Assembly (NCBI GenBank): GCA_002842515.1 | Contig: PHDC01000001.1 | Location: forward strand, 868,001 to 932,000 | DNA: 64,000 bases | From: Bacteroidetes bacterium HGW-Bacteroidetes-5 | GTDB taxonomy: Bacteria > Bacteroidota > Bacteroidia > Bacteroidales > UBA932 | Direction of reading: 5' to 3' | Part shown: one piece after another, positions 1 to 64,000 of the stretch | Position numbering within the stretch: the stretch's first letter is position 1 | Layout: each line of letters opens with the position of its first letter | The notes under the pieces: model-generated | What the model was told of the DNA's origin: nothing | The model's database searches: none | The model's input: the letters and a program-made list of their open reading frames with translations, nothing else | Made by a program: the position numbers and the translations under genes

Positions 1-32
1 AGTCTGTCAACACTCAGGAGTTCTCATCATCT

Positions 33-1328
33 ATGCAGGAGTTGAATCAAAATGACTATTTCGGGTCACTCGAGAGAGCTCTTCGCACAATAACTTACTG
101 TATTGACGATATAGATACCACCTCGGTATCTCTCCCTTTAGTCTCCAATAACAGCGATTACCATAACTTTCTTCGGGAGTACTCAACCAACGAAATTCCT
201 GCAGGAGCCCCAGTTTTTGAAGTTTTTGACACCTCCCGATACTACTCTCAAATATCTAAGTTCCACGAACTTAATAGAATGAAAGATACTCTCTCAAGGC
301 ACACATCCAAATTTGAAGATGTCCTCAAAGGGCTTATGCTCACTCTTGCTCAATCTGTTCAGACAATCTCTTCACTTAAGATTGCATCTGCAGATAAAAT
401 AGTATTTGACTCAAACAGAGTTCTTTTCAAGATACTCAAATCTCCATACAACCACTACTCCCCTGTTTTAGAGCAGGCAGAGATTGAGAGAATACGCAAT
501 GAGAGTTTCAATTACGGAGAGTCAATACAGGAGTATGTCCCTTTTCAGCTTAAGAGCAGCTCCAGGGTGAGGTATAATATGCTTTCGGACAGCTGGGTTG
601 CAGAGGATGGAAGCGCCACCAATATGCCGTTTGGAATTCACCAGATTCACGAAGAGATTGTCGCCCCAATTGTACAGAGCCTTATGGAGGAGACACGGGT
701 AGAGCGTCTAAAAATCTACAACCATATTAAAGATCAAAAGATAAGCTACCTTAACAAATGGCATCAGGATACAGAAGATTTTTATGGACGAAACAGGGCG
801 GAGAGTGCAGATCTTGTTAATTTAATGCGGAACACTTTAAGCGAGTATGTTGCTGCCTACAACACTATGATCTCAATGCAAAAAACAGAGGAGAGTATGA
901 AGCAGTCAAACGGATCGCTGGACTCCTCACTTGTAGAATCTGTCTCAAGCAGTGTAGAGATTCTTGCTGCTTTTGAGAAGCAGTCACAAGAGTTCCAGAG
1001 TGTTCAGACAGAGTTCGAGAACTATATGGAGCAGCTTAAGGAGGATATCGTTAAAAAAGCAGACAGTTTTGAGCACATAGATTACTACGAAGCTCTGCTT
1101 AGGGACGGCAACTCTAAAGAAACAGCTGTTGCAGCCAAAGAGATCTATGAAATGGACGAAAGAAGAAGACCTCTCATTGCCGTAAATCCTCTTTTTGCAA
1201 AGATGTCCGAGATGCCTCCTGAGCCAAGCGTAGACAGTATAACATTTGAATTGGTATCGATGAGTCTGCCGGATATGGCAAAAGATGCCATTGCAGAACT
1301 TGAACACGAACTCCAGGAGGAGCTTTAA
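33..1328 (+). CDS. Uncharacterised helical cytoplasmic protein, possibly 5'-truncated
   Basis: I do not recognise a family. The 431-residue product has no signal peptide or membrane segment. Its C-terminal half (about residues 225-360) is rich in Glu, Lys, Gln and Ser and looks largely alpha-helical or coiled-coil; the tail is acidic. The ATG at 33 is the first in the window, but the frame has no stop back to the left edge, so the true start may lie outside and the gene may be partial. It is the first of four same-strand genes with 5-23 bp gaps, which suggests one operon with the paralogous pair and the bactofilin-like gene. A scaffold or cytoskeletal role is inferred only from that context. 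Confidence 0.7.
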   Translation: MQELNQNDYFGSLERALRTITYCIDDIDTTSVSLPLVSNNSDYHNFLREYSTNEIPAGAPVFEVFDTSRYYSQISKFHELNRMKDTLSRHTSKFEDVLKGLMLTLAQSVQTISSLKIASADKIVFDSNRVLFKILKSPYNHYSPVLEQAEIERIRNESFNYGESIQEYVPFQLKSSSRVRYNMLSDSWVAEDGSATNMPFGIHQIHEEIVAPIVQSLMEETRVERLKIYNHIKDQKISYLNKWHQDTEDFYGRNRAESADLVNLMRNTLSEYVAAYNTMISMQKTEESMKQSNGSLDSSLVESVSSSVEILAAFEKQSQEFQSVQTEFENYMEQLKEDIVKKADSFEHIDYYEALLRDGNSKETAVAAKEIYEMDERRRPLIAVNPLFAKMSEMPPEPSVDSITFELVSMSLPDMAKDAIAELEHELQEEL

Positions 1329-1351
1329 CTTAGAAATCCCAACTTGATACT

Positions 1352-2269
1352 ATGTCAACCTTTAATTATCATATAGATACGCAGCCACTGGCAGAGGAGA
1401 TGGGTAATGTCTCTAAGAATGTTAACCTCACAACCGGTGCTGTAGTTGCTATGCAGGCAGCTGTAGTTGCTGCCGAAGAGAGAGCCTCAGACCTTGTTTG
1501 TGATAATGTAAACAGAGGTTTTTACTCTCTCATCCGTTCTCAGATCTCTCAAAAGCTTGCAAAGTACAAAAGCGAATATGAGTCTAAAAGGATGCTGCTT
1601 TCACACCAGAAAAGGGCTTTGGTGAGCATCAAGACAATTATGGAGAGAGATTACAATATGATCTCAAAACGATACACCAAACTCTTCAACGGATTGAATT
1701 CAAACCTCCAGACTCGGGTTTTTGAGGTTGATAAGCCAATGATTGACTTCTCCTACAGAGATATCGGAAGAATGACCAACAGGTCTAAGTATCTTACTGC
1801 CGTAGTCCCTCTTACTCAATTAGAGTCGGTTGCTTCAAGCCAAAAAATTGTTGCTTCAAACATTAAACAGAGAGGTTTAAATGCTATAAACTCCATAAAG
1901 GCCTTTATTCTGGAGATGCATAACCAGGAGAGTCTTGCCAAGAAGATTCTGGTTGATGACATCGTTACAAGAAACAGTGAAGCATATCTTCCTGTTGCTC
2001 TTTGCGAATTTGAGAACGACTCCTTAGGTAACAGGGTCACCGAGTTTTTTGCTCCCGGAGAGTCATTGCATCAGGCCGCAGTAACATCTATCTCAAATGC
2101 ACTTCACTCAGAGTTTCACAATACACCCCAAAATCAAGATCTCTATAGCAGGCAGGAGGTGAGAAATGAATTTCTGAAACTGATATCCGACTCAAAAAAA
2201 CCTGCAAGAGTGAGGGATGTCGCAATTGAACTGTTTAACTCCGGACTACCTCAACGAGAAAAATCTTGA
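1352..2269 (+). CDS. Uncharacterised protein, paralogue of the next gene
   Basis: Product of 305 residues with no signal peptide or membrane helix, probably cytoplasmic and mostly helical. It aligns along its length with the next gene. Shared blocks include an N-terminal N-x-H-x-x-T-x-P motif, a TxAVVAxx block, a GF[YF]SxIRS[QE]ISQ block, a [MQ]E[RK]D[YF]NxIS[KS]RYxK block and a C-terminal RVR block. The two are therefore diverged tandem duplicates. The family is unknown to me. It starts 23 bp after the upstream gene, and the next gene starts 4 bp after its stop, so translational coupling is likely. Confidence 0.8.
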   Translation: MSTFNYHIDTQPLAEEMGNVSKNVNLTTGAVVAMQAAVVAAEERASDLVCDNVNRGFYSLIRSQISQKLAKYKSEYESKRMLLSHQKRALVSIKTIMERDYNMISKRYTKLFNGLNSNLQTRVFEVDKPMIDFSYRDIGRMTNRSKYLTAVVPLTQLESVASSQKIVASNIKQRGLNAINSIKAFILEMHNQESLAKKILVDDIVTRNSEAYLPVALCEFENDSLGNRVTEFFAPGESLHQAAVTSISNALHSEFHNTPQNQDLYSRQEVRNEFLKLISDSKKPARVRDVAIELFNSGLPQREKS

Positions 2270-2273
2270 TGAT

Positions 2274-3311
2274 ATGGGTTTTTTAAAGAGTTATAAAGAG
2301 ACAGTCAGCAAAACGGTATCTGTACCGTATGAGGCCTCAAATAAAGGGGGTACAAAGTCGGTTACCGTAGATATCCCTGTTGAGATAAATCTGCACTTCA
2401 ACACAGACCCATTCTCCGAAAGTGTAAAGAGTTGTGAAAACGATATTACACTGCTAACTGCAGCTGTGGTTGCCACAGAGCAGGTGGAGGTCCGTACAAA
2501 GGAGGAGAACTCTCTTCGGGTTGCAGACTCTGTGGTAAATGGTTTTTTCAGCTATATCCGTTCCGAGATAAGCCAACAGGTAACAGAGCTGGTTCAGGTG
2601 GCAGAGGGTAAACAGATTATTTTAAAAGAGCTTATAAAACGATCGACATCTGTTAAGAGTCAGATGGAGAAGGATTTTAACAGAATCTCTTCCCGTTACA
2701 TAAAAGTCTTCCAGGATCTCAATAAGGAGTTATCTTATCGCGTCTATGAACTCAATAAATATATCTTTAATTTTGAATCACAGACAAACAACCACAAGGT
2801 AAGAGCCATTAACAGCGATCTGATAAATGTGATTGCAGTCTTTGGAGCAGAGTGTTCAAGCCTGATATCCAAAATATCTTCTTCTGTTACAAAAAAGAGA
2901 GCAATCGACACTATCACAAAGGCCAAAAATTTCATTCTGACCCAAAAGCGGCTCTACAACGAAATTCAAAAGGGTATAGTTAACGAAGAGATATCCGGAG
3001 ATGTTGTTGTTCCCGTTTGCTTTATTGAGAGCTACAGCAACCCAAACAGCTACGAACGAAAGATATACTCTCAGGAAGATTTAGCACAAAAAGAGGGGAG
3101 CGAGGTATGGGACCATATTATTATGCAGATCTCATCCGAAGATATTAAGTGGGAGGCAATTTCACAAAAAGATAAAAGTAACATAGCCCTCTATTTTGAG
3201 TACGAACTGGAGAAGAGGGTAAAACAGGGTGACCCGCACTCATTCAGGGTCAGAGAGACAATCAGGAAAATCGCAAACTTAGATTCAATCTGCGTAATGA
3301 GCAATCGGTAA
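2274..3311 (+). CDS. Uncharacterised protein, tandem paralogue of the upstream gene
   Basis: Product of 345 residues from the ATG at 2274. An in-frame ATG at 2217 would overlap the upstream gene by 53 bp and adds residues with no counterpart in the paralogue, so I prefer 2274. There is no signal peptide. Residues from about 40 on align with the upstream gene, including the N-x-H-x-x-T-x-P, IRSEISQ and NRISSRY blocks. It differs by a longer N-terminus (about 35 residues) and extra central sequence. The protein is helical and charged. The function is unknown; in-operon duplication suggests a heteromeric pair. Confidence 0.78.
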   Translation: MGFLKSYKETVSKTVSVPYEASNKGGTKSVTVDIPVEINLHFNTDPFSESVKSCENDITLLTAAVVATEQVEVRTKEENSLRVADSVVNGFFSYIRSEISQQVTELVQVAEGKQIILKELIKRSTSVKSQMEKDFNRISSRYIKVFQDLNKELSYRVYELNKYIFNFESQTNNHKVRAINSDLINVIAVFGAECSSLISKISSSVTKKRAIDTITKAKNFILTQKRLYNEIQKGIVNEEISGDVVVPVCFIESYSNPNSYERKIYSQEDLAQKEGSEVWDHIIMQISSEDIKWEAISQKDKSNIALYFEYELEKRVKQGDPHSFRVRETIRKIANLDSICVMSNR

Positions 3312-3323
3312 TAATTTTACAAA

Positions 3324-4298
3324 ATGAAAGATTTAAAAGAGATAAGAATCAGTGAAGCTCATCTTCAACTAAAGAATAATCTTGTAAGGAGCTCAATCCT
3401 GCCCGAGAAATCATCTGAGCTTGGGCGAAATATAACTGTGCTGGGAGACAGCATAATAGAGGGCGCCGTTTATGCATATAAACTTGAGGTTAATAATGGT
3501 GATGCCCACTTTATGGGGGCTCTTTTCACCCAGCTGGAGCTCTTTATTAATAGCGAAGCAACCGGTGAGATTATCTTTAATAAAAGCGTAGGCTCCGCAA
3601 ATTCGGTTGTCTCCCGCGCACTAAACTGTAAACTCTCCTTCTATTCGGATATCAATGCAAAGAGGGTCACACTATGTAACGCTTTTGTTGCGGGTAGTAT
3701 CTATGCAGATGAGATTATTCTTGAGAACTCTATCGTTATCGGTGGTCTCTTCTCTACTCAAAGTCTTGAGATTACAAACTCGCTGGTGGGTACATTCAAC
3801 AGCCCCTCCGTAAAGCTGGAAGATACTGTATACCTGCTGCTGCCAAGTGCCTTCTCAATCAACCCGGTTATGATAGCTCCCGGCTCAAAGTTATACAATC
3901 TCACTCTTGCAGATCTTGGATCACTCTATAAGGGTGTCGGTCAGGCTGCCGGCTCCGGCAAAATTGAGATGGATATTATCTCAGATGAGGTTAAGACAAC
4001 TCTGACCAGAGATGATATTCAAAAGACAATCCGAAGTTATACGGTTGTAGGTAAAGTTCTTGCAGCAGACCTAATTGACACCGATAAGTTCAATAACCAC
4101 TTCTTACTCACAGCAGCAAGTCTGGGTGCCCAGCTGCTCAAAAGTTACGACCTGGGAGTGAACGAGAAGGGAGAGGTGGCAGAGATTACAATGGAGAAGC
4201 TTCGTATATTCTTCTTTGACATTCTCTACGGAAAGACCGAGATTCAGGACATAGAGGGGACATTTAACCTCTCTGAGATAACCTCAAAATTTAAATAG
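3324..4298 (+). CDS. Bactofilin-like beta-helix protein
   Basis: Product of 324 residues without a signal peptide. Residues about 35-175 carry repeating short beta-rungs of the type VxGDSIIEGxVYAxxLEV, with regular Gly and alternating hydrophobic residues. This pattern is typical of polymer-forming bactofilin domains, which build membrane-associated filaments. The C-terminal half (about 200-324) is not repetitive and looks mixed alpha/beta. Normal bactofilins are shorter (about 120-200 residues), so this would be an extended variant. It closes the four-gene cluster 13 bp after the paralogue. The assignment rests on pattern only and a different right-handed beta-helix is possible. Confidence 0.6.
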   Translation: MKDLKEIRISEAHLQLKNNLVRSSILPEKSSELGRNITVLGDSIIEGAVYAYKLEVNNGDAHFMGALFTQLELFINSEATGEIIFNKSVGSANSVVSRALNCKLSFYSDINAKRVTLCNAFVAGSIYADEIILENSIVIGGLFSTQSLEITNSLVGTFNSPSVKLEDTVYLLLPSAFSINPVMIAPGSKLYNLTLADLGSLYKGVGQAAGSGKIEMDIISDEVKTTLTRDDIQKTIRSYTVVGKVLAADLIDTDKFNNHFLLTAASLGAQLLKSYDLGVNEKGEVAEITMEKLRIFFFDILYGKTEIQDIEGTFNLSEITSKFK

Positions 4299-4306
4299 AA
4301 AACTAT

Positions 4307-5020
4307 ATGAAAACAATTATCTCTTTTTTGATTATGTTGATGTTTACATCTGCCTCAGCTCAGGACAAACAGGTTTTCACAAAGATAACCGAAGGGGATC
4401 AGCTTATTTATCTGCTTGCATCACCTTCACTTAAGGGAGATATCTCTCTTGAAGAGACCATTAACAGCAGAAGGTCAAGACGCTCTTTTGCACCGGACGG
4501 TGTTACCGATGTTCACCTCTCTCAAATATTGTGGAGTGCATACGGTGTTACCAAGCCAAGTACCAACCCACAAAGGAGCGGTCTCAGGAGTGCACCATCG
4601 GCCGGAGCCAGATATCCGCTGGAGATCTACGCCGTAGTAGGAAACGTTCCCGGTATAGAACCAGGAGTGTACAAATATGACGCAATTCAACATAGAATCA
4701 TACGGGTAATTGCCGCAGATGTAAGAAAGGAGCTCACATCTGCAGCGTTAAACCAGAAGATGGTGGCAGATGCCCCTTTCAGCGTCTTTTACAGTGCAAT
4801 ATACAGCAGAATTACAGATAGATATGGAGACAGGGGTCGCGATAGATATGTCTGTATGGATCTCGGGCACTCTGCCCAAAATGTCTATCTCCAGGCAGAG
4901 GCACTCAAATTGGGAACTTGTGCAATTGGGGCTTTCAATGACGAGATGGTAAAAGCAGTTATGCTCCTTCCGGAAAATGAGGTTCCGCTTTACATAATGC
5001 CAATCGGAAAAGTTAAATAA
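4307..5020 (+). CDS. Exported SagB/ThcOx-type nitroreductase-fold dehydrogenase
   Basis: Product of 237 residues with a clear Sec signal peptide ending in ASAQ (about residues 1-19). The mature part has the SagB-type FMN oxidoreductase layout: RRSRRSF near the start, SAGARYPLEIY, GVYKY, and GHSAQNVYLQAEALKLGTC followed by GAF. These match the FMN-binding and dimer elements of the nitroreductase superfamily. SagB/McbC enzymes oxidise azolines to azoles in TOMM peptides, but many standalone members have unknown substrates. It begins 8 bp after the bactofilin-like gene and ends before a terminator, so it probably shares that operon. Periplasmic location is inferred from the signal peptide. Confidence 0.85.
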   Translation: MKTIISFLIMLMFTSASAQDKQVFTKITEGDQLIYLLASPSLKGDISLEETINSRRSRRSFAPDGVTDVHLSQILWSAYGVTKPSTNPQRSGLRSAPSAGARYPLEIYAVVGNVPGIEPGVYKYDAIQHRIIRVIAADVRKELTSAALNQKMVADAPFSVFYSAIYSRITDRYGDRGRDRYVCMDLGHSAQNVYLQAEALKLGTCAIGAFNDEMVKAVMLLPENEVPLYIMPIGKVK

Positions 5021-5061
5021 TAACCCAAGAGAACATATCTGCTAATAGCTTGCAGTTGAGT

Positions 5062-5097
5062 AGACTCATTTTTATTAATGAGTCTCTCTCTTTTTTT
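5062..5097 (+). terminator. Rho-independent terminator after the nitroreductase gene
   Basis: A perfect 9-bp stem (AGACTCATT / AATGAGTCT) with a 6-nt loop is followed by a pyrimidine tract ending in seven T. It lies 42 bp after the nitroreductase stop and would end the left-edge operon. Confidence 0.75.
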
Positions 5098-5120
5098 ATC
5101 CATTCTTGTCAAGAAAAGGC

Positions 5121-5128
5121 TAAATTTG
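5121..5128 (+). promoter_or_regulatory. Candidate -7 element for the Tld pair
   Basis: TAAATTTG fits the Bacteroidota -7 consensus TAnnTTTG and sits 49 bp before the TldD-like ATG, just after the upstream terminator. The only upstream TTG is 12 nt away, shorter than usual, so the -33 element is unclear. Confidence 0.45.
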
Positions 5129-5177
5129 CGGGATTGACAATTTTCAATTTTTTAACGGCAAATTAAAAACAACAAAA

Positions 5178-6857
5178 ATGAAATTAAAATTTTTATTGCT
5201 CCCTATTCTGGCTCTTCTCTCCCAGCAGCTATCTGCACAGGATAAGATGCTCGATTTTCTAAAAAGTGAGTTAAAGAGTCAGATGACTACACTCCAAAAG
5301 GGTGAGTACCCTCCGTTTTATATGAACTACAGAGTTCTGGACAACAATACCAGGATTATTCGTTCATCTATGGGTGCCACTGTAAACACAGAAGAGGATA
5401 AACATATTCTGTTTGTCCCTCAAATCAGGATAGGATCACCTGAGTTTGACAATTTTCACGAATCGCAAAACGGCTCTCCTACAAACAGGTTTGCAGGCCC
5501 GCCCACAATCTTCCTTCCGGAGGATATTCAAAACGGGATGAGTGCGTTACAAGAGATTATCAAAGAGGAGGTAAACACACGCTACCGTTTTGCCATAACA
5601 AGCTACGAGAGAGCGACTGCAAAAAAGGGTGTGAAGGTAGAGAATGCAGATAAATCTCCCGACTTCACCAACGCTAAGGCCGAAAAATATTTTGAACCGG
5701 CAATAAAGGGAGATAAGGCTAACCTGGACAAAGAGGCGTGGCAGAAACAACTGAATAAATACAGTGCCCTTTTTATTGACAATAAAGATGTTATAAGCGC
5801 AAATGTAACTCTTACATACAGAATCTGGAGAAAATACTTTGTCTCTACAGAGGGTAGTGAGATTGCAGAGAACAGGACATACACCATTCTTAGTGTAAGA
5901 GCCGCTACTATGGCAGATGACGGTATGGAGCTTCCGCTTAACAAAAGCTATTTTGCATACTTCCCGGACGAACTGCCATCTCCGTCACAAATTGAGAAAG
6001 ATCTTAAAGAGATCTCCCTCAAACTATCTGAGCTTAAGGTTGCCCCATTGGTTCAGCCCTACACAGGACCTGCACTTCTGTCGGGATCTGCAAGCGGAGT
6101 CTTTTTCCACGAAATCTTCGGTCACAGAATCGAGGGGCAGAAGATGAAGAGTGAGAGTGACGGACAGACCTTTAAGAATATGGTTGGGGAGAGTGTTCTC
6201 CCGGCTTCTTTAAGTGTATATTGCGACCCTACAATGAAAAAGTTTCGCGGCAGCTCTCTAAACGGCTACTATATTTTTGATGAGCAAGGGGTGAGAGGCG
6301 AGAGAGTTGAGGTGGTTAAAGATGGTATTCTTAAAAACTTCCTAATGACCCGTACAGGACTTGACGGTTTCCCAAAATCCAACGGTCACTCCAGGGCAGA
6401 GTTTGAATATGACCCAACTTCCCGCCAGTCAAACCTCATCGTTGAGACAAACTCATATAAAACAGACGCCGAATTAAGGAAGATTCTTATTGAGGAGGCT
6501 AAAAAACAGGGTAAGGAGTATGGTTACTTCTTCAAAACAGTTACCGGAGGCTTCACACAAACCGGAAGAGCAGGCGCTAACTCATTTAATGTAACCCCTC
6601 TGGAGGTTTACAGAATATATGTAGACGGAAGGAAAGACGAACTGGTAAGAGGAGTAGATATGATTGGTACACCGCTCTCTATGTTCTCCAATATTGAGTA
6701 TGCAGGCGGAGAGTTTGAGATATTTACCGGCACCTGCGGGGCATCATCCGGCAATGTACCGGTTACTGCAATATCTCCAACTATTTTTGTAAACAAGGTT
6801 GAGCTTCAAAAAAAGGCTAAACCTACAGTTACTCCGGCACTTCTGCCTCGTCCCTAA
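5178..6857 (+). CDS. Exported TldD-like metallopeptidase (catalytic subunit)
   Basis: Product of 559 residues with a Sec signal peptide ending in LSAQ (about 1-21). The TldD/PmbA family signature is present: the HExxxH zinc motif HEIFGH at residues 311-316, and a C-terminal GTCGASSG segment with Cys520, matching the Cys ligand region of TldD. In enterobacteria TldD pairs with TldE/PmbA in the cytoplasm to degrade small peptides and mature microcin B17. This copy is predicted to be exported. The next gene, 29 bp downstream, encodes a family member without the zinc motif, so the two probably form a TldD/TldE-like heterodimer. Substrate unknown. Confidence 0.85.
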   Translation: MKLKFLLLPILALLSQQLSAQDKMLDFLKSELKSQMTTLQKGEYPPFYMNYRVLDNNTRIIRSSMGATVNTEEDKHILFVPQIRIGSPEFDNFHESQNGSPTNRFAGPPTIFLPEDIQNGMSALQEIIKEEVNTRYRFAITSYERATAKKGVKVENADKSPDFTNAKAEKYFEPAIKGDKANLDKEAWQKQLNKYSALFIDNKDVISANVTLTYRIWRKYFVSTEGSEIAENRTYTILSVRAATMADDGMELPLNKSYFAYFPDELPSPSQIEKDLKEISLKLSELKVAPLVQPYTGPALLSGSASGVFFHEIFGHRIEGQKMKSESDGQTFKNMVGESVLPASLSVYCDPTMKKFRGSSLNGYYIFDEQGVRGERVEVVKDGILKNFLMTRTGLDGFPKSNGHSRAEFEYDPTSRQSNLIVETNSYKTDAELRKILIEEAKKQGKEYGYFFKTVTGGFTQTGRAGANSFNVTPLEVYRIYVDGRKDELVRGVDMIGTPLSMFSNIEYAGGEFEIFTGTCGASSGNVPVTAISPTIFVNKVELQKKAKPTVTPALLPRP

Positions 6858-6886
6858 TATTTCAATATAAATAACAGTCAATAGAA

Positions 6887-8596
6887 ATGAAACATATATA
6901 TATAATAATGAGGTTCTTTCTGGTTGCATCTATTGCTCAGATAATCTCTTTAGCTACAGTAAGTGCCCAGACAGACCAAACTACATTGTTCAGGGCAATG
7001 AAAGATGAGATGAACAGAAGCAAAAACGAGCTTATTCTTCCAAACTCACCTGCACCCTACTTTATCTCCTACACTGTCGCAGAGACATCATACATCACAG
7101 TCTCCGGCTCTTTGGGAACAATACTCAGCTCAAAAGAGAGTCCGTCGGAGAGAGTTCACTCTGTAAACCTTTTAGTGGGAGATAATAAACTCTCGAGCGA
7201 CTATGCCTACACCGGGAACGGTATCTTATCTGCATCCCTCTCATCCTCGGAAGACAATTATGATCAACTCCGGAGAAACTTCTGGCAAACATCAGACCTG
7301 GCATACAAATTCGCAGTTGAGGTCTATAACTCTAAAATTAACAGTTTAAAGAGTGCAAACCTAACCCCGGAAGAGAAGGCTTTGCCGGATATGCTTCCGC
7401 TTGCAAGAGTTGAGCAGATGAGCAATGCTCCTGCAAAATTCAACCTCAGTAAAAAATCTTACGAAGAGCTTACCCGCAAACTATCTGCAGAATTTTCCAA
7501 ATACCCTCAAGTTTTTAATTCCAGAGTTGAGGCAGACGGAATCATAACCAACTACTACTACCTCACAACAGAGGGGACAAAGGTTGTAGAACCAGCCGGT
7601 TATGTTGCCGTTACATTTTCCGGCAGAGTAAGAAATGCAAAGGGTCAGGTTATCTCAGACCGACACACCATCTACTCCCGTACATTTGAAACACTGCCTT
7701 CGGAGAAGGAGCTTATTGCCTCCGTTAACGAGTTCGCTTCAAGAATGAAGGGGCTCACAGAGGCATCAGAGATGGAGGAGTACTACCTGGGACCTGTTCT
7801 CTTCGAAAACGAAGCTGCAGCAACTATTTTATCAAATAACCTTGTATCTCCAGCCGGCATTATCTCAATCAGAAAGCCTGTACAGGTAATGGCATCAGTG
7901 GGAAGAGTAGAAAATGTTGCCGCAAGGCGAGATGTTAAAGCTCTTGAAGATAGAATAAATAAGAAAGTGATTGACAGCAGAATATCTGTTATAAACAGAA
8001 CAGATTTAGATAATTTCAACGGCAATCCGCTGCTGGGAATCTACACTATGGACGCTCAGGGTGTTGCTCCGGTAAAAGAGGTTTCACTCATAGAGAACGG
8101 AATCCTCAAAAATCTGCTAAGCACAAGAACTCCTACAAGAAAGACAAACGGATCGACAGGAAGTTTGAGGTACGGGGTAAGGCCAAGGGCAATCCCTATT
8201 GAGACGGCTCCGGGTACGCTTTTCATCTCTGCAAACCAAGGATCTACACCTGCAGATCTCAAAAAAGAGCTTATAAAAGCAGCTATAGAGGAGGGTCTTG
8301 ACTACGCCTATATTGTAAGAAAGATTGCAGATCAAACGGATCAATATATCTACAGAGTATCTGTAAAAGATGGTTCGGAATCTTTGGTTATCGGCACAGA
8401 GATAACTCCTGTACCCCTAAACAAGCTAAAGAGAGTTCTGGGTGTGAGCAGAGAGCAGATGGTCTCCGGCTACCTTTATCAGGGTGCCGTTCCAACCTCA
8501 GTTGTATATCCAAACGGTATTTTAATTGAAGATATTGAGATCAATAAAAAACCTATCAACGTATTGAAGAACTCTCCGCTTATCTCCAATAAGTAA
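6887..8596 (+). CDS. Exported TldE/PmbA-like partner protein, no HExxxH
   Basis: Product of 569 residues with a Sec signal peptide ending in VSAQ; a second ATG at 6908 would also retain a signal. The size and layout match the preceding TldD-like protein, including the C-terminal barrel with IYTMDAQGV and an NGILKNLLSTRT segment (the upstream copy has DGILKNFLMTRTG). The position corresponding to the zinc helix reads as FENEAAATI with no HExxxH, and the C-terminal Cys is absent. It is therefore probably the non-catalytic subunit, as TldE is to TldD. The pair is likely co-transcribed. Confidence 0.8.
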   Translation: MKHIYIIMRFFLVASIAQIISLATVSAQTDQTTLFRAMKDEMNRSKNELILPNSPAPYFISYTVAETSYITVSGSLGTILSSKESPSERVHSVNLLVGDNKLSSDYAYTGNGILSASLSSSEDNYDQLRRNFWQTSDLAYKFAVEVYNSKINSLKSANLTPEEKALPDMLPLARVEQMSNAPAKFNLSKKSYEELTRKLSAEFSKYPQVFNSRVEADGIITNYYYLTTEGTKVVEPAGYVAVTFSGRVRNAKGQVISDRHTIYSRTFETLPSEKELIASVNEFASRMKGLTEASEMEEYYLGPVLFENEAAATILSNNLVSPAGIISIRKPVQVMASVGRVENVAARRDVKALEDRINKKVIDSRISVINRTDLDNFNGNPLLGIYTMDAQGVAPVKEVSLIENGILKNLLSTRTPTRKTNGSTGSLRYGVRPRAIPIETAPGTLFISANQGSTPADLKKELIKAAIEEGLDYAYIVRKIADQTDQYIYRVSVKDGSESLVIGTEITPVPLNKLKRVLGVSREQMVSGYLYQGAVPTSVVYPNGILIEDIEINKKPINVLKNSPLISNK

Positions 8597-8642
8597 CAAA
8601 AAGCATCACAAAAGGCACGCAAAAAGCATCGCATAGCACTAA

Positions 8643-9380
8643 ATGAAACAGTTATCACCACAAGAGTCAAAGGCAATAGATATCCTTCAGAGAGATCCTT
8701 TAAGAAATATTAATCTTATTAACTTTATTAAAGGGTATCCCATAAAGAGTATAGATTTTGCCGGAGACTCCCTGATGGTGAGAGGGTGCAGTTATGCTAA
8801 CTGGGTCTATATAAGCAGTTCAGATATTAATGAGTTTGCCCGACTCACAGAGAGGCTTACCCTTGAAGACAATCACTTTGCAATAATTGAAGAGTGGATG
8901 TTACCGGGAATTCTCCAAAAAAGAGATGTGGTATGGAATCTCTCCTGCACAAAATACTGGCTTCCTCCCGATGTCATACTTCCGGCCACAATAAACAGCA
9001 TCAGATCACTAAGCCCGAACGAAGCTCACTATATCTACGACAACTACACATACAGCAAATATGTATGTCCGGAGTATATTGCAGATAGAATTGAGAATGG
9101 GATCGGCCTTGGTATCTATGACGGCAGTAAATTGGTCGCTTGGATTATCACCCACGACGACGGCTGTATGGGATTTATCAATGTTCTTCCGGAGTACCGC
9201 AGGATGGGTTACGGAATAGATCTAGCCAACGCTCTGGCAAACAAGATACGGGAGAGGGGAGAGATGGTCTTCATTCACGTAGAGGATAGTAATATGAAGT
9301 CTCTTCTACTGGCCAGAAAGATGGGATTTTTAGAGTACAAAGAGGTTCACTGGATAAAAACAGAGAGCAGAGAGAGATGA
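8643..9380 (+). CDS. GNAT-family N-acetyltransferase
   Basis: Product of 245 residues. The C-terminal part (about 155-240) has the GNAT core: a strand ending FINVLPEYRRMGYG, which is the acetyl-CoA-binding R/Q-x-x-G-x-G/A loop, then a helix, and a final strand IHVEDSNMKSLLLARKMGF, typical of FR47/GCN5-like proteins. The N-terminal 130 residues are less conserved and probably bind substrate. The stop overlaps the start of the flavoprotein gene (ATGA), so the two are coupled. Substrate not predictable. Confidence 0.8.
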   Translation: MKQLSPQESKAIDILQRDPLRNINLINFIKGYPIKSIDFAGDSLMVRGCSYANWVYISSSDINEFARLTERLTLEDNHFAIIEEWMLPGILQKRDVVWNLSCTKYWLPPDVILPATINSIRSLSPNEAHYIYDNYTYSKYVCPEYIADRIENGIGLGIYDGSKLVAWIITHDDGCMGFINVLPEYRRMGYGIDLANALANKIRERGEMVFIHVEDSNMKSLLLARKMGFLEYKEVHWIKTESRER

Positions 9381-10603
9381 GAGTTGCAATAATAGGCGGA
9401 GGGGCAGCCGGATTCTTCGCTGCAATTACTGTAAAAGAGAGTTATCCGGGCTCTTCGGTTACAATTTTTGAGAAGGGCGCTGTTCCCTTATCAAAAGTTA
9501 AGATTACCGGAGGGGGAAGGTGTAACCTTACAAACAGCTCTCCATCAATCGAGGAGCTCTCACTTGCCTACCCCAGAGGTGGCAGGCAGATGCGCGGGCT
9601 GCTCAGGGAGTTTGATAACTTTAACACTATCAATTGGTTTGAGTCCAGAGGAGTTCCTCTAGTGACACAGGAAGATGGTTGTATCTTCCCGGCAAGCCAG
9701 GATTCACAATCAATTATTGACTCTCTGGTAAGCCGGGCAAAGAGTCTTGGAGTTGTGATATCTACCGGGATGGAGGTGAGCTCTCTCTCCAAAGCGCCGG
9801 ATGATATGCTTGAGCTCCATTTTAAAGATGATGTCACCCAACCGGCTCTCTTTGAAAAAGTTATTGTAACTACTGGAGGCTCACCCAAAAGGAGATCTCT
9901 GGATTGGCTCGCCGCTCTTGACCATAAGATAGAGAGCCCGGTGCCCTCTCTCTTTTCATTTAACTTACCCGGCGATAGTATCACTGAGCTTATGGGAGTT
10001 GTCGTTGAAGATGTTATTCTCTCTCTGGAGGGTTCAAAATTAAAATCTGCGGGAGCTCTCCTAATTACCCACTGGGGTGTGAGCGGGCCCGCAATTTTAA
10101 AACTCTCCTCATACGGTGCGCGGCTGCTCAATGAGATGGGCTATAACTTTAAGATTCATATCAATTGGGTTAACCAACCAGACAGTTCAAAAATTTCAGG
10201 GGAGCTTAATCAAATTATACAGATGAGTCCCAATAAACAACTCTATAGCGTCAGGCCCTATGGTATTCCCTCCAGGTTGTGGAGATATCTTCTTTGGAGG
10301 TGTGAGTTAAAAGAGGATAAAAAGTGGTGCGAAATCGGGAAAAAGGGGGTTAATCTTCTTACTGATGCCCTTTCAAACGACATCCACCGGGTGAATGGAA
10401 AATCTTCGTACAAAGAGGAGTTTGTAACCTGTGGCGGTGTCTCGCTTTCTAGCGTAAACATCTCCACTCTGGAGAGCAAATGTGTAAAAAATCTCTATTT
10501 TGCCGGGGAGGTTCTGGATATAGATGCAATAACCGGAGGATACAATCTACAGTGCGCCTGGACAACCGGATATGTGGCCGGAAAATTGCGAAGTGGTAAA
10601 TAG
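9377..10603 (+). CDS. HI0933-like NAD(P)/FAD-dependent oxidoreductase
   Basis: Product of 408 residues. The N-terminal Rossmann motif GGGAAG binds FAD, followed by the family-typical GGGRCNLTN segment near residue 50. The C-terminus holds YFAGEVLDIDAITGGYN, the second FAD contact of HI0933/BaiN-type flavoproteins. Family members are about 390-420 residues and mostly uncharacterised; one reduces bile-acid intermediates. It overlaps the upstream GNAT gene by 4 bp. Physiological substrate unknown. Confidence 0.87.
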   Translation: MRVAIIGGGAAGFFAAITVKESYPGSSVTIFEKGAVPLSKVKITGGGRCNLTNSSPSIEELSLAYPRGGRQMRGLLREFDNFNTINWFESRGVPLVTQEDGCIFPASQDSQSIIDSLVSRAKSLGVVISTGMEVSSLSKAPDDMLELHFKDDVTQPALFEKVIVTTGGSPKRRSLDWLAALDHKIESPVPSLFSFNLPGDSITELMGVVVEDVILSLEGSKLKSAGALLITHWGVSGPAILKLSSYGARLLNEMGYNFKIHINWVNQPDSSKISGELNQIIQMSPNKQLYSVRPYGIPSRLWRYLLWRCELKEDKKWCEIGKKGVNLLTDALSNDIHRVNGKSSYKEEFVTCGGVSLSSVNISTLESKCVKNLYFAGEVLDIDAITGGYNLQCAWTTGYVAGKLRSGK

Positions 10604-10628
10604 AGCCAAAATTTTAGATATTTAGTAT

Positions 10629-10636
10629 TACTTTTG
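10629..10636 (+). promoter_or_regulatory. Candidate -7 element upstream of rluF
   Basis: TACTTTTG fits TAnnTTTG and lies 43 bp before the rluF ATG. Only a T-rich stretch near 10612 could serve as the -33 element. Confidence 0.45.
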
Positions 10637-10678
10637 CGTCGTGTTAATTTCATTACAGTAATATAAGCTTGTCAGGAG

Positions 10679-11410
10679 ATGGAGGATTCAAATACAACCA
10701 GAATCAATAAATATCTGAGTGAGATAGGTTACTGCTCCCGCAGAGCTGCAGATAAACTTATTGAAGAGGGTAGAGTTACAATAAACGGTGCAGTACCGGT
10801 GCAGGGAACCAAGATTGGTCCCGATGATGTGGTGTGCGTAGACGGAGAGCGGGTATCTACCCCTAATGAGAGGCATATCTACATTGCATTCAATAAACCT
10901 GTAGGAATAGTAAGTACTACCGATACCAAAGGCGAAAAAAATAATATCATAGACTACATCAACCACCCCAAGAGGATATTTCCAATCGGAAGGCTTGACA
11001 AAGATAGTGAGGGACTTATCTTACTAACCAGCGACGGAGATATTGTCAATAAAATACTTAGAGCCCGAAACAACCACGAAAAGGAGTATATTGTGAGGGT
11101 AGACAGGCCAATAACCCGGGAGTTTATCACAAGTATGAGGCGGGGTGTACCTGTGCTGGACACGGTAACAATGCAGTGCTATGTAGAGCAGTTAACCAAA
11201 GATACATTCCGGATAATTCTAACCGAGGGTTTAAACCGCCAGATTAGAAGAATGTGCAGCTATCTCGACTACAATGTATATAACCTTAAACGCGTGCGCA
11301 TTATGAACATACCGCTGGATGTCCCGGTGGGTAAATGGAGATACCTCACCGACAAAGAGATGGATGAGATCAACAGACTGGTCTCCGGCTCATCCAAAAC
11401 TCACGACTAA
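10679..11410 (+). CDS. rluF: 23S rRNA pseudouridine synthase, RluF-like
   Basis: Product of 243 residues. An N-terminal S4 RNA-binding domain (residues about 7-60, RINKYLSEIGYCSRR) precedes the RsuA/RluB/RluF catalytic domain with GRLDKDSEGL, where Asp107 is the catalytic aspartate. The NHEKEY and GLNRQIRRMC segments favour the RluF/RluB group. The predicted reaction is uridine-to-pseudouridine isomerisation in 23S rRNA. A purine-rich GTCAGGAG lies just before the start and may act as a ribosome-binding site. The tsaC/sua5 gene starts 1 bp after its stop. Confidence 0.85.
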   Translation: MEDSNTTRINKYLSEIGYCSRRAADKLIEEGRVTINGAVPVQGTKIGPDDVVCVDGERVSTPNERHIYIAFNKPVGIVSTTDTKGEKNNIIDYINHPKRIFPIGRLDKDSEGLILLTSDGDIVNKILRARNNHEKEYIVRVDRPITREFITSMRRGVPVLDTVTMQCYVEQLTKDTFRIILTEGLNRQIRRMCSYLDYNVYNLKRVRIMNIPLDVPVGKWRYLTDKEMDEINRLVSGSSKTHD

Positions 11411-11411
11411 A

Positions 11412-12386
11412 ATGTTTGAATCCACCAATATATCATTAGCTGTAAAAATAATTCAGGAGGGCGGGCTGGTTGCCTTTCCCACCGAAACTGTTTACGGGCT
11501 GGGTGCAGATGCTCTCAACCCCGAAGCTGTAGCTAAGATCTTTGCTGAGAAAGAGAGACCCTCATTTGACCCCCTCATTGTTCATATAGCATCACTTGAA
11601 GACATCCCCCGCCTAACCCGCAATGTAGATGAGCGAGTATATACCCTTGCAAAAAGGTTCTGGCCCGGCCCACTCACTATTGTTCTTCCCAAAAGTGACA
11701 TTGTACCCGATATTGTCACATCGGGTTTACCAACGGTAGGGATAAGAATGCCAAACAACCCCATAGCCCTTGCTCTTATAAAGAGCTCCGGATGCCCGAT
11801 AGCGGCTCCAAGTGCAAATAAGTTTGGCAGAATCAGCCCCACTACAGCCCAACACGTAAGAAAACAGCTTCCCAATGTAGATTGTATTCTGGATGGCGGC
11901 CCCTCATTTGTCGGAATAGAATCAACAGTAATTGCACTCAATTCAGATGGGTTTGTCATTCTTAGAGAGGGCTTTATCACTGCAGATGATCTTAAAACAG
12001 TTTTGCCCTCCTCCAATTTCCCGGTTGAGAGCGGTAACAAACTCTCATCTCCCGGGCTCCTAAACTCTCACTACAGCCCGTTAAAACCGATATTCATAGA
12101 GGGAGATAACTCCCCAAAAAGCGTTGAGTTTTTAAAAAACGCATCACTCTATAGAGGTGCATATCTATCTTTCAGCGGGAAAACCCCGGAATCTTACGGT
12201 GTTGTTGACTATCTCTCAAAAACCGGAGATCTTAGAGAGGCGGCCGTTAACCTCTTTGGAGCACTCCACAGGCTGGAAGACAACCCTCAGGTAGACTTTA
12301 TCGTTGCAGAGCCCGTTCCTCTTCGAGAGATTGGAATTGCAATTATGGACAGACTTAAAAAGGCCGCCTACAAATACAAAAAATAA
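11412..12386 (+). CDS. sua5: Threonylcarbamoyl-AMP synthase (Sua5/YwlC type)
   Basis: Product of 324 residues from ATG 11412; an upstream in-frame ATG at 11319 would overlap rluF by 92 bp and adds non-family sequence. The YrdC core holds GGLVAFPTETVYGLGADA and a KERPSFDPLIVH segment. SxxCPIAAPSANKFGR and DGG follow. Residues about 205-324 form the Sua5-specific C-terminal domain, absent from short TsaC proteins. The enzyme makes threonylcarbamoyl-AMP from threonine, bicarbonate and ATP for t6A37 in tRNA. Confidence 0.9.
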   Translation: MFESTNISLAVKIIQEGGLVAFPTETVYGLGADALNPEAVAKIFAEKERPSFDPLIVHIASLEDIPRLTRNVDERVYTLAKRFWPGPLTIVLPKSDIVPDIVTSGLPTVGIRMPNNPIALALIKSSGCPIAAPSANKFGRISPTTAQHVRKQLPNVDCILDGGPSFVGIESTVIALNSDGFVILREGFITADDLKTVLPSSNFPVESGNKLSSPGLLNSHYSPLKPIFIEGDNSPKSVEFLKNASLYRGAYLSFSGKTPESYGVVDYLSKTGDLREAAVNLFGALHRLEDNPQVDFIVAEPVPLREIGIAIMDRLKKAAYKYKK

Positions 12387-12421
12387 CTTGCCCACAAATT
12401 TTAAAACATCTTGCCCACAAT

Positions 12422-13051
12422 ATGAAATCCAGCAGATTATCACCGGCAGCACTCTATCTAATAGTTTTTCTATTAGTTAGCAGTTGCGCAATATTTACCA
12501 ACAGGCACACTGCTCTGCTTCCCAAAGGCACATTTAGTGCAGATGAGACCGCCCTGATTACCGGCAGGGACACTGCAGAGCCTATGAGGGTATTCAAGAC
12601 AGACTCTCATAGTGACTCTATACTTTTAAGGAGTAAAAGTTCAGATGTAGACCCGGTTGCAGATTCAGCTATCCTAAAAAAACTCATCCGGGGAATGTAC
12701 CTCACAGTCACCGACTCTGCCTCACTGGGGGTCGGTATTGCAGCGCCTCAGGTGGGGGTGTTAAAAAATGTAATTTTAGTAGAGCGCTCAGATAAGAAGG
12801 GCTCCCCTTTTGAAACCTATCTCAATCCAAAGATTATTCAATACTCAAAGATGAAACAAGATTGCAGAGAGGGGTGTCTTTCTGTACCGGTAACAAGAGG
12901 AGTGACCAAAAACAGATCTTACTCAATCTTGGTGGAGTATACAGGTTTTGACAACAAGCCTGTGAGAGAGATGGTTGAGGGATTCACAGCAGTAATCTTT
13001 CAGCACGAGATTGACCACCTTAACGGTATCCTCTTCTTTGATCACATTTAA
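12422..13051 (+). CDS. Peptide deformylase with N-terminal lipoprotein signal
   Basis: Product of 209 residues. The three deformylase motifs are intact: GVGIAAPQ at 103-110, EGCLS at 150-154 with metal ligand Cys152, and HEIDH at 195-199. An active Fe/Zn enzyme that removes the N-formyl group is expected. The first 22 residues are a hydrophobic stretch ending in a lipobox (LVSSC, Cys22), and about 50 polar residues separate it from the catalytic domain. A canonical deformylase is cytoplasmic and about 170-190 residues, so this copy may be membrane-anchored outside the cytoplasm. No methionyl-tRNA formyltransferase gene is adjacent. Confidence 0.85.
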   Translation: MKSSRLSPAALYLIVFLLVSSCAIFTNRHTALLPKGTFSADETALITGRDTAEPMRVFKTDSHSDSILLRSKSSDVDPVADSAILKKLIRGMYLTVTDSASLGVGIAAPQVGVLKNVILVERSDKKGSPFETYLNPKIIQYSKMKQDCREGCLSVPVTRGVTKNRSYSILVEYTGFDNKPVREMVEGFTAVIFQHEIDHLNGILFFDHI

Positions 13052-13055
13052 CACT

Positions 13056-13171
13056 GCCAGTGTTTGATGAAACATTTTGATAGCTAAGTGCTTACAAAAG
13101 ACAGTTTTCCAGATTTGGAAAATTGACATTTATAACATATTGATAATTAATGTCTTTCATCAAACACTGGC
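13056..13171. repeat. 17-bp perfect inverted repeat with internal hairpin
   Basis: Arms at 13056-13072 and 13155-13171 are exact reverse complements (GCCAGTGTTTGATGAAA and its complement), 82 nt apart. The right arm covers the last codons of the M20 peptidase gene; the left arm begins just after the deformylase stop. Between them, 13105-13122 forms a smaller hairpin (TTTTCCA / TGGAAAA). The pair of convergent genes suggests a bidirectional terminator or an inverted duplication of the M20 gene end. Confidence 0.7.
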
Positions 13172-14685
13172 AAAGCCGATTTTAAAAAGCTTACAAAGAC
13201 ATCTATCCCCCTATCAACATCAACGAACTTAATGAATTCATCGTAGCTGTGAATCGCCTTGAGCTGATCCGGGCTTACTATCATTGGGTTAAGACCATAC
13301 ACCGGAACTCCCAATGCCCGAAAATAGGAGTTATCGGTAGATGCCGGGAGTAGCATCGGCACAACAGAGGCTCCCTCGAACTCGCTCTCAATTGCGTATG
13401 AAAGTAAGTTGAAAAAATATTCCGGCTCGGTTGTAAGTGGCACGGGACCCTGCTCAACAACCGAAATCTGAACCAGGGAGTCCAAAAGAGTATTTTTGAT
13501 AAAATTGATTATATCCTCGGGAGTCTCTCCGGGCAGTAATCTGCAATCAAGAATCGCTGACTCCACATTAGAGATTTGATTATAGCTGGTTTTACTTGTT
13601 TCAAGTGCAGATAAGGTTATTTTATTTGTAAGAATCTCATTCAGTTCGGGATTTTTTAGGGCGTGTTGTTTGAGAAAACTCATAAAAAGTTTGGAGCTGG
13701 GTTTGGACATTACCTTCCCTTTAATCCCGCCCAACTTTTTCCCGACGCTGGAGAACATAAGCTCGGCCTCCCGGGTCAAAATAATTGGGTGAGGTGCATT
13801 TAAAAGTTTGTGCAACCCGTTTATCATCATTAAGCTGGCATAATTACCCGCAATGGAGGCGTGACCGGCATTGTCAGAAGTCCAGCTTAGTTTAACCAAC
13901 ATACACCCCTTCTCTGCAATAGAGATTCCAAAAAGTGGACCTGCTCCATCCAAAAATGAGAGATCCTCCATTCCGGACCCCCCCTCTCCAATAACAACCA
14001 TAGGGTTAAATCTCTCTATGAAATCTTTAGTTACCAATGCACTTCCGGTGATCCCCCCGGTCTCCTCTCCTGAGACACAAAGTACCGTTACATTGAATGG
14101 GAGCTCCTCTTTCGCAGCCAAATCTACAAACTGCTCCACTGCAAATATCTGAATAACTGCCAACCCTTTGTTGTCAAACGAACCTCTCCCCCACACTCTC
14201 TCATCTGCCATAACACCATCAAAAGGAGGGTATTTCCACAATTTATGATCTCCCGCAAAAACCACATCCATATGGTTGAGAAACACAATATTGGGTTTTT
14301 GGCTGCTCAACGGATAGAGCGATGCAGTAAAGTTGACAGAGCCGGGACTATTTGTAATATACTCTATGTGTAACCCTTTATCGGCACACTGCAGCGCAAG
14401 CCAGTAAGCAGCCTCATTCTCCTGCCCGCTCACAGATGGAATCGCTACATATTTACTAAGAAACCTAACGGCATCCGAAACAGTTAAAGTGTCTTCACTT
14501 TCTCTACTGTAATTCTCTCTACTGCCAATTTCTCTACTGTCAACATCTCTAATGCCAATCTCGCTACTGTTACTCTCTCTCCTGTCGCTCTCTCTATATC
14601 CATAACTCAGATTCAAAAAGAGGGAGAAAAGAGTTGTGAGAAGAATAAAAATGGTATGTCTGGGAAATCTCATATCTCTTGTCAT
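13147..14685 (-). CDS. Secreted M20-family metallopeptidase
   Basis: Product of 512 residues with an N-terminal signal peptide (about 1-28). The M20 zinc sites are visible: HMDVV, GRGSFDNKG and SGEETGG, followed by a dimerisation domain. This layout and length match the CPS1/PM20D1-like carboxypeptidase branch. Between the signal and the catalytic domain, residues about 30-65 are a low-complexity Ser-Arg-Glu linker built from imperfect repeats. A second start at 14673 (Met5) is possible. It converges with the deformylase gene and its end contributes one arm of an inverted repeat. Confidence 0.85.
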   Translation of the reverse strand: MTRDMRFPRHTIFILLTTLFSLFLNLSYGYRESDRRESNSSEIGIRDVDSREIGSRENYSRESEDTLTVSDAVRFLSKYVAIPSVSGQENEAAYWLALQCADKGLHIEYITNSPGSVNFTASLYPLSSQKPNIVFLNHMDVVFAGDHKLWKYPPFDGVMADERVWGRGSFDNKGLAVIQIFAVEQFVDLAAKEELPFNVTVLCVSGEETGGITGSALVTKDFIERFNPMVVIGEGGSGMEDLSFLDGAGPLFGISIAEKGCMLVKLSWTSDNAGHASIAGNYASLMMINGLHKLLNAPHPIILTREAELMFSSVGKKLGGIKGKVMSKPSSKLFMSFLKQHALKNPELNEILTNKITLSALETSKTSYNQISNVESAILDCRLLPGETPEDIINFIKNTLLDSLVQISVVEQGPVPLTTEPEYFFNLLSYAIESEFEGASVVPMLLPASTDNSYFRALGVPVYGLNPMIVSPDQLKAIHSYDEFIKFVDVDRGIDVFVSFLKSALPVFDERH

Positions 14686-14719
14686 CTGCCTGTTTTAATA
14701 GATAAAGGTAACTATTTTA

Positions 14720-14747
14720 TTTGCTAAATTTACACCTAATAACTTTG
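14720..14747 (+). promoter_or_regulatory. Bacteroidota-type promoter for the SDR gene
   Basis: TTTG at 14720-14723, a 16-nt spacer and TAACTTTG at 14740-14747 fit the -33/-7 consensus. The ATG follows 63 bp downstream in the 125-bp divergent intergenic region. Confidence 0.5.
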
Positions 14748-14810
14748 ATGAAGCTAATCCTTCACTAATTTGAATCTTATCCTCCTTTGTAAAATTTAAC
14801 AACCCCAAAA

Positions 14811-15437
14811 ATGAAAACACCCCACAATAGACAAAACAAAGTTGCAGCTGTTTTTGGAGCAACCGGTCTGGTTGGAAAAGAGCTTGTAAAAATTCTTTTA
14901 GAAGAGAGTGACTACTCCAAAGTGAAGCTGATAACCAGAAAATTACTCCCTGCAACTAGCCCAAAAGCAGAGAATATTCTCCTTGGAGATTTCTCCCAAC
15001 TACCCACAATAGAGAGTAAAATTGGTGCAGATGTATATTTTATCTGTATCGGGACAACCATTAAAAAGGCCGGAACAAAAGAGAATTTTCGCAAAACAGA
15101 TTACGAGCTGCCGGTCAATATTGCAAAGATGGCTCAAAAGCTCAATGTAGGGCAGATGGTTGTCATCTCTTCAATCGGTGCCAATATTAAATCTTCCAAC
15201 TTCTATCTTCATACTAAGGGGGAGATGGAGCAGGGGGTGGCTAAAGAGTACACAGGAGTTCTCAACTTTATCCGTCCGTCGCTTTTATTGGGAAATAGAG
15301 AGGAGCACCGGGCAGGAGAGCACATTGCATCTGTGATAATGAGGTCACTCGGGTGGATGATGGTTGGACCACTAAAGCAGTACAGGGGAGTTGAAGCGAC
15401 CGAAGTCGCACGGCAAATGGTGGAATTCACTAAGTAG
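14811..15437 (+). CDS. Atypical SDR, NAD(P)H-binding protein (HTATIP2-like)
   Basis: Product of 208 residues. The N-terminal nucleotide-binding loop GATGLVG is followed by a Rossmann fold, CIGTTIKKAG, and VVISSIGAN with a later YLHTKGEME segment. This layout resembles the HTATIP2/CC3 branch of atypical short-chain dehydrogenases, which often lack clear oxidoreductase activity. The length is normal for the group. It stands alone on the plus strand behind its own promoter. Substrate unknown. Confidence 0.8.
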   Translation: MKTPHNRQNKVAAVFGATGLVGKELVKILLEESDYSKVKLITRKLLPATSPKAENILLGDFSQLPTIESKIGADVYFICIGTTIKKAGTKENFRKTDYELPVNIAKMAQKLNVGQMVVISSIGANIKSSNFYLHTKGEMEQGVAKEYTGVLNFIRPSLLLGNREEHRAGEHIASVIMRSLGWMMVGPLKQYRGVEATEVARQMVEFTK

Positions 15438-15474
15438 ATCGCGGTAACTATCGGTTTTCGCAGGAAGAATAACT

Positions 15475-15505
15475 TTTGAGATATGGCTCAATTATTGTAT
15501 TTTTG
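15475..15505 (+). promoter_or_regulatory. Promoter of exbB-exbD-tonB
   Basis: TTTG at 15475-15478, a 19-nt spacer and TATTTTTG at 15498-15505 match the Bacteroidota sigma consensus. The exbB ATG is 54 bp downstream. Confidence 0.6.
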
Positions 15506-15559
15506 TAGATTGAGTTCAAACAAAGATTATATTATAAGATTTAATAACTGTCAAAAATT

Positions 15560-16264
15560 ATGATTACTCATTTTCTAATGGCTTTAAGCCAGAACGCATC
15601 CGAAGCCGTAGCTCAGATTCCTCCCGTTAGAGAGGAGCTCTCATTTTCACTTATTGATATGGCCTTTAAAGGTGGGTGGATTATGCTTCCGCTTTTAGCT
15701 CTTTCGATACTGGCAATCTATATTTTTGGTGAGAGATGGTGGGCACTAAGAAAAGCCTCTCAGATTGATGAGAATTTTATGAGAAATATTCACGACTATA
15801 TTCACGAGGGCAAGATAAAGGCAGCAATCAACCTGTGCCAGTCACAAGAGACTCCTATTGCCAGGCTCATAGAGAAAGGGATAGAGAGGATAGGCCGTCC
15901 GTTAACAGATATTCAGACTGCGGTTGAAAATATGGGAAATGTAGAGGTCTCCAGATTAGAGAAGGGGTTACCTATGCTGGCAACCATCTCCGGTGGTGCC
16001 CCAATGTTAGGGTTTCTTGGAACTGTAATAGGTATGATACAGGCATTTTACAATATGTCTCAGGCTGGTAGCAATGTAGATATTACTCTGCTTTCGGGAG
16101 GTATCTATACCGCAATGGTCACAACTGTTGCCGGTCTCTCTGTTGGTATACTTGCCTATTTCGGTTATAACTATCTTACAGCAAGAATTGACGATATCGT
16201 ATACAAAATGGAGAGCAATACGATTGAATTTATGGATCTGCTACACGAACCTGCAGGAAAATAA
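15560..16264 (+). CDS. exbB: MotA/TolQ/ExbB proton channel protein
   Basis: Product of 234 residues with three membrane segments (about 35-58, 140-165 and 188-210). The conserved core GGAPMLGFLGTVIGMI and the third-helix MVTTVAGLSVGI are typical of ExbB/TolQ. It forms the inner-membrane channel that converts proton flow into motion of TonB. It is first in a three-gene operon, with exbD 11 bp downstream and tonB after that. The SusC receptor in the same window is a plausible client. Confidence 0.88.
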   Translation: MITHFLMALSQNASEAVAQIPPVREELSFSLIDMAFKGGWIMLPLLALSILAIYIFGERWWALRKASQIDENFMRNIHDYIHEGKIKAAINLCQSQETPIARLIEKGIERIGRPLTDIQTAVENMGNVEVSRLEKGLPMLATISGGAPMLGFLGTVIGMIQAFYNMSQAGSNVDITLLSGGIYTAMVTTVAGLSVGILAYFGYNYLTARIDDIVYKMESNTIEFMDLLHEPAGK

Positions 16265-16275
16265 GAGATAAAATT

Positions 16276-16689
16276 ATGGCTATTAAACGTCGTTCAAAAG
16301 TTGACCCCTCATTCAGTATGTCCTCAATGACGGATATTGTGTTTCTGTTGTTGGTCTTTTTTCTTGTGACATCTACACTGGTCAATCCAAATGCCTTAAA
16401 ACTGCTTTTACCAAAAAGCACCAATCAGGTATCGGCAAAACCAATGGTGAGTATCTCAATTAAACACTACTTGCAGTCCAACACCTTTTCGTATCACATC
16501 AACGGGAAAAACACACCTGTAGCACTAAGTGAAATAGAAAAATTGATTCAAAACGAATTAATCGATCAAGAGGAGCCTACACTCTCACTTCACGTAGATA
16601 AAACTGTTCCTATGGAGCAGGTTGTCAATGTAATGAATATTGCCAAAAGGAATCAGTACAGAATCATTTTGGCTACAGCGCCGGAATAA
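16276..16689 (+). CDS. exbD: ExbD/TolR biopolymer transport protein
   Basis: Product of 137 residues with one N-terminal membrane helix (about 19-40) that carries the proton-relay aspartate Asp20 in SMTDIVFLLLVFF. The rest is the periplasmic ExbD domain. It works in the ExbB channel with TonB. Only one ExbD gene lies here, whereas many Bacteroidota operons carry two. Length is normal. Confidence 0.88.
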   Translation: MAIKRRSKVDPSFSMSSMTDIVFLLLVFFLVTSTLVNPNALKLLLPKSTNQVSAKPMVSISIKHYLQSNTFSYHINGKNTPVALSEIEKLIQNELIDQEEPTLSLHVDKTVPMEQVVNVMNIAKRNQYRIILATAPE

Positions 16690-16712
16690 AAATAGTGTCC
16701 GGGTTTTAAATT

Positions 16713-17483
16713 ATGTCTAAAATACCAAAGAGAGAGTTAAAAGAGGAGCAGCGCGCAAAGGTAATTGGCGCCTCTATGGCAATCGGGTTACACCTTTTGG
16801 CCCTGACTCTCTTTTTTAACACCGGGTTCAAAGTTATCTATCCCCCTCCGACAGAGATGGGCATTGAGGTAGATTTAGAGCTGGAGCCGGTAAAACCTAT
16901 TCAGGTGAGCTCCGGAAGTGAACCCAGAGTTGAGAGGCCCAATCCAGAAGAGGAGGTGAGATTGGTTCAGAGATCTCAATCTCCAATTACAGGAGCGGGA
17001 GCAAACAGAGGCGCAGAGGCTACTGCCGGAGATAAGGGAGATGTAGAGCAATATGAACCTCCCAAGCCTAAACCGGTAGACAGGAGAGCCCTCTTCCCAT
17101 CCGCCGCAAATGCAGACTCCACAGCCCCTCAGGTTGCCAGGGAGAGAAGCAATGAGATGACAGCAGGACACAGTGATGGAAACACAAAAGTAGGATCAAC
17201 AGAGGGAGAGCCTCAGGCGAGACTTGCCGGCAGAAGTATTATGGGATCGCTCCCGGAGCCGGAGTACAATGTTAATAAATCCGGAAAAGTTGTGGTTAGA
17301 ATATCCGTAGATCAATTTGGCACTGTTATATCTGCAACAGCTGGGGTAACAGGAACAACAGTTCAGGATAAAACCTTGTGGGAGGCAGCAAAGAGAGCAG
17401 CCTTAAAAGCCAAATTCAACATAAGCTCTGCAGCTCCTGCTGCACAAGAGGGAACAATCACCTACATATTTAAGCTGAGATAA
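16713..17483 (+). CDS. tonB: TonB-like energy transducer
   Basis: Product of 256 residues with one N-terminal membrane helix (about 20-42), a central Pro/Glu/Ser-rich linker (about 60-165) expected to span the periplasm, and a C-terminal TonB domain (about 175-256) starting SGKVVVRISVDQFG. It would carry force from ExbBD to outer-membrane receptors. The stop is separated by 1 bp from the stop of the convergent permease gene, so there is no room for a terminator between them. Confidence 0.85.
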   Translation: MSKIPKRELKEEQRAKVIGASMAIGLHLLALTLFFNTGFKVIYPPPTEMGIEVDLELEPVKPIQVSSGSEPRVERPNPEEEVRLVQRSQSPITGAGANRGAEATAGDKGDVEQYEPPKPKPVDRRALFPSAANADSTAPQVARERSNEMTAGHSDGNTKVGSTEGEPQARLAGRSIMGSLPEPEYNVNKSGKVVVRISVDQFGTVISATAGVTGTTVQDKTLWEAAKRAALKAKFNISSAAPAAQEGTITYIFKLR

Positions 17484-17484
17484 T

Positions 17485-18762
17485 CTATTCGTAGCGCAAA
17501 GCCTCAATAGGATCGAGTTTAGAGGCACGAACTGCCGGGAGATACCCGGATGCCACACTTACAATAAGACATACCAACACCCCGCAAAACATCCATAGCC
17601 AAGGTATTACAAATGGGCTATTCATTAACATTGCCGTTAAGTTCCCAACAATCACCCCGAATAAAATTCCAAAAGCTCCGCCAAGCTGGCCAATCACTAT
17701 TGATTCAAAAAGAAATTGTTGTTTTATTGTCTTTGAGTTGGCTCCTAACGCTTTGCGGGTACCAATCTCTCTGGTTCTCTCTTTAACAGAGACCAACATT
17801 ATATTCATCAGACCCACTGCTGCCCCCAAAAGTGTTATTATCCCAATAAGAAAAGCGGCAATGGTGACATAGGACATTATGTTCATAATATCTTCCATCA
17901 TTGCATCCGATTTGGTAACTCTAAAATCTGATTGATCGATAGGACTCAGACGCCTTATAGAACGGAAAATCTGCTCTGCCGCATCTATCGCTTTTGTTTG
18001 GTTAACGCCAAGATTTGGTATTATACCTATAACATAAAAAGAGTTATCGCTAAGGAATGTTGATCTTGCATTTGAAATTGGAATCCAAACCTGGTTATCT
18101 ACACCTCCGCCAAAAGTTGCCCCCTGGCCCTCCAAAACCCCGATAACTTCATATCTCACAGCCCCCACAGAGATAATTTTACCCACAGGATCTACCCCTT
18201 TGAAGAGTGTTTTTGCCACCCCGGATCCAATGATAGCACTGAATGAAGATGACTCCATATCCCTGAAATTAAAATTTCTACCGGATTGGATTTTTGCGCC
18301 TATATATCCTATATTGTACTCATCTGTAGCTACAACCCTTATTATGGGATTAGTTTTTGCAGATCCATATTTTATTGTTGCATTGCCTAAAGCTGTAGCG
18401 GAAATTGTTGTAACCGAAGGGATGTTATAATTCGCAATAAAGTCTCTTGCCTGGTTATAGGTTATATTGCGTCTGTTAATTACTCGCGCCCGCCTGTTTG
18501 CAGTTTGAGAATCTGAGAATTTTGAGCGGATTGAAAATGAGTTTGCCCCCATCTTACCGAAATTCTCATTTAGCAAAGCTTTGAGAGAGTCGGTAGCTGT
18601 GAGAATACCTACCAGCGAGGTAATGCCTATTGCAATAATCATTATTGTGAGAATTGAGCGTAGCCTGCTGCTTTTTATAGACTTCATAGACACACTGAAG
18701 TTCTCCTTCATCAGTGGAGTAAAGCCTAACTTTCGTGCAATCCTTAACAGAGGATTTGTCAT
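17485..18762 (-). CDS. MacB/FtsX-type ABC transporter permease
   Basis: Product of 425 residues. One membrane helix near residues 33-55 is followed by a large periplasmic MacB-type domain (about 60-290) and three C-terminal helices (about 297-320, 357-380, 388-412). The tail ends in PAVRASKLDPIEALRYE, the classic ending of FtsX/MacB permeases. Members export lipoproteins, peptides or antimicrobials, or transmit force. No ATPase gene is next to it, so it must use one encoded elsewhere. Confidence 0.85.
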   Translation of the reverse strand: MTNPLLRIARKLGFTPLMKENFSVSMKSIKSSRLRSILTIMIIAIGITSLVGILTATDSLKALLNENFGKMGANSFSIRSKFSDSQTANRRARVINRRNITYNQARDFIANYNIPSVTTISATALGNATIKYGSAKTNPIIRVVATDEYNIGYIGAKIQSGRNFNFRDMESSSFSAIIGSGVAKTLFKGVDPVGKIISVGAVRYEVIGVLEGQGATFGGGVDNQVWIPISNARSTFLSDNSFYVIGIIPNLGVNQTKAIDAAEQIFRSIRRLSPIDQSDFRVTKSDAMMEDIMNIMSYVTIAAFLIGIITLLGAAVGLMNIMLVSVKERTREIGTRKALGANSKTIKQQFLFESIVIGQLGGAFGILFGVIVGNLTAMLMNSPFVIPWLWMFCGVLVCLIVSVASGYLPAVRASKLDPIEALRYE

Positions 18763-18823
18763 TTAAAAAAAACTATTTAAACCTAATGAGTCTGTAAAAG
18801 TAGGAAAATATCTCTTATTAACA

Positions 18824-18831
18824 TAACTTTG
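18824..18831 (+). promoter_or_regulatory. Candidate -7 element for the RluB-like gene
   Basis: TAACTTTG fits TAnnTTTG and lies 17 bp before the ATG. No TTG stands at the usual -33 distance, so the leader would be very short. Confidence 0.4.
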
Positions 18832-18848
18832 CGCCGAATTAAAATTTA

Positions 18849-20825
18849 ATGAGAAATAATAAAACACCAAATCGTGCCGGAGCCGGGGCTTCGGGCAGAG
18901 GAAAGAGTGATCGTAAACCAGTAAGTAGCAGCCGCAGAGATGCGAAGCCATTTAACAGAGATCGCAAGCCATTCGACCGCGAACGCAGAGATGCGAAGCC
19001 GTTCGACAGTGATCGCAGAGATGCGAAACCTTTTGACAGAGAGCGTAAACCGTTCGACAGAGAGCGTAAACCGTTCGACAGAGAGCGTAAACCGTTTGAT
19101 AGAGATCGTAAACCATTTGACCGCGACCGTAAACCATTTGACGGTGAACGTAAGCCATTTGACCGCGATCGTAAACCTTTTGACCGCGATCGTAAACCAT
19201 TTGACCGCGACCGCAAACCATTTGACCGCGACCGCAAACCATTTGACCGCGACCGTAAACCTTTTGACCGCGATCGTAAACCATTTGACGGTGAGCGTAA
19301 GCCATTTGACCGCGACCGCAAACCATTCGAGGGAGATCGCAAACCATTCGACCGCGACCGTAAACCATTCGACCGCGACCGTAAACCATTCGACCGCGAC
19401 CGTAAACCATTCGACCGCGACCGTAAACCATTCGAAGGAGATCGTAAACCATTTGACCGCGACCGTAAACCATTTGACCGCGACCGTAAACCATTTGACC
19501 GCGACCGCAAACCATTCGAGGGAGATCGCAAACCATTTGACGGTGAGCGTAAGCCATTTGACCGCGAACGTAAACCATTTGACGGTGAGCGTAAGCCATT
19601 TGACCGCGATCGTAAGCCATTTGACAGAGATCGTAAACCATTTGACCGCGACCGCAAACCATTTGACCGCGACCGTAAACCATTTGACGGTGAGCGTAAA
19701 CCATTTGACAGAGATCGTAAACCATTTGACCGCGACCGTAAACCATTTGACCGCGACCGTAAACCATTTGACAGAGATCGTAAACCATTTGACCGCGACC
19801 GCAAACCATTTGACGGTGAGCGTAAGCCATTTGACCGCGACCGCAAACCATTTGACGGTGAGCGTAAGCCATTTGACCGCGACCGCAAACCATTTGACAG
19901 AGATCGTAAACCATTTGACCGCGACCGTAAACCATTTGACGGTGAGCGTAAGCCATTTGACCGCGACCGTAAACCATTTGACGGTGAGCGTAAACCATAC
20001 AGTAAAGAGAACGCACCGGTATATTTTGACGAGAACTCATTCAAGAGTGACCGCAAACCGATTATGCGCGAAAGGCGTTCAAAAACGACTGCATCCACAG
20101 ATAACTTCGACGGATCGGTTCGTCTAAATAAATTTATATCAAACTCAGGAATCTGTTCACGCCGCGAAGCGGACGAGTACATAGAGGCAGGTTTGGTAAG
20201 CGTTAACGGAGAGATTGTTACACAACTCGGCGTAAAGGTGAGTTACAACGATGATATCCGCTTTAACGGAGAGAGACTAAAAGGCGAGGAGAAGGTCTAT
20301 ATTCTTATGAATAAGCCGAAAGATTTTGTAACAACAATGTCAGACCCAAACGCAGATAAAACTGTTATGGATCTGATTGAGGGAAAATGTCCACAGAGAG
20401 TTTTTCCTGTTGGTCGTCTGGATAAAATGACTACAGGAGTGCTACTTCTTACAAATGACGGAGATATGGCCGAAAAGCTCACTCACCCTTCAAATTTACA
20501 AAAGAAAATCTACCACGTATTTTTAGATAAAAACCTCACAACTTCAGATTTTGAGGCAATTCTCAAAGGGGTAACTCTGGAAGATGGTCCTGTTCACGCA
20601 GATGCACTTTCGTATGTAGATGGAGATGAGAGTCAGGTCGGACTCGAGATTCACTCCGGAAGAAACAGAGTTGTAAGAAGAATTTTTGAACATCTTGACT
20701 ATAAAGTAAAAAAACTTGACAGAGTACTCTTTGCCGGGCTTACTAAGAAAAATCTCCGTCGCGGACAGTGGCGTTTTCTTACAGACCAGGAGGTTGCTAT
20801 GTTAAGAATGGGTGCCTATGAGTAG
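18849..20825 (+). CDS. rluB: RluB-like pseudouridine synthase with long heptad-repeat N-terminus
   Basis: Product of 658 residues. Residues 33-381 are 49 units of KPFxxxR, mostly KPFDRDR with KPFDGER, KPFEGDR and KPFDRER variants; two units carry an extra RDA. This region is a disordered polyampholyte. The catalytic protein follows: an S4 domain from about 425 (RLNKFISNSGICSRREA) and an RsuA/RluB-type domain with GRLDKMTTG, where Asp525 is catalytic, and SGRNRVVRRIFEHL. It should modify 23S rRNA (position 2605 in E. coli). The ordinary family length is about 240-300, so the repeats more than double it. An RNA-tethering role is inferred. Confidence 0.88.
   Translation: MRNNKTPNRAGAGASGRGKSDRKPVSSSRRDAKPFNRDRKPFDRERRDAKPFDSDRRDAKPFDRERKPFDRERKPFDRERKPFDRDRKPFDRDRKPFDGERKPFDRDRKPFDRDRKPFDRDRKPFDRDRKPFDRDRKPFDRDRKPFDGERKPFDRDRKPFEGDRKPFDRDRKPFDRDRKPFDRDRKPFDRDRKPFEGDRKPFDRDRKPFDRDRKPFDRDRKPFEGDRKPFDGERKPFDRERKPFDGERKPFDRDRKPFDRDRKPFDRDRKPFDRDRKPFDGERKPFDRDRKPFDRDRKPFDRDRKPFDRDRKPFDRDRKPFDGERKPFDRDRKPFDGERKPFDRDRKPFDRDRKPFDRDRKPFDGERKPFDRDRKPFDGERKPYSKENAPVYFDENSFKSDRKPIMRERRSKTTASTDNFDGSVRLNKFISNSGICSRREADEYIEAGLVSVNGEIVTQLGVKVSYNDDIRFNGERLKGEEKVYILMNKPKDFVTTMSDPNADKTVMDLIEGKCPQRVFPVGRLDKMTTGVLLLTNDGDMAEKLTHPSNLQKKIYHVFLDKNLTTSDFEAILKGVTLEDGPVHADALSYVDGDESQVGLEIHSGRNRVVRRIFEHLDYKVKKLDRVLFAGLTKKNLRRGQWRFLTDQEVAMLRMGAYE
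18945..19991 (+). repeat. 21-bp tandem repeat array, 49 units
   Basis: A coding minisatellite in frame with the rluB-like gene, unit length 21 bp (two units are 30 bp). Unit consensus is AAACCATTTGACCGCGACCGT. Units differ mainly at synonymous positions and in three DRD/DGE/EGD variants. The array also keeps long spurious frames open on both strands. Confidence 0.95.
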
Positions 20826-20829
20826 AGAG

Positions 20830-21726
20830 ATGGTAACAGATAAAATACATCGTTCAGGATTTGTCAACATTATAGGTAACCCTAATGTTGGCAAATCTAC
20901 TCTTATGAATGCACTGGTTGGGGAGAGACTCTCTATTGTAACATCAAAGGCACAGACTACCCGTCACAGAATTATGGGTATCGTAAACGGAGAAGATTAT
21001 CAGATTGTATATTCAGATACTCCTGGAATTTTGAAGCCCAACTACAAGCTTCAGGAGAGTATGATGAGTTTTGTAAACACCGCGATGTCTGATGCCGATG
21101 TTATTCTCTATGTGACAGATGTTGTAGAGAAAAACACCAAAAACATAGAGTACCTGGAGAGACTCAAATCTACCTCCGTACCTGTATTGCTGGTGATGAA
21201 CAAAATTGACCTGAGTAATCAGGAGGATATAGAGAAACTTTATCAAACCTGGAAAGAGCTTATCCCTCAGGCAGAGATATTTCCGATATCGGCAACCGAA
21301 AAGTTCAATCTGGATCCGCTATTTAACCGGATACTGGAGCTCTTACCGGAGAACCCCGCCTGGTACGATAAAGATATCTTCACCGACAGGAACCTGCGCT
21401 TTTTTGCAAGCGAGATAATTCGTGAGAAGATTCTGCTAAACTACGGTAAGGAGATTCCCTACTGTACGGAGGTGGTTATTGACTCATTCAAAGAGCACGA
21501 AGGAATTCACCATATTGATGCAGTCATCTATGTAATGAGAGATTCTCAGAAGGGAATCCTCATCGGCAAAGGGGGGCTCGCTCTTAAGAGAGTGGGAACC
21601 CAGGCAAGAAAAGATATGGAGAGCTTTTTTGAAAAAAAGGTTTTTTTGCAGATATTTGTAAAGGTTAATCCGGACTGGCGCGAAGACAATAAAAAGCTCA
21701 AGCAGTTCGGGTATATTCAGGACTAG
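20830..21726 (+). CDS. era: GTPase Era
   Basis: Product of 298 residues from ATG 20830; in-frame ATGs at 20812 and 20818 would overlap the upstream gene. The G1 loop GNPNVGKS, the DTPGI G3 region, and NKID G4 are present, and a C-terminal KH domain with GKGGLALKRVG follows. Era binds 16S rRNA near the 3' end and assists 30S maturation. The start is 4 bp after the RluB-like stop, so the two ribosome-maturation genes are probably coupled. Confidence 0.92.
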   Translation: MVTDKIHRSGFVNIIGNPNVGKSTLMNALVGERLSIVTSKAQTTRHRIMGIVNGEDYQIVYSDTPGILKPNYKLQESMMSFVNTAMSDADVILYVTDVVEKNTKNIEYLERLKSTSVPVLLVMNKIDLSNQEDIEKLYQTWKELIPQAEIFPISATEKFNLDPLFNRILELLPENPAWYDKDIFTDRNLRFFASEIIREKILLNYGKEIPYCTEVVIDSFKEHEGIHHIDAVIYVMRDSQKGILIGKGGLALKRVGTQARKDMESFFEKKVFLQIFVKVNPDWREDNKKLKQFGYIQD

Positions 21727-21747
21727 AACACAACTTTATATTTGATA

Positions 21748-24411
21748 ATGAGCAATCCAGATCTTGACTTTGATTTCGAGGCGGAAGAACCTTTGGAGAG
21801 TTCCGAACCCGCAGAGGGAAGTAAATACGACAAACTGATTAACGAGGGAGACAAAAGGTACAAACTTACCGGTATGTACAAAGAGTGGTTCCTCGACTAC
21901 GCCTCCTATGTAATTTTGGAGCGTGCGGTACCCCATATAGATGACGGGCTTAAACCTGTCCAGCGGCGTATTCTTCACTCTATGAAGAGGATGGACGACG
22001 GCCGTTACAATAAAGTTGCCAATATCATTGGTCACACAATGCAGTTTCACCCTCACGGAGATGCATCTATAGGTGATGCACTGGTGCAGATAGGGCAAAA
22101 GGATCTTTTGGTAGATTGTCAGGGTAACTGGGGAAATACAATCACAGGTGACAGCTCGGCAGCTCCGCGTTACATTGAGGCCAGGCTAAGTAAATTTGCC
22201 AACGAGGTTCTTTTTAACGCAAAGACTACCAAATGGATGAAATCCTATGACGGCAGAAATCAGGAGCCTGTTAGCCTGCCGGCAAAGTTCCCGCTTCTTT
22301 TGGCAATGGGTGTAGAGGGGATTGCAGTGGGTCTTGCCTCCAAAATTCTTCCACATAACTTTAACGAGCTCATAGATGCATCTATCTCCTACCTAAAAGG
22401 GGAGAGTTTTGTTCTCTATCCGGACTTCCCTACCGGAGGTCTTGCAGATTGTACCAGATACAATAACGGGCTTCGCGGCTCCGCAATAAAAGTGAGGGCT
22501 AAAATCAGCAAACTTGATAAAAAAACACTGGTCATATCTGAGATTCCATTTGGCTTAACCACCACAAAGCTCATTGAATCAATACTAAAAGCTAACGACA
22601 AGGGCAAAATAAAGGTAAGAAAGGTAGACGACAACACCTCGGAAGGGGCCGAGATAGTTGTACATCTGCACAACGACATCTCTCCGGATAAAACCATAGA
22701 TGCACTGTATGCATTTACGGATTGTGAGATCTCTATCTCTCCAAACTCCTGTGTGATAATGGATAGTCAGCCACACTTTATAGGTGTGGATGTTATTCTT
22801 CGTTACAATACAGACCACACCCGGGATCTTCTTCGGATGGAGCTGGAGATAAGGCTTGCAGAGTTGGAGGATAACTGGCACTTCACATCTTTGGAGAAGA
22901 TATTCTTTGAGGAGAGGGTATACCGGTTGTTAGAGAAGGATGCCAAGAACTGGGAGGAGCAACTTGTAACAATTGAACAGGAGCTCAAAAAATTTGAACC
23001 CAGACTCAAAAGAGAGGTGACACCGGAAGATGTTCTCCGGCTGGTAGAGAAGCCGGTTAGAAAGATCTCAATGTTTGATGTTAAGCAGCTCGAAGATGCT
23101 ATATCCAGAATAGAGTCGGAGATAACCGAAGTCAAATATAATCTGGAGCATCTTACTCAATATACCATAAAGCACTTTACTCAGCTAAAGAAAAAGTATG
23201 GCGCGAATTTCCCGAGAAAGACCGAGTTATGCAGTTTTGAGACTATCCAGGCGACAAAAGTTGTTGCTGTAAATGCCAAACTATATGCAAATATGGAGGA
23301 GGGTTTTGTCGGGATGGATCTTAAGCGTGACGAAAATGCTGAGTTTGTTTGTGAATGCTCCGATATTGACGATATCATAGTATTTCTTAAGAGCGGAAGG
23401 TATATCGTTACAAAGATTTCGGAAAAACAGTTTGTCGGTAAGGATATAATCTATGTGGGGCTCTTCACCAAAAATGATGAACGGACAATCTACAACGCTG
23501 TTTACAAGAACGGGAAAGGTGGAGAGGTTTATGTTAAACGCTTTGCCGTTTCCGGAGTTACTCGGGATAAAGAGTATGACCTTACCCAGGGTAAAGATGG
23601 GAGCCAGGTGCTGTGGTTTACTGCCAACCCGAACGGAGAGGCAGAGGTTCTCAAGATTTTTCTTAAACCAAGGCCTAAACTTAAAAAGCTCATTCTGGAG
23701 TTTGATTTCTCCAATCTTGCCATTAAGGGCAGGAGCTCTATGGGTAACATTTTAAGTAAAAACCCTATCCACAAAATTCAGCTTAAGGCCAAAGGTGTAT
23801 CTCAGTTTGGAGGACAGTCAATCTGGTTTGACGGTGATATCAACCGTCTCAACACAGACTCAAGAGGTCTCTATCTTGGAGATTTTATGGCGAATGACCA
23901 CATACTGGTAGTGTGCAAAAACGGAGAGTATTACACAACAAATTTTGACCTGAGCAATAGATATCAGGGCGATATTCAGATTGTAGAAAAGCTTGATATT
24001 CATAAAGTTTATACCGCAATCTATTATGATTCAGAGGCCGGATGCTTCTATGTTAAAAGATTCTCATTCGAGCCAAACGACAATACAGTACAGCTCTTTA
24101 TAAGCGAGACTCCAGGCTCATATCTGCACTCCATCACAAGCGATAAATACCCGCAACTGGCAATCTCCTTTACGGGGAAACACCACAAACGGGCAGAGGA
24201 GAAGATAGATGTAGAGGAGTTTATTGCCTGCAAAAGCTTCCGGGCAAAAGGTAAGAGGGTTACAACATTTGAAGTGGGGTCGGTATCATTTATCGAGCCA
24301 CTGGAGAAAGAGAGCATTATCGATATCGTGGAGAACATATCAGATGAGCCGGAAACAGGAGATGTTCCTGAAACAGGAGATTTTCCGGAAATCTCTCCTA
24401 CCCTATTCTAA
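21748..24411 (+). CDS. parC: DNA topoisomerase IV subunit A
   Basis: Product of 887 residues from ATG 21748. The breakage-reunion domain holds HPHGDASIGDA and the catalytic Tyr142 in PRYIEARLS, with IGQKDLL nearby. The C-terminal part (about 500-870) is a beta-pinwheel DNA-binding domain. It lacks a clear GyrA-box and fits topoisomerase IV of Bacteroidota. It should decatenate daughter chromosomes with ParE, whose gene is not in this window. The acidic tail repeats ETGD. It lies 21 bp after era, and aroK starts 20 bp after its end. Confidence 0.85.
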   Translation: MSNPDLDFDFEAEEPLESSEPAEGSKYDKLINEGDKRYKLTGMYKEWFLDYASYVILERAVPHIDDGLKPVQRRILHSMKRMDDGRYNKVANIIGHTMQFHPHGDASIGDALVQIGQKDLLVDCQGNWGNTITGDSSAAPRYIEARLSKFANEVLFNAKTTKWMKSYDGRNQEPVSLPAKFPLLLAMGVEGIAVGLASKILPHNFNELIDASISYLKGESFVLYPDFPTGGLADCTRYNNGLRGSAIKVRAKISKLDKKTLVISEIPFGLTTTKLIESILKANDKGKIKVRKVDDNTSEGAEIVVHLHNDISPDKTIDALYAFTDCEISISPNSCVIMDSQPHFIGVDVILRYNTDHTRDLLRMELEIRLAELEDNWHFTSLEKIFFEERVYRLLEKDAKNWEEQLVTIEQELKKFEPRLKREVTPEDVLRLVEKPVRKISMFDVKQLEDAISRIESEITEVKYNLEHLTQYTIKHFTQLKKKYGANFPRKTELCSFETIQATKVVAVNAKLYANMEEGFVGMDLKRDENAEFVCECSDIDDIIVFLKSGRYIVTKISEKQFVGKDIIYVGLFTKNDERTIYNAVYKNGKGGEVYVKRFAVSGVTRDKEYDLTQGKDGSQVLWFTANPNGEAEVLKIFLKPRPKLKKLILEFDFSNLAIKGRSSMGNILSKNPIHKIQLKAKGVSQFGGQSIWFDGDINRLNTDSRGLYLGDFMANDHILVVCKNGEYYTTNFDLSNRYQGDIQIVEKLDIHKVYTAIYYDSEAGCFYVKRFSFEPNDNTVQLFISETPGSYLHSITSDKYPQLAISFTGKHHKRAEEKIDVEEFIACKSFRAKGKRVTTFEVGSVSFIEPLEKESIIDIVENISDEPETGDVPETGDFPEISPTLF

Positions 24412-24431
24412 AAATATAAGCAGCAAGAGCG

Positions 24432-24950
24432 ATGATTATTTCACTAACCGGCTTTATGGGTGTTGGTAAGAGCACGATAGCAGAGAAGCTCTCTGCACAT
24501 CTTTACTGTAAGCATATAGATCTTGACAGCTATATTGAGGAGTCGAGAGGTGAAAAAATCGTGGATATTTTCTCATCCCTGGGCGAAGAGAATTTTCGGG
24601 AGATTGAGGAGCAGGCTCTTGAAAATCTGCTCTCTCAAAACAGAGAGAAGGTGATGGTTCTGTCTCTTGGCGGAGGTGCACTTATCTCTCCAAAAAACAG
24701 AGAGCTAATTAAGAGTCAAACTCAGTGCATATATTTAAGAGCTAGTATTGAAACTCTTACGCAACGACTTATGCACAGCAGGAAATCGAGACCTCTCGTT
24801 CATAAAGAGGAGAATCACGCCTTAAGCAATAAGATAGATGAGCTATATCTGGAGAGAGAGCAGGGTTATAGAGAGAGTGCATCAATAATCATCGATGTAG
24901 ATAACCTTTCGCTAAAAGATGTTTTGGTAAAAATTCTCTCGATTATTTAG
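24432..24950 (+). CDS. aroK: Shikimate kinase
   Basis: Product of 172 residues. The P-loop GFMGVGKST starts at residue 7, the shikimate-binding DLDSYIE follows near 35, the GGGALIS segment lies near 80, and RKSRPLV forms the lid. The enzyme phosphorylates shikimate with ATP in aromatic amino-acid biosynthesis. Another pathway gene, aroE, lies 4 kb downstream. Its stop directly abuts the stop of the convergent recJ. Confidence 0.92.
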   Translation: MIISLTGFMGVGKSTIAEKLSAHLYCKHIDLDSYIEESRGEKIVDIFSSLGEENFREIEEQALENLLSQNREKVMVLSLGGGALISPKNRELIKSQTQCIYLRASIETLTQRLMHSRKSRPLVHKEENHALSNKIDELYLEREQGYRESASIIIDVDNLSLKDVLVKILSII

Positions 24951-26687
24951 TTAAATAGGGTCTTCAATCAGTTTGATATCCCTGACCCTTAACTGAATGT
25001 TTGCAATGCCTCTGTAGTAGTTCTCTGCAATGGAATAACAGATATCCACAGGGCTTCCCGATTTTAGATGGTCAAAATGTTCCGACCTGTTAAAGGCTAT
25101 TGCAGATATGTGCCTGTGAAAATCATCCTCCTGAATCAGTTCTAGTTTGAGGTGGCCCGACTCGGATCCCACTTTCCTTCCGTTACCATTGTCGTAAACT
25201 CTCTCTGAGATAAATACCGGAGATAAGTTCCCCGGACCAAATGGTTGAAATTGCTTTAACACATTGAAGAACCTTGGAGTTATCTGCTTAAAATCCAAAT
25301 ATGTATCTATATTAATTACGGGAGTCAATATCTCTGCAGTTATTTTTGCAGATACATAATCTTCAAATCTCTCTTTGAACTTCTCGAAGTTCTCCTCGCG
25401 GAGGGTGAGTCCTGCAGCGTACATATGTCCTCCGAAATTCTCAAGCAGATCTGAGCAGTTTTCAATTGCCTCATATAGGTCAAACCCGGGAATACTTCGT
25501 GCAGATCCTGTTATAAACCCGTTTGATTTACACAACACAATTGTAGGCCTGTAGTAGTTCTCAACAAGTCTGGATGCCACAATTCCAAGAACACCCTTGT
25601 GCCAGGTGGGGTTGTAGACGACGGTAGATCTTTTTTTGGAGAAATCCTTAACCAGAGAGGCCATCTCACTCGCCTCAAAGGTGATCTTTCTGTCTTCGTT
25701 CTTTCTGTCGTTGTTGTGGGTGTTTATTGTATCTCCGATAATTCTGGCGTCATTGTCATTTCTTGAGGTGAGCAAATCTACCGCCGTCTTTCCCGACTCC
25801 ATCCTTCCCGCGGCGTTGATTCTGGGGCCAATCTTGAACACGATGTCATCTATGGTGATCATATGCTTCTCAAGCCCTGCCAATTTGATTATAGATAGCA
25901 GCCCTTTTCTCGGAGATTGGTTAAGCTGCTTAAGACCGTAGTAGGCCAAAACTCTGTTCTCTCCGGTAATAGATACCAAATCTGATGCGATACTCACCAC
26001 CATAAGGTCCAGCAACGGCAAAAGATTATCAAACGGTATCCCTTTAGTTGAGGCAAATGCCTGCATAAATTTAAACCCTACTCCGCAACCCGAGAGATCG
26101 TCAAATGGGTATGAGCAATCCATCCTCTTTGGGTCTAGGACAGCACACGCATCCGGCAGCTTGTCATCGGGTAGATGGTGGTCGCATATAATAAACTCTA
26201 TTCCCCTCTCCTTTGCATAATTTACCTTATCTACGGCCTTGATCCCGCAATCCAGCGCAATTATTAGTGAGAATCCGTTTTCGTGTGCCCAATCTATCCC
26301 TTTGTAAGAAATTCCGTATCCTTCTGTATATCTGTTTGGTATATAATACTCAAGATTCTCCTCTCCGTAAACCCGAAGAAATGAGAAGACCAACGAAACT
26401 GCCGTTGTCCCGTCAACATCGTAGTCACCATAGATGAGGATTCTCTCCTTTGACTCAATCGCCTTTGAGAGTCTCTCTACAGCCTTCTCCATATCCTTCA
26501 TTAAAAAAGGGTCGTGAAGCTGCTCCAGTTGAGGTTTCAGGAAAGCTCTTGCTTCGGCCTGTGACTTGATGTTTCTTTGTACTAAAAGATTTGCAAGAGT
26601 CTGATCTACACCAAGCTCTGCACTAAGTTGCCTTACCAACGCCGGGTTTCCAGGCTCTTTTACTATCCACTTTTTATCTAAGGCCAT
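24951..26687 (-). CDS. recJ: Single-stranded-DNA-specific exonuclease RecJ
   Basis: Product of 578 residues, the usual RecJ size. The DHH-family motifs are clear: YGDYDVDGTTAV, a DHHLPDD segment, INAAGRMESGKTAVDLL, and GSARSIPGFDLYEAI followed by GGHMYAAG of the DHHA1 domain. A C-terminal OB-like domain follows. It degrades 5' single-stranded DNA in recombination and mismatch or base-excision repair. It is divergent from lysS across a 78-bp spacer. Confidence 0.93.
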   Translation of the reverse strand: MALDKKWIVKEPGNPALVRQLSAELGVDQTLANLLVQRNIKSQAEARAFLKPQLEQLHDPFLMKDMEKAVERLSKAIESKERILIYGDYDVDGTTAVSLVFSFLRVYGEENLEYYIPNRYTEGYGISYKGIDWAHENGFSLIIALDCGIKAVDKVNYAKERGIEFIICDHHLPDDKLPDACAVLDPKRMDCSYPFDDLSGCGVGFKFMQAFASTKGIPFDNLLPLLDLMVVSIASDLVSITGENRVLAYYGLKQLNQSPRKGLLSIIKLAGLEKHMITIDDIVFKIGPRINAAGRMESGKTAVDLLTSRNDNDARIIGDTINTHNNDRKNEDRKITFEASEMASLVKDFSKKRSTVVYNPTWHKGVLGIVASRLVENYYRPTIVLCKSNGFITGSARSIPGFDLYEAIENCSDLLENFGGHMYAAGLTLREENFEKFKERFEDYVSAKITAEILTPVINIDTYLDFKQITPRFFNVLKQFQPFGPGNLSPVFISERVYDNGNGRKVGSESGHLKLELIQEDDFHRHISAIAFNRSEHFDHLKSGSPVDICYSIAENYYRGIANIQLRVRDIKLIEDPI

Positions 26688-26732
26688 ATCAGGCGAAGTT
26701 ACAGATTAATTTCCAATGTCATTAAAAAAAAT

Positions 26733-26740
26733 TACTTTTG
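26733..26740 (+). promoter_or_regulatory. Candidate -7 element for lysS
   Basis: TACTTTTG fits TAnnTTTG and lies 25 bp before the lysS ATG in the recJ-lysS divergent spacer. No clear -33 TTG is visible. Confidence 0.45.
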
Positions 26741-26765
26741 TATGTTATTAAAATATGCACGCTAA

Positions 26766-28313
26766 ATGGAACTTACTGAGCTAAACGAACAGGAAATAAT
26801 TAGAAGAGAATCTCTTACGGCAATGAGAGAGCTGGGAATCGATCCATATCCGGCAGAACAGTACCCGGTTAATATTACCACTCAGGAGATTAAGGAGAGA
26901 TACAATCCAACCGAACCCAATCTCGCAGATATAACCATTGCAGGCAGAATTATGACCAGAAGAGTTATGGGAGCTGCCTCGTTTATGGAGTTACAAGATG
27001 AGACCGGCAGAATCCAGGTATATCTTAAGAGAGACGACATCTGCCCGGACGAGGATAAGACTCTGTACAACACCGTTTTCAAAAAATTACTAGATATAGG
27101 AGATATTGTAGGAATTAAAGGTTATGCCTTTATAACCAATGCCGGTGAACTCTCCGTTCACGCAAGAGAGATAAAGGTTTTGAGCAAATCTCTCAGAGTT
27201 CTTCCTATTGTAAAGGAGAAAGAGGGACAGAAGTACGATGCCTTTACCGATCCTGAGCAGAGATACCGTATGAGGTATGTAGATATGATTGTAAACCCCT
27301 CTGTACGAGAGCTATTTATCAAGCGTACAAAGATTATGAATACAATGAGGGAGTTCTTCAATCAGTACGGATATCTTGAAGTTGAAACCCCAATTCTTCA
27401 GCCCATTCCCGGAGGAGCAACTGCAAGACCATTCATTACTCACCATAATGCACTTGACATCCCGCTATATTTGAGAATAGCCAACGAACTCTACCTTAAA
27501 CGCCTTATTGTTGGAGGGTTCAATGGAGTTTACGAGTTCTCCAAAGATTTCCGCAACGAGGGTATGGACAGAACTCACAACCCGGAATTCACCGTACTTG
27601 AGATATATGTTGCATATAAAGACTACTTCTGGATGATGGAGTTTGTGGAGAAGATGATTGAGAAGGTGGCAATTGCTCTTCATAACAAGACAAATCTTAT
27701 TTTAGCAGATAAAGAGATAGAGTTCAAAGCACCATACAGAAGACTACCTATGCTGGATGCAATCAAGGAGTATGCAGGTGTAGATGTGGCAGGTATGGAT
27801 GAAGAGGGTTTGAGAGAGGCTTGTAAAAAGTTAAATGTGCCGGTTAACAACACAATGGGAGTCGGCAAACTGATAGATGCAATCTTTGGTGAGTATTGCG
27901 AAAAGCACCTTATTCAACCGACATTTATTACCGACTATCCGGTTGAGACATCTCCACTCACTAAACGGCATCGCACAAATCCTGCTTTGACGGAGAGATT
28001 TGAACTCTTCGTAAACGGGAAAGAGCTGGCTAATGCATATAGCGAATTGAACGACCCGATAGATCAACTTGAGCGGTTCCGTGACCAGGTTAAGCTTAAA
28101 GATAAAGGTGATGACGAGGCTATGTTTATAGATATGGACTTTATCAGGGCTCTGGAGTATGGTATGCCCCCTACCTCAGGAATGGGAATAGGAATTGACC
28201 GCCTCACTATGTTTCTTACAGATACCAACTCTATACAGGATGTACTCTTCTTTCCTCAGATGCGTCCCGAAAAAATCGTAAAACCAGATACTGAGAATAC
28301 TCAGAATCAATAA
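26766..28313 (+). CDS. lysS: Lysyl-tRNA synthetase (class II)
   Basis: Product of 515 residues. An N-terminal OB-fold anticodon-binding domain (about 55-165) precedes the class II core with motif 2 [15 protein letters not shown] and motif 3 [13 protein letters not shown]. It charges tRNA-Lys. Length and motifs are normal and the core looks intact. It heads a group with the methyltransferase (21 bp downstream) and aroE genes. Confidence 0.95.
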
Positions 28314-28334
28314 TATTAGTTTAATAATTCAAAA

Positions 28335-29150
28335 ATGTACATAGACACTCTCTCCTCCTCCAAAAACCCAAAAATCAAGGAGCTTCTGCTTCTTTCAGAA
28401 AAATCTAAAGAACGCAGGGAGAGAGCTCTGTTTGTGGTAGAGGGGAAGAGAGAGATAGAGGCGGCCCTTAGTGCAGGATACAAAATATATGAGCTTTTTC
28501 TATGCACCGGGTTATCAAACATCTTAAACTCCCAGGAGAGCGCCTCCCTTGAGAAACAATATCCCGCCGAAAAGTACTACTCTCTCACAGAGGAGGTCTA
28601 CTCAAAAGTAGCATACAGAGGTGGAACAGAGGGAGTCATAGCCATATTCAGATACAAAGCGCACACCTTAAAAGATATCTCCCTCAGTTCAAATCCTTTG
28701 ATTATAGTTCTGGAGAGTGTAGAGAAGCCGGGAAATCTTGGAGCTGTTTTGCGTACTGCAGATGCTGCCAATGCAGATGCCGTTATAGTTTGCGACCCAC
28801 TTACAGATCTGTTCAATCCAAACATTATAAGATCCAGTATCGGAGGAATATTCACCAATAAAGTGTGTGTCAGCTCTTCCGAAGAGACATATAAATGGCT
28901 CACAGATAATAATATCAAGATATTTGCAGCACAACTTCAGGATGCAGAGCTCTATTACAACTGCGATATGAGCGAAGCATCTGCAGTAGTTATGGGCACA
29001 GAGTCTCTGGGGCTTAAGCCCTTCTGGAGAGAGAGGGCTCACCACAGAATTAAGATTCCTATGTTGGGTAGCATAGACTCCCTCAATGTTTCGGTCTCTG
29101 CTGCAGTTATCTGTTTTGAAGCGTTAAGACAAAGAGAGTTCCGGAAATAG
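28335..29150 (+). CDS. SpoU/TrmH-family RNA 2'-O-methyltransferase
   Basis: Product of 271 residues. An N-terminal RlmB-like substrate-binding region (about 1-100) precedes the SPOUT knot with its three motifs: EKPGNLGAVLRTADA, MGTESLGL, and IPMLGSIDSLNVSVSAA. SAM binds in the knot. It probably methylates a ribose in rRNA or tRNA; the exact target cannot be told from sequence. It starts 21 bp after lysS and 8 bp before aroE. Confidence 0.88.
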   Translation: MYIDTLSSSKNPKIKELLLLSEKSKERRERALFVVEGKREIEAALSAGYKIYELFLCTGLSNILNSQESASLEKQYPAEKYYSLTEEVYSKVAYRGGTEGVIAIFRYKAHTLKDISLSSNPLIIVLESVEKPGNLGAVLRTADAANADAVIVCDPLTDLFNPNIIRSSIGGIFTNKVCVSSSEETYKWLTDNNIKIFAAQLQDAELYYNCDMSEASAVVMGTESLGLKPFWRERAHHRIKIPMLGSIDSLNVSVSAAVICFEALRQREFRK

Positions 29151-29158
29151 ATCTTCAA

Positions 29159-29908
29159 ATGAAAAAGTTTGCCTTAATCGGAAGCAACATATCTCACAGC
29201 CTGAGTCCTGCCCTTTTCCGGGCTGCCTACCACAGTAGTATGTTTAGTTATGATCTTATCGACTCACCCACCATTGAAGAGGCGATGGATATATTTATAC
29301 GCGAAGGCTACTCCGGGGCAAATGTTACATCACCCTATAAAGAGAGTGTTCTCAAATACTGCTCAAGTAGGGATCCGTTTGTGTCAAAAATCGGAGCTGC
29401 CAACTTAATTCTTTTTAACAGAGGCTCTCTCCACTGTCATAATACAGATTATTACGGGGTTAAGAATTCTCTTGAGGCAGCAATGGTAAAAGAGAGCAGA
29501 GCATTGGTGGTAGGTGCGGGAGGAGCAGCCAAGGCTGCAATTATCGCGTTGAAAGAGATGTCAATAGATGTAACCATCATCAACAGGACAGATACAAAAG
29601 CACAGGAGTTGGCAAAAGCGTTCCAAACCGATTGGCTCCCGCTGGAGAAATTTGAGAAAGTTATCCGGGAGTTTAGACTACTAATCTACACCATAGATGC
29701 TCCAATAGCCGGATTGGAGCGGGCTAACCTTATGCAACACACAGTTCTTGAGGCAAACTATAAAACCCCGCTTTTTAGTGATAGTAAGTGCAATAAATAT
29801 ATATCCGGTAAAGAGTGGCTTATATCCCAGGCCATTCCCTCTTTTAAACTTTTCACGCAAATGGAGCCCGACAGTAAAGCAATGTTTGAAGTGGCTGTTG
29901 ATTGCTAA
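29159..29908 (+). CDS. aroE: Shikimate dehydrogenase
   Basis: Product of 249 residues, slightly short for AroE (about 270). The substrate motif SHSLSPALF and the catalytic Lys in NVTSPYKE are present, as are the HNTDYYG substrate loop and an NADP-type VVGAGGAAKAA loop. It reduces 3-dehydroshikimate to shikimate with NADPH. It ends just before the ssb promoter. Confidence 0.88.
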   Translation: MKKFALIGSNISHSLSPALFRAAYHSSMFSYDLIDSPTIEEAMDIFIREGYSGANVTSPYKESVLKYCSSRDPFVSKIGAANLILFNRGSLHCHNTDYYGVKNSLEAAMVKESRALVVGAGGAAKAAIIALKEMSIDVTIINRTDTKAQELAKAFQTDWLPLEKFEKVIREFRLLIYTIDAPIAGLERANLMQHTVLEANYKTPLFSDSKCNKYISGKEWLISQAIPSFKLFTQMEPDSKAMFEVAVDC

Positions 29909-29923
29909 TTTTTTTTATCTTTG
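29898..29923 (+). promoter_or_regulatory. Candidate promoter for ssb
   Basis: TTG at 29898-29900 and TATCTTTG at 29916-29923 (15-nt gap) approximate the -33/-7 consensus. The TTG lies inside the end of aroE and the ssb ATG is 23 bp downstream of the -7 box. Confidence 0.4.
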
Positions 29924-29945
29924 TCTTTAGTTAATTGTAGTAATT

Positions 29946-30401
29946 ATGTCTCTGAACAAGGTAATGTTAATTGGGAATGTGGGGAGAGATCCGGATATCC
30001 GACACCTTGCAAACAATTCAATGATAGCCAGATTCCCTCTGGCAACATCGGAAAAATTCAAAACAAAGAGCGGAGAACTTCAGGAGCAGACAGAGTGGCA
30101 TAACATAGTATGCTGGAGAGCTCTTGCAGAGTTGGCAGAGAAGTATATAAAAAAGGGGACAAGGCTCTATATTGAGGGGAGAATCCGTACCAACAGCTGG
30201 ATAGATAAATCTACTCAGGAGAAAAAGTATGCAACAGAGATCTTTGCAGATAGTATACTGCTTCTGGACAGAGCCAGTGACGAAAGTCGTAAAAGCATAG
30301 ACAAAGATTCCGGCGACAGCAGGGCAAAGATTGAAGAGATTATTAACAAAATGAGCGAAAGCAGAGCAGAATCCTCAGAGATAGAGGATTTGCCGTTTTA
30401 A
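29946..30401 (+). CDS. ssb: Single-stranded DNA-binding protein
   Basis: Product of 151 residues. The OB-fold core (about 1-105) starts with MSLNKVMLIGNVGRDPD and holds WHNIVCWRALAE. A flexible linker follows and the tail ends in EIEDLPF, the acidic tip that recruits partner proteins. It protects single-stranded DNA in replication and repair. purA starts 13 bp downstream. Confidence 0.93.
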   Translation: MSLNKVMLIGNVGRDPDIRHLANNSMIARFPLATSEKFKTKSGELQEQTEWHNIVCWRALAELAEKYIKKGTRLYIEGRIRTNSWIDKSTQEKKYATEIFADSILLLDRASDESRKSIDKDSGDSRAKIEEIINKMSESRAESSEIEDLPF

Positions 30402-30414
30402 ATTAGAAAAATAT

Positions 30415-31683
30415 ATGAAAGTTGATGTAGTACTGGGTCTCCAGTGGGGAGATGAGGGGAAAGGTAAAATTGTAGATGTTCTGGCAAAAAATTATCCGGT
30501 GATTGCCCGTTTCCAGGGTGGGCCAAATGCAGGCCACTCCCTGCAGTTTGAAGATAAGAAGTTTGTATTGCACACTATTCCTTCCGGAGTTTTTCGCAAA
30601 AATACCCAAAACATTATTGGAAACGGCGTTGTAATTGATCCTATCATCTTTATGGAGGAGTGTCTAAAGCTTGAAGAGATTGATGTTCCCGTAAAAGAGC
30701 GAATATTTATCTCCAAAAAAGCTCACCTTATTCTACCCAGCCACAGAGTTATTGATGCAGCCTCAGAAGAGGCAAAAGGGGCTTCAAAAATTGGCTCTAC
30801 GCTAAAAGGAATTGGGCCAACCTATATGGACAAGACAGGTCGCAACGGAATAAGGGTCGGAGATATTCTCACTCCCGACTTTGCAGATAGATACAATACC
30901 CTTAAAAACAAACATATCTCAACTCTTAAACAGTTCGATTTCAGTTATGATCTTCAAGAGAGAGAGGCTCAGTGGTTTGAAGCCGTGGAGTATCTTAAAG
31001 AGTTCCAGCTCATAGACGGGGAGTATGTTATCAACCATCTTCTCCAAGAGAGCAAACGGGTTCTTGCAGAGGGGGCGCAAGGCTCTCTCCTGGATATAGA
31101 TTTTGGCTCCTACCCTTTTGTAACCTCTTCAAATACAACCTGTGCAGGAGCTTGTACCGGTCTTGGAGTTGCTCCAAAACAGATAGGCTCCGTATATGGT
31201 ATCTTCAAGGCATATTGCACCAGAGTAGGTAGCGGTCCATTCCCGACAGAGTTGAATAACTCAACCGGAGAGATGCTCAGAGAGCTTGGGTCGGAATTTG
31301 GCGCCACAACCGGGAGACCTCGCAGGACAGGATGGCTGGATCTGGTTGCCCTGAAATATGCCGTGATGATAAACGGAGTTGACCAGCTTATTATGATGAA
31401 GGCAGATGTTCTTGACACTTTTGAGACACTCTCTGTAGCAATTCATTATAAAGTAGACGGCAAAATTACCGACTGCGTACCTTACGATACTTTTGCTCAA
31501 ATTGAGCCGGTATATAAAGAGTTCAAAGGATGGAAAAGAGACCTTACCAAGATATCGAAAGAGGAGGACCTTCCGTTCGAATTTATGAACTATGTCAGGT
31601 TTATAGAAAAAGAGGTGGGAGTTCCGATTATGATCATCTCACTCGGGCCGGACAGAGATCAAACCATCATAAGAACCAGCTAG
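30415..31683 (+). CDS. purA: Adenylosuccinate synthetase
   Basis: Product of 422 residues. The N-terminal GTP loop GLQWGDEGKGK and NAGHS, and the TTGRPRRTGWLD segment near 300 are diagnostic. It converts IMP and aspartate to adenylosuccinate with GTP, the first committed AMP step. Length is normal. Confidence 0.95.
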   Translation: MKVDVVLGLQWGDEGKGKIVDVLAKNYPVIARFQGGPNAGHSLQFEDKKFVLHTIPSGVFRKNTQNIIGNGVVIDPIIFMEECLKLEEIDVPVKERIFISKKAHLILPSHRVIDAASEEAKGASKIGSTLKGIGPTYMDKTGRNGIRVGDILTPDFADRYNTLKNKHISTLKQFDFSYDLQEREAQWFEAVEYLKEFQLIDGEYVINHLLQESKRVLAEGAQGSLLDIDFGSYPFVTSSNTTCAGACTGLGVAPKQIGSVYGIFKAYCTRVGSGPFPTELNNSTGEMLRELGSEFGATTGRPRRTGWLDLVALKYAVMINGVDQLIMMKADVLDTFETLSVAIHYKVDGKITDCVPYDTFAQIEPVYKEFKGWKRDLTKISKEEDLPFEFMNYVRFIEKEVGVPIMIISLGPDRDQTIIRTS

Positions 31684-31719
31684 AATCTCAGAAAAATTTA
31701 ATCCTAAATATAATAATCA

Positions 31720-33096
31720 ATGAAAACTAAAACAGCCCAGTTAAGAGATTCAGCATCTACCAGATGGCTAATGTTGCTATTGGTCGCATTAACAATGTTT
31801 GCTGCCTATGTAGCATCCGATGTATTCTCCCCTTTACAAACCCTGCTTGAAAAGCATAATTTGTGGAATCCGACCGAGTATGGCTGGTTCTCCGGATCTT
31901 ATTCAATTTTCAATGTGTTTCTTGGGATGCTAATTTTTGGCGGACTTATCCTTGATAAAAAAGGGATTCGTTTCAGCGGAATTCTCTCAAGTGCACTTAT
32001 GGTAATAGGTATTGCCATTAAGTATTGGGCTATCTCAAACGACGCTCTTCTTGACACAACAATGAGATTCTTTGGTGACGAGTATAAGATGCAGGTTGTT
32101 TGGGCAGTAGTTGGTTTTGGGATATTTGGTGTTGGAGCAGAGGTTGCCGGAATTACTGTAAGTAAGGCTATCGTAAAGTGGTTCAAAGGCAAAGAGCTTG
32201 CATTGGCTATGGGTATGCAGCTTTCGCTGGCAAGATTGGGCTCAGCGGCAGCTCTCGCTTTCTCTCCTATGATTGCCGTAAAATTTGCAAGCGTAAGTAC
32301 CCCTGTACTATTCGGGCTTGTTCTGTTGGTTTTAGGTGGATTGAGTTTTGTTATCTACTCAATTTATGACAGAAGGCTGGATAAGCAGATAAAAGCAGAC
32401 GAAACCGAGCCGGAAGAGTCTTTCAATATGAAAGATGTTAAGGATATTCTCTCAAACAAAGGCTTCTGGTTAATAGCCATCCTTTGTGTAGTATTCTACT
32501 CTGCAGTCTTTCCGTTTCTAAAATATGCTGCCGGGCTTATGCAGTATAAATTTGGCGTAGATCCGGAGCTTTCCGGGCTTATCCCGAGTATGCTACCTTT
32601 CGGGGCTATCATCCTAACTCCTCTCTTCGGAAGAATCTATGACAAAATCGGACACGGAGCAGACCTTATGATTGGAGGTTCTGTCCTGCTTGTCTCTGTA
32701 CATATACTTTTTGCAATGCCGTTTATTACACAGTGGTGGATCGCAATTATACTTATGGTTCTACTGGGAATAGCTTTCTCTATGGTACCATCTGCAATGT
32801 GGCCGTCACTTGCCAAGATTATGCCTGAGAGACAACTTGGAACAACCTACGCACTCACTTTCTACATTCAGAATATCGGTCTTATGATTGTACCTATCCT
32901 CATTGGAAGCGTACTTAAAAACTACTGCGTTATTACAACAATAGAAAATGGAGTAGCGGTAAATACATACGAATATACTCTTCCAATGTCAATCTTTGCC
33001 GGAATCTGTTCACTTGCAATTATTGTTTCTCTGCTTCTTAAGAGAGTAGACAAGAAGATGGGTTACGGTCTTCAATTACCTAACATTAAAAAATAG
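31720..33096 (+). CDS. Major facilitator superfamily transporter
   Basis: Product of 458 residues with about 12 predicted membrane helices in two halves and a polar central loop near residues 215-245. The family is clear by helix pattern, but the usual sugar or drug motifs are weak and the substrate is not predictable. It lies 36 bp after purA and 14 bp before dxs, so co-transcription is possible. Confidence 0.8.
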   Translation: MKTKTAQLRDSASTRWLMLLLVALTMFAAYVASDVFSPLQTLLEKHNLWNPTEYGWFSGSYSIFNVFLGMLIFGGLILDKKGIRFSGILSSALMVIGIAIKYWAISNDALLDTTMRFFGDEYKMQVVWAVVGFGIFGVGAEVAGITVSKAIVKWFKGKELALAMGMQLSLARLGSAAALAFSPMIAVKFASVSTPVLFGLVLLVLGGLSFVIYSIYDRRLDKQIKADETEPEESFNMKDVKDILSNKGFWLIAILCVVFYSAVFPFLKYAAGLMQYKFGVDPELSGLIPSMLPFGAIILTPLFGRIYDKIGHGADLMIGGSVLLVSVHILFAMPFITQWWIAIILMVLLGIAFSMVPSAMWPSLAKIMPERQLGTTYALTFYIQNIGLMIVPILIGSVLKNYCVITTIENGVAVNTYEYTLPMSIFAGICSLAIIVSLLLKRVDKKMGYGLQLPNIKK

Positions 33097-33110
33097 CACT
33101 ATATTCAAAT

Positions 33111-34979
33111 ATGGAAGTACTCAGTAAGATAAACTCCCCCGACGACCTAAAAGAGCTGGACATTAAAGACCTTGAGAAACTTTGTGTAGAGTTGAGGGAT
33201 CACATCTTAACCTGTTGCGCAAAGAATCCGGGTCATATCGGAGCCAGTTTGGGCACTGTTGAACTTACTGTTGCACTTCACTATCTCTATAATACTCCAG
33301 TTGATAAGATTGTATGGGATGTAGGTCATCAGGCCTACTCCCATAAGGTCTTAACAGGAAGAAGAGACTCATTTATCAACAACCGAAAATATAAAGGTAT
33401 CAGCGGTTTTCCCAAGATGAGTGAGAGTGAGTACGATTCCTTCGGGGTTGGACACTCCTCTACATCAATCTCTGCTGCTCTTGGAATGGTGGTGGCTGCC
33501 GGGTTAAAAAAGACAAACGAGAAGGTTGTTGCCGTAATTGGTGATGGTGCCCTAACCGGTGGGCTTGCCTTTGAAGGGCTCAACAATGCAGGGGCGCAAA
33601 AATCAGATCTGCTGGTAATTCTAAACGATAATCAGATATCAATTGACGCCAATGTGGGTGCTCTTCATAACTATCTTTTGAAGATCACAACATCTCAGAT
33701 ATACAACGAAACAAAAAACAAAATTTGGAGAGTAATCGGTTCCCAAAAGCTCAAAAAATTGTTTAAGAATTTTATGTTTAGTACCAAAATGGCATTTTTC
33801 CGTAGCGGATCCATCTTTGAATCTCTGGGGTTTCGCTATTTTGGTGTTATTGACGGGAACAATCTGCCGCTGCTAATCAAAACTATAAGTGACATAAAGG
33901 AGATTCCCGGTCCTAAACTTCTGCACATAATAACAAAAAAGGGTAAAGGGTTCCAGCCTGCAGAAAAAGATCAGGTTTTGTGGCACGCTCCGGGCACATT
34001 TGATAAAAATACCGGAGAGAGAATTTCTGGCAGCGATAATAAGAAGAGCAGATACCAGGATGTTTTCGGCGAGACGCTGCTTCGTCTTGCCAGAGAGAAT
34101 GAGAAGATTGTCGGGATTACTCCTGCAATGCCTTCCGGATGTTCTATGAACATTATAATGAAAGAGATGCCGGAAAGAGCCTTTGACGTGGGAATTGCCG
34201 AACAACACGCTGTAACCTTCTCTGCAGGGCTTGCTGCCCAAGGGCTGCTACCCTACTGTAACATCTATTCCAGCTTTATGCAAAGAGCATACGACAGCGT
34301 GATTCACGATGTGGCTACTCAAAAGTTAAAGGTAATCTTCTGTCTGGACAGGGGTGGTCTTGTGGGAGAAGATGGAGCAACTCACCACGGTGTCTTCGAC
34401 CTTGCCTACTTTAGATGTATCCCGAACCTCACGATTTTTTCTCCCCTAAACGAAGTTGAGCTTAAAGATATTTTACACTCTGTACAATCTCCCGAATATG
34501 GCGCTACTGTTATCCGGTACCCCAGAGGCTACGGAGAGGGTCTGGATTGGAGAGGAAATTTTAACTTCATTAAACCCGGGAAGGCACAACTTTTGCAGGA
34601 TGGAGGTGATATCGCCATTTTATCAATCGGGCCGGTTGGGAATTTGGTACAAAAAGCAATAGAAAAAGCAAAAGAGGCAGGAATAAATACACTCCATTAC
34701 AATATGCGTTTTTTAAAACCGATAGATACCAATGCTCTTGAGTATATGTCAAAAAAATGCAAAGCTGTAATAACGGTAGAGGACGGATCCGTTCAAGGCG
34801 GTCTTTTTTCTGCTGTTTCGGAATATATAGCTGCAAACTCATTGGGAATAAAAATAATAGGGCTTGGAGTACCGGACAGATTCATCGAGCAGGGAACAGT
34901 TGCCGAGTTGGTAGCTGAATGCGGTTACGATGCAGATGGCATTTATAATACAATAATGGATGTCACACGAAAAAAATAG
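33111..34979 (+). CDS. dxs: 1-Deoxy-D-xylulose-5-phosphate synthase
   Basis: Product of 622 residues. The NPGHIGASLG segment, the TPP-binding GDGALTGG...NDN motif and the catalytic region DVGIAEQHAVTFSAG are present. The enzyme condenses pyruvate and glyceraldehyde-3-phosphate, the first step of the MEP isoprenoid pathway. Its end overlaps the start of the FeoB-like gene by 20 bp in another frame. Confidence 0.94.
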   Translation: MEVLSKINSPDDLKELDIKDLEKLCVELRDHILTCCAKNPGHIGASLGTVELTVALHYLYNTPVDKIVWDVGHQAYSHKVLTGRRDSFINNRKYKGISGFPKMSESEYDSFGVGHSSTSISAALGMVVAAGLKKTNEKVVAVIGDGALTGGLAFEGLNNAGAQKSDLLVILNDNQISIDANVGALHNYLLKITTSQIYNETKNKIWRVIGSQKLKKLFKNFMFSTKMAFFRSGSIFESLGFRYFGVIDGNNLPLLIKTISDIKEIPGPKLLHIITKKGKGFQPAEKDQVLWHAPGTFDKNTGERISGSDNKKSRYQDVFGETLLRLARENEKIVGITPAMPSGCSMNIIMKEMPERAFDVGIAEQHAVTFSAGLAAQGLLPYCNIYSSFMQRAYDSVIHDVATQKLKVIFCLDRGGLVGEDGATHHGVFDLAYFRCIPNLTIFSPLNEVELKDILHSVQSPEYGATVIRYPRGYGEGLDWRGNFNFIKPGKAQLLQDGGDIAILSIGPVGNLVQKAIEKAKEAGINTLHYNMRFLKPIDTNALEYMSKKCKAVITVEDGSVQGGLFSAVSEYIAANSLGIKIIGLGVPDRFIEQGTVAELVAECGYDADGIYNTIMDVTRKK

Positions 34980-36348
34980 TAAGCCTGTTGTCTCATTTGA
35001 TCAAAGTACTTACAGAAAAGGAAATTTCAAACACAAACACCACGGTAGAGGTGAGGGGCCGGAAAAAGAGGGACGAAAACACGAGAAGAGGCACAAGCAT
35101 CATTTCGGCAGGCAGCACGAATACAGCGAAGAGCAAACCCGAAAAGCAGACTCGTTTCTGACTCACCCAATCTGGGGTCTTGTCTCATTCATCTTTATAA
35201 TCTGGATGATCTTCTTCTTTACCTTCCGGCTCGGAGCGTATCCGCAGGCAGGTATTGAGTGGCTTATGGATAAGGGGGCTCTCTTTATTCAGGAGAGTAT
35301 GGCTCAGGGGTGGGTCTCAGATTTTCTCAGCCAGGGGGTGATAATGGGTGTGGGAAGCGTTCTTGCTTTTCTACCCAACATTCTGATTCTTTTCTTCTTC
35401 CTCTCACTGCTTCAGGAGACTGAATATATCTCAAGAGCGGCTACTATTATGGATAGATATATGCATAAAATCGGGCTGCACGGGAGTTCATTTATCCCCC
35501 TGTTAATGGGGTTTGGTTGCAATGTTCCTGCAATTATGGCTACCAGGACAATAAAAAGGAAATCCGACAGGATCCTTACGATGCTAATGATACCATATAT
35601 CCCCTGCAGCGCTAGAATACCCACATTCCTGCTTTTTTCGGGAATATTTTTCCCGGACAATCAGGTTCTTGCACTAAGCTTGCTCTATTTCGGCGGTATT
35701 CTCACAGGTGTATTTATGGCCCTTCTGTTTAAGAGACTCTTCTTCAATTTTGGAATAAAGGATTATGCAATTCCGCTTCCGTGCTATAAAAGACCCTCGT
35801 TTATATACTCTGTAAACAATATGTGGAATGCTGCCTGGGAGTATGTTAAAAAAATCGGAACCGTTGTATTGCTGGCTGTAATTATTGTTTGGGCACTTGA
35901 CTACTTACCCCTTAAAGATAAGAGCAATCCTCAGGTTGAGAGAGTATCCTATCTGGAGAGATTTGGTAAAGTTGTAGAACCTGCGCTTGCTCCTCTGGGA
36001 TTTGACTGGAAGATGAGCGTCTCCCTTGTAACCGGAATAACTGCAAAAGAATTTATAATTAGCACATTAGGAGTTGTATACAAAGCAGAGGAGGTTCCCG
36101 TGGAGGGTGAGCAGGTGAGCACATCACTAATGGCCAGGATAAAAGAGGAGGAGATGTTCAACAAAGCAAATGCCCTCTCGTTTATGATATTTGCGCTTCT
36201 ATATATGCCGTGCGTTGCTACAGCCTACACAATAAGAAAGGAGACCGGTACCTGGAAATGGGCACTGCTGTCTATTTTCTCAACAATTGCAGTGGCCTGG
36301 ATTGCAGCATTTTTTGCATATAAAATCGGGTTATTGTTATTGGTTTAA
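34960..36348 (+). CDS. FeoB-like iron permease without GTPase domain
   Basis: Product of 462 residues. The first 60 residues are Lys/His/Arg-rich with nine histidines (H3, 25, 27, 28, 41, 45, 47, 48, 53). The rest matches the FeoB membrane part: a Gate motif with MGFGCNVPAIMATRT (Cys187 region), PYIPCSARIP (212-221), and VTGITAKEFIIS. FeoB normally has an N-terminal Ras-like GTPase domain of about 200 residues with a P-loop; none is present here. No FeoA or separate GTPase gene lies nearby. Either it is a split FeoB with a partner elsewhere or a transporter of a different kind. It overlaps dxs by 20 bp. Confidence 0.8.
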   Translation: MSHEKNSKPVVSFDQSTYRKGNFKHKHHGRGEGPEKEGRKHEKRHKHHFGRQHEYSEEQTRKADSFLTHPIWGLVSFIFIIWMIFFFTFRLGAYPQAGIEWLMDKGALFIQESMAQGWVSDFLSQGVIMGVGSVLAFLPNILILFFFLSLLQETEYISRAATIMDRYMHKIGLHGSSFIPLLMGFGCNVPAIMATRTIKRKSDRILTMLMIPYIPCSARIPTFLLFSGIFFPDNQVLALSLLYFGGILTGVFMALLFKRLFFNFGIKDYAIPLPCYKRPSFIYSVNNMWNAAWEYVKKIGTVVLLAVIIVWALDYLPLKDKSNPQVERVSYLERFGKVVEPALAPLGFDWKMSVSLVTGITAKEFIISTLGVVYKAEEVPVEGEQVSTSLMARIKEEEMFNKANALSFMIFALLYMPCVATAYTIRKETGTWKWALLSIFSTIAVAWIAAFFAYKIGLLLLV

Positions 36349-36387
36349 TAATAAATATGTGGTTTGCAACAATAATTCTATATTTTT

Positions 36388-36418
36388 TTTGGAGTTTAAT
36401 CAAAAACATATATCTTTG
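36388..36418 (+). promoter_or_regulatory. Promoter of the tRNA-tuf block
   Basis: TTTG at 36388-36391, a 19-nt spacer and TATCTTTG at 36411-36418 match the Bacteroidota consensus well. The first tRNA begins 35 nt downstream. Confidence 0.7.
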
Positions 36419-36453
36419 CAGTCCCCAAATTTAGCAGGGGAATTTGATATAAT

Positions 36454-36527
36454 GCCGATGTAGCTCAGTTGGCCAGAGCAGCTGATTTGTAATCAGCTGG
36501 TCGGGGGTTCGAATCCCTCCATCGGCT
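36454..36527 (+). tRNA. tRNA-Thr (TGT)
   Basis: A 74-nt cloverleaf: the acceptor stem GCCGATG/CATCGGC is perfect, the anticodon stem GCTGA/TCAGC flanks TGT in the loop TTTGTAA, and the T-arm has GTTCGAATC. CCA is not encoded. Confidence 0.95.
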
Positions 36528-36556
36528 CTAGATAAGTTTTTTGAAATGTTAACATT

Positions 36557-36639
36557 GGGGAGATACCAAAGTGGCCAACTGGGGCAGACTGTAAATCTGC
36601 TGGCGTACGCCTTCGTAGGTTCGAATCCTGCTCTCCCCA
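36557..36639 (+). tRNA. tRNA-Tyr (GTA)
   Basis: An 83-nt tRNA with acceptor stem GGGGAGA/TCTCCCC, anticodon GTA between GCAGA and TCTGC stems, and a long variable arm, as expected for tRNA-Tyr. CCA is not encoded. Confidence 0.95.
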
Positions 36640-36654
36640 CTTTTTTATTTGATT

Positions 36655-36727
36655 GCGGAAGTAGCTCAGTTGGTAGAGCATCAGCCTTCCAAGCTGAGGG
36701 TCGCGAGTTCGAACCTCGTCTTCCGCT
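36655..36727 (+). tRNA. tRNA-Gly (TCC)
   Basis: A 73-nt cloverleaf with acceptor stem GCGGAAG/CTTCCGC and anticodon TCC between TCAGC and GCTGA stems. T-loop GTTCGAACC. CCA is not encoded. Confidence 0.95.
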
Positions 36728-36736
36728 CTTTAGTAA

Positions 36737-36808
36737 GCCAGTGTAGCTCAGAGGTAGAGCGCTTCCTTGGTAAGGAAGAGGTCACGGGTTCAATTCCCGT
36801 CACCGGCT
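36737..36808 (+). tRNA. tRNA-Thr (GGT)
   Basis: A 72-nt cloverleaf with anticodon GGT between CTTCC and GGAAG stems. The acceptor stem GCCAGTG/CACCGGC has one A4-C69 mismatch; the other six pairs are Watson-Crick. It stands 44 nt before tuf. Confidence 0.93.
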
Positions 36809-36852
36809 CTACAAGTGTGCAAAAAAATTAATTTAATTAAAAATCTATTATT

Positions 36853-38040
36853 ATGGCAAAAGAAACTTATAAAAGGGACAAGCCACACGTAAACATTGGG
36901 ACCATTGGTCACGTTGACCACGGTAAAACTACTTTGACTGCAGCTATTACAATGGTGCTTGCAAGAAAAGGTCTCTCGGAGATTCGTTCGTTTGACTCTA
37001 TTGACAATGCTCCGGAAGAGAAAGAGCGTGGTATTACTATTAACACTGCTCACGTAGAGTACTCTACAGAGAATCGTCACTACGCTCACGTAGACTGCCC
37101 GGGTCACGCCGACTATGTAAAGAATATGGTTACAGGTGCTGCTCAAATGGACGGTGCTATTATCGTAGTTGCTGCAACAGACGGTCCAATGCCACAAACT
37201 CGCGAGCACATTCTTCTTGCTCGTCAGGTAAATGTACCTAAGATTGTTGTTTTCCTTAATAAAGTTGACATTGTTGACGACCCTGAGATGATTGACCTTG
37301 TAGAGATGGAGGTTCGTGAACTTCTAAGTTTCTATAAGTTTGACGGCGATAACGCTCCTGTTATCCGTGGTTCTGCTCTTGGAGCTCTTAACGGAGATCC
37401 TCAGTGGGAAGATAAAGTTGTTGAACTGATGAAAGCAGTTGACGAATATATTCCTATCCCTCCACGTGAGAACGAAAAGCCATTCCTAATGCCTGTTGAG
37501 GACGTATTCTCAATCACAGGTCGCGGAACAGTTGCTACAGGTCGTATCGAAACAGGAGTTATCAAAACCGGAGAAGAGGTTCAGATTATCGGTCTTGGAG
37601 AAGAGCCTAAAAAATCTACCGTAACCGGAGTTGAGATGTTCCGTAAGATTCTTGACAGAGGTGAAGCCGGAGATAACGTAGGTCTACTACTTCGTGGTAT
37701 CGACAAAAAAGATATCAAACGCGGACAAGTAATTGCCAAGCCAAATACAATTACTCCTCACACTAAGTTCAAAGCTGAGATTTATGTACTTAAGAAAGAT
37801 GAAGGTGGTCGCCACACTCCTTTCCACAACAAGTATCGTCCTCAGTTCTTTATCCGTACTCTTGACATTACCGGAGAGATTTTCCTTCCGGAAGGAACAG
37901 AGATGGTTATGCCTGGTGATAACGTTACTATCACAGTTGAGCTTATCTACCCGGTAGCTATCAACCAGGGGCTTCGTTTCGCAATCCGCGAAGGTGGCCG
38001 TACAGTTGGTGCCGGACAGGTGACAGAGATTGTTGAGTAA
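36853..38040 (+). CDS. tuf: Elongation factor Tu
   Basis: Product of 395 residues, the usual EF-Tu size. The P-loop GHVDHGKT, the [12 protein letters not shown] and NKVD GTPase motifs, and the C-terminal domains II-III are all present. It brings aminoacyl-tRNA to the ribosome. It sits between tRNA-Thr and tRNA-Trp, a common Bacteroidota order that continues into secE-nusG-rplK. High use of fast codons fits strong expression. Confidence 0.97.
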
Positions 38041-38055
38041 TTAACAACTTTATAA

Positions 38056-38080
38056 GTTAGTCACCTTACCGGTGACTAAC
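38056..38080 (+). other. Hairpin between tuf and tRNA-Trp
   Basis: A perfect 10-bp inverted repeat (GTTAGTCACC / GGTGACTAAC) with a 5-nt loop. No T tract follows, so it may be an RNase processing or stability signal after tuf, or a weak terminator. Confidence 0.55.
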
Positions 38081-38089
38081 TTAATATTT

Positions 38090-38160
38090 AGGGGCATAGT
38101 TCAAGGGTAGAATAGCGGTCTCCAAAACCGTTGATGGGCGTTCGAATCGCTCTGCCCCTG
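38090..38160 (+). tRNA. tRNA-Trp (CCA)
   Basis: A 71-nt cloverleaf with acceptor stem AGGGGCA/TGCCCCT, discriminator G, and anticodon CCA between GCGGT and ACCGT stems. It lies between tuf and secE. Confidence 0.94.
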
Positions 38161-38241
38161 CAACGCCGGCAGTTACGTGCCGGAAGTTAATAACCGGTGA
38201 GAGCAACAGCTTCCAGTGTCTCAAGCCGCAATCATAAAGAA

Positions 38242-38436
38242 ATGAACAAATTTAGATTGTACATCCAGGAATCGTACACTGAGTTAGTAAAAAAAGTGAG
38301 CTGGCCTACTTGGGCTCAGCTTCAGAGTTCGGCCATTGTAGTAATGATCGCATCTCTGATTTTCGCTTTGGTCATATCTGCTATGGACTTTGGGTTCAAA
38401 AACATTATGACTTTTATTTACAATATGCTGTACTAG
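38242..38436 (+). CDS. secE: Preprotein translocase subunit SecE
   Basis: Product of 64 residues from ATG 38242; a longer GTG frame from 38197 adds residues that overlap no known SecE part. One membrane helix (about 32-55) follows the conserved amphipathic segment ESYTELVKKVSWPTW. It stabilises SecY in the translocon. nusG starts 7 bp downstream. Confidence 0.92.
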   Translation: MNKFRLYIQESYTELVKKVSWPTWAQLQSSAIVVMIASLIFALVISAMDFGFKNIMTFIYNMLY

Positions 38437-38443
38437 TCTTATT

Positions 38444-38998
38444 ATGAGTGAAATTTCCAAAAAGTGGTATGTCGTAAGGGCAGCCGGAGGAAAAGAGAAA
38501 AAGGCCAAAGAGTACATTGAGAACGAGATTAAGCGATTAAATCTCGAAGACTTTGTCTCCCAGGTTCTTATTCCTACTGAAAAAATCTACCAGGTAAAAA
38601 ATGGTAAAAAAGTCAGTATGGAGAGAATTTTCTATCCCGGCTATATTCTCATTGAGGCAGCCCTCACAGGAGAGATTCAGCACCTTATCCGCAACCTTCC
38701 TCACGTCTCCGGGTTTCTCACAGAGAAATCTGGTAAAGACAAGGAGCCTGTTCCTCTCCGCCAGTCGGAGGTTAACAGGATACTGGGTCGTGTTGACGAA
38801 TTGGCAGACAAAGAAGAGGAGAACATCACTCCATTCATAGTAGGTGAGCCCGTAAAGGTTATAGATGGTCCTTTCAACGGCTTCGACGGAGCAGTTGAAG
38901 AGATTCTCGAAGACAAGAAGAAGCTCAAAGTAATGGTAAAGATCTTCGGAAGAAAAACTCTTCTGGAGCTAAATTTCGTTCAAGTAATTAAAGAATAA
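38444..38998 (+). CDS. nusG: Transcription termination/antitermination protein NusG
   Basis: Product of 184 residues. The N-terminal NGN domain starts [19 protein letters not shown] and holds FYPGYILIE; the C-terminal KOW domain has [20 protein letters not shown]. It links RNA polymerase to ribosomes or Rho. It keeps its usual place between secE and rplK. Confidence 0.94.
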
Positions 38999-39011
38999 AT
39001 ATTCAATCATT

Positions 39012-39458
39012 ATGGCTAAAGAAATTGCCGCTCTCATTAAATTGCAGATTAAAGGCGGAGCAGCCAACCCCTCACCTCCGGTAGGTCCGGCACTTGGTTC
39101 CAAGGGTGTAAACATAATGGATTTTTGCAAGCAGTTTAATGCTCGCACCCAAGATAGGGCCGGTAAAGTATTACCGGTTATTATCACTGTTTACAGCGAC
39201 AAGTCGTTTACGTTTATCGTAAAACAACCGCCGGTGGCTATTCAGATAAAAGAGGCTGCTAAACTTCAGTCGGGATCGGCTGAACCAAACCGCAAAAAAG
39301 TGGGCTCTGTAACGTGGGAACAAGTCCGTGCAATAGCTACAGATAAAATGCCCGATATGAATGCATTTACCCTTAAGTCTGCCATGACAATGGTGGCTGG
39401 TACTGCACGCAGTATGGGTGTAACTGTTACCGGGGATTTTCCCGAAGATGTTAAATAG
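39012..39458 (+). CDS. rplK: 50S ribosomal protein L11
   Basis: Product of 148 residues. The N-terminal [15 protein letters not shown] and C-terminal rRNA-binding [10 protein letters not shown] segments are typical. It forms the GTPase-associated centre with L10/L12. It lies 13 bp after nusG and 15 bp before rplA. Confidence 0.96.
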
Positions 39459-39473
39459 AAAAATCCTGCGATA

Positions 39474-40175
39474 ATGAGTAAGCTAACAAAAAATCAAAAA
39501 ATAGTATACGCCAAGGTTGACGCCGATAAGCAGTATAAGCTTTCAGATGCTTGCAAACTTGTAAAAGAGATATCTTTCACAAAATTTGATGCATCTGTTG
39601 ATATCGCTGTACGTTTAGGAGTTGATCCTCGTAAGGCGAACCAGATGGTTCGCGGCGTAGTAACTCTTCCGCACGGAACAGGTAAAACAGTTCGTGTATT
39701 AGTACTGTGTACTCCGGACAAAGAGGCAGAAGCTACAGCAGCAGGTGCCGATTATGTTGGTCTGGACGACTACATAGAGAAGATCAAAAATGGTTGGACA
39801 GACGTTGACGTAATTGTTTGTACTCCATCCGTAATGGCCAAAATTGGTGCCATCGGAAGAATTCTTGGTCCACGCGGGCTTATGCCTAATCCAAAGACAG
39901 GTACTGTTACTATGGAAGTTGGGAAGGCTGTAACCGAGGTTAAAGCCGGTAAGATAGACTTTAAGGTAGACAAACAGGGTATTGTTCACGCTTCGATTGG
40001 AAAAATTTCATTCGAGAATGAAAAACTTGTTGAAAATGCAATGGAACTCCTGAATACAGTTATTAAACTGAAACCTCAGGCGCTAAAAGGTACTTATGTA
40101 AGAAGTATTTACATTTCATCTACAATGAGTCCCGGTATTAATGTAGATAGCAAATCAATAAATGCTGCCGAATAA
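39474..40175 (+). CDS. rplA: 50S ribosomal protein L1
   Basis: Product of 233 residues. Signatures include [20 protein letters not shown] and [15 protein letters not shown]. It forms the L1 stalk and typically controls its own operon. rplJ starts 15 bp downstream, too close for a separate L10 leader in the spacer. Confidence 0.96.
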
Positions 40176-40190
40176 AATAACTAATGTTTT

Positions 40191-40715
40191 ATGAGAAAAG
40201 AGGAAAAAACACAAATTATTGAAAGTCTGGCAGCACAGTTGGAGAAAACTCCAAATTTTTATATTGCAGACATTTCAGGGCTTAATGCTCAGAAAACAGC
40301 TCTGCTGCGCCGTGCTTGCTTCGAAAAAGAGATAAAGCTTCTTGTTGTTAAGAACACCTTGATGCGTAAAGCTTTAGAGAAAATTGCACCTGCAGATTCA
40401 GAGGCTATCTACCCTATATTGGAAGGTCCTACAGCAGTTATGTTCACAGAGACTGTGAGCACACCTGCAAAACTCATAAAAGAGTTTGCAAAATTGCACG
40501 GGAAACCTGTCCTTAAAGGAGCACTTGTACAAGAGTGCGCTTATGTTGGTGAAGATCAACTTGAAGCACTCATTGCTATTAAGTCACGCGATGAACTTAT
40601 CGGTGATATTATCGGTCTTCTTCAATCTCCTGCTAAAAATGTTATCTCCGCTCTCGTTTCAAACGGCGGTGGTAAGATTGCAGGTATTGTAAAGACCCTT
40701 TCAGAAAAAGAGTAA
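40191..40715 (+). CDS. rplJ: 50S ribosomal protein L10
   Basis: Product of 174 residues. The N-terminal rRNA-binding half contains YIADISGLNAQKTALLRR and VKNTLMRKAL; the C-terminal helix that binds L7/L12 dimers follows. It anchors the L12 stalk encoded by the next gene. Confidence 0.95.
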   Translation: MRKEEKTQIIESLAAQLEKTPNFYIADISGLNAQKTALLRRACFEKEIKLLVVKNTLMRKALEKIAPADSEAIYPILEGPTAVMFTETVSTPAKLIKEFAKLHGKPVLKGALVQECAYVGEDQLEALIAIKSRDELIGDIIGLLQSPAKNVISALVSNGGGKIAGIVKTLSEKE

Positions 40716-40748
40716 TTAAAAATTAATCATTTTAAAACAAATATAACC

Positions 40749-41123
40749 ATGGCAGATATCAAAAAATTTGCAGAAGAATTAGTTAACCTGTCTGTTAAAG
40801 AAGTTCAGGAACTTGCAAAAGTTCTAAAAGAGGAGTACGGAATCGAACCTGCTGCTGCAGCTGTTGCTGTTGCAGGTCCTGTTGCAGCTGTTGCTGCAGA
40901 AGTTGAACAAACTCAATTTGATGTTATTCTAATTTCAGCCGGACAAGCTAAGCTACAAATAGTAAAGGTTGTTAAAGAGATCACCGGTCTTGGACTTAAA
41001 GAGGCTAAAGATTTAGTTGATACAGCACCTAAGGCAGTTGTTAAAGAGAAAGTTTCAAAAGCCGAAGCTGAACAAGTAAAATCTCAAATAGAAGAGGCGG
41101 GCGGAGAAGTTGAAATTAAATAA
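40749..41123 (+). CDS. rplL: 50S ribosomal protein L7/L12
   Basis: Product of 124 residues. An N-terminal dimerisation region, an Ala/Val-rich hinge (about 36-52) and the C-terminal domain with [18 protein letters not shown] are present. It recruits translation GTPases. A hairpin 31 bp downstream separates it from rpoB. Confidence 0.96.
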
Positions 41124-41154
41124 CTCCACATCCCGTTAATCGGGGAACACCATC

Positions 41155-41190
41155 AGGTTTAGAGCCATAACGGCTCTAAACCTTTTTGTC
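41155..41190 (+). terminator. Hairpin between rplL and rpoB (attenuator)
   Basis: A perfect 12-bp stem (AGGTTTAGAGCC / GGCTCTAAACCT) with a 5-nt loop is followed by a short T tract. It lies 38 bp before the rpoB ATG. In many bacteria such a site lets only part of the ribosomal transcripts proceed into rpoBC. Confidence 0.75.
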
Positions 41191-41224
41191 GTTATTTTAT
41201 TTATTTTCAACCAATCCGAAAAAA

Positions 41225-44200
41225 ATGTCGCACAAAACTATTAATCAGCGGATTACATTCGCGACTTCTAAATCCCTTTTAGATTATCCGGATTTCTTAG
41301 AAGTTCAGTTGAAATCTTTTAAAGATTTCTTCCAGCTTGAGACAACACCAGAAAATCGCAAAAACGAAGGCCTTTATAAAGTTTTTCAGGAGATATTTCC
41401 AATTACGGATACCCGTAACAACTTTGTCCTTGAATTCATAGACTACTTTATAGATCCTCCTCGTTATACCATAGAGGAGTGCCTTGACAGAGGTCTTACC
41501 TACAGTGTGCCATTAAAGGCGAAGCTTAAGCTATACTGCACAGATCCCGAACACGAGGATTTCGATACTGTTATACAGGATGTATACCTTGGGACAATTC
41601 CTTATATGACCCCAAGGGGAACGTTCGTTATAAATGGTTCTGAAAGAATTGTCGTATCACAGCTGCACCGTTCACCCGGTGTATTCTTTGGACAGAGTGT
41701 GCACGCCAATGGTACCAAGCTGTATTCAGCAAGAATAATCCCTTTCAAAGGGTCTTGGATCGAGTTTGCAACAGACATCAATAATGTGATGTATGCATAC
41801 ATCGACAGAAAGAAGAAATTACCTGTAACCACTCTCCTCAGAGCCATAGGTTATGAGAGTGACAAAGATATCCTGGATATCTTTGGTTTGGCTAACGAAA
41901 TCAAAGTAAATAAGAACAATCTAAAGAAATGCCTGGGGAGTAAGCTTGCAGCAAGAGTTCTTAAAACCTGGAATGAAGATTTCGTTGACGAAGATACAGG
42001 AGAGGTTGTATATATTGAGAGAAATGAAATCGTTGTAGACAGGGAGACAATTCTGGAAGAGCACCATCTGGAGATGATCCTTGACTCCGAAGTCAGCACA
42101 ATATTAGTTCATAAAGAGGATGCAAATGTCAATGACTTTGCCATCATACATAATACACTGCAAAAAGACCAGACAAACTCAGAAAAAGAGGCTGTCTTTT
42201 ATACATACCGTCAGCTTCGTAACTCAGAACCACCAGATGAGGCGACTGCAAGAGATGTGATTGATAAACTCTTCTTCTCCGACAAGAGATATGATCTTGG
42301 AGAGGTAGGAAGATACAGACTCAACCACAAACTGAATCTCACCATTGCAGATGAGACCAGAGTTCTTACAAAGCTTGACATAATTGAAATTATCCGATAC
42401 CTTATTCAGCTGATCAACTCAAAAGCTATTGTGGACGATATCGACCACTTGAGTAATCGTAGGATCAGGACAGTAGGCGAGCAACTTGCAAACCAATTTA
42501 GTGTTGGTCTTTCAAGGATGGCCAGAACCATCAGAGAGAGGATGAATGTAAGGGATAATGAGGTCTTTACACCAATTGACCTGATTAATGCCAAAACATT
42601 ATCATCTGTAATTAACTCGTTCTTCGGAACAAGTCAGCTATCTCAGTTTATGGACCAGACCAACCCTCTGGCGGAGATGACCCACAAGCGTCGTCTATCT
42701 GCACTGGGGCCGGGCGGTCTGTCAAGAGACCGTGCCGGATTTGAGGTTCGTGACGTTCACTATACACACTACGGTCGTCTCTGTCCTATTGAAACACCGG
42801 AGGGACCAAATATCGGTCTTATCTCATCTCTTTGCGTTTATGCCAGAATAAATGACCTTGGTTTTATTGAAACTCCTTACCGCAAGGTAGAGGATGGTAA
42901 AGTAGATATGACTGTTAAGGGTATCGTCTATATGAGTGCAGAGGAGGAAGAGGAGAAGATGGTAGCTCAGGCTAATGTCCATATTGACGAAACAGGTCAG
43001 ATTACAGACGATAGAATCAAATGCCGTTTTGAAGCAGACTACCCTGTAGTAGGCAAAGAGGATGTCCATCTTGTGGATGTTGCTCCTAATCAGATAGCAT
43101 CTATTGCAGCCTCTCTTATTCCTTTCCTTGAGCACGACGATGCAAACCGTGCGCTTATGGGATCGAATATGATGCGTCAGGCGGTTCCGCTTATTAAACC
43201 GGAATCTCCTATCGTTGGTACAGGTCTTGAAGGACCTGTTGTAAAAGACTCCCGTACCCAGATAACTGCCAGAGGAAAAGGTGAGGTTGTATATGTAGAT
43301 GCTCGTGAGATTCACGTGAAATACGAAATGACCGAGAATGAGAGATTTGTAAGTTTCGATCCGGAAATTACGGTTTACAGACTGCCTCTATACAGAAAGA
43401 CTAACCAGAACACCTCTATAACTCTTAAACCTATTGTTAAAAAGGGAGAGAAGGTAGAGCCGGGTCAGATTCTTTCTGAGGGTTATGGTACAGAGAAAGG
43501 AGAGCTCGCTCTCGGAAGAAACCTTAAAGTGGCATTTATGCCTTGGCAAGGTTACAACTTTGAGGATGCGATTGTTATATCTGAAAGACTTCTTCGTGAA
43601 GATGTATTTACATCAATTCACGTTGATGAATATATAATGGAGGTGCGCGACACTAAAAGAGGAATGGAGGAGCTTACATCCGATATTCCAAATGTTAGTG
43701 AAGAGGCTACCAAAGATCTGGACGAGAATGGTATCATTAGAATAGGGGCAAACATTGAGCCGGGAGATATTCTCATCGGTAAGATTACTCCTAAAGGAGA
43801 GAGTGATCCATCTCCGGAAGAGAAGCTGCTTAGAGCCATCTTCGGAGATAAAGCAGGCGATGTTAAAGATGCTTCATTAAAAGCATCTCCATCTTTGAGA
43901 GGAACTGTAATTGAGAAGAGACTATTTTCCAGAGTTGCAAAAGAGAACTCGAAGAAAGGAAAATCTGCCTCAAAAAATCAGATTCAGCACGCAGAGGAGA
44001 ACTTTACCAGAAAAACTGCTCAGCTTCGGATAAACTTCCTTGAGAGGCTTTTTGCACTTTTGCAAAATAAGAGTTCTCAGGGTATTACAGATCTTTACGG
44101 CGTTGAAATTATATCAAAAGGTGTTGAGTTCAAACTTGACCTTCTTGATAAGATAGATTACGAAAATATCAACCCGACCAAGTGGACAACAGAAAAGAGC

Positions 44201-45043
44201 ACCAATAATCTTATTAAACAGCTTATTAATAACTATCTGATAGCTCATAAAGAGTTTGATGCCGAACTTAAGAGGATTAAATATAATCTTACAATCGGAG
44301 ATGAACTTCCAACAGGTATTATGCAGCTGGCCAAGGTCTATATTGCCAAGAAGAGAAAGATTAGAGTTGGAGATAAAATGGCAGGAAGGCACGGTAATAA
44401 GGGTATAGTTGCTAAGGTGGTAAGAGACGAAGATATGCCTTTCCTTGAAGATGGATCGGTTGTAGATATTGTACTCAATCCACTAGGTGTACCTTCCCGT
44501 ATGAACCTCGGACAGATCTATGAGACAGTTCTGGGATGGGCAGGTAAAGAGCTTGGTAAAAAATACAGTACTCCTATTTTTGATGGTGCAAACCTGGAAG
44601 AGATATGCGACTTTACCGAAAGTGCAGGAGTTCCAAGATATGGAAAAACCTATCTTCGTGACGGTGGAACAGGAGATCTGTTCGATCAGCCGGCCACTGT
44701 AGGTGTTATCTATATGCTTAAACTTGGACATATGGTAGACGATAAGATGCACGCTCGTTCTATCGGCCCATACTCGCTAATCACTCAACAGCCTCTCGGA
44801 GGTAAAGCACAGTTCGGAGGTCAGCGATTTGGAGAGATGGAGGTTTGGGCACTTGAAGCCTTTGGTGCAGCCAACATATTGCAGGAGATTCTAACGATTA
44901 AGTCCGATGACGTATCGGGTAGATCTCGTGCTTATGAAGCTATTGTTAAGGGAGACCCTATGCCGGCCGCCGGAATACCGGAATCGCTAAATGTGTTACT
45001 ACACGAACTTCGCGGATTGGGCTTAAGCATAACCCTTGACTAA
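41225..45043 (+). CDS. rpoB: RNA polymerase subunit beta
   Basis: Product of 1272 residues from ATG 41225; an earlier TTG-initiated frame from 41186 would start inside the attenuator hairpin region. The rifampicin cluster [19 protein letters not shown] plus LSALGPGGL (near 42630-42720) matches the sensitive type, with the D, H and S residues kept. [20 protein letters not shown] and the C-terminal clamp are present. It catalyses transcription with RpoC, 38 bp downstream. Confidence 0.97.
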
Positions 45044-45081
45044 TTAGATTAAGTAATTGCAAATCTTTGAAATAGAATAAT

Positions 45082-48000
45082 ATGTCTACAAAAAAAGATA
45101 TAAAGGTAAAGAGTAATTTTAACCAGATCACCATAAGTCTGGCCTCTCCCGAAGAGATTCTGGAAAGATCTTCCGGTGAAGTTTTAAAACCGGAGACCGT
45201 CAACTACAGAACCTATAAACCGGAGAGAGACGGACTGTTTTGTGAAAGAATTTTTGGTCCTTATAAAGATTATGAGTGCCATTGCGGTAAATATAAAAGA
45301 ATTCGTTACAGGGGCATCATTTGCGACCGTTGCGGAGTAGAGGTTACAGAGAAGAAGGTCCGCAGAGAGAGAATGGGACACATATCCCTGACAGTTCCTG
45401 TGGCTCATATCTGGTACTTCCGCAGTACCCCTAACAAAATAGGTTACCTCCTGGGAATTCCTTCGAAAAAACTGGAGGCTATCATCTATTACGAACGCTA
45501 TATTGTTATCCAGTCCGGTATAAAAAAGGCTGACGGAGTTAAAGAGCACGATTTCCTTACTGAGGATGAGTATATGAATATACTTGACTCTCTTCCAAGA
45601 GAGAATCAGCTTCTTGACGACAACGACCCGAACAAGTTTATGGCTGGAATGGGTGCAGAGGCAATCTACAAGATGCTGGGCAGAATTGATCTGGATCAGC
45701 TCTCATACGACCTTCGTCATAAAACAGAGAACGAAACCTCTCAGCAGAGAAAGGCAGAAGCTCTAAAAAGGCTAAGTGTTGTTGAGGCATTCCGCGAATC
45801 TAAAGCTATTAACAATCCGGAGTGGATGATCCTTAAAGTTATCCCGGTTATTCCACCGGAGTTACGCCCACTGGTTCCACTCGATGGAGGACGCTTTGCG
45901 ACTTCAGACCTTAACGACCTCTACAGAAGGGTTATTATCAGAAATAACCGTCTAAAGAGGTTAATAGAGATTAAGGCTCCGGAGGTTATTCTCAGAAACG
46001 AGAAACGGATGCTTCAAGAGGCAGTTGACTCACTCTTCGATAATTCGAGGAAATCAAATGCCGTTAAGACCGAAGCTAACCGTACCCTAAAATCCCTTTC
46101 GGACAGTCTTAAAGGTAAACAGGGGCGTTTCCGTCAGAACCTGCTTGGTAAGAGGGTTGACTATTCGGCTCGTTCCGTGATTGTTGTTGGTCCGGAGCTC
46201 AAAATGCACGAGTGCGGTATTCCTAAAGATATGGCTGCAGAGCTGTTTAAACCATTTGTTATAAGGAAGCTAATCGAGCGTGGAATCGTAAAGACAGTTA
46301 AATCTGCCAAAAAGATTGTTGACAGAAAAGATCCTGTAATTTGGGATATTCTTGAGAATGCAATGAAGGGACATCCGGTTATGTTAAACCGAGCCCCTAC
46401 CCTGCACAGACTCGGAATTCAGGCATTCCAGCCAAAACTGATTGAGGGAAAAGCTATCCAGCTGCACCCACTCTCTTGTACTGCTTTCAACGCCGACTTT
46501 GACGGTGACCAGATGGCAGTTCACCTTCCACTTGGAAATGCCGCCATTCTTGAAGCACAACTTTTAATGCTGGGTTCACACAACATCCTTAACCCTGCTA
46601 ATGGGGCACCTATCACCGTTCCATCTCAGGACATGGTTCTCGGGCTCTATTACATAACAAAACTCCGTATTGGAGCTAAGGGTGAGGGAAGGAAGTTCTA
46701 TGGACCGGAAGAGGTTATAATTGGCTATAACGAAGGCACAATTGCTCTTCACACAGAGATTGAGGTTAGAATGCCTAAAGATATGTGTGATCCTTCAAAA
46801 GGAAATGTAATGGTAAAAACTACAGTGGGAAGAGTTCTGTTCAACCAGGTTGTTCCCCCTGAAGTAGGATATATAAATGAGATTCTAACCAAGAAATCTC
46901 TGAGGGATATCATCGGAAATGTACTGAAAGTATCTGGTGTTGCCAGAACAGCTCAGTTTCTGGATGATATCAAGGAGATCGGTTTCAAAATGGCCTTCAA
47001 GGGAGGTCTCTCCTTTAATCTGGAAGATGTAATTATTCCTGAGGAGAAGGTAGGTCTTATTGAAGATGGTTACAAACAGGTAGAGAATATTATGTTCTCC
47101 TACAATAACGGTTTGATAACCAACAATGAGCGTTACAATCAGATTATTGACATCTGGACATCTACAAACACAAAACTTACCAACATCGTTGAGAAGAGAA
47201 TTGCAACAGACAAGCAGGGATTCAACCCTGTCTATATGATGCTTCACTCAGGTGCAAGGGGTTCCAAAGAGCAGATTCGTCAGCTCTCGGGAATGAGGGG
47301 TCTGATGGCCAAACCACAAAAATCCGGTTCAAGTTCTGCAGAGATTATCGAGAATCCTATCCTCTCCAACTTTAAAGAGGGTCTTTCGGTTCTTGAGTAC
47401 TTTATCTCTACACACGGAGCCAGAAAAGGTCTTGCAGATACCGCCCTTAAAACGGCAGACGCAGGATATCTGACTCGTCGTCTTGTGGATGTATCACACG
47501 ATGTAATTATAAATGAAGATGATTGCGGAACTCTTCGCGGTCTTGTGGCAACAGCTATCAAGAACAAAGATGAGATTGTGGAGTCACTCTACGACAGGAT
47601 TCTTGGTAGAACATCTGTTCACGATATCTACAACCCTTTAACAGGTGATAAGATTATTGAGACAGGTGAAGAGATAACCGAGGAGATTGCAGAACTCATC
47701 CAAAGTCTTCCAATCGAGCAGGTTGAAATTCGCTCGGTACTTACCTGTGAATCTCGTAAAGGGGTTTGCGGCAAGTGCTACGGAAGAAACCTTGCAAACG
47801 GCAGAATGGTTGAGATTGGAGAGGTGGTAGGTGTTATTGCCGCTCAGTCAATTGGAGAGCCGGGAACACAGCTTACACTCAGAACATTCCACGTCGGAGG
47901 TACAGCTTCCAACATTGCATCTGAGAATGAGATTCTTGCAAGATATGATGGTCGACTGGAGTTTGAAGAGCTTAGGACTTTGGTAAAAGAGTTTGAAAAC

Positions 48001-49347
48001 GGAGAGAAATCGGAGATAGTTATAGGTCGTACAGCAGAGATGAGAACTGTGGATATAAACACCGGTATTGTTCTATCTACACACAATATTCCTTATGGAG
48101 CTACTCTCTTCTATAAGAATGGAGATCTTGTTAAAAAAGGGGACAGAATTTGCGAATGGGATGCATATAATGCCCTTACAATTGCAGAGATCGGAGGAAA
48201 GATCCACTTTGAGAACCTTATTGAGGGTGTAACATTCCGCGAAGAGGCTGCAGATGAGTACTCACTTCACAAAGAGAAGGTTATCATAGAGTCCAGGGAC
48301 AAATCTAAAAACCCTATTATCCGTATTATGGATGAGAACAAACTGGAACTTCGCCAGTATAACCTGCCTGTTGGTGCCCACATAATGGTGGAGAACGGCA
48401 AAAAGGTTAAATCGGGCGATATTCTGGTTAAGATCCCTAGAGCTATCGGTAAATCCGGTGACATCACAGGTGGTCTTCCAAGGGTTACAGAGCTTTTTGA
48501 GGCAAGAAATCCTTCCAATCCGGCAGTTGTATCTGCAATTAATGGAGAGGTGCAGATGGGTAAAATCAAACGCGGTAACAGGGAGATTATAATTAAATCC
48601 CGTTCCGGCGAAGAGATGCGTTATCTTGTTCCGCTCTCAAAACAGATTCTTGTTCAGGAGAACGACTACATTAGAGCCGGTATGCAACTTTCCGAAGGTG
48701 CCATAGCCCCTACCGACATTCTTGCAATTCAGGGACCTACAAAAGTTCAGGAGTATATTGTAAATGAAGTTCAGGAGGTTTACAGAATGCAGGGTGTAAA
48801 GATTAATGACAAGCACTTTGAAGTTATTGTTAGGCAGATGATGCGTAAACTCGAGATTGTAGATCCGGGCGATACAAGATTCTTGCCTGAGCAGTTGGTA
48901 GATAAGTGGGAGTTTATGGGAGAGAACGATGACATCTACGATAAGAAAGTTATTCTCGATGCCGGAGATTCAACCGAACTTAAGGCCGGAATGATAATTA
49001 CCGTTAGGCGTCTTCGTGAAGAGAACTCAACTCTTAAGAGAAGAGACCTGAAACTTGTTGAGGCAAGGGATGCAATTCCAGCAACCTCCAACCAGGTTCT
49101 TCAGGGAATTACCCGCGCTGCGCTTCGCACCAACAGCTTTATGTCTGCTGCTTCATTCCAGGAGACAACCAAAGTACTGTCTGAGGCTGCAACATTCGGT
49201 AAGACAGACACACTTGAGGGTCTTAAAGAGAACGTTATCTGCGGACACCTTATACCGGCAGGTACTGGTACAAGAGAGTTCGAAAAGATTATCGTTACCT
49301 CTAAAGATGACTATCAGAGGGTCTTCAAGAGTAAAAAAGAGGAGTAA
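45082..49347 (+). CDS. rpoC: RNA polymerase subunit beta'
   Basis: Product of 1421 residues. The N-terminal zinc ribbon has [20 protein letters not shown], the catalytic loop [15 protein letters not shown] holds the three Mg-binding aspartates, and a second zinc site [15 protein letters not shown] lies near 894. The trigger-loop region [16 protein letters not shown] is intact. It is last in the transcription block and ends at a strong terminator. Confidence 0.97.
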
Positions 49348-49366
49348 AAACATACTCTATAATAAG

Positions 49367-49402
49367 AAAAGGCTGCCTAATCAGGCAGCCTTTTCTTCTA
49401 TA
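49367..49402. terminator. Bidirectional terminator after rpoC
   Basis: A 12-bp perfect inverted repeat (AAAAGGCTGCCT / AGGCAGCCTTTT) with a 4-nt loop, 19 bp after rpoC. It has a T-rich flank in both directions, so it may also end the minus-strand transcript from the M64 gene. Confidence 0.85.
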
Positions 49403-49420
49403 TACAATCTCGCTACTTAT

Positions 49421-49543
49421 GCGTGGTAAGCTCACCGGCAGCAACGCAGTTTTTTCAAACGCTTTTTTCTTTGAGTTTTTCGGGGCTTCCGGAACGCCTC
49501 CCTACGGTCGTTGAACGGTCCTCAGCCGGTGAACTTACCACTG
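49421..49543. repeat. Palindromic structured element of unknown type
   Basis: Outer arms 49423-49439 (GTGGTAAGCTCACCGGC) and 49525-49541 are inverted copies with 16 of 17 matches; the one mismatch is a G-U pair if the minus strand is transcribed. The 85-nt interior holds a second palindrome around TTCCGGAA (about 49477-49500), direct copies of ACGGTC, and several T runs. It is more GC-rich than its surroundings and has no believable reading frame. It could be a repetitive extragenic element or a small RNA. Confidence 0.55.
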
Positions 49544-49562
49544 CATTAATAGGACAATACAA

Positions 49563-51443
49563 TTACTCAACCATTACAGGTGGAGCAAGTGGAACAAATG
49601 TAAGAGGGTTAAAGCTCTTCGTTTGCATCAAAACAGATGTCGATGGGGCTTTCTGTATATCCTTTGCAATAAATTCATCCAGACTAAACTCAACTCCAGC
49701 TGTAGAGAGAATCCTCTTTACCATATGCTCCCGTGATGGTGCATTATAGTATGGCTCATTCTGAATCATACAACTTGAGGTCTCCGGCCTCCAGGCTCCG
49801 AATGAGTAGTAATATGCCCCGGCAAAAGCAGAGACCCTGCCGTATCCGGGTCTGTCAATAAAATGTTTCCACTTAATGATTGTAACATTCGAAGTCAAAT
49901 CTACATTGGGATAGAATCCTGCTTTAGACCAAGTCATAAATTTTGAAGAGTCCGCTACAGGAAGAGTTTTACCGACATTGGCAGAAGATACATATTCGTC
50001 TGCCAGCCTCCCGAAGCCGTGTCCTCCTGCTTCGTGTTGCAGAAGATTACTATAATTAGAACCTGGTGTTGTAGATTTATTTACAGGAACAATTGCCACC
50101 GCTTTACCGTCAGACCAGGTCCAACAGGTTCCGGCATATCTGTTTTGGTTAACAACCATTATAATAAGCAATTTCTTAAGCTTATTATCATCTACTCCCG
50201 GAATTTTTTTGGCATATTCAAATGCCAAATCTGTATTCGTGGACATTGAAGAGCCACCCAGAAAATCGGTATTGAATTTTGAATTCTTATTTATTGATTT
50301 ATCAGTCTGCTTAACACCACTATCTCTGGAGTATCCTGCCTGTTTATAAACTTTGAAATATCCCCTGTAGCTCTTATATGGCTCTACGCTAAAAAAATGT
50401 TCTATCCCAAGATCCATATCTCTGTCAAAAAGGCCACCCTCTTCAAAATCTTCCGAAATATACCCGTCTCCCAAAAAAAGAATTTCGTTTGGAGCTCCAC
50501 CCAGAGTGTTCTCCTGAGCAACCTTATAATCACCGTCGAAATAGCTCTTTTTAATCCCTGTGGTGAGTGTATTTACTGCAGATGTGCCTTTTCCTCCAAA
50601 CGCATCAGTTGCAAGTACTCTCCAGTAATATTTTTTATTTTCATCAAGATATGCAGGAAGGTTATAGACAGTATCCTTTAATGTTGCAAAGTAGGTCCAG
50701 GTGGTTTGGTTGTCTGAATACTCAATTCTATAGGTTACTTCATCATTATCCGGATCTTTAGACCCGCTCCATCTGAATGTTGGTAGTCTGTTGGCATCTG
50801 TAAGGTTGTTAACAGGTGATTTTAAAACAGGCGCCTGGGGTGAACTGTTGAAACCTCTCTCCTGTACAATTCTTACACTTTTGTAAGTATCTGCATACTT
50901 AAAGTTAACATAAGCACTTCTCTCCAGACCTGCGTTTGCAGTAAAGGTTAGAGTTACCTGCTTATTTCCCTCTCCGCTCATTGGTGATGCAGTTATCCAG
51001 GTTGCCTCAGCAGGTATCTCAACCTGCCACTTTGTGTTAGAACTTACAGCAACAACTTTTAATGTGGCATCTTTGTTAAACTGGATATCGGACTTGTCTG
51101 TTTCAAGATTTGAAAAACTCTGTATAATTTCTGCAGATTTTTTTAAACTTTTGCTGGTTACAGATAGAGTAACTTTCCGCTCCTGCGTGCTGAAATTATT
51201 TGTCGCCTTAATTGTAATCTCTCCATTTCCCTCTCCGCTGGCAGGAGAGATGGTGCACCAGGTAGAGGTAATAGTCGCTGTCCACTTGCCGTTGGACGTA
51301 ACTGTGATCTTCTCCTCTCCGTCAATATTGCCTATCATAACCTGTGCAAGCGATAGTTCCAGCGATGCAGGGGGCTCTTTTTCACACGAAAGTGATAAAA
51401 TGCTTACTAATATTATGGCTGTAATTCTAAGTATCTTTAACAT
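49563..51443 (-). CDS. M64-family metallopeptidase lipoprotein with BACON domains
   Basis: Product of 626 residues from ATG 51443; a longer frame starts only with TTG at 51473. The lipobox LSLSC (near residue 20) marks a lipoprotein. Two BACON-like domains (about 35-195), each with WxxxxP-x-SGEGN, are followed by a fibronectin III-like domain (about 205-300), which often bind glycans or mucin. The peptidase domain carries the zinc motif HEAGGHGFGRLADEY at about 470, as in the IgA-peptidase family M64. It probably sits at the cell surface and cuts host or dietary proteins. It lies next to a SusCD locus. Confidence 0.87.
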   Translation of the reverse strand: MLKILRITAIILVSILSLSCEKEPPASLELSLAQVMIGNIDGEEKITVTSNGKWTATITSTWCTISPASGEGNGEITIKATNNFSTQERKVTLSVTSKSLKKSAEIIQSFSNLETDKSDIQFNKDATLKVVAVSSNTKWQVEIPAEATWITASPMSGEGNKQVTLTFTANAGLERSAYVNFKYADTYKSVRIVQERGFNSSPQAPVLKSPVNNLTDANRLPTFRWSGSKDPDNDEVTYRIEYSDNQTTWTYFATLKDTVYNLPAYLDENKKYYWRVLATDAFGGKGTSAVNTLTTGIKKSYFDGDYKVAQENTLGGAPNEILFLGDGYISEDFEEGGLFDRDMDLGIEHFFSVEPYKSYRGYFKVYKQAGYSRDSGVKQTDKSINKNSKFNTDFLGGSSMSTNTDLAFEYAKKIPGVDDNKLKKLLIIMVVNQNRYAGTCWTWSDGKAVAIVPVNKSTTPGSNYSNLLQHEAGGHGFGRLADEYVSSANVGKTLPVADSSKFMTWSKAGFYPNVDLTSNVTIIKWKHFIDRPGYGRVSAFAGAYYYSFGAWRPETSSCMIQNEPYYNAPSREHMVKRILSTAGVEFSLDEFIAKDIQKAPSTSVLMQTKSFNPLTFVPLAPPVMVE

Positions 51444-51489
51444 AAAGTAGTCATATAAATATATAAATCTCAATCTTCACTATAAACAT

Positions 51490-51497
51490 CAAATATA
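51490..51497 (-). promoter_or_regulatory. Candidate -7 element for the M64 gene
   Basis: On the minus strand TATATTTG fits TAnnTTTG. It lies 46 bp before ATG 51443, and only about 16 bp before the alternative TTG start, which supports the ATG. No clear -33 element is seen. Confidence 0.4.
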
Positions 51498-51529
51498 TAT
51501 AAAAAAGAGATAAAGATGAAATTCCGGTA

Positions 51530-52642
51530 CTATTTGTGTTGCAAATTGTCTTCCAAATATTCTACAATCTCCTTTACCGAGTTATTGTTCATAATGATTT
51601 TACCCTCAGTATCTACCAATATGGTGTGCGGTATCATCTGTACATTATAAACAGATGAGACGGCACTTTGGTTGTTCTCTTTTAGTTGTATCCAGGAGAA
51701 GTTCTCTTTCCGGATTATTTCTCTCCAGTTTCTCTCTACATCCCCAATTGTGATAGCAACTATCTCTATTCCATTCTTACGATATAGGTTGTAATTTATC
51801 CCGATATCTATGCAAAATTGTGTACTCTCCCTGCTCCACGAAGACCAGAAGATAAGTATTGTAAATTTATTCTTCTCATATATCTTAGAAAAAGTTATTG
51901 GAGATTCATCTAATGAGAGAAGAGTAAAATCTGGGGCGACTCTTCCGGGTTCCAGAAGTTTTCTCTTTTCAATAGTCTCGCGTATTTTTATAAGATAGCT
52001 GCTGCCTTTATATTTTGATGAGTTTTCAAATATCTCCAGCCTATTTTGCAACTCTTCAATATCTCCTACATTAACTAACTCATACAAATTGAGCAGCGAG
52101 TAGAAAGAGGTTGGATTAGCAGCGATTAGTGAATCGGAGAAGCTCTTCATCTCTCTGTTCGCGCTATTTACTATTGATGAATATTTTGCTCTTAATTTGT
52201 CATCTGTATCTGGTTTTACTAACTCTCCCAGAACATAATTAAGATTATACTTTGTCATCACAGATTGGCTTTTTGAGGCAGTTTTGTTCATCAAATCTTG
52301 TGTCTGGCCTCCAGTTACCGTTGCCTCTCTAAGGTTCTCGGAAAGTGCCTCTATCCGGAATTTTGTATTTTCCAGATAGATGGGAATATTATAATTGAGC
52401 TCTTTCATAAAGATGAGGTATTTGTCCGGCATCTCTAGTTTACCGAAGAACTTAAATCTTCCCCTCTTAATGACAGTAGAATCAAAAACACTTTTTGTGT
52501 TGGCCTTTTGGATATAAACAACCCCATCCTTTAGGGCCATATCTTCGCCCTTTATAACCCCTTTTACTTCATAGCCCTCATCGTTTGTTTTACAACTGAT
52601 AATAACAACTATAAAGAAGAGAAACAACAGTGCTTTTCTCAT
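51530..52642 (-). CDS. Thioredoxin-fold lipoprotein (DUF4369/TlpA type) lacking CXXC
   Basis: Product of 370 residues with a lipobox near residue 17 (VIISC). An N-terminal DUF4369-like domain (about 25-110) precedes a helical linker and a C-terminal AhpC/TSA thioredoxin-like domain (about 235-365). The usual WCxxC redox site reads WSSWSRES, with Ser270 and Ser273 in place of both cysteines; the cis-Pro in IPHTILVD remains. It is therefore probably not a disulfide oxidoreductase and may bind a ligand or partner. It stands between the SusCD terminator and the M64 gene. Confidence 0.85.
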   Translation of the reverse strand: MRKALLFLFFIVVIISCKTNDEGYEVKGVIKGEDMALKDGVVYIQKANTKSVFDSTVIKRGRFKFFGKLEMPDKYLIFMKELNYNIPIYLENTKFRIEALSENLREATVTGGQTQDLMNKTASKSQSVMTKYNLNYVLGELVKPDTDDKLRAKYSSIVNSANREMKSFSDSLIAANPTSFYSLLNLYELVNVGDIEELQNRLEIFENSSKYKGSSYLIKIRETIEKRKLLEPGRVAPDFTLLSLDESPITFSKIYEKNKFTILIFWSSWSRESTQFCIDIGINYNLYRKNGIEIVAITIGDVERNWREIIRKENFSWIQLKENNQSAVSSVYNVQMIPHTILVDTEGKIIMNNNSVKEIVEYLEDNLQHK

Positions 52643-52668
52643 AATATTTTACCTGTTTTATAATAATA

Positions 52669-52676
52669 CAAATTTA
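52669..52676 (-). promoter_or_regulatory. Candidate -7 element for the thioredoxin-fold gene
   Basis: On the minus strand TAAATTTG fits TAnnTTTG, 26 bp before the ATG. A -33 element is not obvious. Confidence 0.4.
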
Positions 52677-52722
52677 ACGATAATAAGTTTATTTTATTAG
52701 TGGTTCTTACATTGCCGTGTTG

Positions 52723-52758
52723 TAAAAAAAAGAGGATGACCAAAAATGATCATCCTCT
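52723..52758 (-). terminator. Terminator of the susCD-lipoprotein operon
   Basis: On the minus strand a stem AGAGGATGA / TCATCCTCT with a short loop is followed by a run of eight T. It lies 20 bp after the lipoprotein stop and separates this operon from the thioredoxin-fold gene. Confidence 0.85.
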
Positions 52759-52777
52759 TAATTCTAAAAATTACCTA

Positions 52778-53560
52778 CTATGGCATTGTGAATTTCTCTG
52801 CGAAAGTACCTCCGAATGCTAACCCGGATGTTGGTAACACAAAGCGACTGTACCATATATGATCTTTACCGCTTATCTCAGTTGTCTGAGGGCTAACATA
52901 TACATAACCATAAGCTGCACTGTATAACCATCCAATATTCTGTTGTGCACAGGTAATAACACCGGCGTCAACTTTGAATTCGATATTGTATCCAGGTTCG
53001 TAGCAGTTGGTCAATCTGTAGAAGTTAAGTGTTGCAGAGATAGGGGCTTTCATTACAGGCTGGCTCCAGCTTCCTTCATAGAACTCAGATGTATAGGTTC
53101 CATTTCCGAAAGCAGCATATACCAGTGGTAACATAGCTTCAACAGTAATCTCCTTAACTTTTGATTTAGATACCATAGTATCATCTGCGATTGTAAGTTT
53201 TACAGTATATTTTGTTGCAGGAGCAACGCTGGAAATACTGTAATTAATAACTACATAGGCAGATGCTTCGCCTGCAGCAAACTGAACAGTACCGCTTGCC
53301 AAGCTTAATTTAGTAGTTCCTGTTCCTGAGATAGTTATTGGAACTGAAGCTGCATCTTTGGTATTACCTCTGTTTATTAAAACATTAATTTTACCGTTAT
53401 CTGCCTGGCTAAGTCCATATACTAAAAGAGTAGAACGGAACGCAGCATCCACGCTACCTATATCGCTGCTGGCGATATAAGGTTTGATTTCATCTTTGTT
53501 ACACGAAACAACTAGTACAAATAATAATACCAGTGTTGTTATATATCTTAAATTTTTCAT
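52778..53560 (-). CDS. SusCD-associated surface lipoprotein, unknown family
   Basis: Product of 260 residues with a lipobox near residue 20 (VVSCNK). Residues about 35-140 form a beta-rich Ig-like domain with a Calx-beta-like pattern (VPITISGTGTT...). The rest (about 145-260) is rich in Tyr, Trp and Gly and may bind substrate. It is the third gene of the susC-susD operon, 19 bp after susD. Such third-gene lipoproteins usually bind the same substrate at the surface. I cannot name the family. Confidence 0.75.
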   Translation of the reverse strand: MKNLRYITTLVLLFVLVVSCNKDEIKPYIASSDIGSVDAAFRSTLLVYGLSQADNGKINVLINRGNTKDAASVPITISGTGTTKLSLASGTVQFAAGEASAYVVINYSISSVAPATKYTVKLTIADDTMVSKSKVKEITVEAMLPLVYAAFGNGTYTSEFYEGSWSQPVMKAPISATLNFYRLTNCYEPGYNIEFKVDAGVITCAQQNIGWLYSAAYGYVYVSPQTTEISGKDHIWYSRFVLPTSGLAFGGTFAEKFTMP

Positions 53561-53579
53561 TTACTAAAGGTATTAAATA

Positions 53580-55160
53580 TTATAGAGGGTTCTGGTCTGT
53601 CTCAATGTCCATATTCTCATTACCGTCAAACTCCTGTTGTGGAATAGGGAGAACAAACTCCTTAGATTTTGGAGCGGTAGAGATAGTCTTAATCAACTGA
53701 GAGTGGTTTGTTCCGGCATAATCTCTGGTGAATCCGAGACCAAGTCTCTTGATGTCAAACAGACGACCTGCCTCACCCCAAAGCTCAATACGACGCTGGA
53801 ACAGTACCTCGTCCATAATAGTAACAAAAGCTCCGTGAGTATCGCTGTTGTATGTAGCGGCATCTGTACGGTTAGCAAGTCTTGTTGCCATATTAGGGTC
53901 ACGAACTGCACCTAGCTCAAGAAGCAGTGTTCTTGCTGCAGGATATTGTGCTAAACGTACTCTTGCCTCTGCCTCAATAAGAAGCATCTCTTCTGCTCTT
54001 AAGTAGATATAGTCACCTGTGTAGTCTGTGATGTTTTTATATTTGTATTTGAACTGAGCGTGACTCTTATTAGGGCCTGAGCTTGAAGGAGAAGCAATAG
54101 CAACATTCCACCACTGAAGTCTCTTGTCCGATGAAGGAATCTGGTTGTATAACCAAGAGTCAAGACACTTTCTGGAGGTTACACCGTATCCGTTTGCTGT
54201 AATTACAGCAGGCGTACTTCCTACATCCACGTGGCAGAAGAATGTACCCCAACCACCGGAAATAGCCTCAGTTGCAATAACTTCACCACCCCATAGAACT
54301 GAAGATAGTTTGATGTCATTGAATCCTGAATATAGGGCCGCATCACCCGATAGAAGAGCATATCCCTGACGAGCCTCGGCTGCAGCTGTTGCTGCACCAC
54401 TCCAGTTCTCCATAGTAAGGAATACCTTTGCCTGAATTGCTTTGGCAACATTGTAGTCAATCTGAGATTTATGAGCTCTGGCAACACCGGCATCTTTAGC
54501 TGCCTTTAAGAGAGTTGATGCCTCCTCAAGGTCTGCAGTGATTAGGTCATAAACATCTTTTAGTGTACCTCTTGGTGCACCAACAAGTGTAGGTGCAGTA
54601 TAGAGAGGAACTCCCGGAGCTGTCTCATTCCCTTTATATGTATGCTGGAAGAATAGAGTAAGGTAGTAGTAGGCGTATGCTCTTAAAGCGAGAGCTTGTC
54701 CTACAACGCTTTTAATCTTATTAGGATCTCCTGCGATAGTCTCTCTAGAGGCTAAAATATAGTTGGCATTTGTAATTATCTTGTAATAGAAATTCCAAAG
54801 GCCGTAGCATCTCCAGGATGCGCTGGCATACCTTGAGCGTACATCATATCTGTAGTCAAAATAGAACCAACCGTTACCCTGCTCTGCCTGTACATAGTCT
54901 TCACCCATAAGGTCTGCAACCATATTGTGCGAAACAATACCAAAGTTTTGCTGAACGTTACCGGTGGTACCAAACCAAGTACTATTAGGCAAATATAGAG
55001 CTCTGTAAACACCGTTAAGGGCAACCATTGCACTTTCGGTATTGTTGAAGATCAATTTCCCCGAAACCGAATCAGTAGGAACTGTATCAAGATACTCCTT
55101 TTCACAAGAGCTTAATACAAGAAGCGCTGCTACTGCAAATAATGTTATTATCTTTTTCAT
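53580..55160 (-). CDS. SusD/RagB-family outer-membrane lipoprotein
   Basis: Product of 526 residues with a lipobox LSSC near residue 19. The SusD pattern is visible: an N-terminal helical TPR-like region with ALALRAYAYYYLTLFFQ (about 165), and a C-terminal conserved region with RRIELWGEAGRLFDIKR and EFVLPIPQQE near the end. SusD caps the SusC pore and captures substrate. It lies 28 bp after susC. The substrate cannot be deduced; no glycoside hydrolase is near. Confidence 0.9.
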   Translation of the reverse strand: MKKIITLFAVAALLVLSSCEKEYLDTVPTDSVSGKLIFNNTESAMVALNGVYRALYLPNSTWFGTTGNVQQNFGIVSHNMVADLMGEDYVQAEQGNGWFYFDYRYDVRSRYASASWRCYGLWNFYYKIITNANYILASRETIAGDPNKIKSVVGQALALRAYAYYYLTLFFQHTYKGNETAPGVPLYTAPTLVGAPRGTLKDVYDLITADLEEASTLLKAAKDAGVARAHKSQIDYNVAKAIQAKVFLTMENWSGAATAAAEARQGYALLSGDAALYSGFNDIKLSSVLWGGEVIATEAISGGWGTFFCHVDVGSTPAVITANGYGVTSRKCLDSWLYNQIPSSDKRLQWWNVAIASPSSSGPNKSHAQFKYKYKNITDYTGDYIYLRAEEMLLIEAEARVRLAQYPAARTLLLELGAVRDPNMATRLANRTDAATYNSDTHGAFVTIMDEVLFQRRIELWGEAGRLFDIKRLGLGFTRDYAGTNHSQLIKTISTAPKSKEFVLPIPQQEFDGNENMDIETDQNPL

Positions 55161-55188
55161 ATAAGTCTTTTCTTATTATTATTTCTCA

Positions 55189-58100
55189 TTAAAAAGTGAT
55201 ATCCAATCCTAATGATATTGAACGAGTAGGAGTGTACGCATAGTCAGTTCCTCCTGAGAAGTTATACTGAGGGTTCATACCTTGCAGATACGAGAACAAA
55301 AGGATGTTGTCTGCTATAGCAGATATTCTTACGCTCTCAACACCTATTTTGGTCATCCATTTCTTAGGTAAAGAGTAACCCAGGGTTACGTTTTTAATCG
55401 AGAAGAAGGATGCGTTTGTAAGGTTACGATCTGATGTTTGCATATTTGCACCAAGCTGAGGTATTGGAATGTCGGTGATATCACCAGGTTTTTGCCAAGC
55501 CCTTAGCAGGTGTTTAGATAGTGAGTTACCCTGATATAGAGGATCTAAAAGGTTTCCATAGAGACCGTCAAGAATTTTTCCGCCAAGTGAGTATGTACAA
55601 AGAACGCTAAGGTCAACCACACCAAAAAACTTGAAGTCATTGTTGATAGAGCCGTAAAGTTTAGGCATACGGTTACCTGCAATTACTCTTGATGCTGCAG
55701 CTTTTGCTTTATCTGCAGAGATATACGGATCTGATTTTACTCCGCTCACTACATCCCATACCCAGTATAGTTGATATCCTGTTGCAGGATCTACACCGGC
55801 AGATCTTGGAAGATAGAATGAGTTAAGAACTTCACCCTCTTTAGTAATATAGTTACCGCTTGTGATTTCAGGTTTATCTGCCAGGTTTAGAACTTTATTC
55901 TGAACGGTAGAACCCATAACTGTCATAGTCCATCTAAGATCTTTGTTTGCAACGATGTCGCCGGAGATAGATACTTCAACTCCGGTATTCTGCATACTTC
56001 CGATATTCTTGTTATAGCTTATGAAACCGGTTGACATTGCCAAAGGATAGGCCATCAACATATCTTTGGTAACCCTTTTGTACCACTCTGCAGATATTGA
56101 TACTCTGTTAAACATTCTGGCATCAATCCCGATGTTTAGGTTCTCGTTTTTCTCCCACTTAAGGTTTGTATTCTCAATAGATGCAACAACAGCTCCGTTT
56201 CTTCCTGCGTTAGGGAAACCAAGGTCGTAAAGTGCCTGCCAAGGGTACAATCCACCGACTGCGTCGTTACCCTGTACTCCGAAACTGGCTCTTACATTCA
56301 TATTGTTGATCCAGGAAACTCCCTGCATAAATGACTCCTGGCTAACACGCCAGTTACCTCCTACAGACCAGAAATCTCCCCATCTGTTCTCACTGTAAAA
56401 ACGAGATGACCCGTCTCTACGGAAAGACCCTGAGATGTAGTAACGATCTGCATAGTTGTAATTCAAACGAGAGAGGTACGACTCAATTGTGTAGTTATCT
56501 TCGTATGAGTTGGCAGTAATTACTGTTGCAGCTGCCGACAGTTCATAGAGACCACCGAAAGGGAAACCGGATTTTGCACCCATCATATAGTTATACAGGT
56601 ATGAGTAACTCTCGTGACCGGCAAGAACGTCAAGGTTATGTTTCTCCGCAAAGGTACGCTTGAACGATATAAGCTGGTTAAAAGTTTTGCTCAGTGTATT
56701 CATACTGTATTTGTATGCTCTACCTGAAGAACCTGCTGCATTTCCGAAATATGGATTCTCGTAGTTGTGCTGCATTTGGTTAATAAAGTCAAATCCCAGA
56801 TTTGCAGATAGTTTAAGACCGCGAATAGGACCGGTCTTAAAGTCCAGCAACTCAACATAAGTTCTTCCGCTCACACTTGAGTTAACCGATTTGAATTTGT
56901 CGTCATAAAGTGTTGCAACACTGTTGTAGTTTTGCTGCGCACCGGAAGCACGGTTGTTACCGTAGTCAAACTGCTTCTTACCGTTTGCATCCAGAACAGG
57001 AGCACCCGCTGCATCCAGAATATATACAGGATATATAGGAGCCATCAGCATACAAGAGTACCACACGTTTGAAGTGGCAGATCCTGTTGCACTAAGGAAG
57101 TTGCTGGTTGTTTGTGCAAAGTTGGTGTTTAGACCGAATTTTAGCCACTCATTTGGTTGAGCATCTACATTTGCTCTTCCCGAGTAACGCTTAAATGCTG
57201 TTGTCTGAAGTATACCATTTTCGTTAAGGTAACCTACAGATGCCATATATTTTGCCTTTTCCGAACCTCCGGTAACGGTAAGAATATGGTCTTGTCTTAC
57301 AGGGTTGCTGGCAGTAACTGTCTCCATCCAATCTTCATTGTAACGAAGAGTTGCATCATCCCTGATTTTGCCTGTAGATGTATCAAACAACTGAGCTAAA
57401 GGAAAGTTATAAGGGTTATACTGCTCGTTGAGACCAAATATTTTGCTCGGTCCTGTGAGCATCTGCTGGATTGCAGTAACACCTGCAGTTGCAGGGTTAG
57501 CACCTTTAAAAATAATCTCCTCATTTTTATAGGACTGGAACTGATACTCCATCCACTCTTTCTCATCCAAAAGCTCATATGAAGGGAAAGCTCGTGAAGT
57601 TACACCCCAAACACTTCTGAAGTTAACTTTGATTCTCTCTCCCTCTCTTGCTCCTCTTTTGGTGGTAATCATTACAACGCCATTCGCTCCGCGTGACCCG
57701 TAAAGAGCACCGGCAGAGGCATCCTTAAGAATGGTCATAGATTCAATATCTGCAGGGTTAATTGCAGAGATGCTACCATCGTAAGGAACTCCATCCACAA
57801 CATATAGAGGAGTTGTAGAAGCGTTGATTGAACCATAACCCCTGATAATAATACTTGAAGCAGAGCCCGGCTGACCGGAACCGGATGTAACAAGTACACC
57901 TGTTGCAAGACCTTCAACTGCTTTAGTAACATTGGAAACAGTTCTTCTTTCGATTTTTTCTGATTTGATAACCTCGGCAGATCCTGTGAAAGACTCTTTT
58001 CTGGTTGTACCGTAGGCTACTACCAGAACATCCTCCAATTGAACTGCATCCTGTGAGAGGGCAACATTAACAACTGTGCGTCCGTTGATTGGAACCTCCA

Positions 58101-58344
58101 CAACTGTGTACCCGATAAAACTGAATATTAGCGTACCTGTAGATGGAGCACTGATGGTGTATTTTCCCATCAAATCAGTTGCTGCACCTGTGACAGTACC
58201 TTTCAGCTGAACAGATGCATAAACAACAGGTTCCCCTGTTTTTGCATCAGTAACAGTACCTGTTACCTGTATGTTCTGAGCGCTGGCGAAGCCAACAGCC
58301 ACAACAAGCAACAGCCCTGTAAAGAGTAGTTTAATTTTTTTCAT
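55189..58344 (-). CDS. SusC/RagA-family TonB-linked outer-membrane transporter
   Basis: Product of 1051 residues with a signal peptide ending ASAQ (about 1-22). A carboxypeptidase-regulatory-like domain (about 25-105), a TonB-box-like LEDVLVVAYGT segment, a plug with GSINASTTPLYVVDGVPYDG and YGSRGANGVVMITTKRG, and a 22-strand barrel ending in an aromatic residue (LGLDITF) are present. It imports large molecules with SusD, using ExbB-ExbD-TonB energy. It opens an operon with susD and a third lipoprotein behind a good promoter. Confidence 0.93.
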   Translation of the reverse strand: MKKIKLLFTGLLLVVAVGFASAQNIQVTGTVTDAKTGEPVVYASVQLKGTVTGAATDLMGKYTISAPSTGTLIFSFIGYTVVEVPINGRTVVNVALSQDAVQLEDVLVVAYGTTRKESFTGSAEVIKSEKIERRTVSNVTKAVEGLATGVLVTSGSGQPGSASSIIIRGYGSINASTTPLYVVDGVPYDGSISAINPADIESMTILKDASAGALYGSRGANGVVMITTKRGAREGERIKVNFRSVWGVTSRAFPSYELLDEKEWMEYQFQSYKNEEIIFKGANPATAGVTAIQQMLTGPSKIFGLNEQYNPYNFPLAQLFDTSTGKIRDDATLRYNEDWMETVTASNPVRQDHILTVTGGSEKAKYMASVGYLNENGILQTTAFKRYSGRANVDAQPNEWLKFGLNTNFAQTTSNFLSATGSATSNVWYSCMLMAPIYPVYILDAAGAPVLDANGKKQFDYGNNRASGAQQNYNSVATLYDDKFKSVNSSVSGRTYVELLDFKTGPIRGLKLSANLGFDFINQMQHNYENPYFGNAAGSSGRAYKYSMNTLSKTFNQLISFKRTFAEKHNLDVLAGHESYSYLYNYMMGAKSGFPFGGLYELSAAATVITANSYEDNYTIESYLSRLNYNYADRYYISGSFRRDGSSRFYSENRWGDFWSVGGNWRVSQESFMQGVSWINNMNVRASFGVQGNDAVGGLYPWQALYDLGFPNAGRNGAVVASIENTNLKWEKNENLNIGIDARMFNRVSISAEWYKRVTKDMLMAYPLAMSTGFISYNKNIGSMQNTGVEVSISGDIVANKDLRWTMTVMGSTVQNKVLNLADKPEITSGNYITKEGEVLNSFYLPRSAGVDPATGYQLYWVWDVVSGVKSDPYISADKAKAAASRVIAGNRMPKLYGSINNDFKFFGVVDLSVLCTYSLGGKILDGLYGNLLDPLYQGNSLSKHLLRAWQKPGDITDIPIPQLGANMQTSDRNLTNASFFSIKNVTLGYSLPKKWMTKIGVESVRISAIADNILLFSYLQGMNPQYNFSGGTDYAYTPTRSISLGLDITF

Positions 58345-58414
58345 TTAGTTAAATTTTGGTTAGTAATTTAAGTATTTTTGGTTATGTAGTTTTCTCAAAT
58401 ATTATTGAGCATAG

Positions 58415-58444
58415 CAAAGTTAATAAAAAAAAATCAATAACAAA
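58415..58444 (-). promoter_or_regulatory. Promoter of the susC operon
   Basis: On the minus strand TTTG (58441-58444), an 18-nt spacer and TAACTTTG (58415-58422) match the Bacteroidota consensus. The leader to the susC ATG would be about 65 nt. The 237-bp spacer 58345-58581 otherwise holds only the gdhA terminator. Confidence 0.7.
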
Positions 58445-58497
58445 TACTACCAATCTACTTGTAAAATTGAATATTATTGACTATTTATAAGCCTATT

Positions 58498-58528
58498 AAA
58501 AAAAAAGAGCCGCATTTTTTGCGGCTCT
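58498..58528 (-). terminator. Terminator after gdhA
   Basis: On the minus strand an 8-bp stem AGAGCCGC / GCGGCTCT with a 7-nt loop precedes nine T. It lies 54 bp after the gdhA stop. Confidence 0.85.
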
Positions 58529-58581
58529 GATTTTCAATATTTTACTCTAATTAAGCAAATTAGGGTAATTACTCCGTTGTT

Positions 58582-59919
58582 TTAGCAAAGACCTTGCTCC
58601 AGAGTAGCTTTGGCAACTTTCATAAATCCGGCAATATTAGCACCATTTACATAGTTAATAAAGCCATCACTCTGTTTTCCGTACTTAACGCACTGCTCGT
58701 GGATACTCTCCATTATCTGCTTAAGTTTGGCATCTACCTCCTCTGCTGTCCAGCTGATATGCATAGCATTTTGAGTCATCTCCAGACCCGAAACGGCTAC
58801 TCCGCCTGCGTTAGCTGCTTTTCCAGGAGCATAAAGAACCTTTGCTTTCTGAAGCTCTGCAATCGCCTCCGGTGTGCAACCCATATTTGACAACTCGCCA
58901 ACACAAATTACTCCGTTTTTGATAAGCTCTCTTGCGTCATCTCCGTTAAGTTCATTCTGGAAAGCACACGGTAGAGCGATATCTACTTTTACTGCCCACG
59001 CTTTCTTGCCGGGATAGAATTTTGACTCAGGGAACTTCTCTGCATAAGGGGCAACCACATCGTTGTTAGAAGCACGAAGTTCCAGCATATATGCAATTTT
59101 TTCGCTTGTCATTCCAGCTTCGTCGTGAATCATACCATCTGGACCGGATAGAGCTATCACTTTGGCTCCAAGTTCGGTTGCTTTTAGTGCTGCACCCCAG
59201 GCAACATTTCCAAAACCGGAAACTGATACTGTTTTACCTTTTAAATTGAGTCCTTTAGTTGCCAGCATATGTGTTACAAAGTAGACTCCACCGTAACCGG
59301 TTGCCTCCGGACGGATAAGTGAACCACCCCAGGTAGCTCCTTTTCCTGTAAGTACACCTGTAAATTCACGTGCCAGTTTTTTGTACCATCCGAACATAAA
59401 CCCTATTTCACGGCCGCCTACACCTATATCACCTGCAGGTACATCTGTATCCGGACCAAGATCGCGCCATAGCTCAGTAATGAATGCCTGGCAGAAACGC
59501 ATAATCTCTGCATCAGATTTTCCTTTCGGATCAAAATCTGAACCTCCTTTACCTCCACCCATAGGGAGAGTCGTTAAGGCATTCTTAAACATCTGCTCAA
59601 AACCCAAAAACTTAAGGATTGACGGATTAACAGAAGGGTGGAAACGGAAACCTCCCTTATACGGGCCGATAGCGTTGCTAAACTGTACTCTGTAACCAAG
59701 GTTTGTGTGAACTTCGCCCTTGTCGTCCTGCCAGGTCACTCTGAATGTGAAGATACGATCCGGTTCAATAAGCCTTTCAATGATCTTTGCTTTTTGAAAC
59801 TCCGGATGTTGATTGTAAATCACCTCGATTGACTCGAGAACTTCGTGGACTGCTTGTAAAAACTCTTTTTCGTGGCCGTGTTTTCTTTCAAGAGAGGCCA
59901 TTATCTCTGCTACTTTCAT
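58582..59919 (-). CDS. gdhA: Glutamate dehydrogenase (NADP-type)
   Basis: Product of 445 residues, the size of hexameric bacterial GDH. The substrate site has GGFRFHP and the catalytic-lysine loop LPMGGGKGGSDFDPKGKS; the dinucleotide loop SGFGNVA follows. It forms glutamate from 2-oxoglutarate and ammonium. It is third in a minus-strand row with korA and korB, 41 bp after korB, so its substrate is made or used by its neighbours. Confidence 0.93.
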   Translation of the reverse strand: MKVAEIMASLERKHGHEKEFLQAVHEVLESIEVIYNQHPEFQKAKIIERLIEPDRIFTFRVTWQDDKGEVHTNLGYRVQFSNAIGPYKGGFRFHPSVNPSILKFLGFEQMFKNALTTLPMGGGKGGSDFDPKGKSDAEIMRFCQAFITELWRDLGPDTDVPAGDIGVGGREIGFMFGWYKKLAREFTGVLTGKGATWGGSLIRPEATGYGGVYFVTHMLATKGLNLKGKTVSVSGFGNVAWGAALKATELGAKVIALSGPDGMIHDEAGMTSEKIAYMLELRASNNDVVAPYAEKFPESKFYPGKKAWAVKVDIALPCAFQNELNGDDARELIKNGVICVGELSNMGCTPEAIAELQKAKVLYAPGKAANAGGVAVSGLEMTQNAMHISWTAEEVDAKLKQIMESIHEQCVKYGKQSDGFINYVNGANIAGFMKVAKATLEQGLC

Positions 59920-59960
59920 AATAAGTTGATTTATATTGTTTGGTAAAAAATTTCGGGACT

Positions 59961-60977
59961 CTATTTAACTTCCCAAGTTGCACCGCTGTGAAGCAGCTCA
60001 TCCATATTGTGAATTTGCGCGTGCTCAATGGCGTCTATTACCTGATCCCTCACATTGTCGTCGTATGTTTTGTCATTGACAGCTCTAATTACTCCCAGGG
60101 CAACCGGAAGATCCGGGTATGCCATATCTATGAGCATTGAGTGGACTCCCGGATTCTCAGTTGTGGCATCGTGAACCATAAGATCTTTCTCTGTAATTCC
60201 GTTCTCTCCCAAAACAACAGGTATAATCTTATTTCCAACCATAACAAGACCCTTATCACTATTCTTGCCGTAAATCATAGGCTGTCCGTGTTTTAGAGTA
60301 ATTGTTCTCTCTGCACGGAACTCTTTATCTGCAATCTCTGAATGGGTTTTATCATTAAAAATCACACAATTAACGAGAATCTCCGTTACAGCTGTACCAT
60401 CGTGTTTTGCGCTTTGCAGCATTATATCCTGTGTGAGTTTAAGCTCTACATCAATGCTTCTGGCAAAAAAAGTTCCTCTTGAACCCAACACAAGTGCTCC
60501 CGGGTTAAAAGGATGTTCTACAGTTCCGTAAGGAGAGGTCTTAGTAACCATCCCAAGCTTTGAAGTGGGAGAGTACTGGCCTTTTGTAAGACCATATATC
60601 TGATTGTTGAAGAGAATTATATTGATGTCAATATTTCTTCTTATTGCGTGAATAAAGTGATTCCCTCCTATCGCCAAAGCATCTCCGTCTCCTGTAATCT
60701 CCCACACGGTAAGGGTGGGGTTTGCAACTTTAATGCCGGTAGCTATAGCGGCAGCTCTTCCGTGAATTCCGTGGAAACCGTAGGTATCCATATAGTATGG
60801 GAAGCGTGAGGAGCAACCTATTCCCGAAACAAAAACAAACCTCTCCTTTGTATAGTTAAGGGCTTCGCATACATCGGGCATAGCCCTTTGAATACTGGCC
60901 AGAATTGCGTGATCGCCGCAACCCGGACACCACTTTACCTCTTGGTTGCTTTTAAAATCTTGTGGAGTGTATTTCAT
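59961..60977 (-). CDS. korB: 2-Oxoacid:ferredoxin oxidoreductase subunit beta
   Basis: Product of 338 residues from ATG 60977; a longer frame starts with TTG at 60983. CPGCGDHAIL near residue 18, GIGCSSR, and the TPP-Mg motif GDGDALAIGG...NNQIYGLTKGQYSPTS are typical of KorB. With KorA it interconverts 2-oxoglutarate and succinyl-CoA using ferredoxin. It starts 26 bp after korA. Confidence 0.92.
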   Translation of the reverse strand: MKYTPQDFKSNQEVKWCPGCGDHAILASIQRAMPDVCEALNYTKERFVFVSGIGCSSRFPYYMDTYGFHGIHGRAAAIATGIKVANPTLTVWEITGDGDALAIGGNHFIHAIRRNIDINIILFNNQIYGLTKGQYSPTSKLGMVTKTSPYGTVEHPFNPGALVLGSRGTFFARSIDVELKLTQDIMLQSAKHDGTAVTEILVNCVIFNDKTHSEIADKEFRAERTITLKHGQPMIYGKNSDKGLVMVGNKIIPVVLGENGITEKDLMVHDATTENPGVHSMLIDMAYPDLPVALGVIRAVNDKTYDDNVRDQVIDAIEHAQIHNMDELLHSGATWEVK

Positions 60978-61003
60978 ATCCAAAATAATTTCGAGTTTGA
61001 TTT

Positions 61004-62839
61004 TTATAGAATTGCATTTACGGCGTCATAAATCTCCTTTACGATAAAAGGTTGACCCTGTACTTTATTGTATTGATGATAGATAAACTGCTGGTGTTGT
61101 GTTCTGAGATAGTTGGCAAACTGCCCGCTGTTGAGTTCACAAACAATTATCTTATTGAATTTTGAAAAGATATCCGCTGTGTTCTTTGGCAATGGAAAGA
61201 TGTAGTCAAAATGGGTTAAGCTTACACTCTTGCCCTCTCCCTGCAGCTCTTTAACAGCTGTGTATAGGTGGCCGTAGGTTCCTCCCCATCCGACAACTAA
61301 AACATCTCCACTCTCTGCTCCCATTACGCTCTGGTTTGGAATGTAGTTTGCAAGCCTGGCTACCTTCTCTGCCCTCTCTTTTACCATCCTCTCGTGTACG
61401 AGTGGATCTGATGAGACATTTCCATTGTTGTTTTTCTCCAGACCACCAACTCTGTGCTCAAGACCTTTTGTACCAGGGAAAGCCCACTGTCTGGCCATCC
61501 TGTCGGCGTCTCTTTTGTATGGCCAGAAAGGTGACTCTTGTGCCTCTTTTATAATAGGAGGGGTTATTGACGGATAGTCCTTCATTGCCGGTATTCTCCA
61601 GGGCTCCGATCCGTTACCGAGAAAACCTTCGGTTAACAACAGTACCGGCATCATATGCTCCATTGCATATTTTGCAGAGTAAAATGCAGCGTCAAAACAG
61701 TGTGACGGCGAGTGTGCGGCAATTATTGCTATAGGGCACTCTCCATTTCTTCCGTAAAGCGCCTGGTTTAGGTCTGTCTGCTCTGTCTTGGTAGGAATTC
61801 CGGTTGAGGGACCTCCTCTTTGAACATCGACAACTACTAAGGGGAGCTCTGTAATCATTGCAAGCCCCAAAGCCTCCGATTTAAGTGAGAGACCCGGGCC
61901 TGAAGTTGTTGTAACGGCTAGATTACCTGCATAAGCAGCACCGATTGATGTGCAGATACCTGCTATCTCATCTTCACATTGAAGTGTTTTTACATTCAGA
62001 TCTTTTCTTAATGCCAGCTCCTCAAGGATGCTGGTTGCAGGGGTGATAGGGTAAGAGCCGCAAAAGAGTGGAATTCCGGACTTCTCCGACGCAGCAAGGA
62101 GTCCCCAAGCTGTAGCCTGATTTCCATTTATATATCTGTAGGTTCCCTTCTCAAGTTTAGCCGGCTCTACTCTGTATGTATTTGGAATTGCGTGAACATT
62201 TCCGGCATAGTTGAATCCATCTCTGAGTGCCTTTTTATTCGCTTCGGCAATTTCCGGTTTTTTACGAAATTTCTTGTCCAGGTAATCTTCGGTGGAATCC
62301 ATTGGTCTGTTAAACATATAGTAACAGATTCCCAAAGTAAATATATTTTTAGAGCGTACAATAGATTTCGGATCCAGCCCGCTATCTTTAAGACTCTCTT
62401 TTGTAAGAGTAGTGATAGGTGCAAAAATTATGTGTCTATCCTGAATATTAAGCTCTTTAATCGGATCATCCGTTTTAAATCCGGCCCTTTTTATCCCCTT
62501 TTCATCAAATGTATCTGAATCCAGAATAATTGAGGCAGTTGGTTTTGCCCACTGTGCGTTTGAACGCAGCGCAGCAGGATTCATAGCGACTAAAACATCG
62601 CAAAAATCACCCGGTGTGAGAATCTCTCCACTACCAATGTTTACCTGAAACCCTGAAACTCCGGCAACGGTTCCCTGCGGTGCACGAATCTCTGCCGGGA
62701 AATCCGGGAATGTAGAGATGTCGTTGCCATACAGCGCCGATGCATCTGCAAAGAGAGTTCCGGTAAGCTGCATTCCATCACCTGAATCACCTGTAAATCT
62801 GATAACAACTTCTTTAGTATCAATAACCTTGTGTTGCAT
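61004..62839 (-). CDS. korA: 2-Oxoacid:ferredoxin oxidoreductase subunit alpha (gamma-alpha fusion)
   Basis: Product of 611 residues. The N-terminal gamma domain (about 1-190) contains RFTGDSGDGMQLTG and PDFPAEIRAPQGT; the alpha domain follows with GNQATAWG, GSYPITPAT, TTSGPGLSLKSEA and QRGGPSTGIPTKTEQTDL. This gamma-alpha fusion is normal for KorA. With KorB it forms a two-gene oxidoreductase; no separate delta/ferredoxin subunit is next to it, so the electron carrier is encoded elsewhere. Confidence 0.92.
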   Translation of the reverse strand: MQHKVIDTKEVVIRFTGDSGDGMQLTGTLFADASALYGNDISTFPDFPAEIRAPQGTVAGVSGFQVNIGSGEILTPGDFCDVLVAMNPAALRSNAQWAKPTASIILDSDTFDEKGIKRAGFKTDDPIKELNIQDRHIIFAPITTLTKESLKDSGLDPKSIVRSKNIFTLGICYYMFNRPMDSTEDYLDKKFRKKPEIAEANKKALRDGFNYAGNVHAIPNTYRVEPAKLEKGTYRYINGNQATAWGLLAASEKSGIPLFCGSYPITPATSILEELALRKDLNVKTLQCEDEIAGICTSIGAAYAGNLAVTTTSGPGLSLKSEALGLAMITELPLVVVDVQRGGPSTGIPTKTEQTDLNQALYGRNGECPIAIIAAHSPSHCFDAAFYSAKYAMEHMMPVLLLTEGFLGNGSEPWRIPAMKDYPSITPPIIKEAQESPFWPYKRDADRMARQWAFPGTKGLEHRVGGLEKNNNGNVSSDPLVHERMVKERAEKVARLANYIPNQSVMGAESGDVLVVGWGGTYGHLYTAVKELQGEGKSVSLTHFDYIFPLPKNTADIFSKFNKIIVCELNSGQFANYLRTQHQQFIYHQYNKVQGQPFIVKEIYDAVNAIL

Positions 62840-62893
62840 ATAAAATAGTTTAAATAAGCTGGTGCTCTATCCTGTTAAAGTTAAAATATTCTA

Positions 62894-62901
62894 CAAATGT
62901 A
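62894..62901 (-). promoter_or_regulatory. Candidate -7 element for korA-korB-gdhA
   Basis: On the minus strand TACATTTG fits TAnnTTTG, 54 bp before the korA ATG. A -33 TTG at the proper distance is not clear. Confidence 0.42.
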
Positions 62902-63122
62902 GTTAATATTCCAATCCGAAAAAGAAAATCAGATGAAATTTTAAATTATTATTAAACGACAGTTGTTTTATACAATATAATAAGGAATAGTAGAACTCAC
63001 CCTTATAGATTTACTCATATGAGGAGATTTTGCTAAAAAAGGGGGTTTTTATTGAAATAGCAATAGATTGAACAAAAAAAGAGCACTATTGTTATTATTT
63101 ATTAAATAGAAGTAATAATTTA

Positions 63123-63130
63123 TATATTTG
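63123..63130 (+). promoter_or_regulatory. Candidate -7 element for the carbonic anhydrase gene
   Basis: TATATTTG fits TAnnTTTG and lies 19 bp before the ATG in an AT-rich stretch. The -33 element is unclear. Confidence 0.42.
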
Positions 63131-63149
63131 TATAATATTAATTAGACAG

Positions 63150-63710
63150 ATGGCCATAATCCGGAAGTTAAACGGGATTGAACCAAAAATCGGGAAGAAC
63201 TGCTTCATAGCAGAAAACGCAGCAATCATCGGAGATGTAGTAATTGGAGATGATTGCAGCATTTGGTATGGCTCTGTCCTGAGAGGGGATGTCAATCCTA
63301 TTAGAGTTGGCAATAGAGTGAATATTCAGGATGGCGCTGTTTTACATACTCTTCACAAACGCTCTGTGGTTGAGATTGGAGATGATGTCTCTGTGGGACA
63401 CAACGCTATTGTACACGGTGCAAAAGTAGGAAACAGCGTTTTGGTCGGAATGGGTTCAATACTAATGGATAATGCAGTAATTCCGGACAATACCATAATA
63501 GCTGCCGGCGCAGTAGTACTAAGTAACTCAACCCTTGAACCCGGGGTTTATGCCGGAGTTCCCGCAAAAAAGGTAAAAGAGGGCTCAGCACAAATAGCTG
63601 AGTCGGCGCTAAAGAATGCTCAGGGATATATGATGTACAAAGATTGGTATCTTAACAGTTATGAAGTTGTCAATGATAACTCAAACGAAGAGAATCCGCC
63701 GAAAAAGTGA
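63150..63710 (+). CDS. Gamma-class carbonic anhydrase family protein
   Basis: Product of 186 residues. A left-handed beta-helix of hexapeptide repeats carries GDVNPIRVGNRVNIQDG and the three zinc-binding histidines in AVLHT and VGHNAIVHG, followed by the YAGVPAKKVK helix. Conserved ligands suggest CO2 hydration, but family members without proven activity (YrdA/CaiE-like) are common. It has its own candidate promoter; the next lipoprotein gene starts 62 bp downstream. Confidence 0.85.
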   Translation: MAIIRKLNGIEPKIGKNCFIAENAAIIGDVVIGDDCSIWYGSVLRGDVNPIRVGNRVNIQDGAVLHTLHKRSVVEIGDDVSVGHNAIVHGAKVGNSVLVGMGSILMDNAVIPDNTIIAAGAVVLSNSTLEPGVYAGVPAKKVKEGSAQIAESALKNAQGYMMYKDWYLNSYEVVNDNSNEENPPKK

Positions 63711-63772
63711 AAACACAAACAATAAAATAATCTTTCAAAAGGTCAATAATTACTCTAAAACAAAATCAATAA

Positions 63773-64000
63773 ATGAAAAAAATCTTATTACTGGTTGTGG
63801 CAGCTGCAATGTTTGCCTGCACACCTAAACACGACGGTTTCATTATCGAAGGTACCGTAACAGGCGATAATATAACCGATGGAAAAGCTTATTTAACAAA
63901 CCTTTCACGGGTTGAACCTATTAAAGATACTGCAGATTTTATTGCAGGTAAATTCTCTTTCAAAGGTAAAGTAACAACTCCCGAGAACTATGCAATCACA
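63773..64000 (+). CDS. DUF4369-like lipoprotein, 3'-truncated by the window
   Basis: The first 76 codons are visible and the frame runs off the right edge. A signal with the lipobox MFAC at Cys16 is followed by GFIIEGTVTGDNITDGKAYL and a later AGKFSFKGKV, the beta-rich pattern of DUF4369 domains. In Bacteroidota this N-terminal domain usually precedes a TlpA/thioredoxin domain, as in the gene at 51530-52642, but that part lies outside. Confidence 0.75.
   Translation, partial: MKKILLLVVAAAMFACTPKHDGFIIEGTVTGDNITDGKAYLTNLSRVEPIKDTADFIAGKFSFKGKVTTPENYAIT

Follow-up and report, generated by a model that had tools for sequence, protein, structure and literature searches.

Genes A to D, at the start of the window, form the conserved core of a Bacteroidota operon that is patchy and appears to have spread horizontally. 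Its likely product is a bactofilin-like scaffold anchored in the membrane and working like the PspA-YdjGHI system of B. subtilis, a proposal to which we give about even chances. The window is the whole stretch of 64,000 nucleotides analysed here (G000:C1:868001-932000), from a genome of 2.8 Mb in five contigs that is 92.9% complete. The proposal starts from the observed gene order, the protein families, a hydrophobic segment in A, the lack of a Band_7_1 match in the source genome and the patchy spread of the genes.

Gene layout and conserved neighbours

The four open reading frames lie adjacent on one strand with short gaps of 23, 4 and 12 bp (Table 1), as originally noted. The first gene had been placed with its start at position 33; its frame is in fact open at the window edge, and the ATG lies 535 bp before the window (G000:C1:867466), where A also begins in its relatives (MKGKIF), giving a full-length protein of 620 aa. 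For C, the likely start is 2274, as against 2217 in the mechanical ORF list. The G+C content of the operon part was 41.8%, compared with 42.6 ± 1.3% for windows of the same size, and this value, within one standard deviation, gives no compositional mark of foreign origin.

Table 1 Features of the A-B-C-D operon, in window coordinates
Feature	Position	Strand	Description
Gene A, 3' part only	1..1328	+	residues 180-620 of 620-aa protein
Gene B	1352..2269	+	305 aa
Gene C	2274..3311	+	345 aa; B paralogue with N-terminal extension
Gene D	3324..4298	+	324 aa; bactofilin-like protein
Predicted beta-helix of D, putative polymerising core	3360..3857	+	residues ~13-178, structure model
Extra C-terminal alpha/beta region of D	3888..4295	+	residues ~189-324, lower model confidence

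Homologue searches at E ≤ 1e-3 returned 2,533 clusters for A, 948 for B and 1,647 for D, counts to which helical stretches may add false matches near E 1e-3; the best 120 of each were listed, and those of A shared 64-98% identity over 98-100% of the query. A scan of species genomes with two peptide patterns yielded at least 87 relatives, a lower bound from a set that leans to sequences keeping the patterns, of which 80 were kept as loci L004-L083. Seventy-eight of them were labelled as Bacteroidota (or groups within), one as Ignavibacteriae (L012) and one as Candidatus Cloacimonetes (L081, 41%). Together with the window, 70 of 81 loci carried A-B-C-D in the same order on one strand, and the other 11 ended no more than 1.8 kb after the A match, indicating that the operon layout is more than chance. 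The original prediction was to fall if the neighbourhood lacked conservation outside this genome; a survey found the order far beyond it, and that objection fails.

When 1,121 mechanically called ORFs from the loci and the window flanks were clustered, only two further neighbours proved recurrent, designated S and T, the next cluster occurring in five loci. Both lay directly upstream of A in 63 of the 81 loci, T occurred without S in two (L067, which is cut, and L078), and 16 had neither, seven of these with too little upstream sequence to tell. The nine informative loci without S and T are the window, L004, L005, L006, L014, L040, L063, L072 and L073, the last with an A gene that lacks its N-terminal part.

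S is an SPFH protein of ~420 aa: the two sequences scanned matched Band_7_1 (PF13421) at 3.8e-36 and 5.7e-33 and also carry zinc ribbons, repeated towards the C-terminus. The one S scanned for transmembrane-type segments had none. For T (~236 aa), hydropathy scans of three proteins each gave several strongly hydrophobic stretches, and two T proteins had no Pfam family above cut-off and no NfeD match. PF13421 was not found in the source genome (93% complete), with the control positive in 4 of 14 named genomes including B. subtilis; nor was S found at E ≤ 0.001 in the window's lineage, or T in the source genome in a search run without a control. Among 99 related genomes, full-length S (E < 1e-230) was present in three (G207, G266 and G282), all of which carry A. 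The other nine A-carrying genomes had no full-length S, with zinc-ribbon stretches alone in two, and nine genomes without A gave SPFH matches that were more distant (E 1e-62 to 1e-33).

Downstream, a nitroreductase gene begins 8 bp after D. A grouping of A-D with this gene and a TldD-like gene was rejected: L014, L072 and L033 showed no nitroreductase in the available locus sequence, while L100 and L102 carried both downstream genes without adjoining A-D in the available sequence, and A was not found in their genomes (G211 and G198).

Proteins encoded by A to D

None of the four proteins matched anything above curated cut-off in Pfam or NCBIfam, in line with the earlier statement that no family could be named for any but the last of them. 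Nothing below E 0.001 was found for A-D in PHROGs or PADLOC, with A searched as its window part; the best PADLOC match was to a 49-residue stretch of C (E 0.0011, 15.9 bits).

A is charged and, by appearance, mostly helical. A hydropathy scan located a hydrophobic, membrane-type segment at about residues 56-79, outside the window; of the four A proteins scanned, three (the window's, L011 and L046) have it near this position, and L081 has it at residues 67-96. This segment sits in the N-terminus missing from the window, and the operon is thus not purely soluble. The lack of signal peptides noted earlier agrees, by hydropathy, with B, C and D, in which no segment reached the membrane/signal threshold. 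The description of the system as cytoplasmic is not supported, as A bears this segment and 63 of 81 loci add the SPFH protein S and the multi-pass membrane protein T directly upstream, genes that the window's locus lacks.

Across relatives, a tail that is often acidic and varies from 0 to more than 200 residues follows the A core of ~610 residues; the window's A has no C-terminal tail, zinc ribbons or L7/L12 domain. Zinc ribbons were detected in the tails of some relatives by CxxC count (L008, L009 and L012) and also by Pfam. The L7/L12 C-terminal domain (PF00542) was found in one of 46 sequences scanned (E 7.3e-14), in an alignment in which most rows are core without tail, and was precomputed in the A relatives P0261, P0267, P0278 and P0341. 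Tail and S/T presence are not strictly linked: L015, L046, L056, L070, L079 and L080 have S and T with tails of 0-10 residues, and L040, L063 and L073 have tails without S and T. Comparison of A with B gave no relation.

A weak match of A to GldM speaks for the genes being part of a known machine such as a phage tail, a contractile injection system, type 9 secretion or gliding, a reading we regard as highly improbable. The match of the window part scored 19.3 bits against a cut-off of 180 in NCBIfam (TIGR03517) and 19.2 bits against 25 in Pfam, and spanned only 66-78 residues. No convincing match to phage tail, type 9 secretion, gliding or secretion machinery was obtained, no PHROG matched below E 0.037, no such neighbour recurred in more than five loci, and a tblastn search of phage and plasmid records was empty.

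B and C had been described as a paralogous helical pair, and the comparison bears this out (26% identity; hhalign probability 100, E 2e-50). B is predicted to form long helices at residues 11-147 and 160-200, then a small alpha/beta end, in a model of poor quality (pTM 0.27), and Foldseek gave no PDB match for it at E ≤ 0.001 and none of weight. No relation of B or C to ESCRT-III/PspA proteins was detectable: hhalign against a single E. coli PspA sequence gave probabilities of 0.2% and 0.9%.

For D, the structure model (pLDDT 86.8, pTM 0.87) places strands through residues 13-178 as a long beta-helix, with block mean pLDDT of 89-98 over residues 11-180. The helix is probably right-handed, judging from superpositions at ~3-4 Å on right-handed helices versus 11-14 Å on left-handed ones. 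The predicted beta-helical core thus agrees with the bactofilin-like assignment made earlier, as do the 47 of 55 alignment proteins that match Pfam Bactofilin (PF04519) at E ≤ 0.05 (best 8.5e-6). The window's own D does not: it matched no Pfam family at E ≤ 1 and none at E ≤ 0.05 in the alignment scan, and it is therefore named bactofilin-like rather than filed as a member. Some relatives are named "cytoskeletal protein CcmA (bactofilin family)" by JGI. Searched against solved structures, the D profile had bactofilin A as its sole match up to E 1 (E 0.53). The best Foldseek E was 0.24, with mostly other beta-helix proteins among the top matches, no PDB match at E ≤ 0.001 and no bactofilin chain among the matches listed. 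The source genome already has a classical bactofilin, and an attempt to identify D as a bactofilin through hhalign of its alignment against this protein was not significant (probability 0.3%).

D shares with the bactofilins (CcmA/BacA) the predicted beta-helical core and many family-matching relatives. It differs in a longer beta-helix (~166 residues versus 98 Pfam profile positions), an additional C-terminal alpha/beta region of ~136 residues, and a window sequence below family detection. It also lacks an MFSKKKK-like N-terminal membrane-targeting peptide, starting with MKDLKEIRIS (55-row consensus MKELKEIRFN); excerpts of PMC12448750 describe this peptide as common, not universal, among bactofilins. 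In L082, D contains an in-frame stop.

Patchy distribution and conflict with vertical descent

In 198 genomes sampled evenly across the phylum, A occurred in the window's own and in none of the 197 others. It was found in 12 of 99 relatives, comprising the source genome, 8 of 24 from the genus, 1 of 34 from the family and 2 of 40 from the order. This makes 9 of 25 genus genomes with the source included, a count in which absences are soft as some of these genomes are incomplete (73-99%). Such a distribution bears on the reading of the operon as a cell-shape or division scaffold with no stress link, in which D would be a bactofilin-like morphogen and A-C would position cell-wall enzymes. Excerpts of PMC8581546 link the absence of YdjG/YdjH to mislocalised wall synthesis, consistent with a role of this kind. 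However, the absence of A from most sampled genomes argues that the module is no general shape determinant, and further neighbour families recur in at most five loci; we consider this reading unlikely.

A phylogenetic tree of A (80 rows, quick search, unrooted) placed the window within a set of eight rows with an SH-aLRT of 100, all from the window's genus (the source genome, G200, G205, G206, G209, G213, G214 and G218). Six are without S and T and two have too little sequence, and the four-gene form of the window's lineage belongs to one well-supported clade. Loss of S and T in this lineage is the simpler reading of the unrooted tree, since the far Cloacimonetes locus has both. Another member of the genus, "Bacteroidales bacterium CF" (G207, complete genome, locus L033), carries both S and T; its A groups apart from the window's set. 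Constraining the genus to one clade cost 200.5 log-likelihood units (p-AU 5e-43), and constraining seven Flavobacteriia rows cost 483 units (p-AU 4e-37), the groups being named by taxonomy and chosen after the tree was seen. The tree rejects simple vertical descent of A. Furthermore, rows from Labilibaculum, Chitinophaga and Flavobacteriales share a branch with an SH-aLRT of 100. Several rows are MAGs, a label that the records of Labilibaculum, Capnocytophaga and CF do not carry.

Flanking sequence varies within the genus: L006 has both sides in common with the source genome, L005 only the downstream one, and L014 and L072 neither. Patchy presence, tree conflict and differing flanks together indicate an accessory module that apparently moves between lineages. 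A phage, plasmid or viral origin was rejected: two peptide patterns found no relative of A in IMG/VR, nor did tblastn with the L011 homologue among 72,556 records of plasmids and 50,697 of phages.

A patchy module apparently spread horizontally could also serve in anti-phage defence or conflict, with S, T and A as membrane-bound sensors that would act through the B/C/D scaffold to set off an abortive or trapping response. It would fit such a role that no neighbour family beyond the six genes recurs in more than five loci, and that matches to PADLOC models, e.g. MkoA, ThsB and GajB, occur among the genes within 10 kb. However, defence families were not enriched beside the operon: 36 PADLOC families were matched by 106 near ORFs versus 123 by 105 far ORFs, at E ≤ 1e-5, where the counts are of families rather than ORFs, one protein can match many models, and the comparison is between near and far ORFs. 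For the near set, at most one mechanically called ORF per side (110-900 aa) was taken; for the far set, 106 ORFs were drawn at random from 143 candidates at a distance of more than 3 kb, and one that also belonged to the near set was removed. Some defence-type genes occurred in both sets. No effector domain above cut-off was detected in A-D (A in its window part), and no relative of A was found on viral contigs or in phage and plasmid records. We consider a defence role unlikely.

A possible membrane-anchored bactofilin-like scaffold

We return to the preferred reading, a scaffold that works like PspA-YdjGHI. According to excerpts of PMC8581546, YdjI of B. subtilis requires YdjG and YdjH for bringing PspA to the membrane, and loss of these Ydj proteins leads to curved cells and swollen poles under alkaline stress. 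Excerpts of surveys of the PSP system (PMC11237479) and of ESCRT (PMC10936438) report SPFH/band-7 proteins with zinc ribbons adjoining PspA or ESCRT genes; the word "bactofilin" is absent from the main texts of both. The relatives' S is likewise a YdjI-like SPFH protein (PF13421) with zinc ribbons encoded beside membrane proteins, and B/C are a plausible helical oligomer partner. In contrast to B. subtilis, the source genome gave no match to PspA (PF04012; control positive in 9 of 14 named genomes) and none to S or T, no relation of B or C to PspA is detectable, and the excerpts name no bactofilin-like partner for the Ydj system. Since the genome has no PspA match and B/C are not visibly PspA-like, the proposal is one of working like that system, not of membership in it. 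The lack of S in the window's lineage counts against the YdjI analogy, which rests on S. SPFH/NfeD and flotillin operons share the arrangement of an SPFH protein with a small membrane partner, here S and T; they have NfeD-type partners according to excerpts of PMC2636767, whereas two T proteins gave no NfeD match and one S had no transmembrane-type segment.

In the proposed mechanism, D would polymerise through its beta-helix. Judging by hydropathy, A would be the membrane anchor, its large C-terminal part facing the cytoplasm, and B and C may be long rods that either connect A with D or act as a membrane coat. Together, A and the long-helix pair would hold a bactofilin-like polymer at the inner membrane. 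Where present, S and T might bring in the complex and gather it into clusters, much as PspA of B. subtilis is recruited by YdjI together with YdjG/YdjH. Envelope maintenance or organisation of membrane domains under stress would be the likely function, and the window's lineage would have a reduced scaffold with A as its sole anchor.

A bolder version, possible but doubtful, is that the operon encodes a new, horizontally mobile membrane cytoskeleton, in which a bactofilin-like filament lies under an SPFH patch and is fixed by proteins without known relatives. Interchangeable C-terminal adaptors of A (zinc ribbons, L7/L12, acidic tails) would choose the cargo, and the window's genus would have a stripped version without the SPFH part.

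In searches of open-licence PMC papers, none was found that joins SPFH membrane scaffolds with bactofilin polymers, or bactofilin with flotillin or with anti-phage functions, and none among the matches listed describes the A-D operon, judged by title and abstract start. The operon brings together an SPFH protein, a bactofilin-like polymer and unnamed families, conserved across the phylum in few genomes. It may offer a compact, testable case of cooperation between a cytoskeletal polymer and a protein of membrane domains, and the genus of the window, which retains the core without the SPFH half, would provide a natural experiment.

Genes at the operon and elsewhere in the genome

A nitroreductase-like gene follows D, the bactofilin-like last gene of the operon, and the L005 relative of its product matched PF00881 at 2.8e-29. 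This gene was also common to some members of the window's genus in which A was not found. The tandem pair encodes proteins which we take to be TldD/PmbA-like. E. coli TldD and PmbA are cytoplasmic, whereas the N-termini of both proteins in the window appeared by eye to carry signal-peptide-like stretches.

Features at the operon and at related loci
Feature	Location	Strand	Remarks
Nitroreductase-like protein	window 4307-5020		8 bp 3' of D; signal-peptide-like start by eye
Presumed TldD/PmbA-like protein, first of tandem	window 5178-6857		signal-peptide-like start by eye
Presumed TldD/PmbA-like protein, second of tandem	window 6887-8596		signal-peptide-like start by eye
Classical bactofilin	L084:1450-1833	(-)	82.6 bits against PF04519; window's genome, away from the operon
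D homologue	L082:11277-12245		one in-frame stop; Tannerellaceae MAG

Irregular loci

In L082, the B match spanned residues 1-179 only; this partial match and the in-frame stop in D reflect either decay or sequencing error. In L078, the multi-pass membrane protein gene T was present, and the SPFH/Band_7 gene S was undetected 5' of it across more than 6 kb of covered upstream sequence.

Variable tails of A

By eye, the C-terminal tails of A in L057, L059, L061, L062, L065 and L081 resembled the C-terminal domain of ribosomal L7/L12, to which this membrane protein is otherwise unrelated. Pfam detected the L7/L12 domain in one of the 46 scanned A rows, and it was precomputed for four listed A homologues. 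Several loci, L036 and L043 among them, had an acidic tail that closed with a brief motif resembling LTREDLEAMSDEELMEILDYLELEY...FDREESIATIL; tails of this type possibly represent a small helical adaptor.
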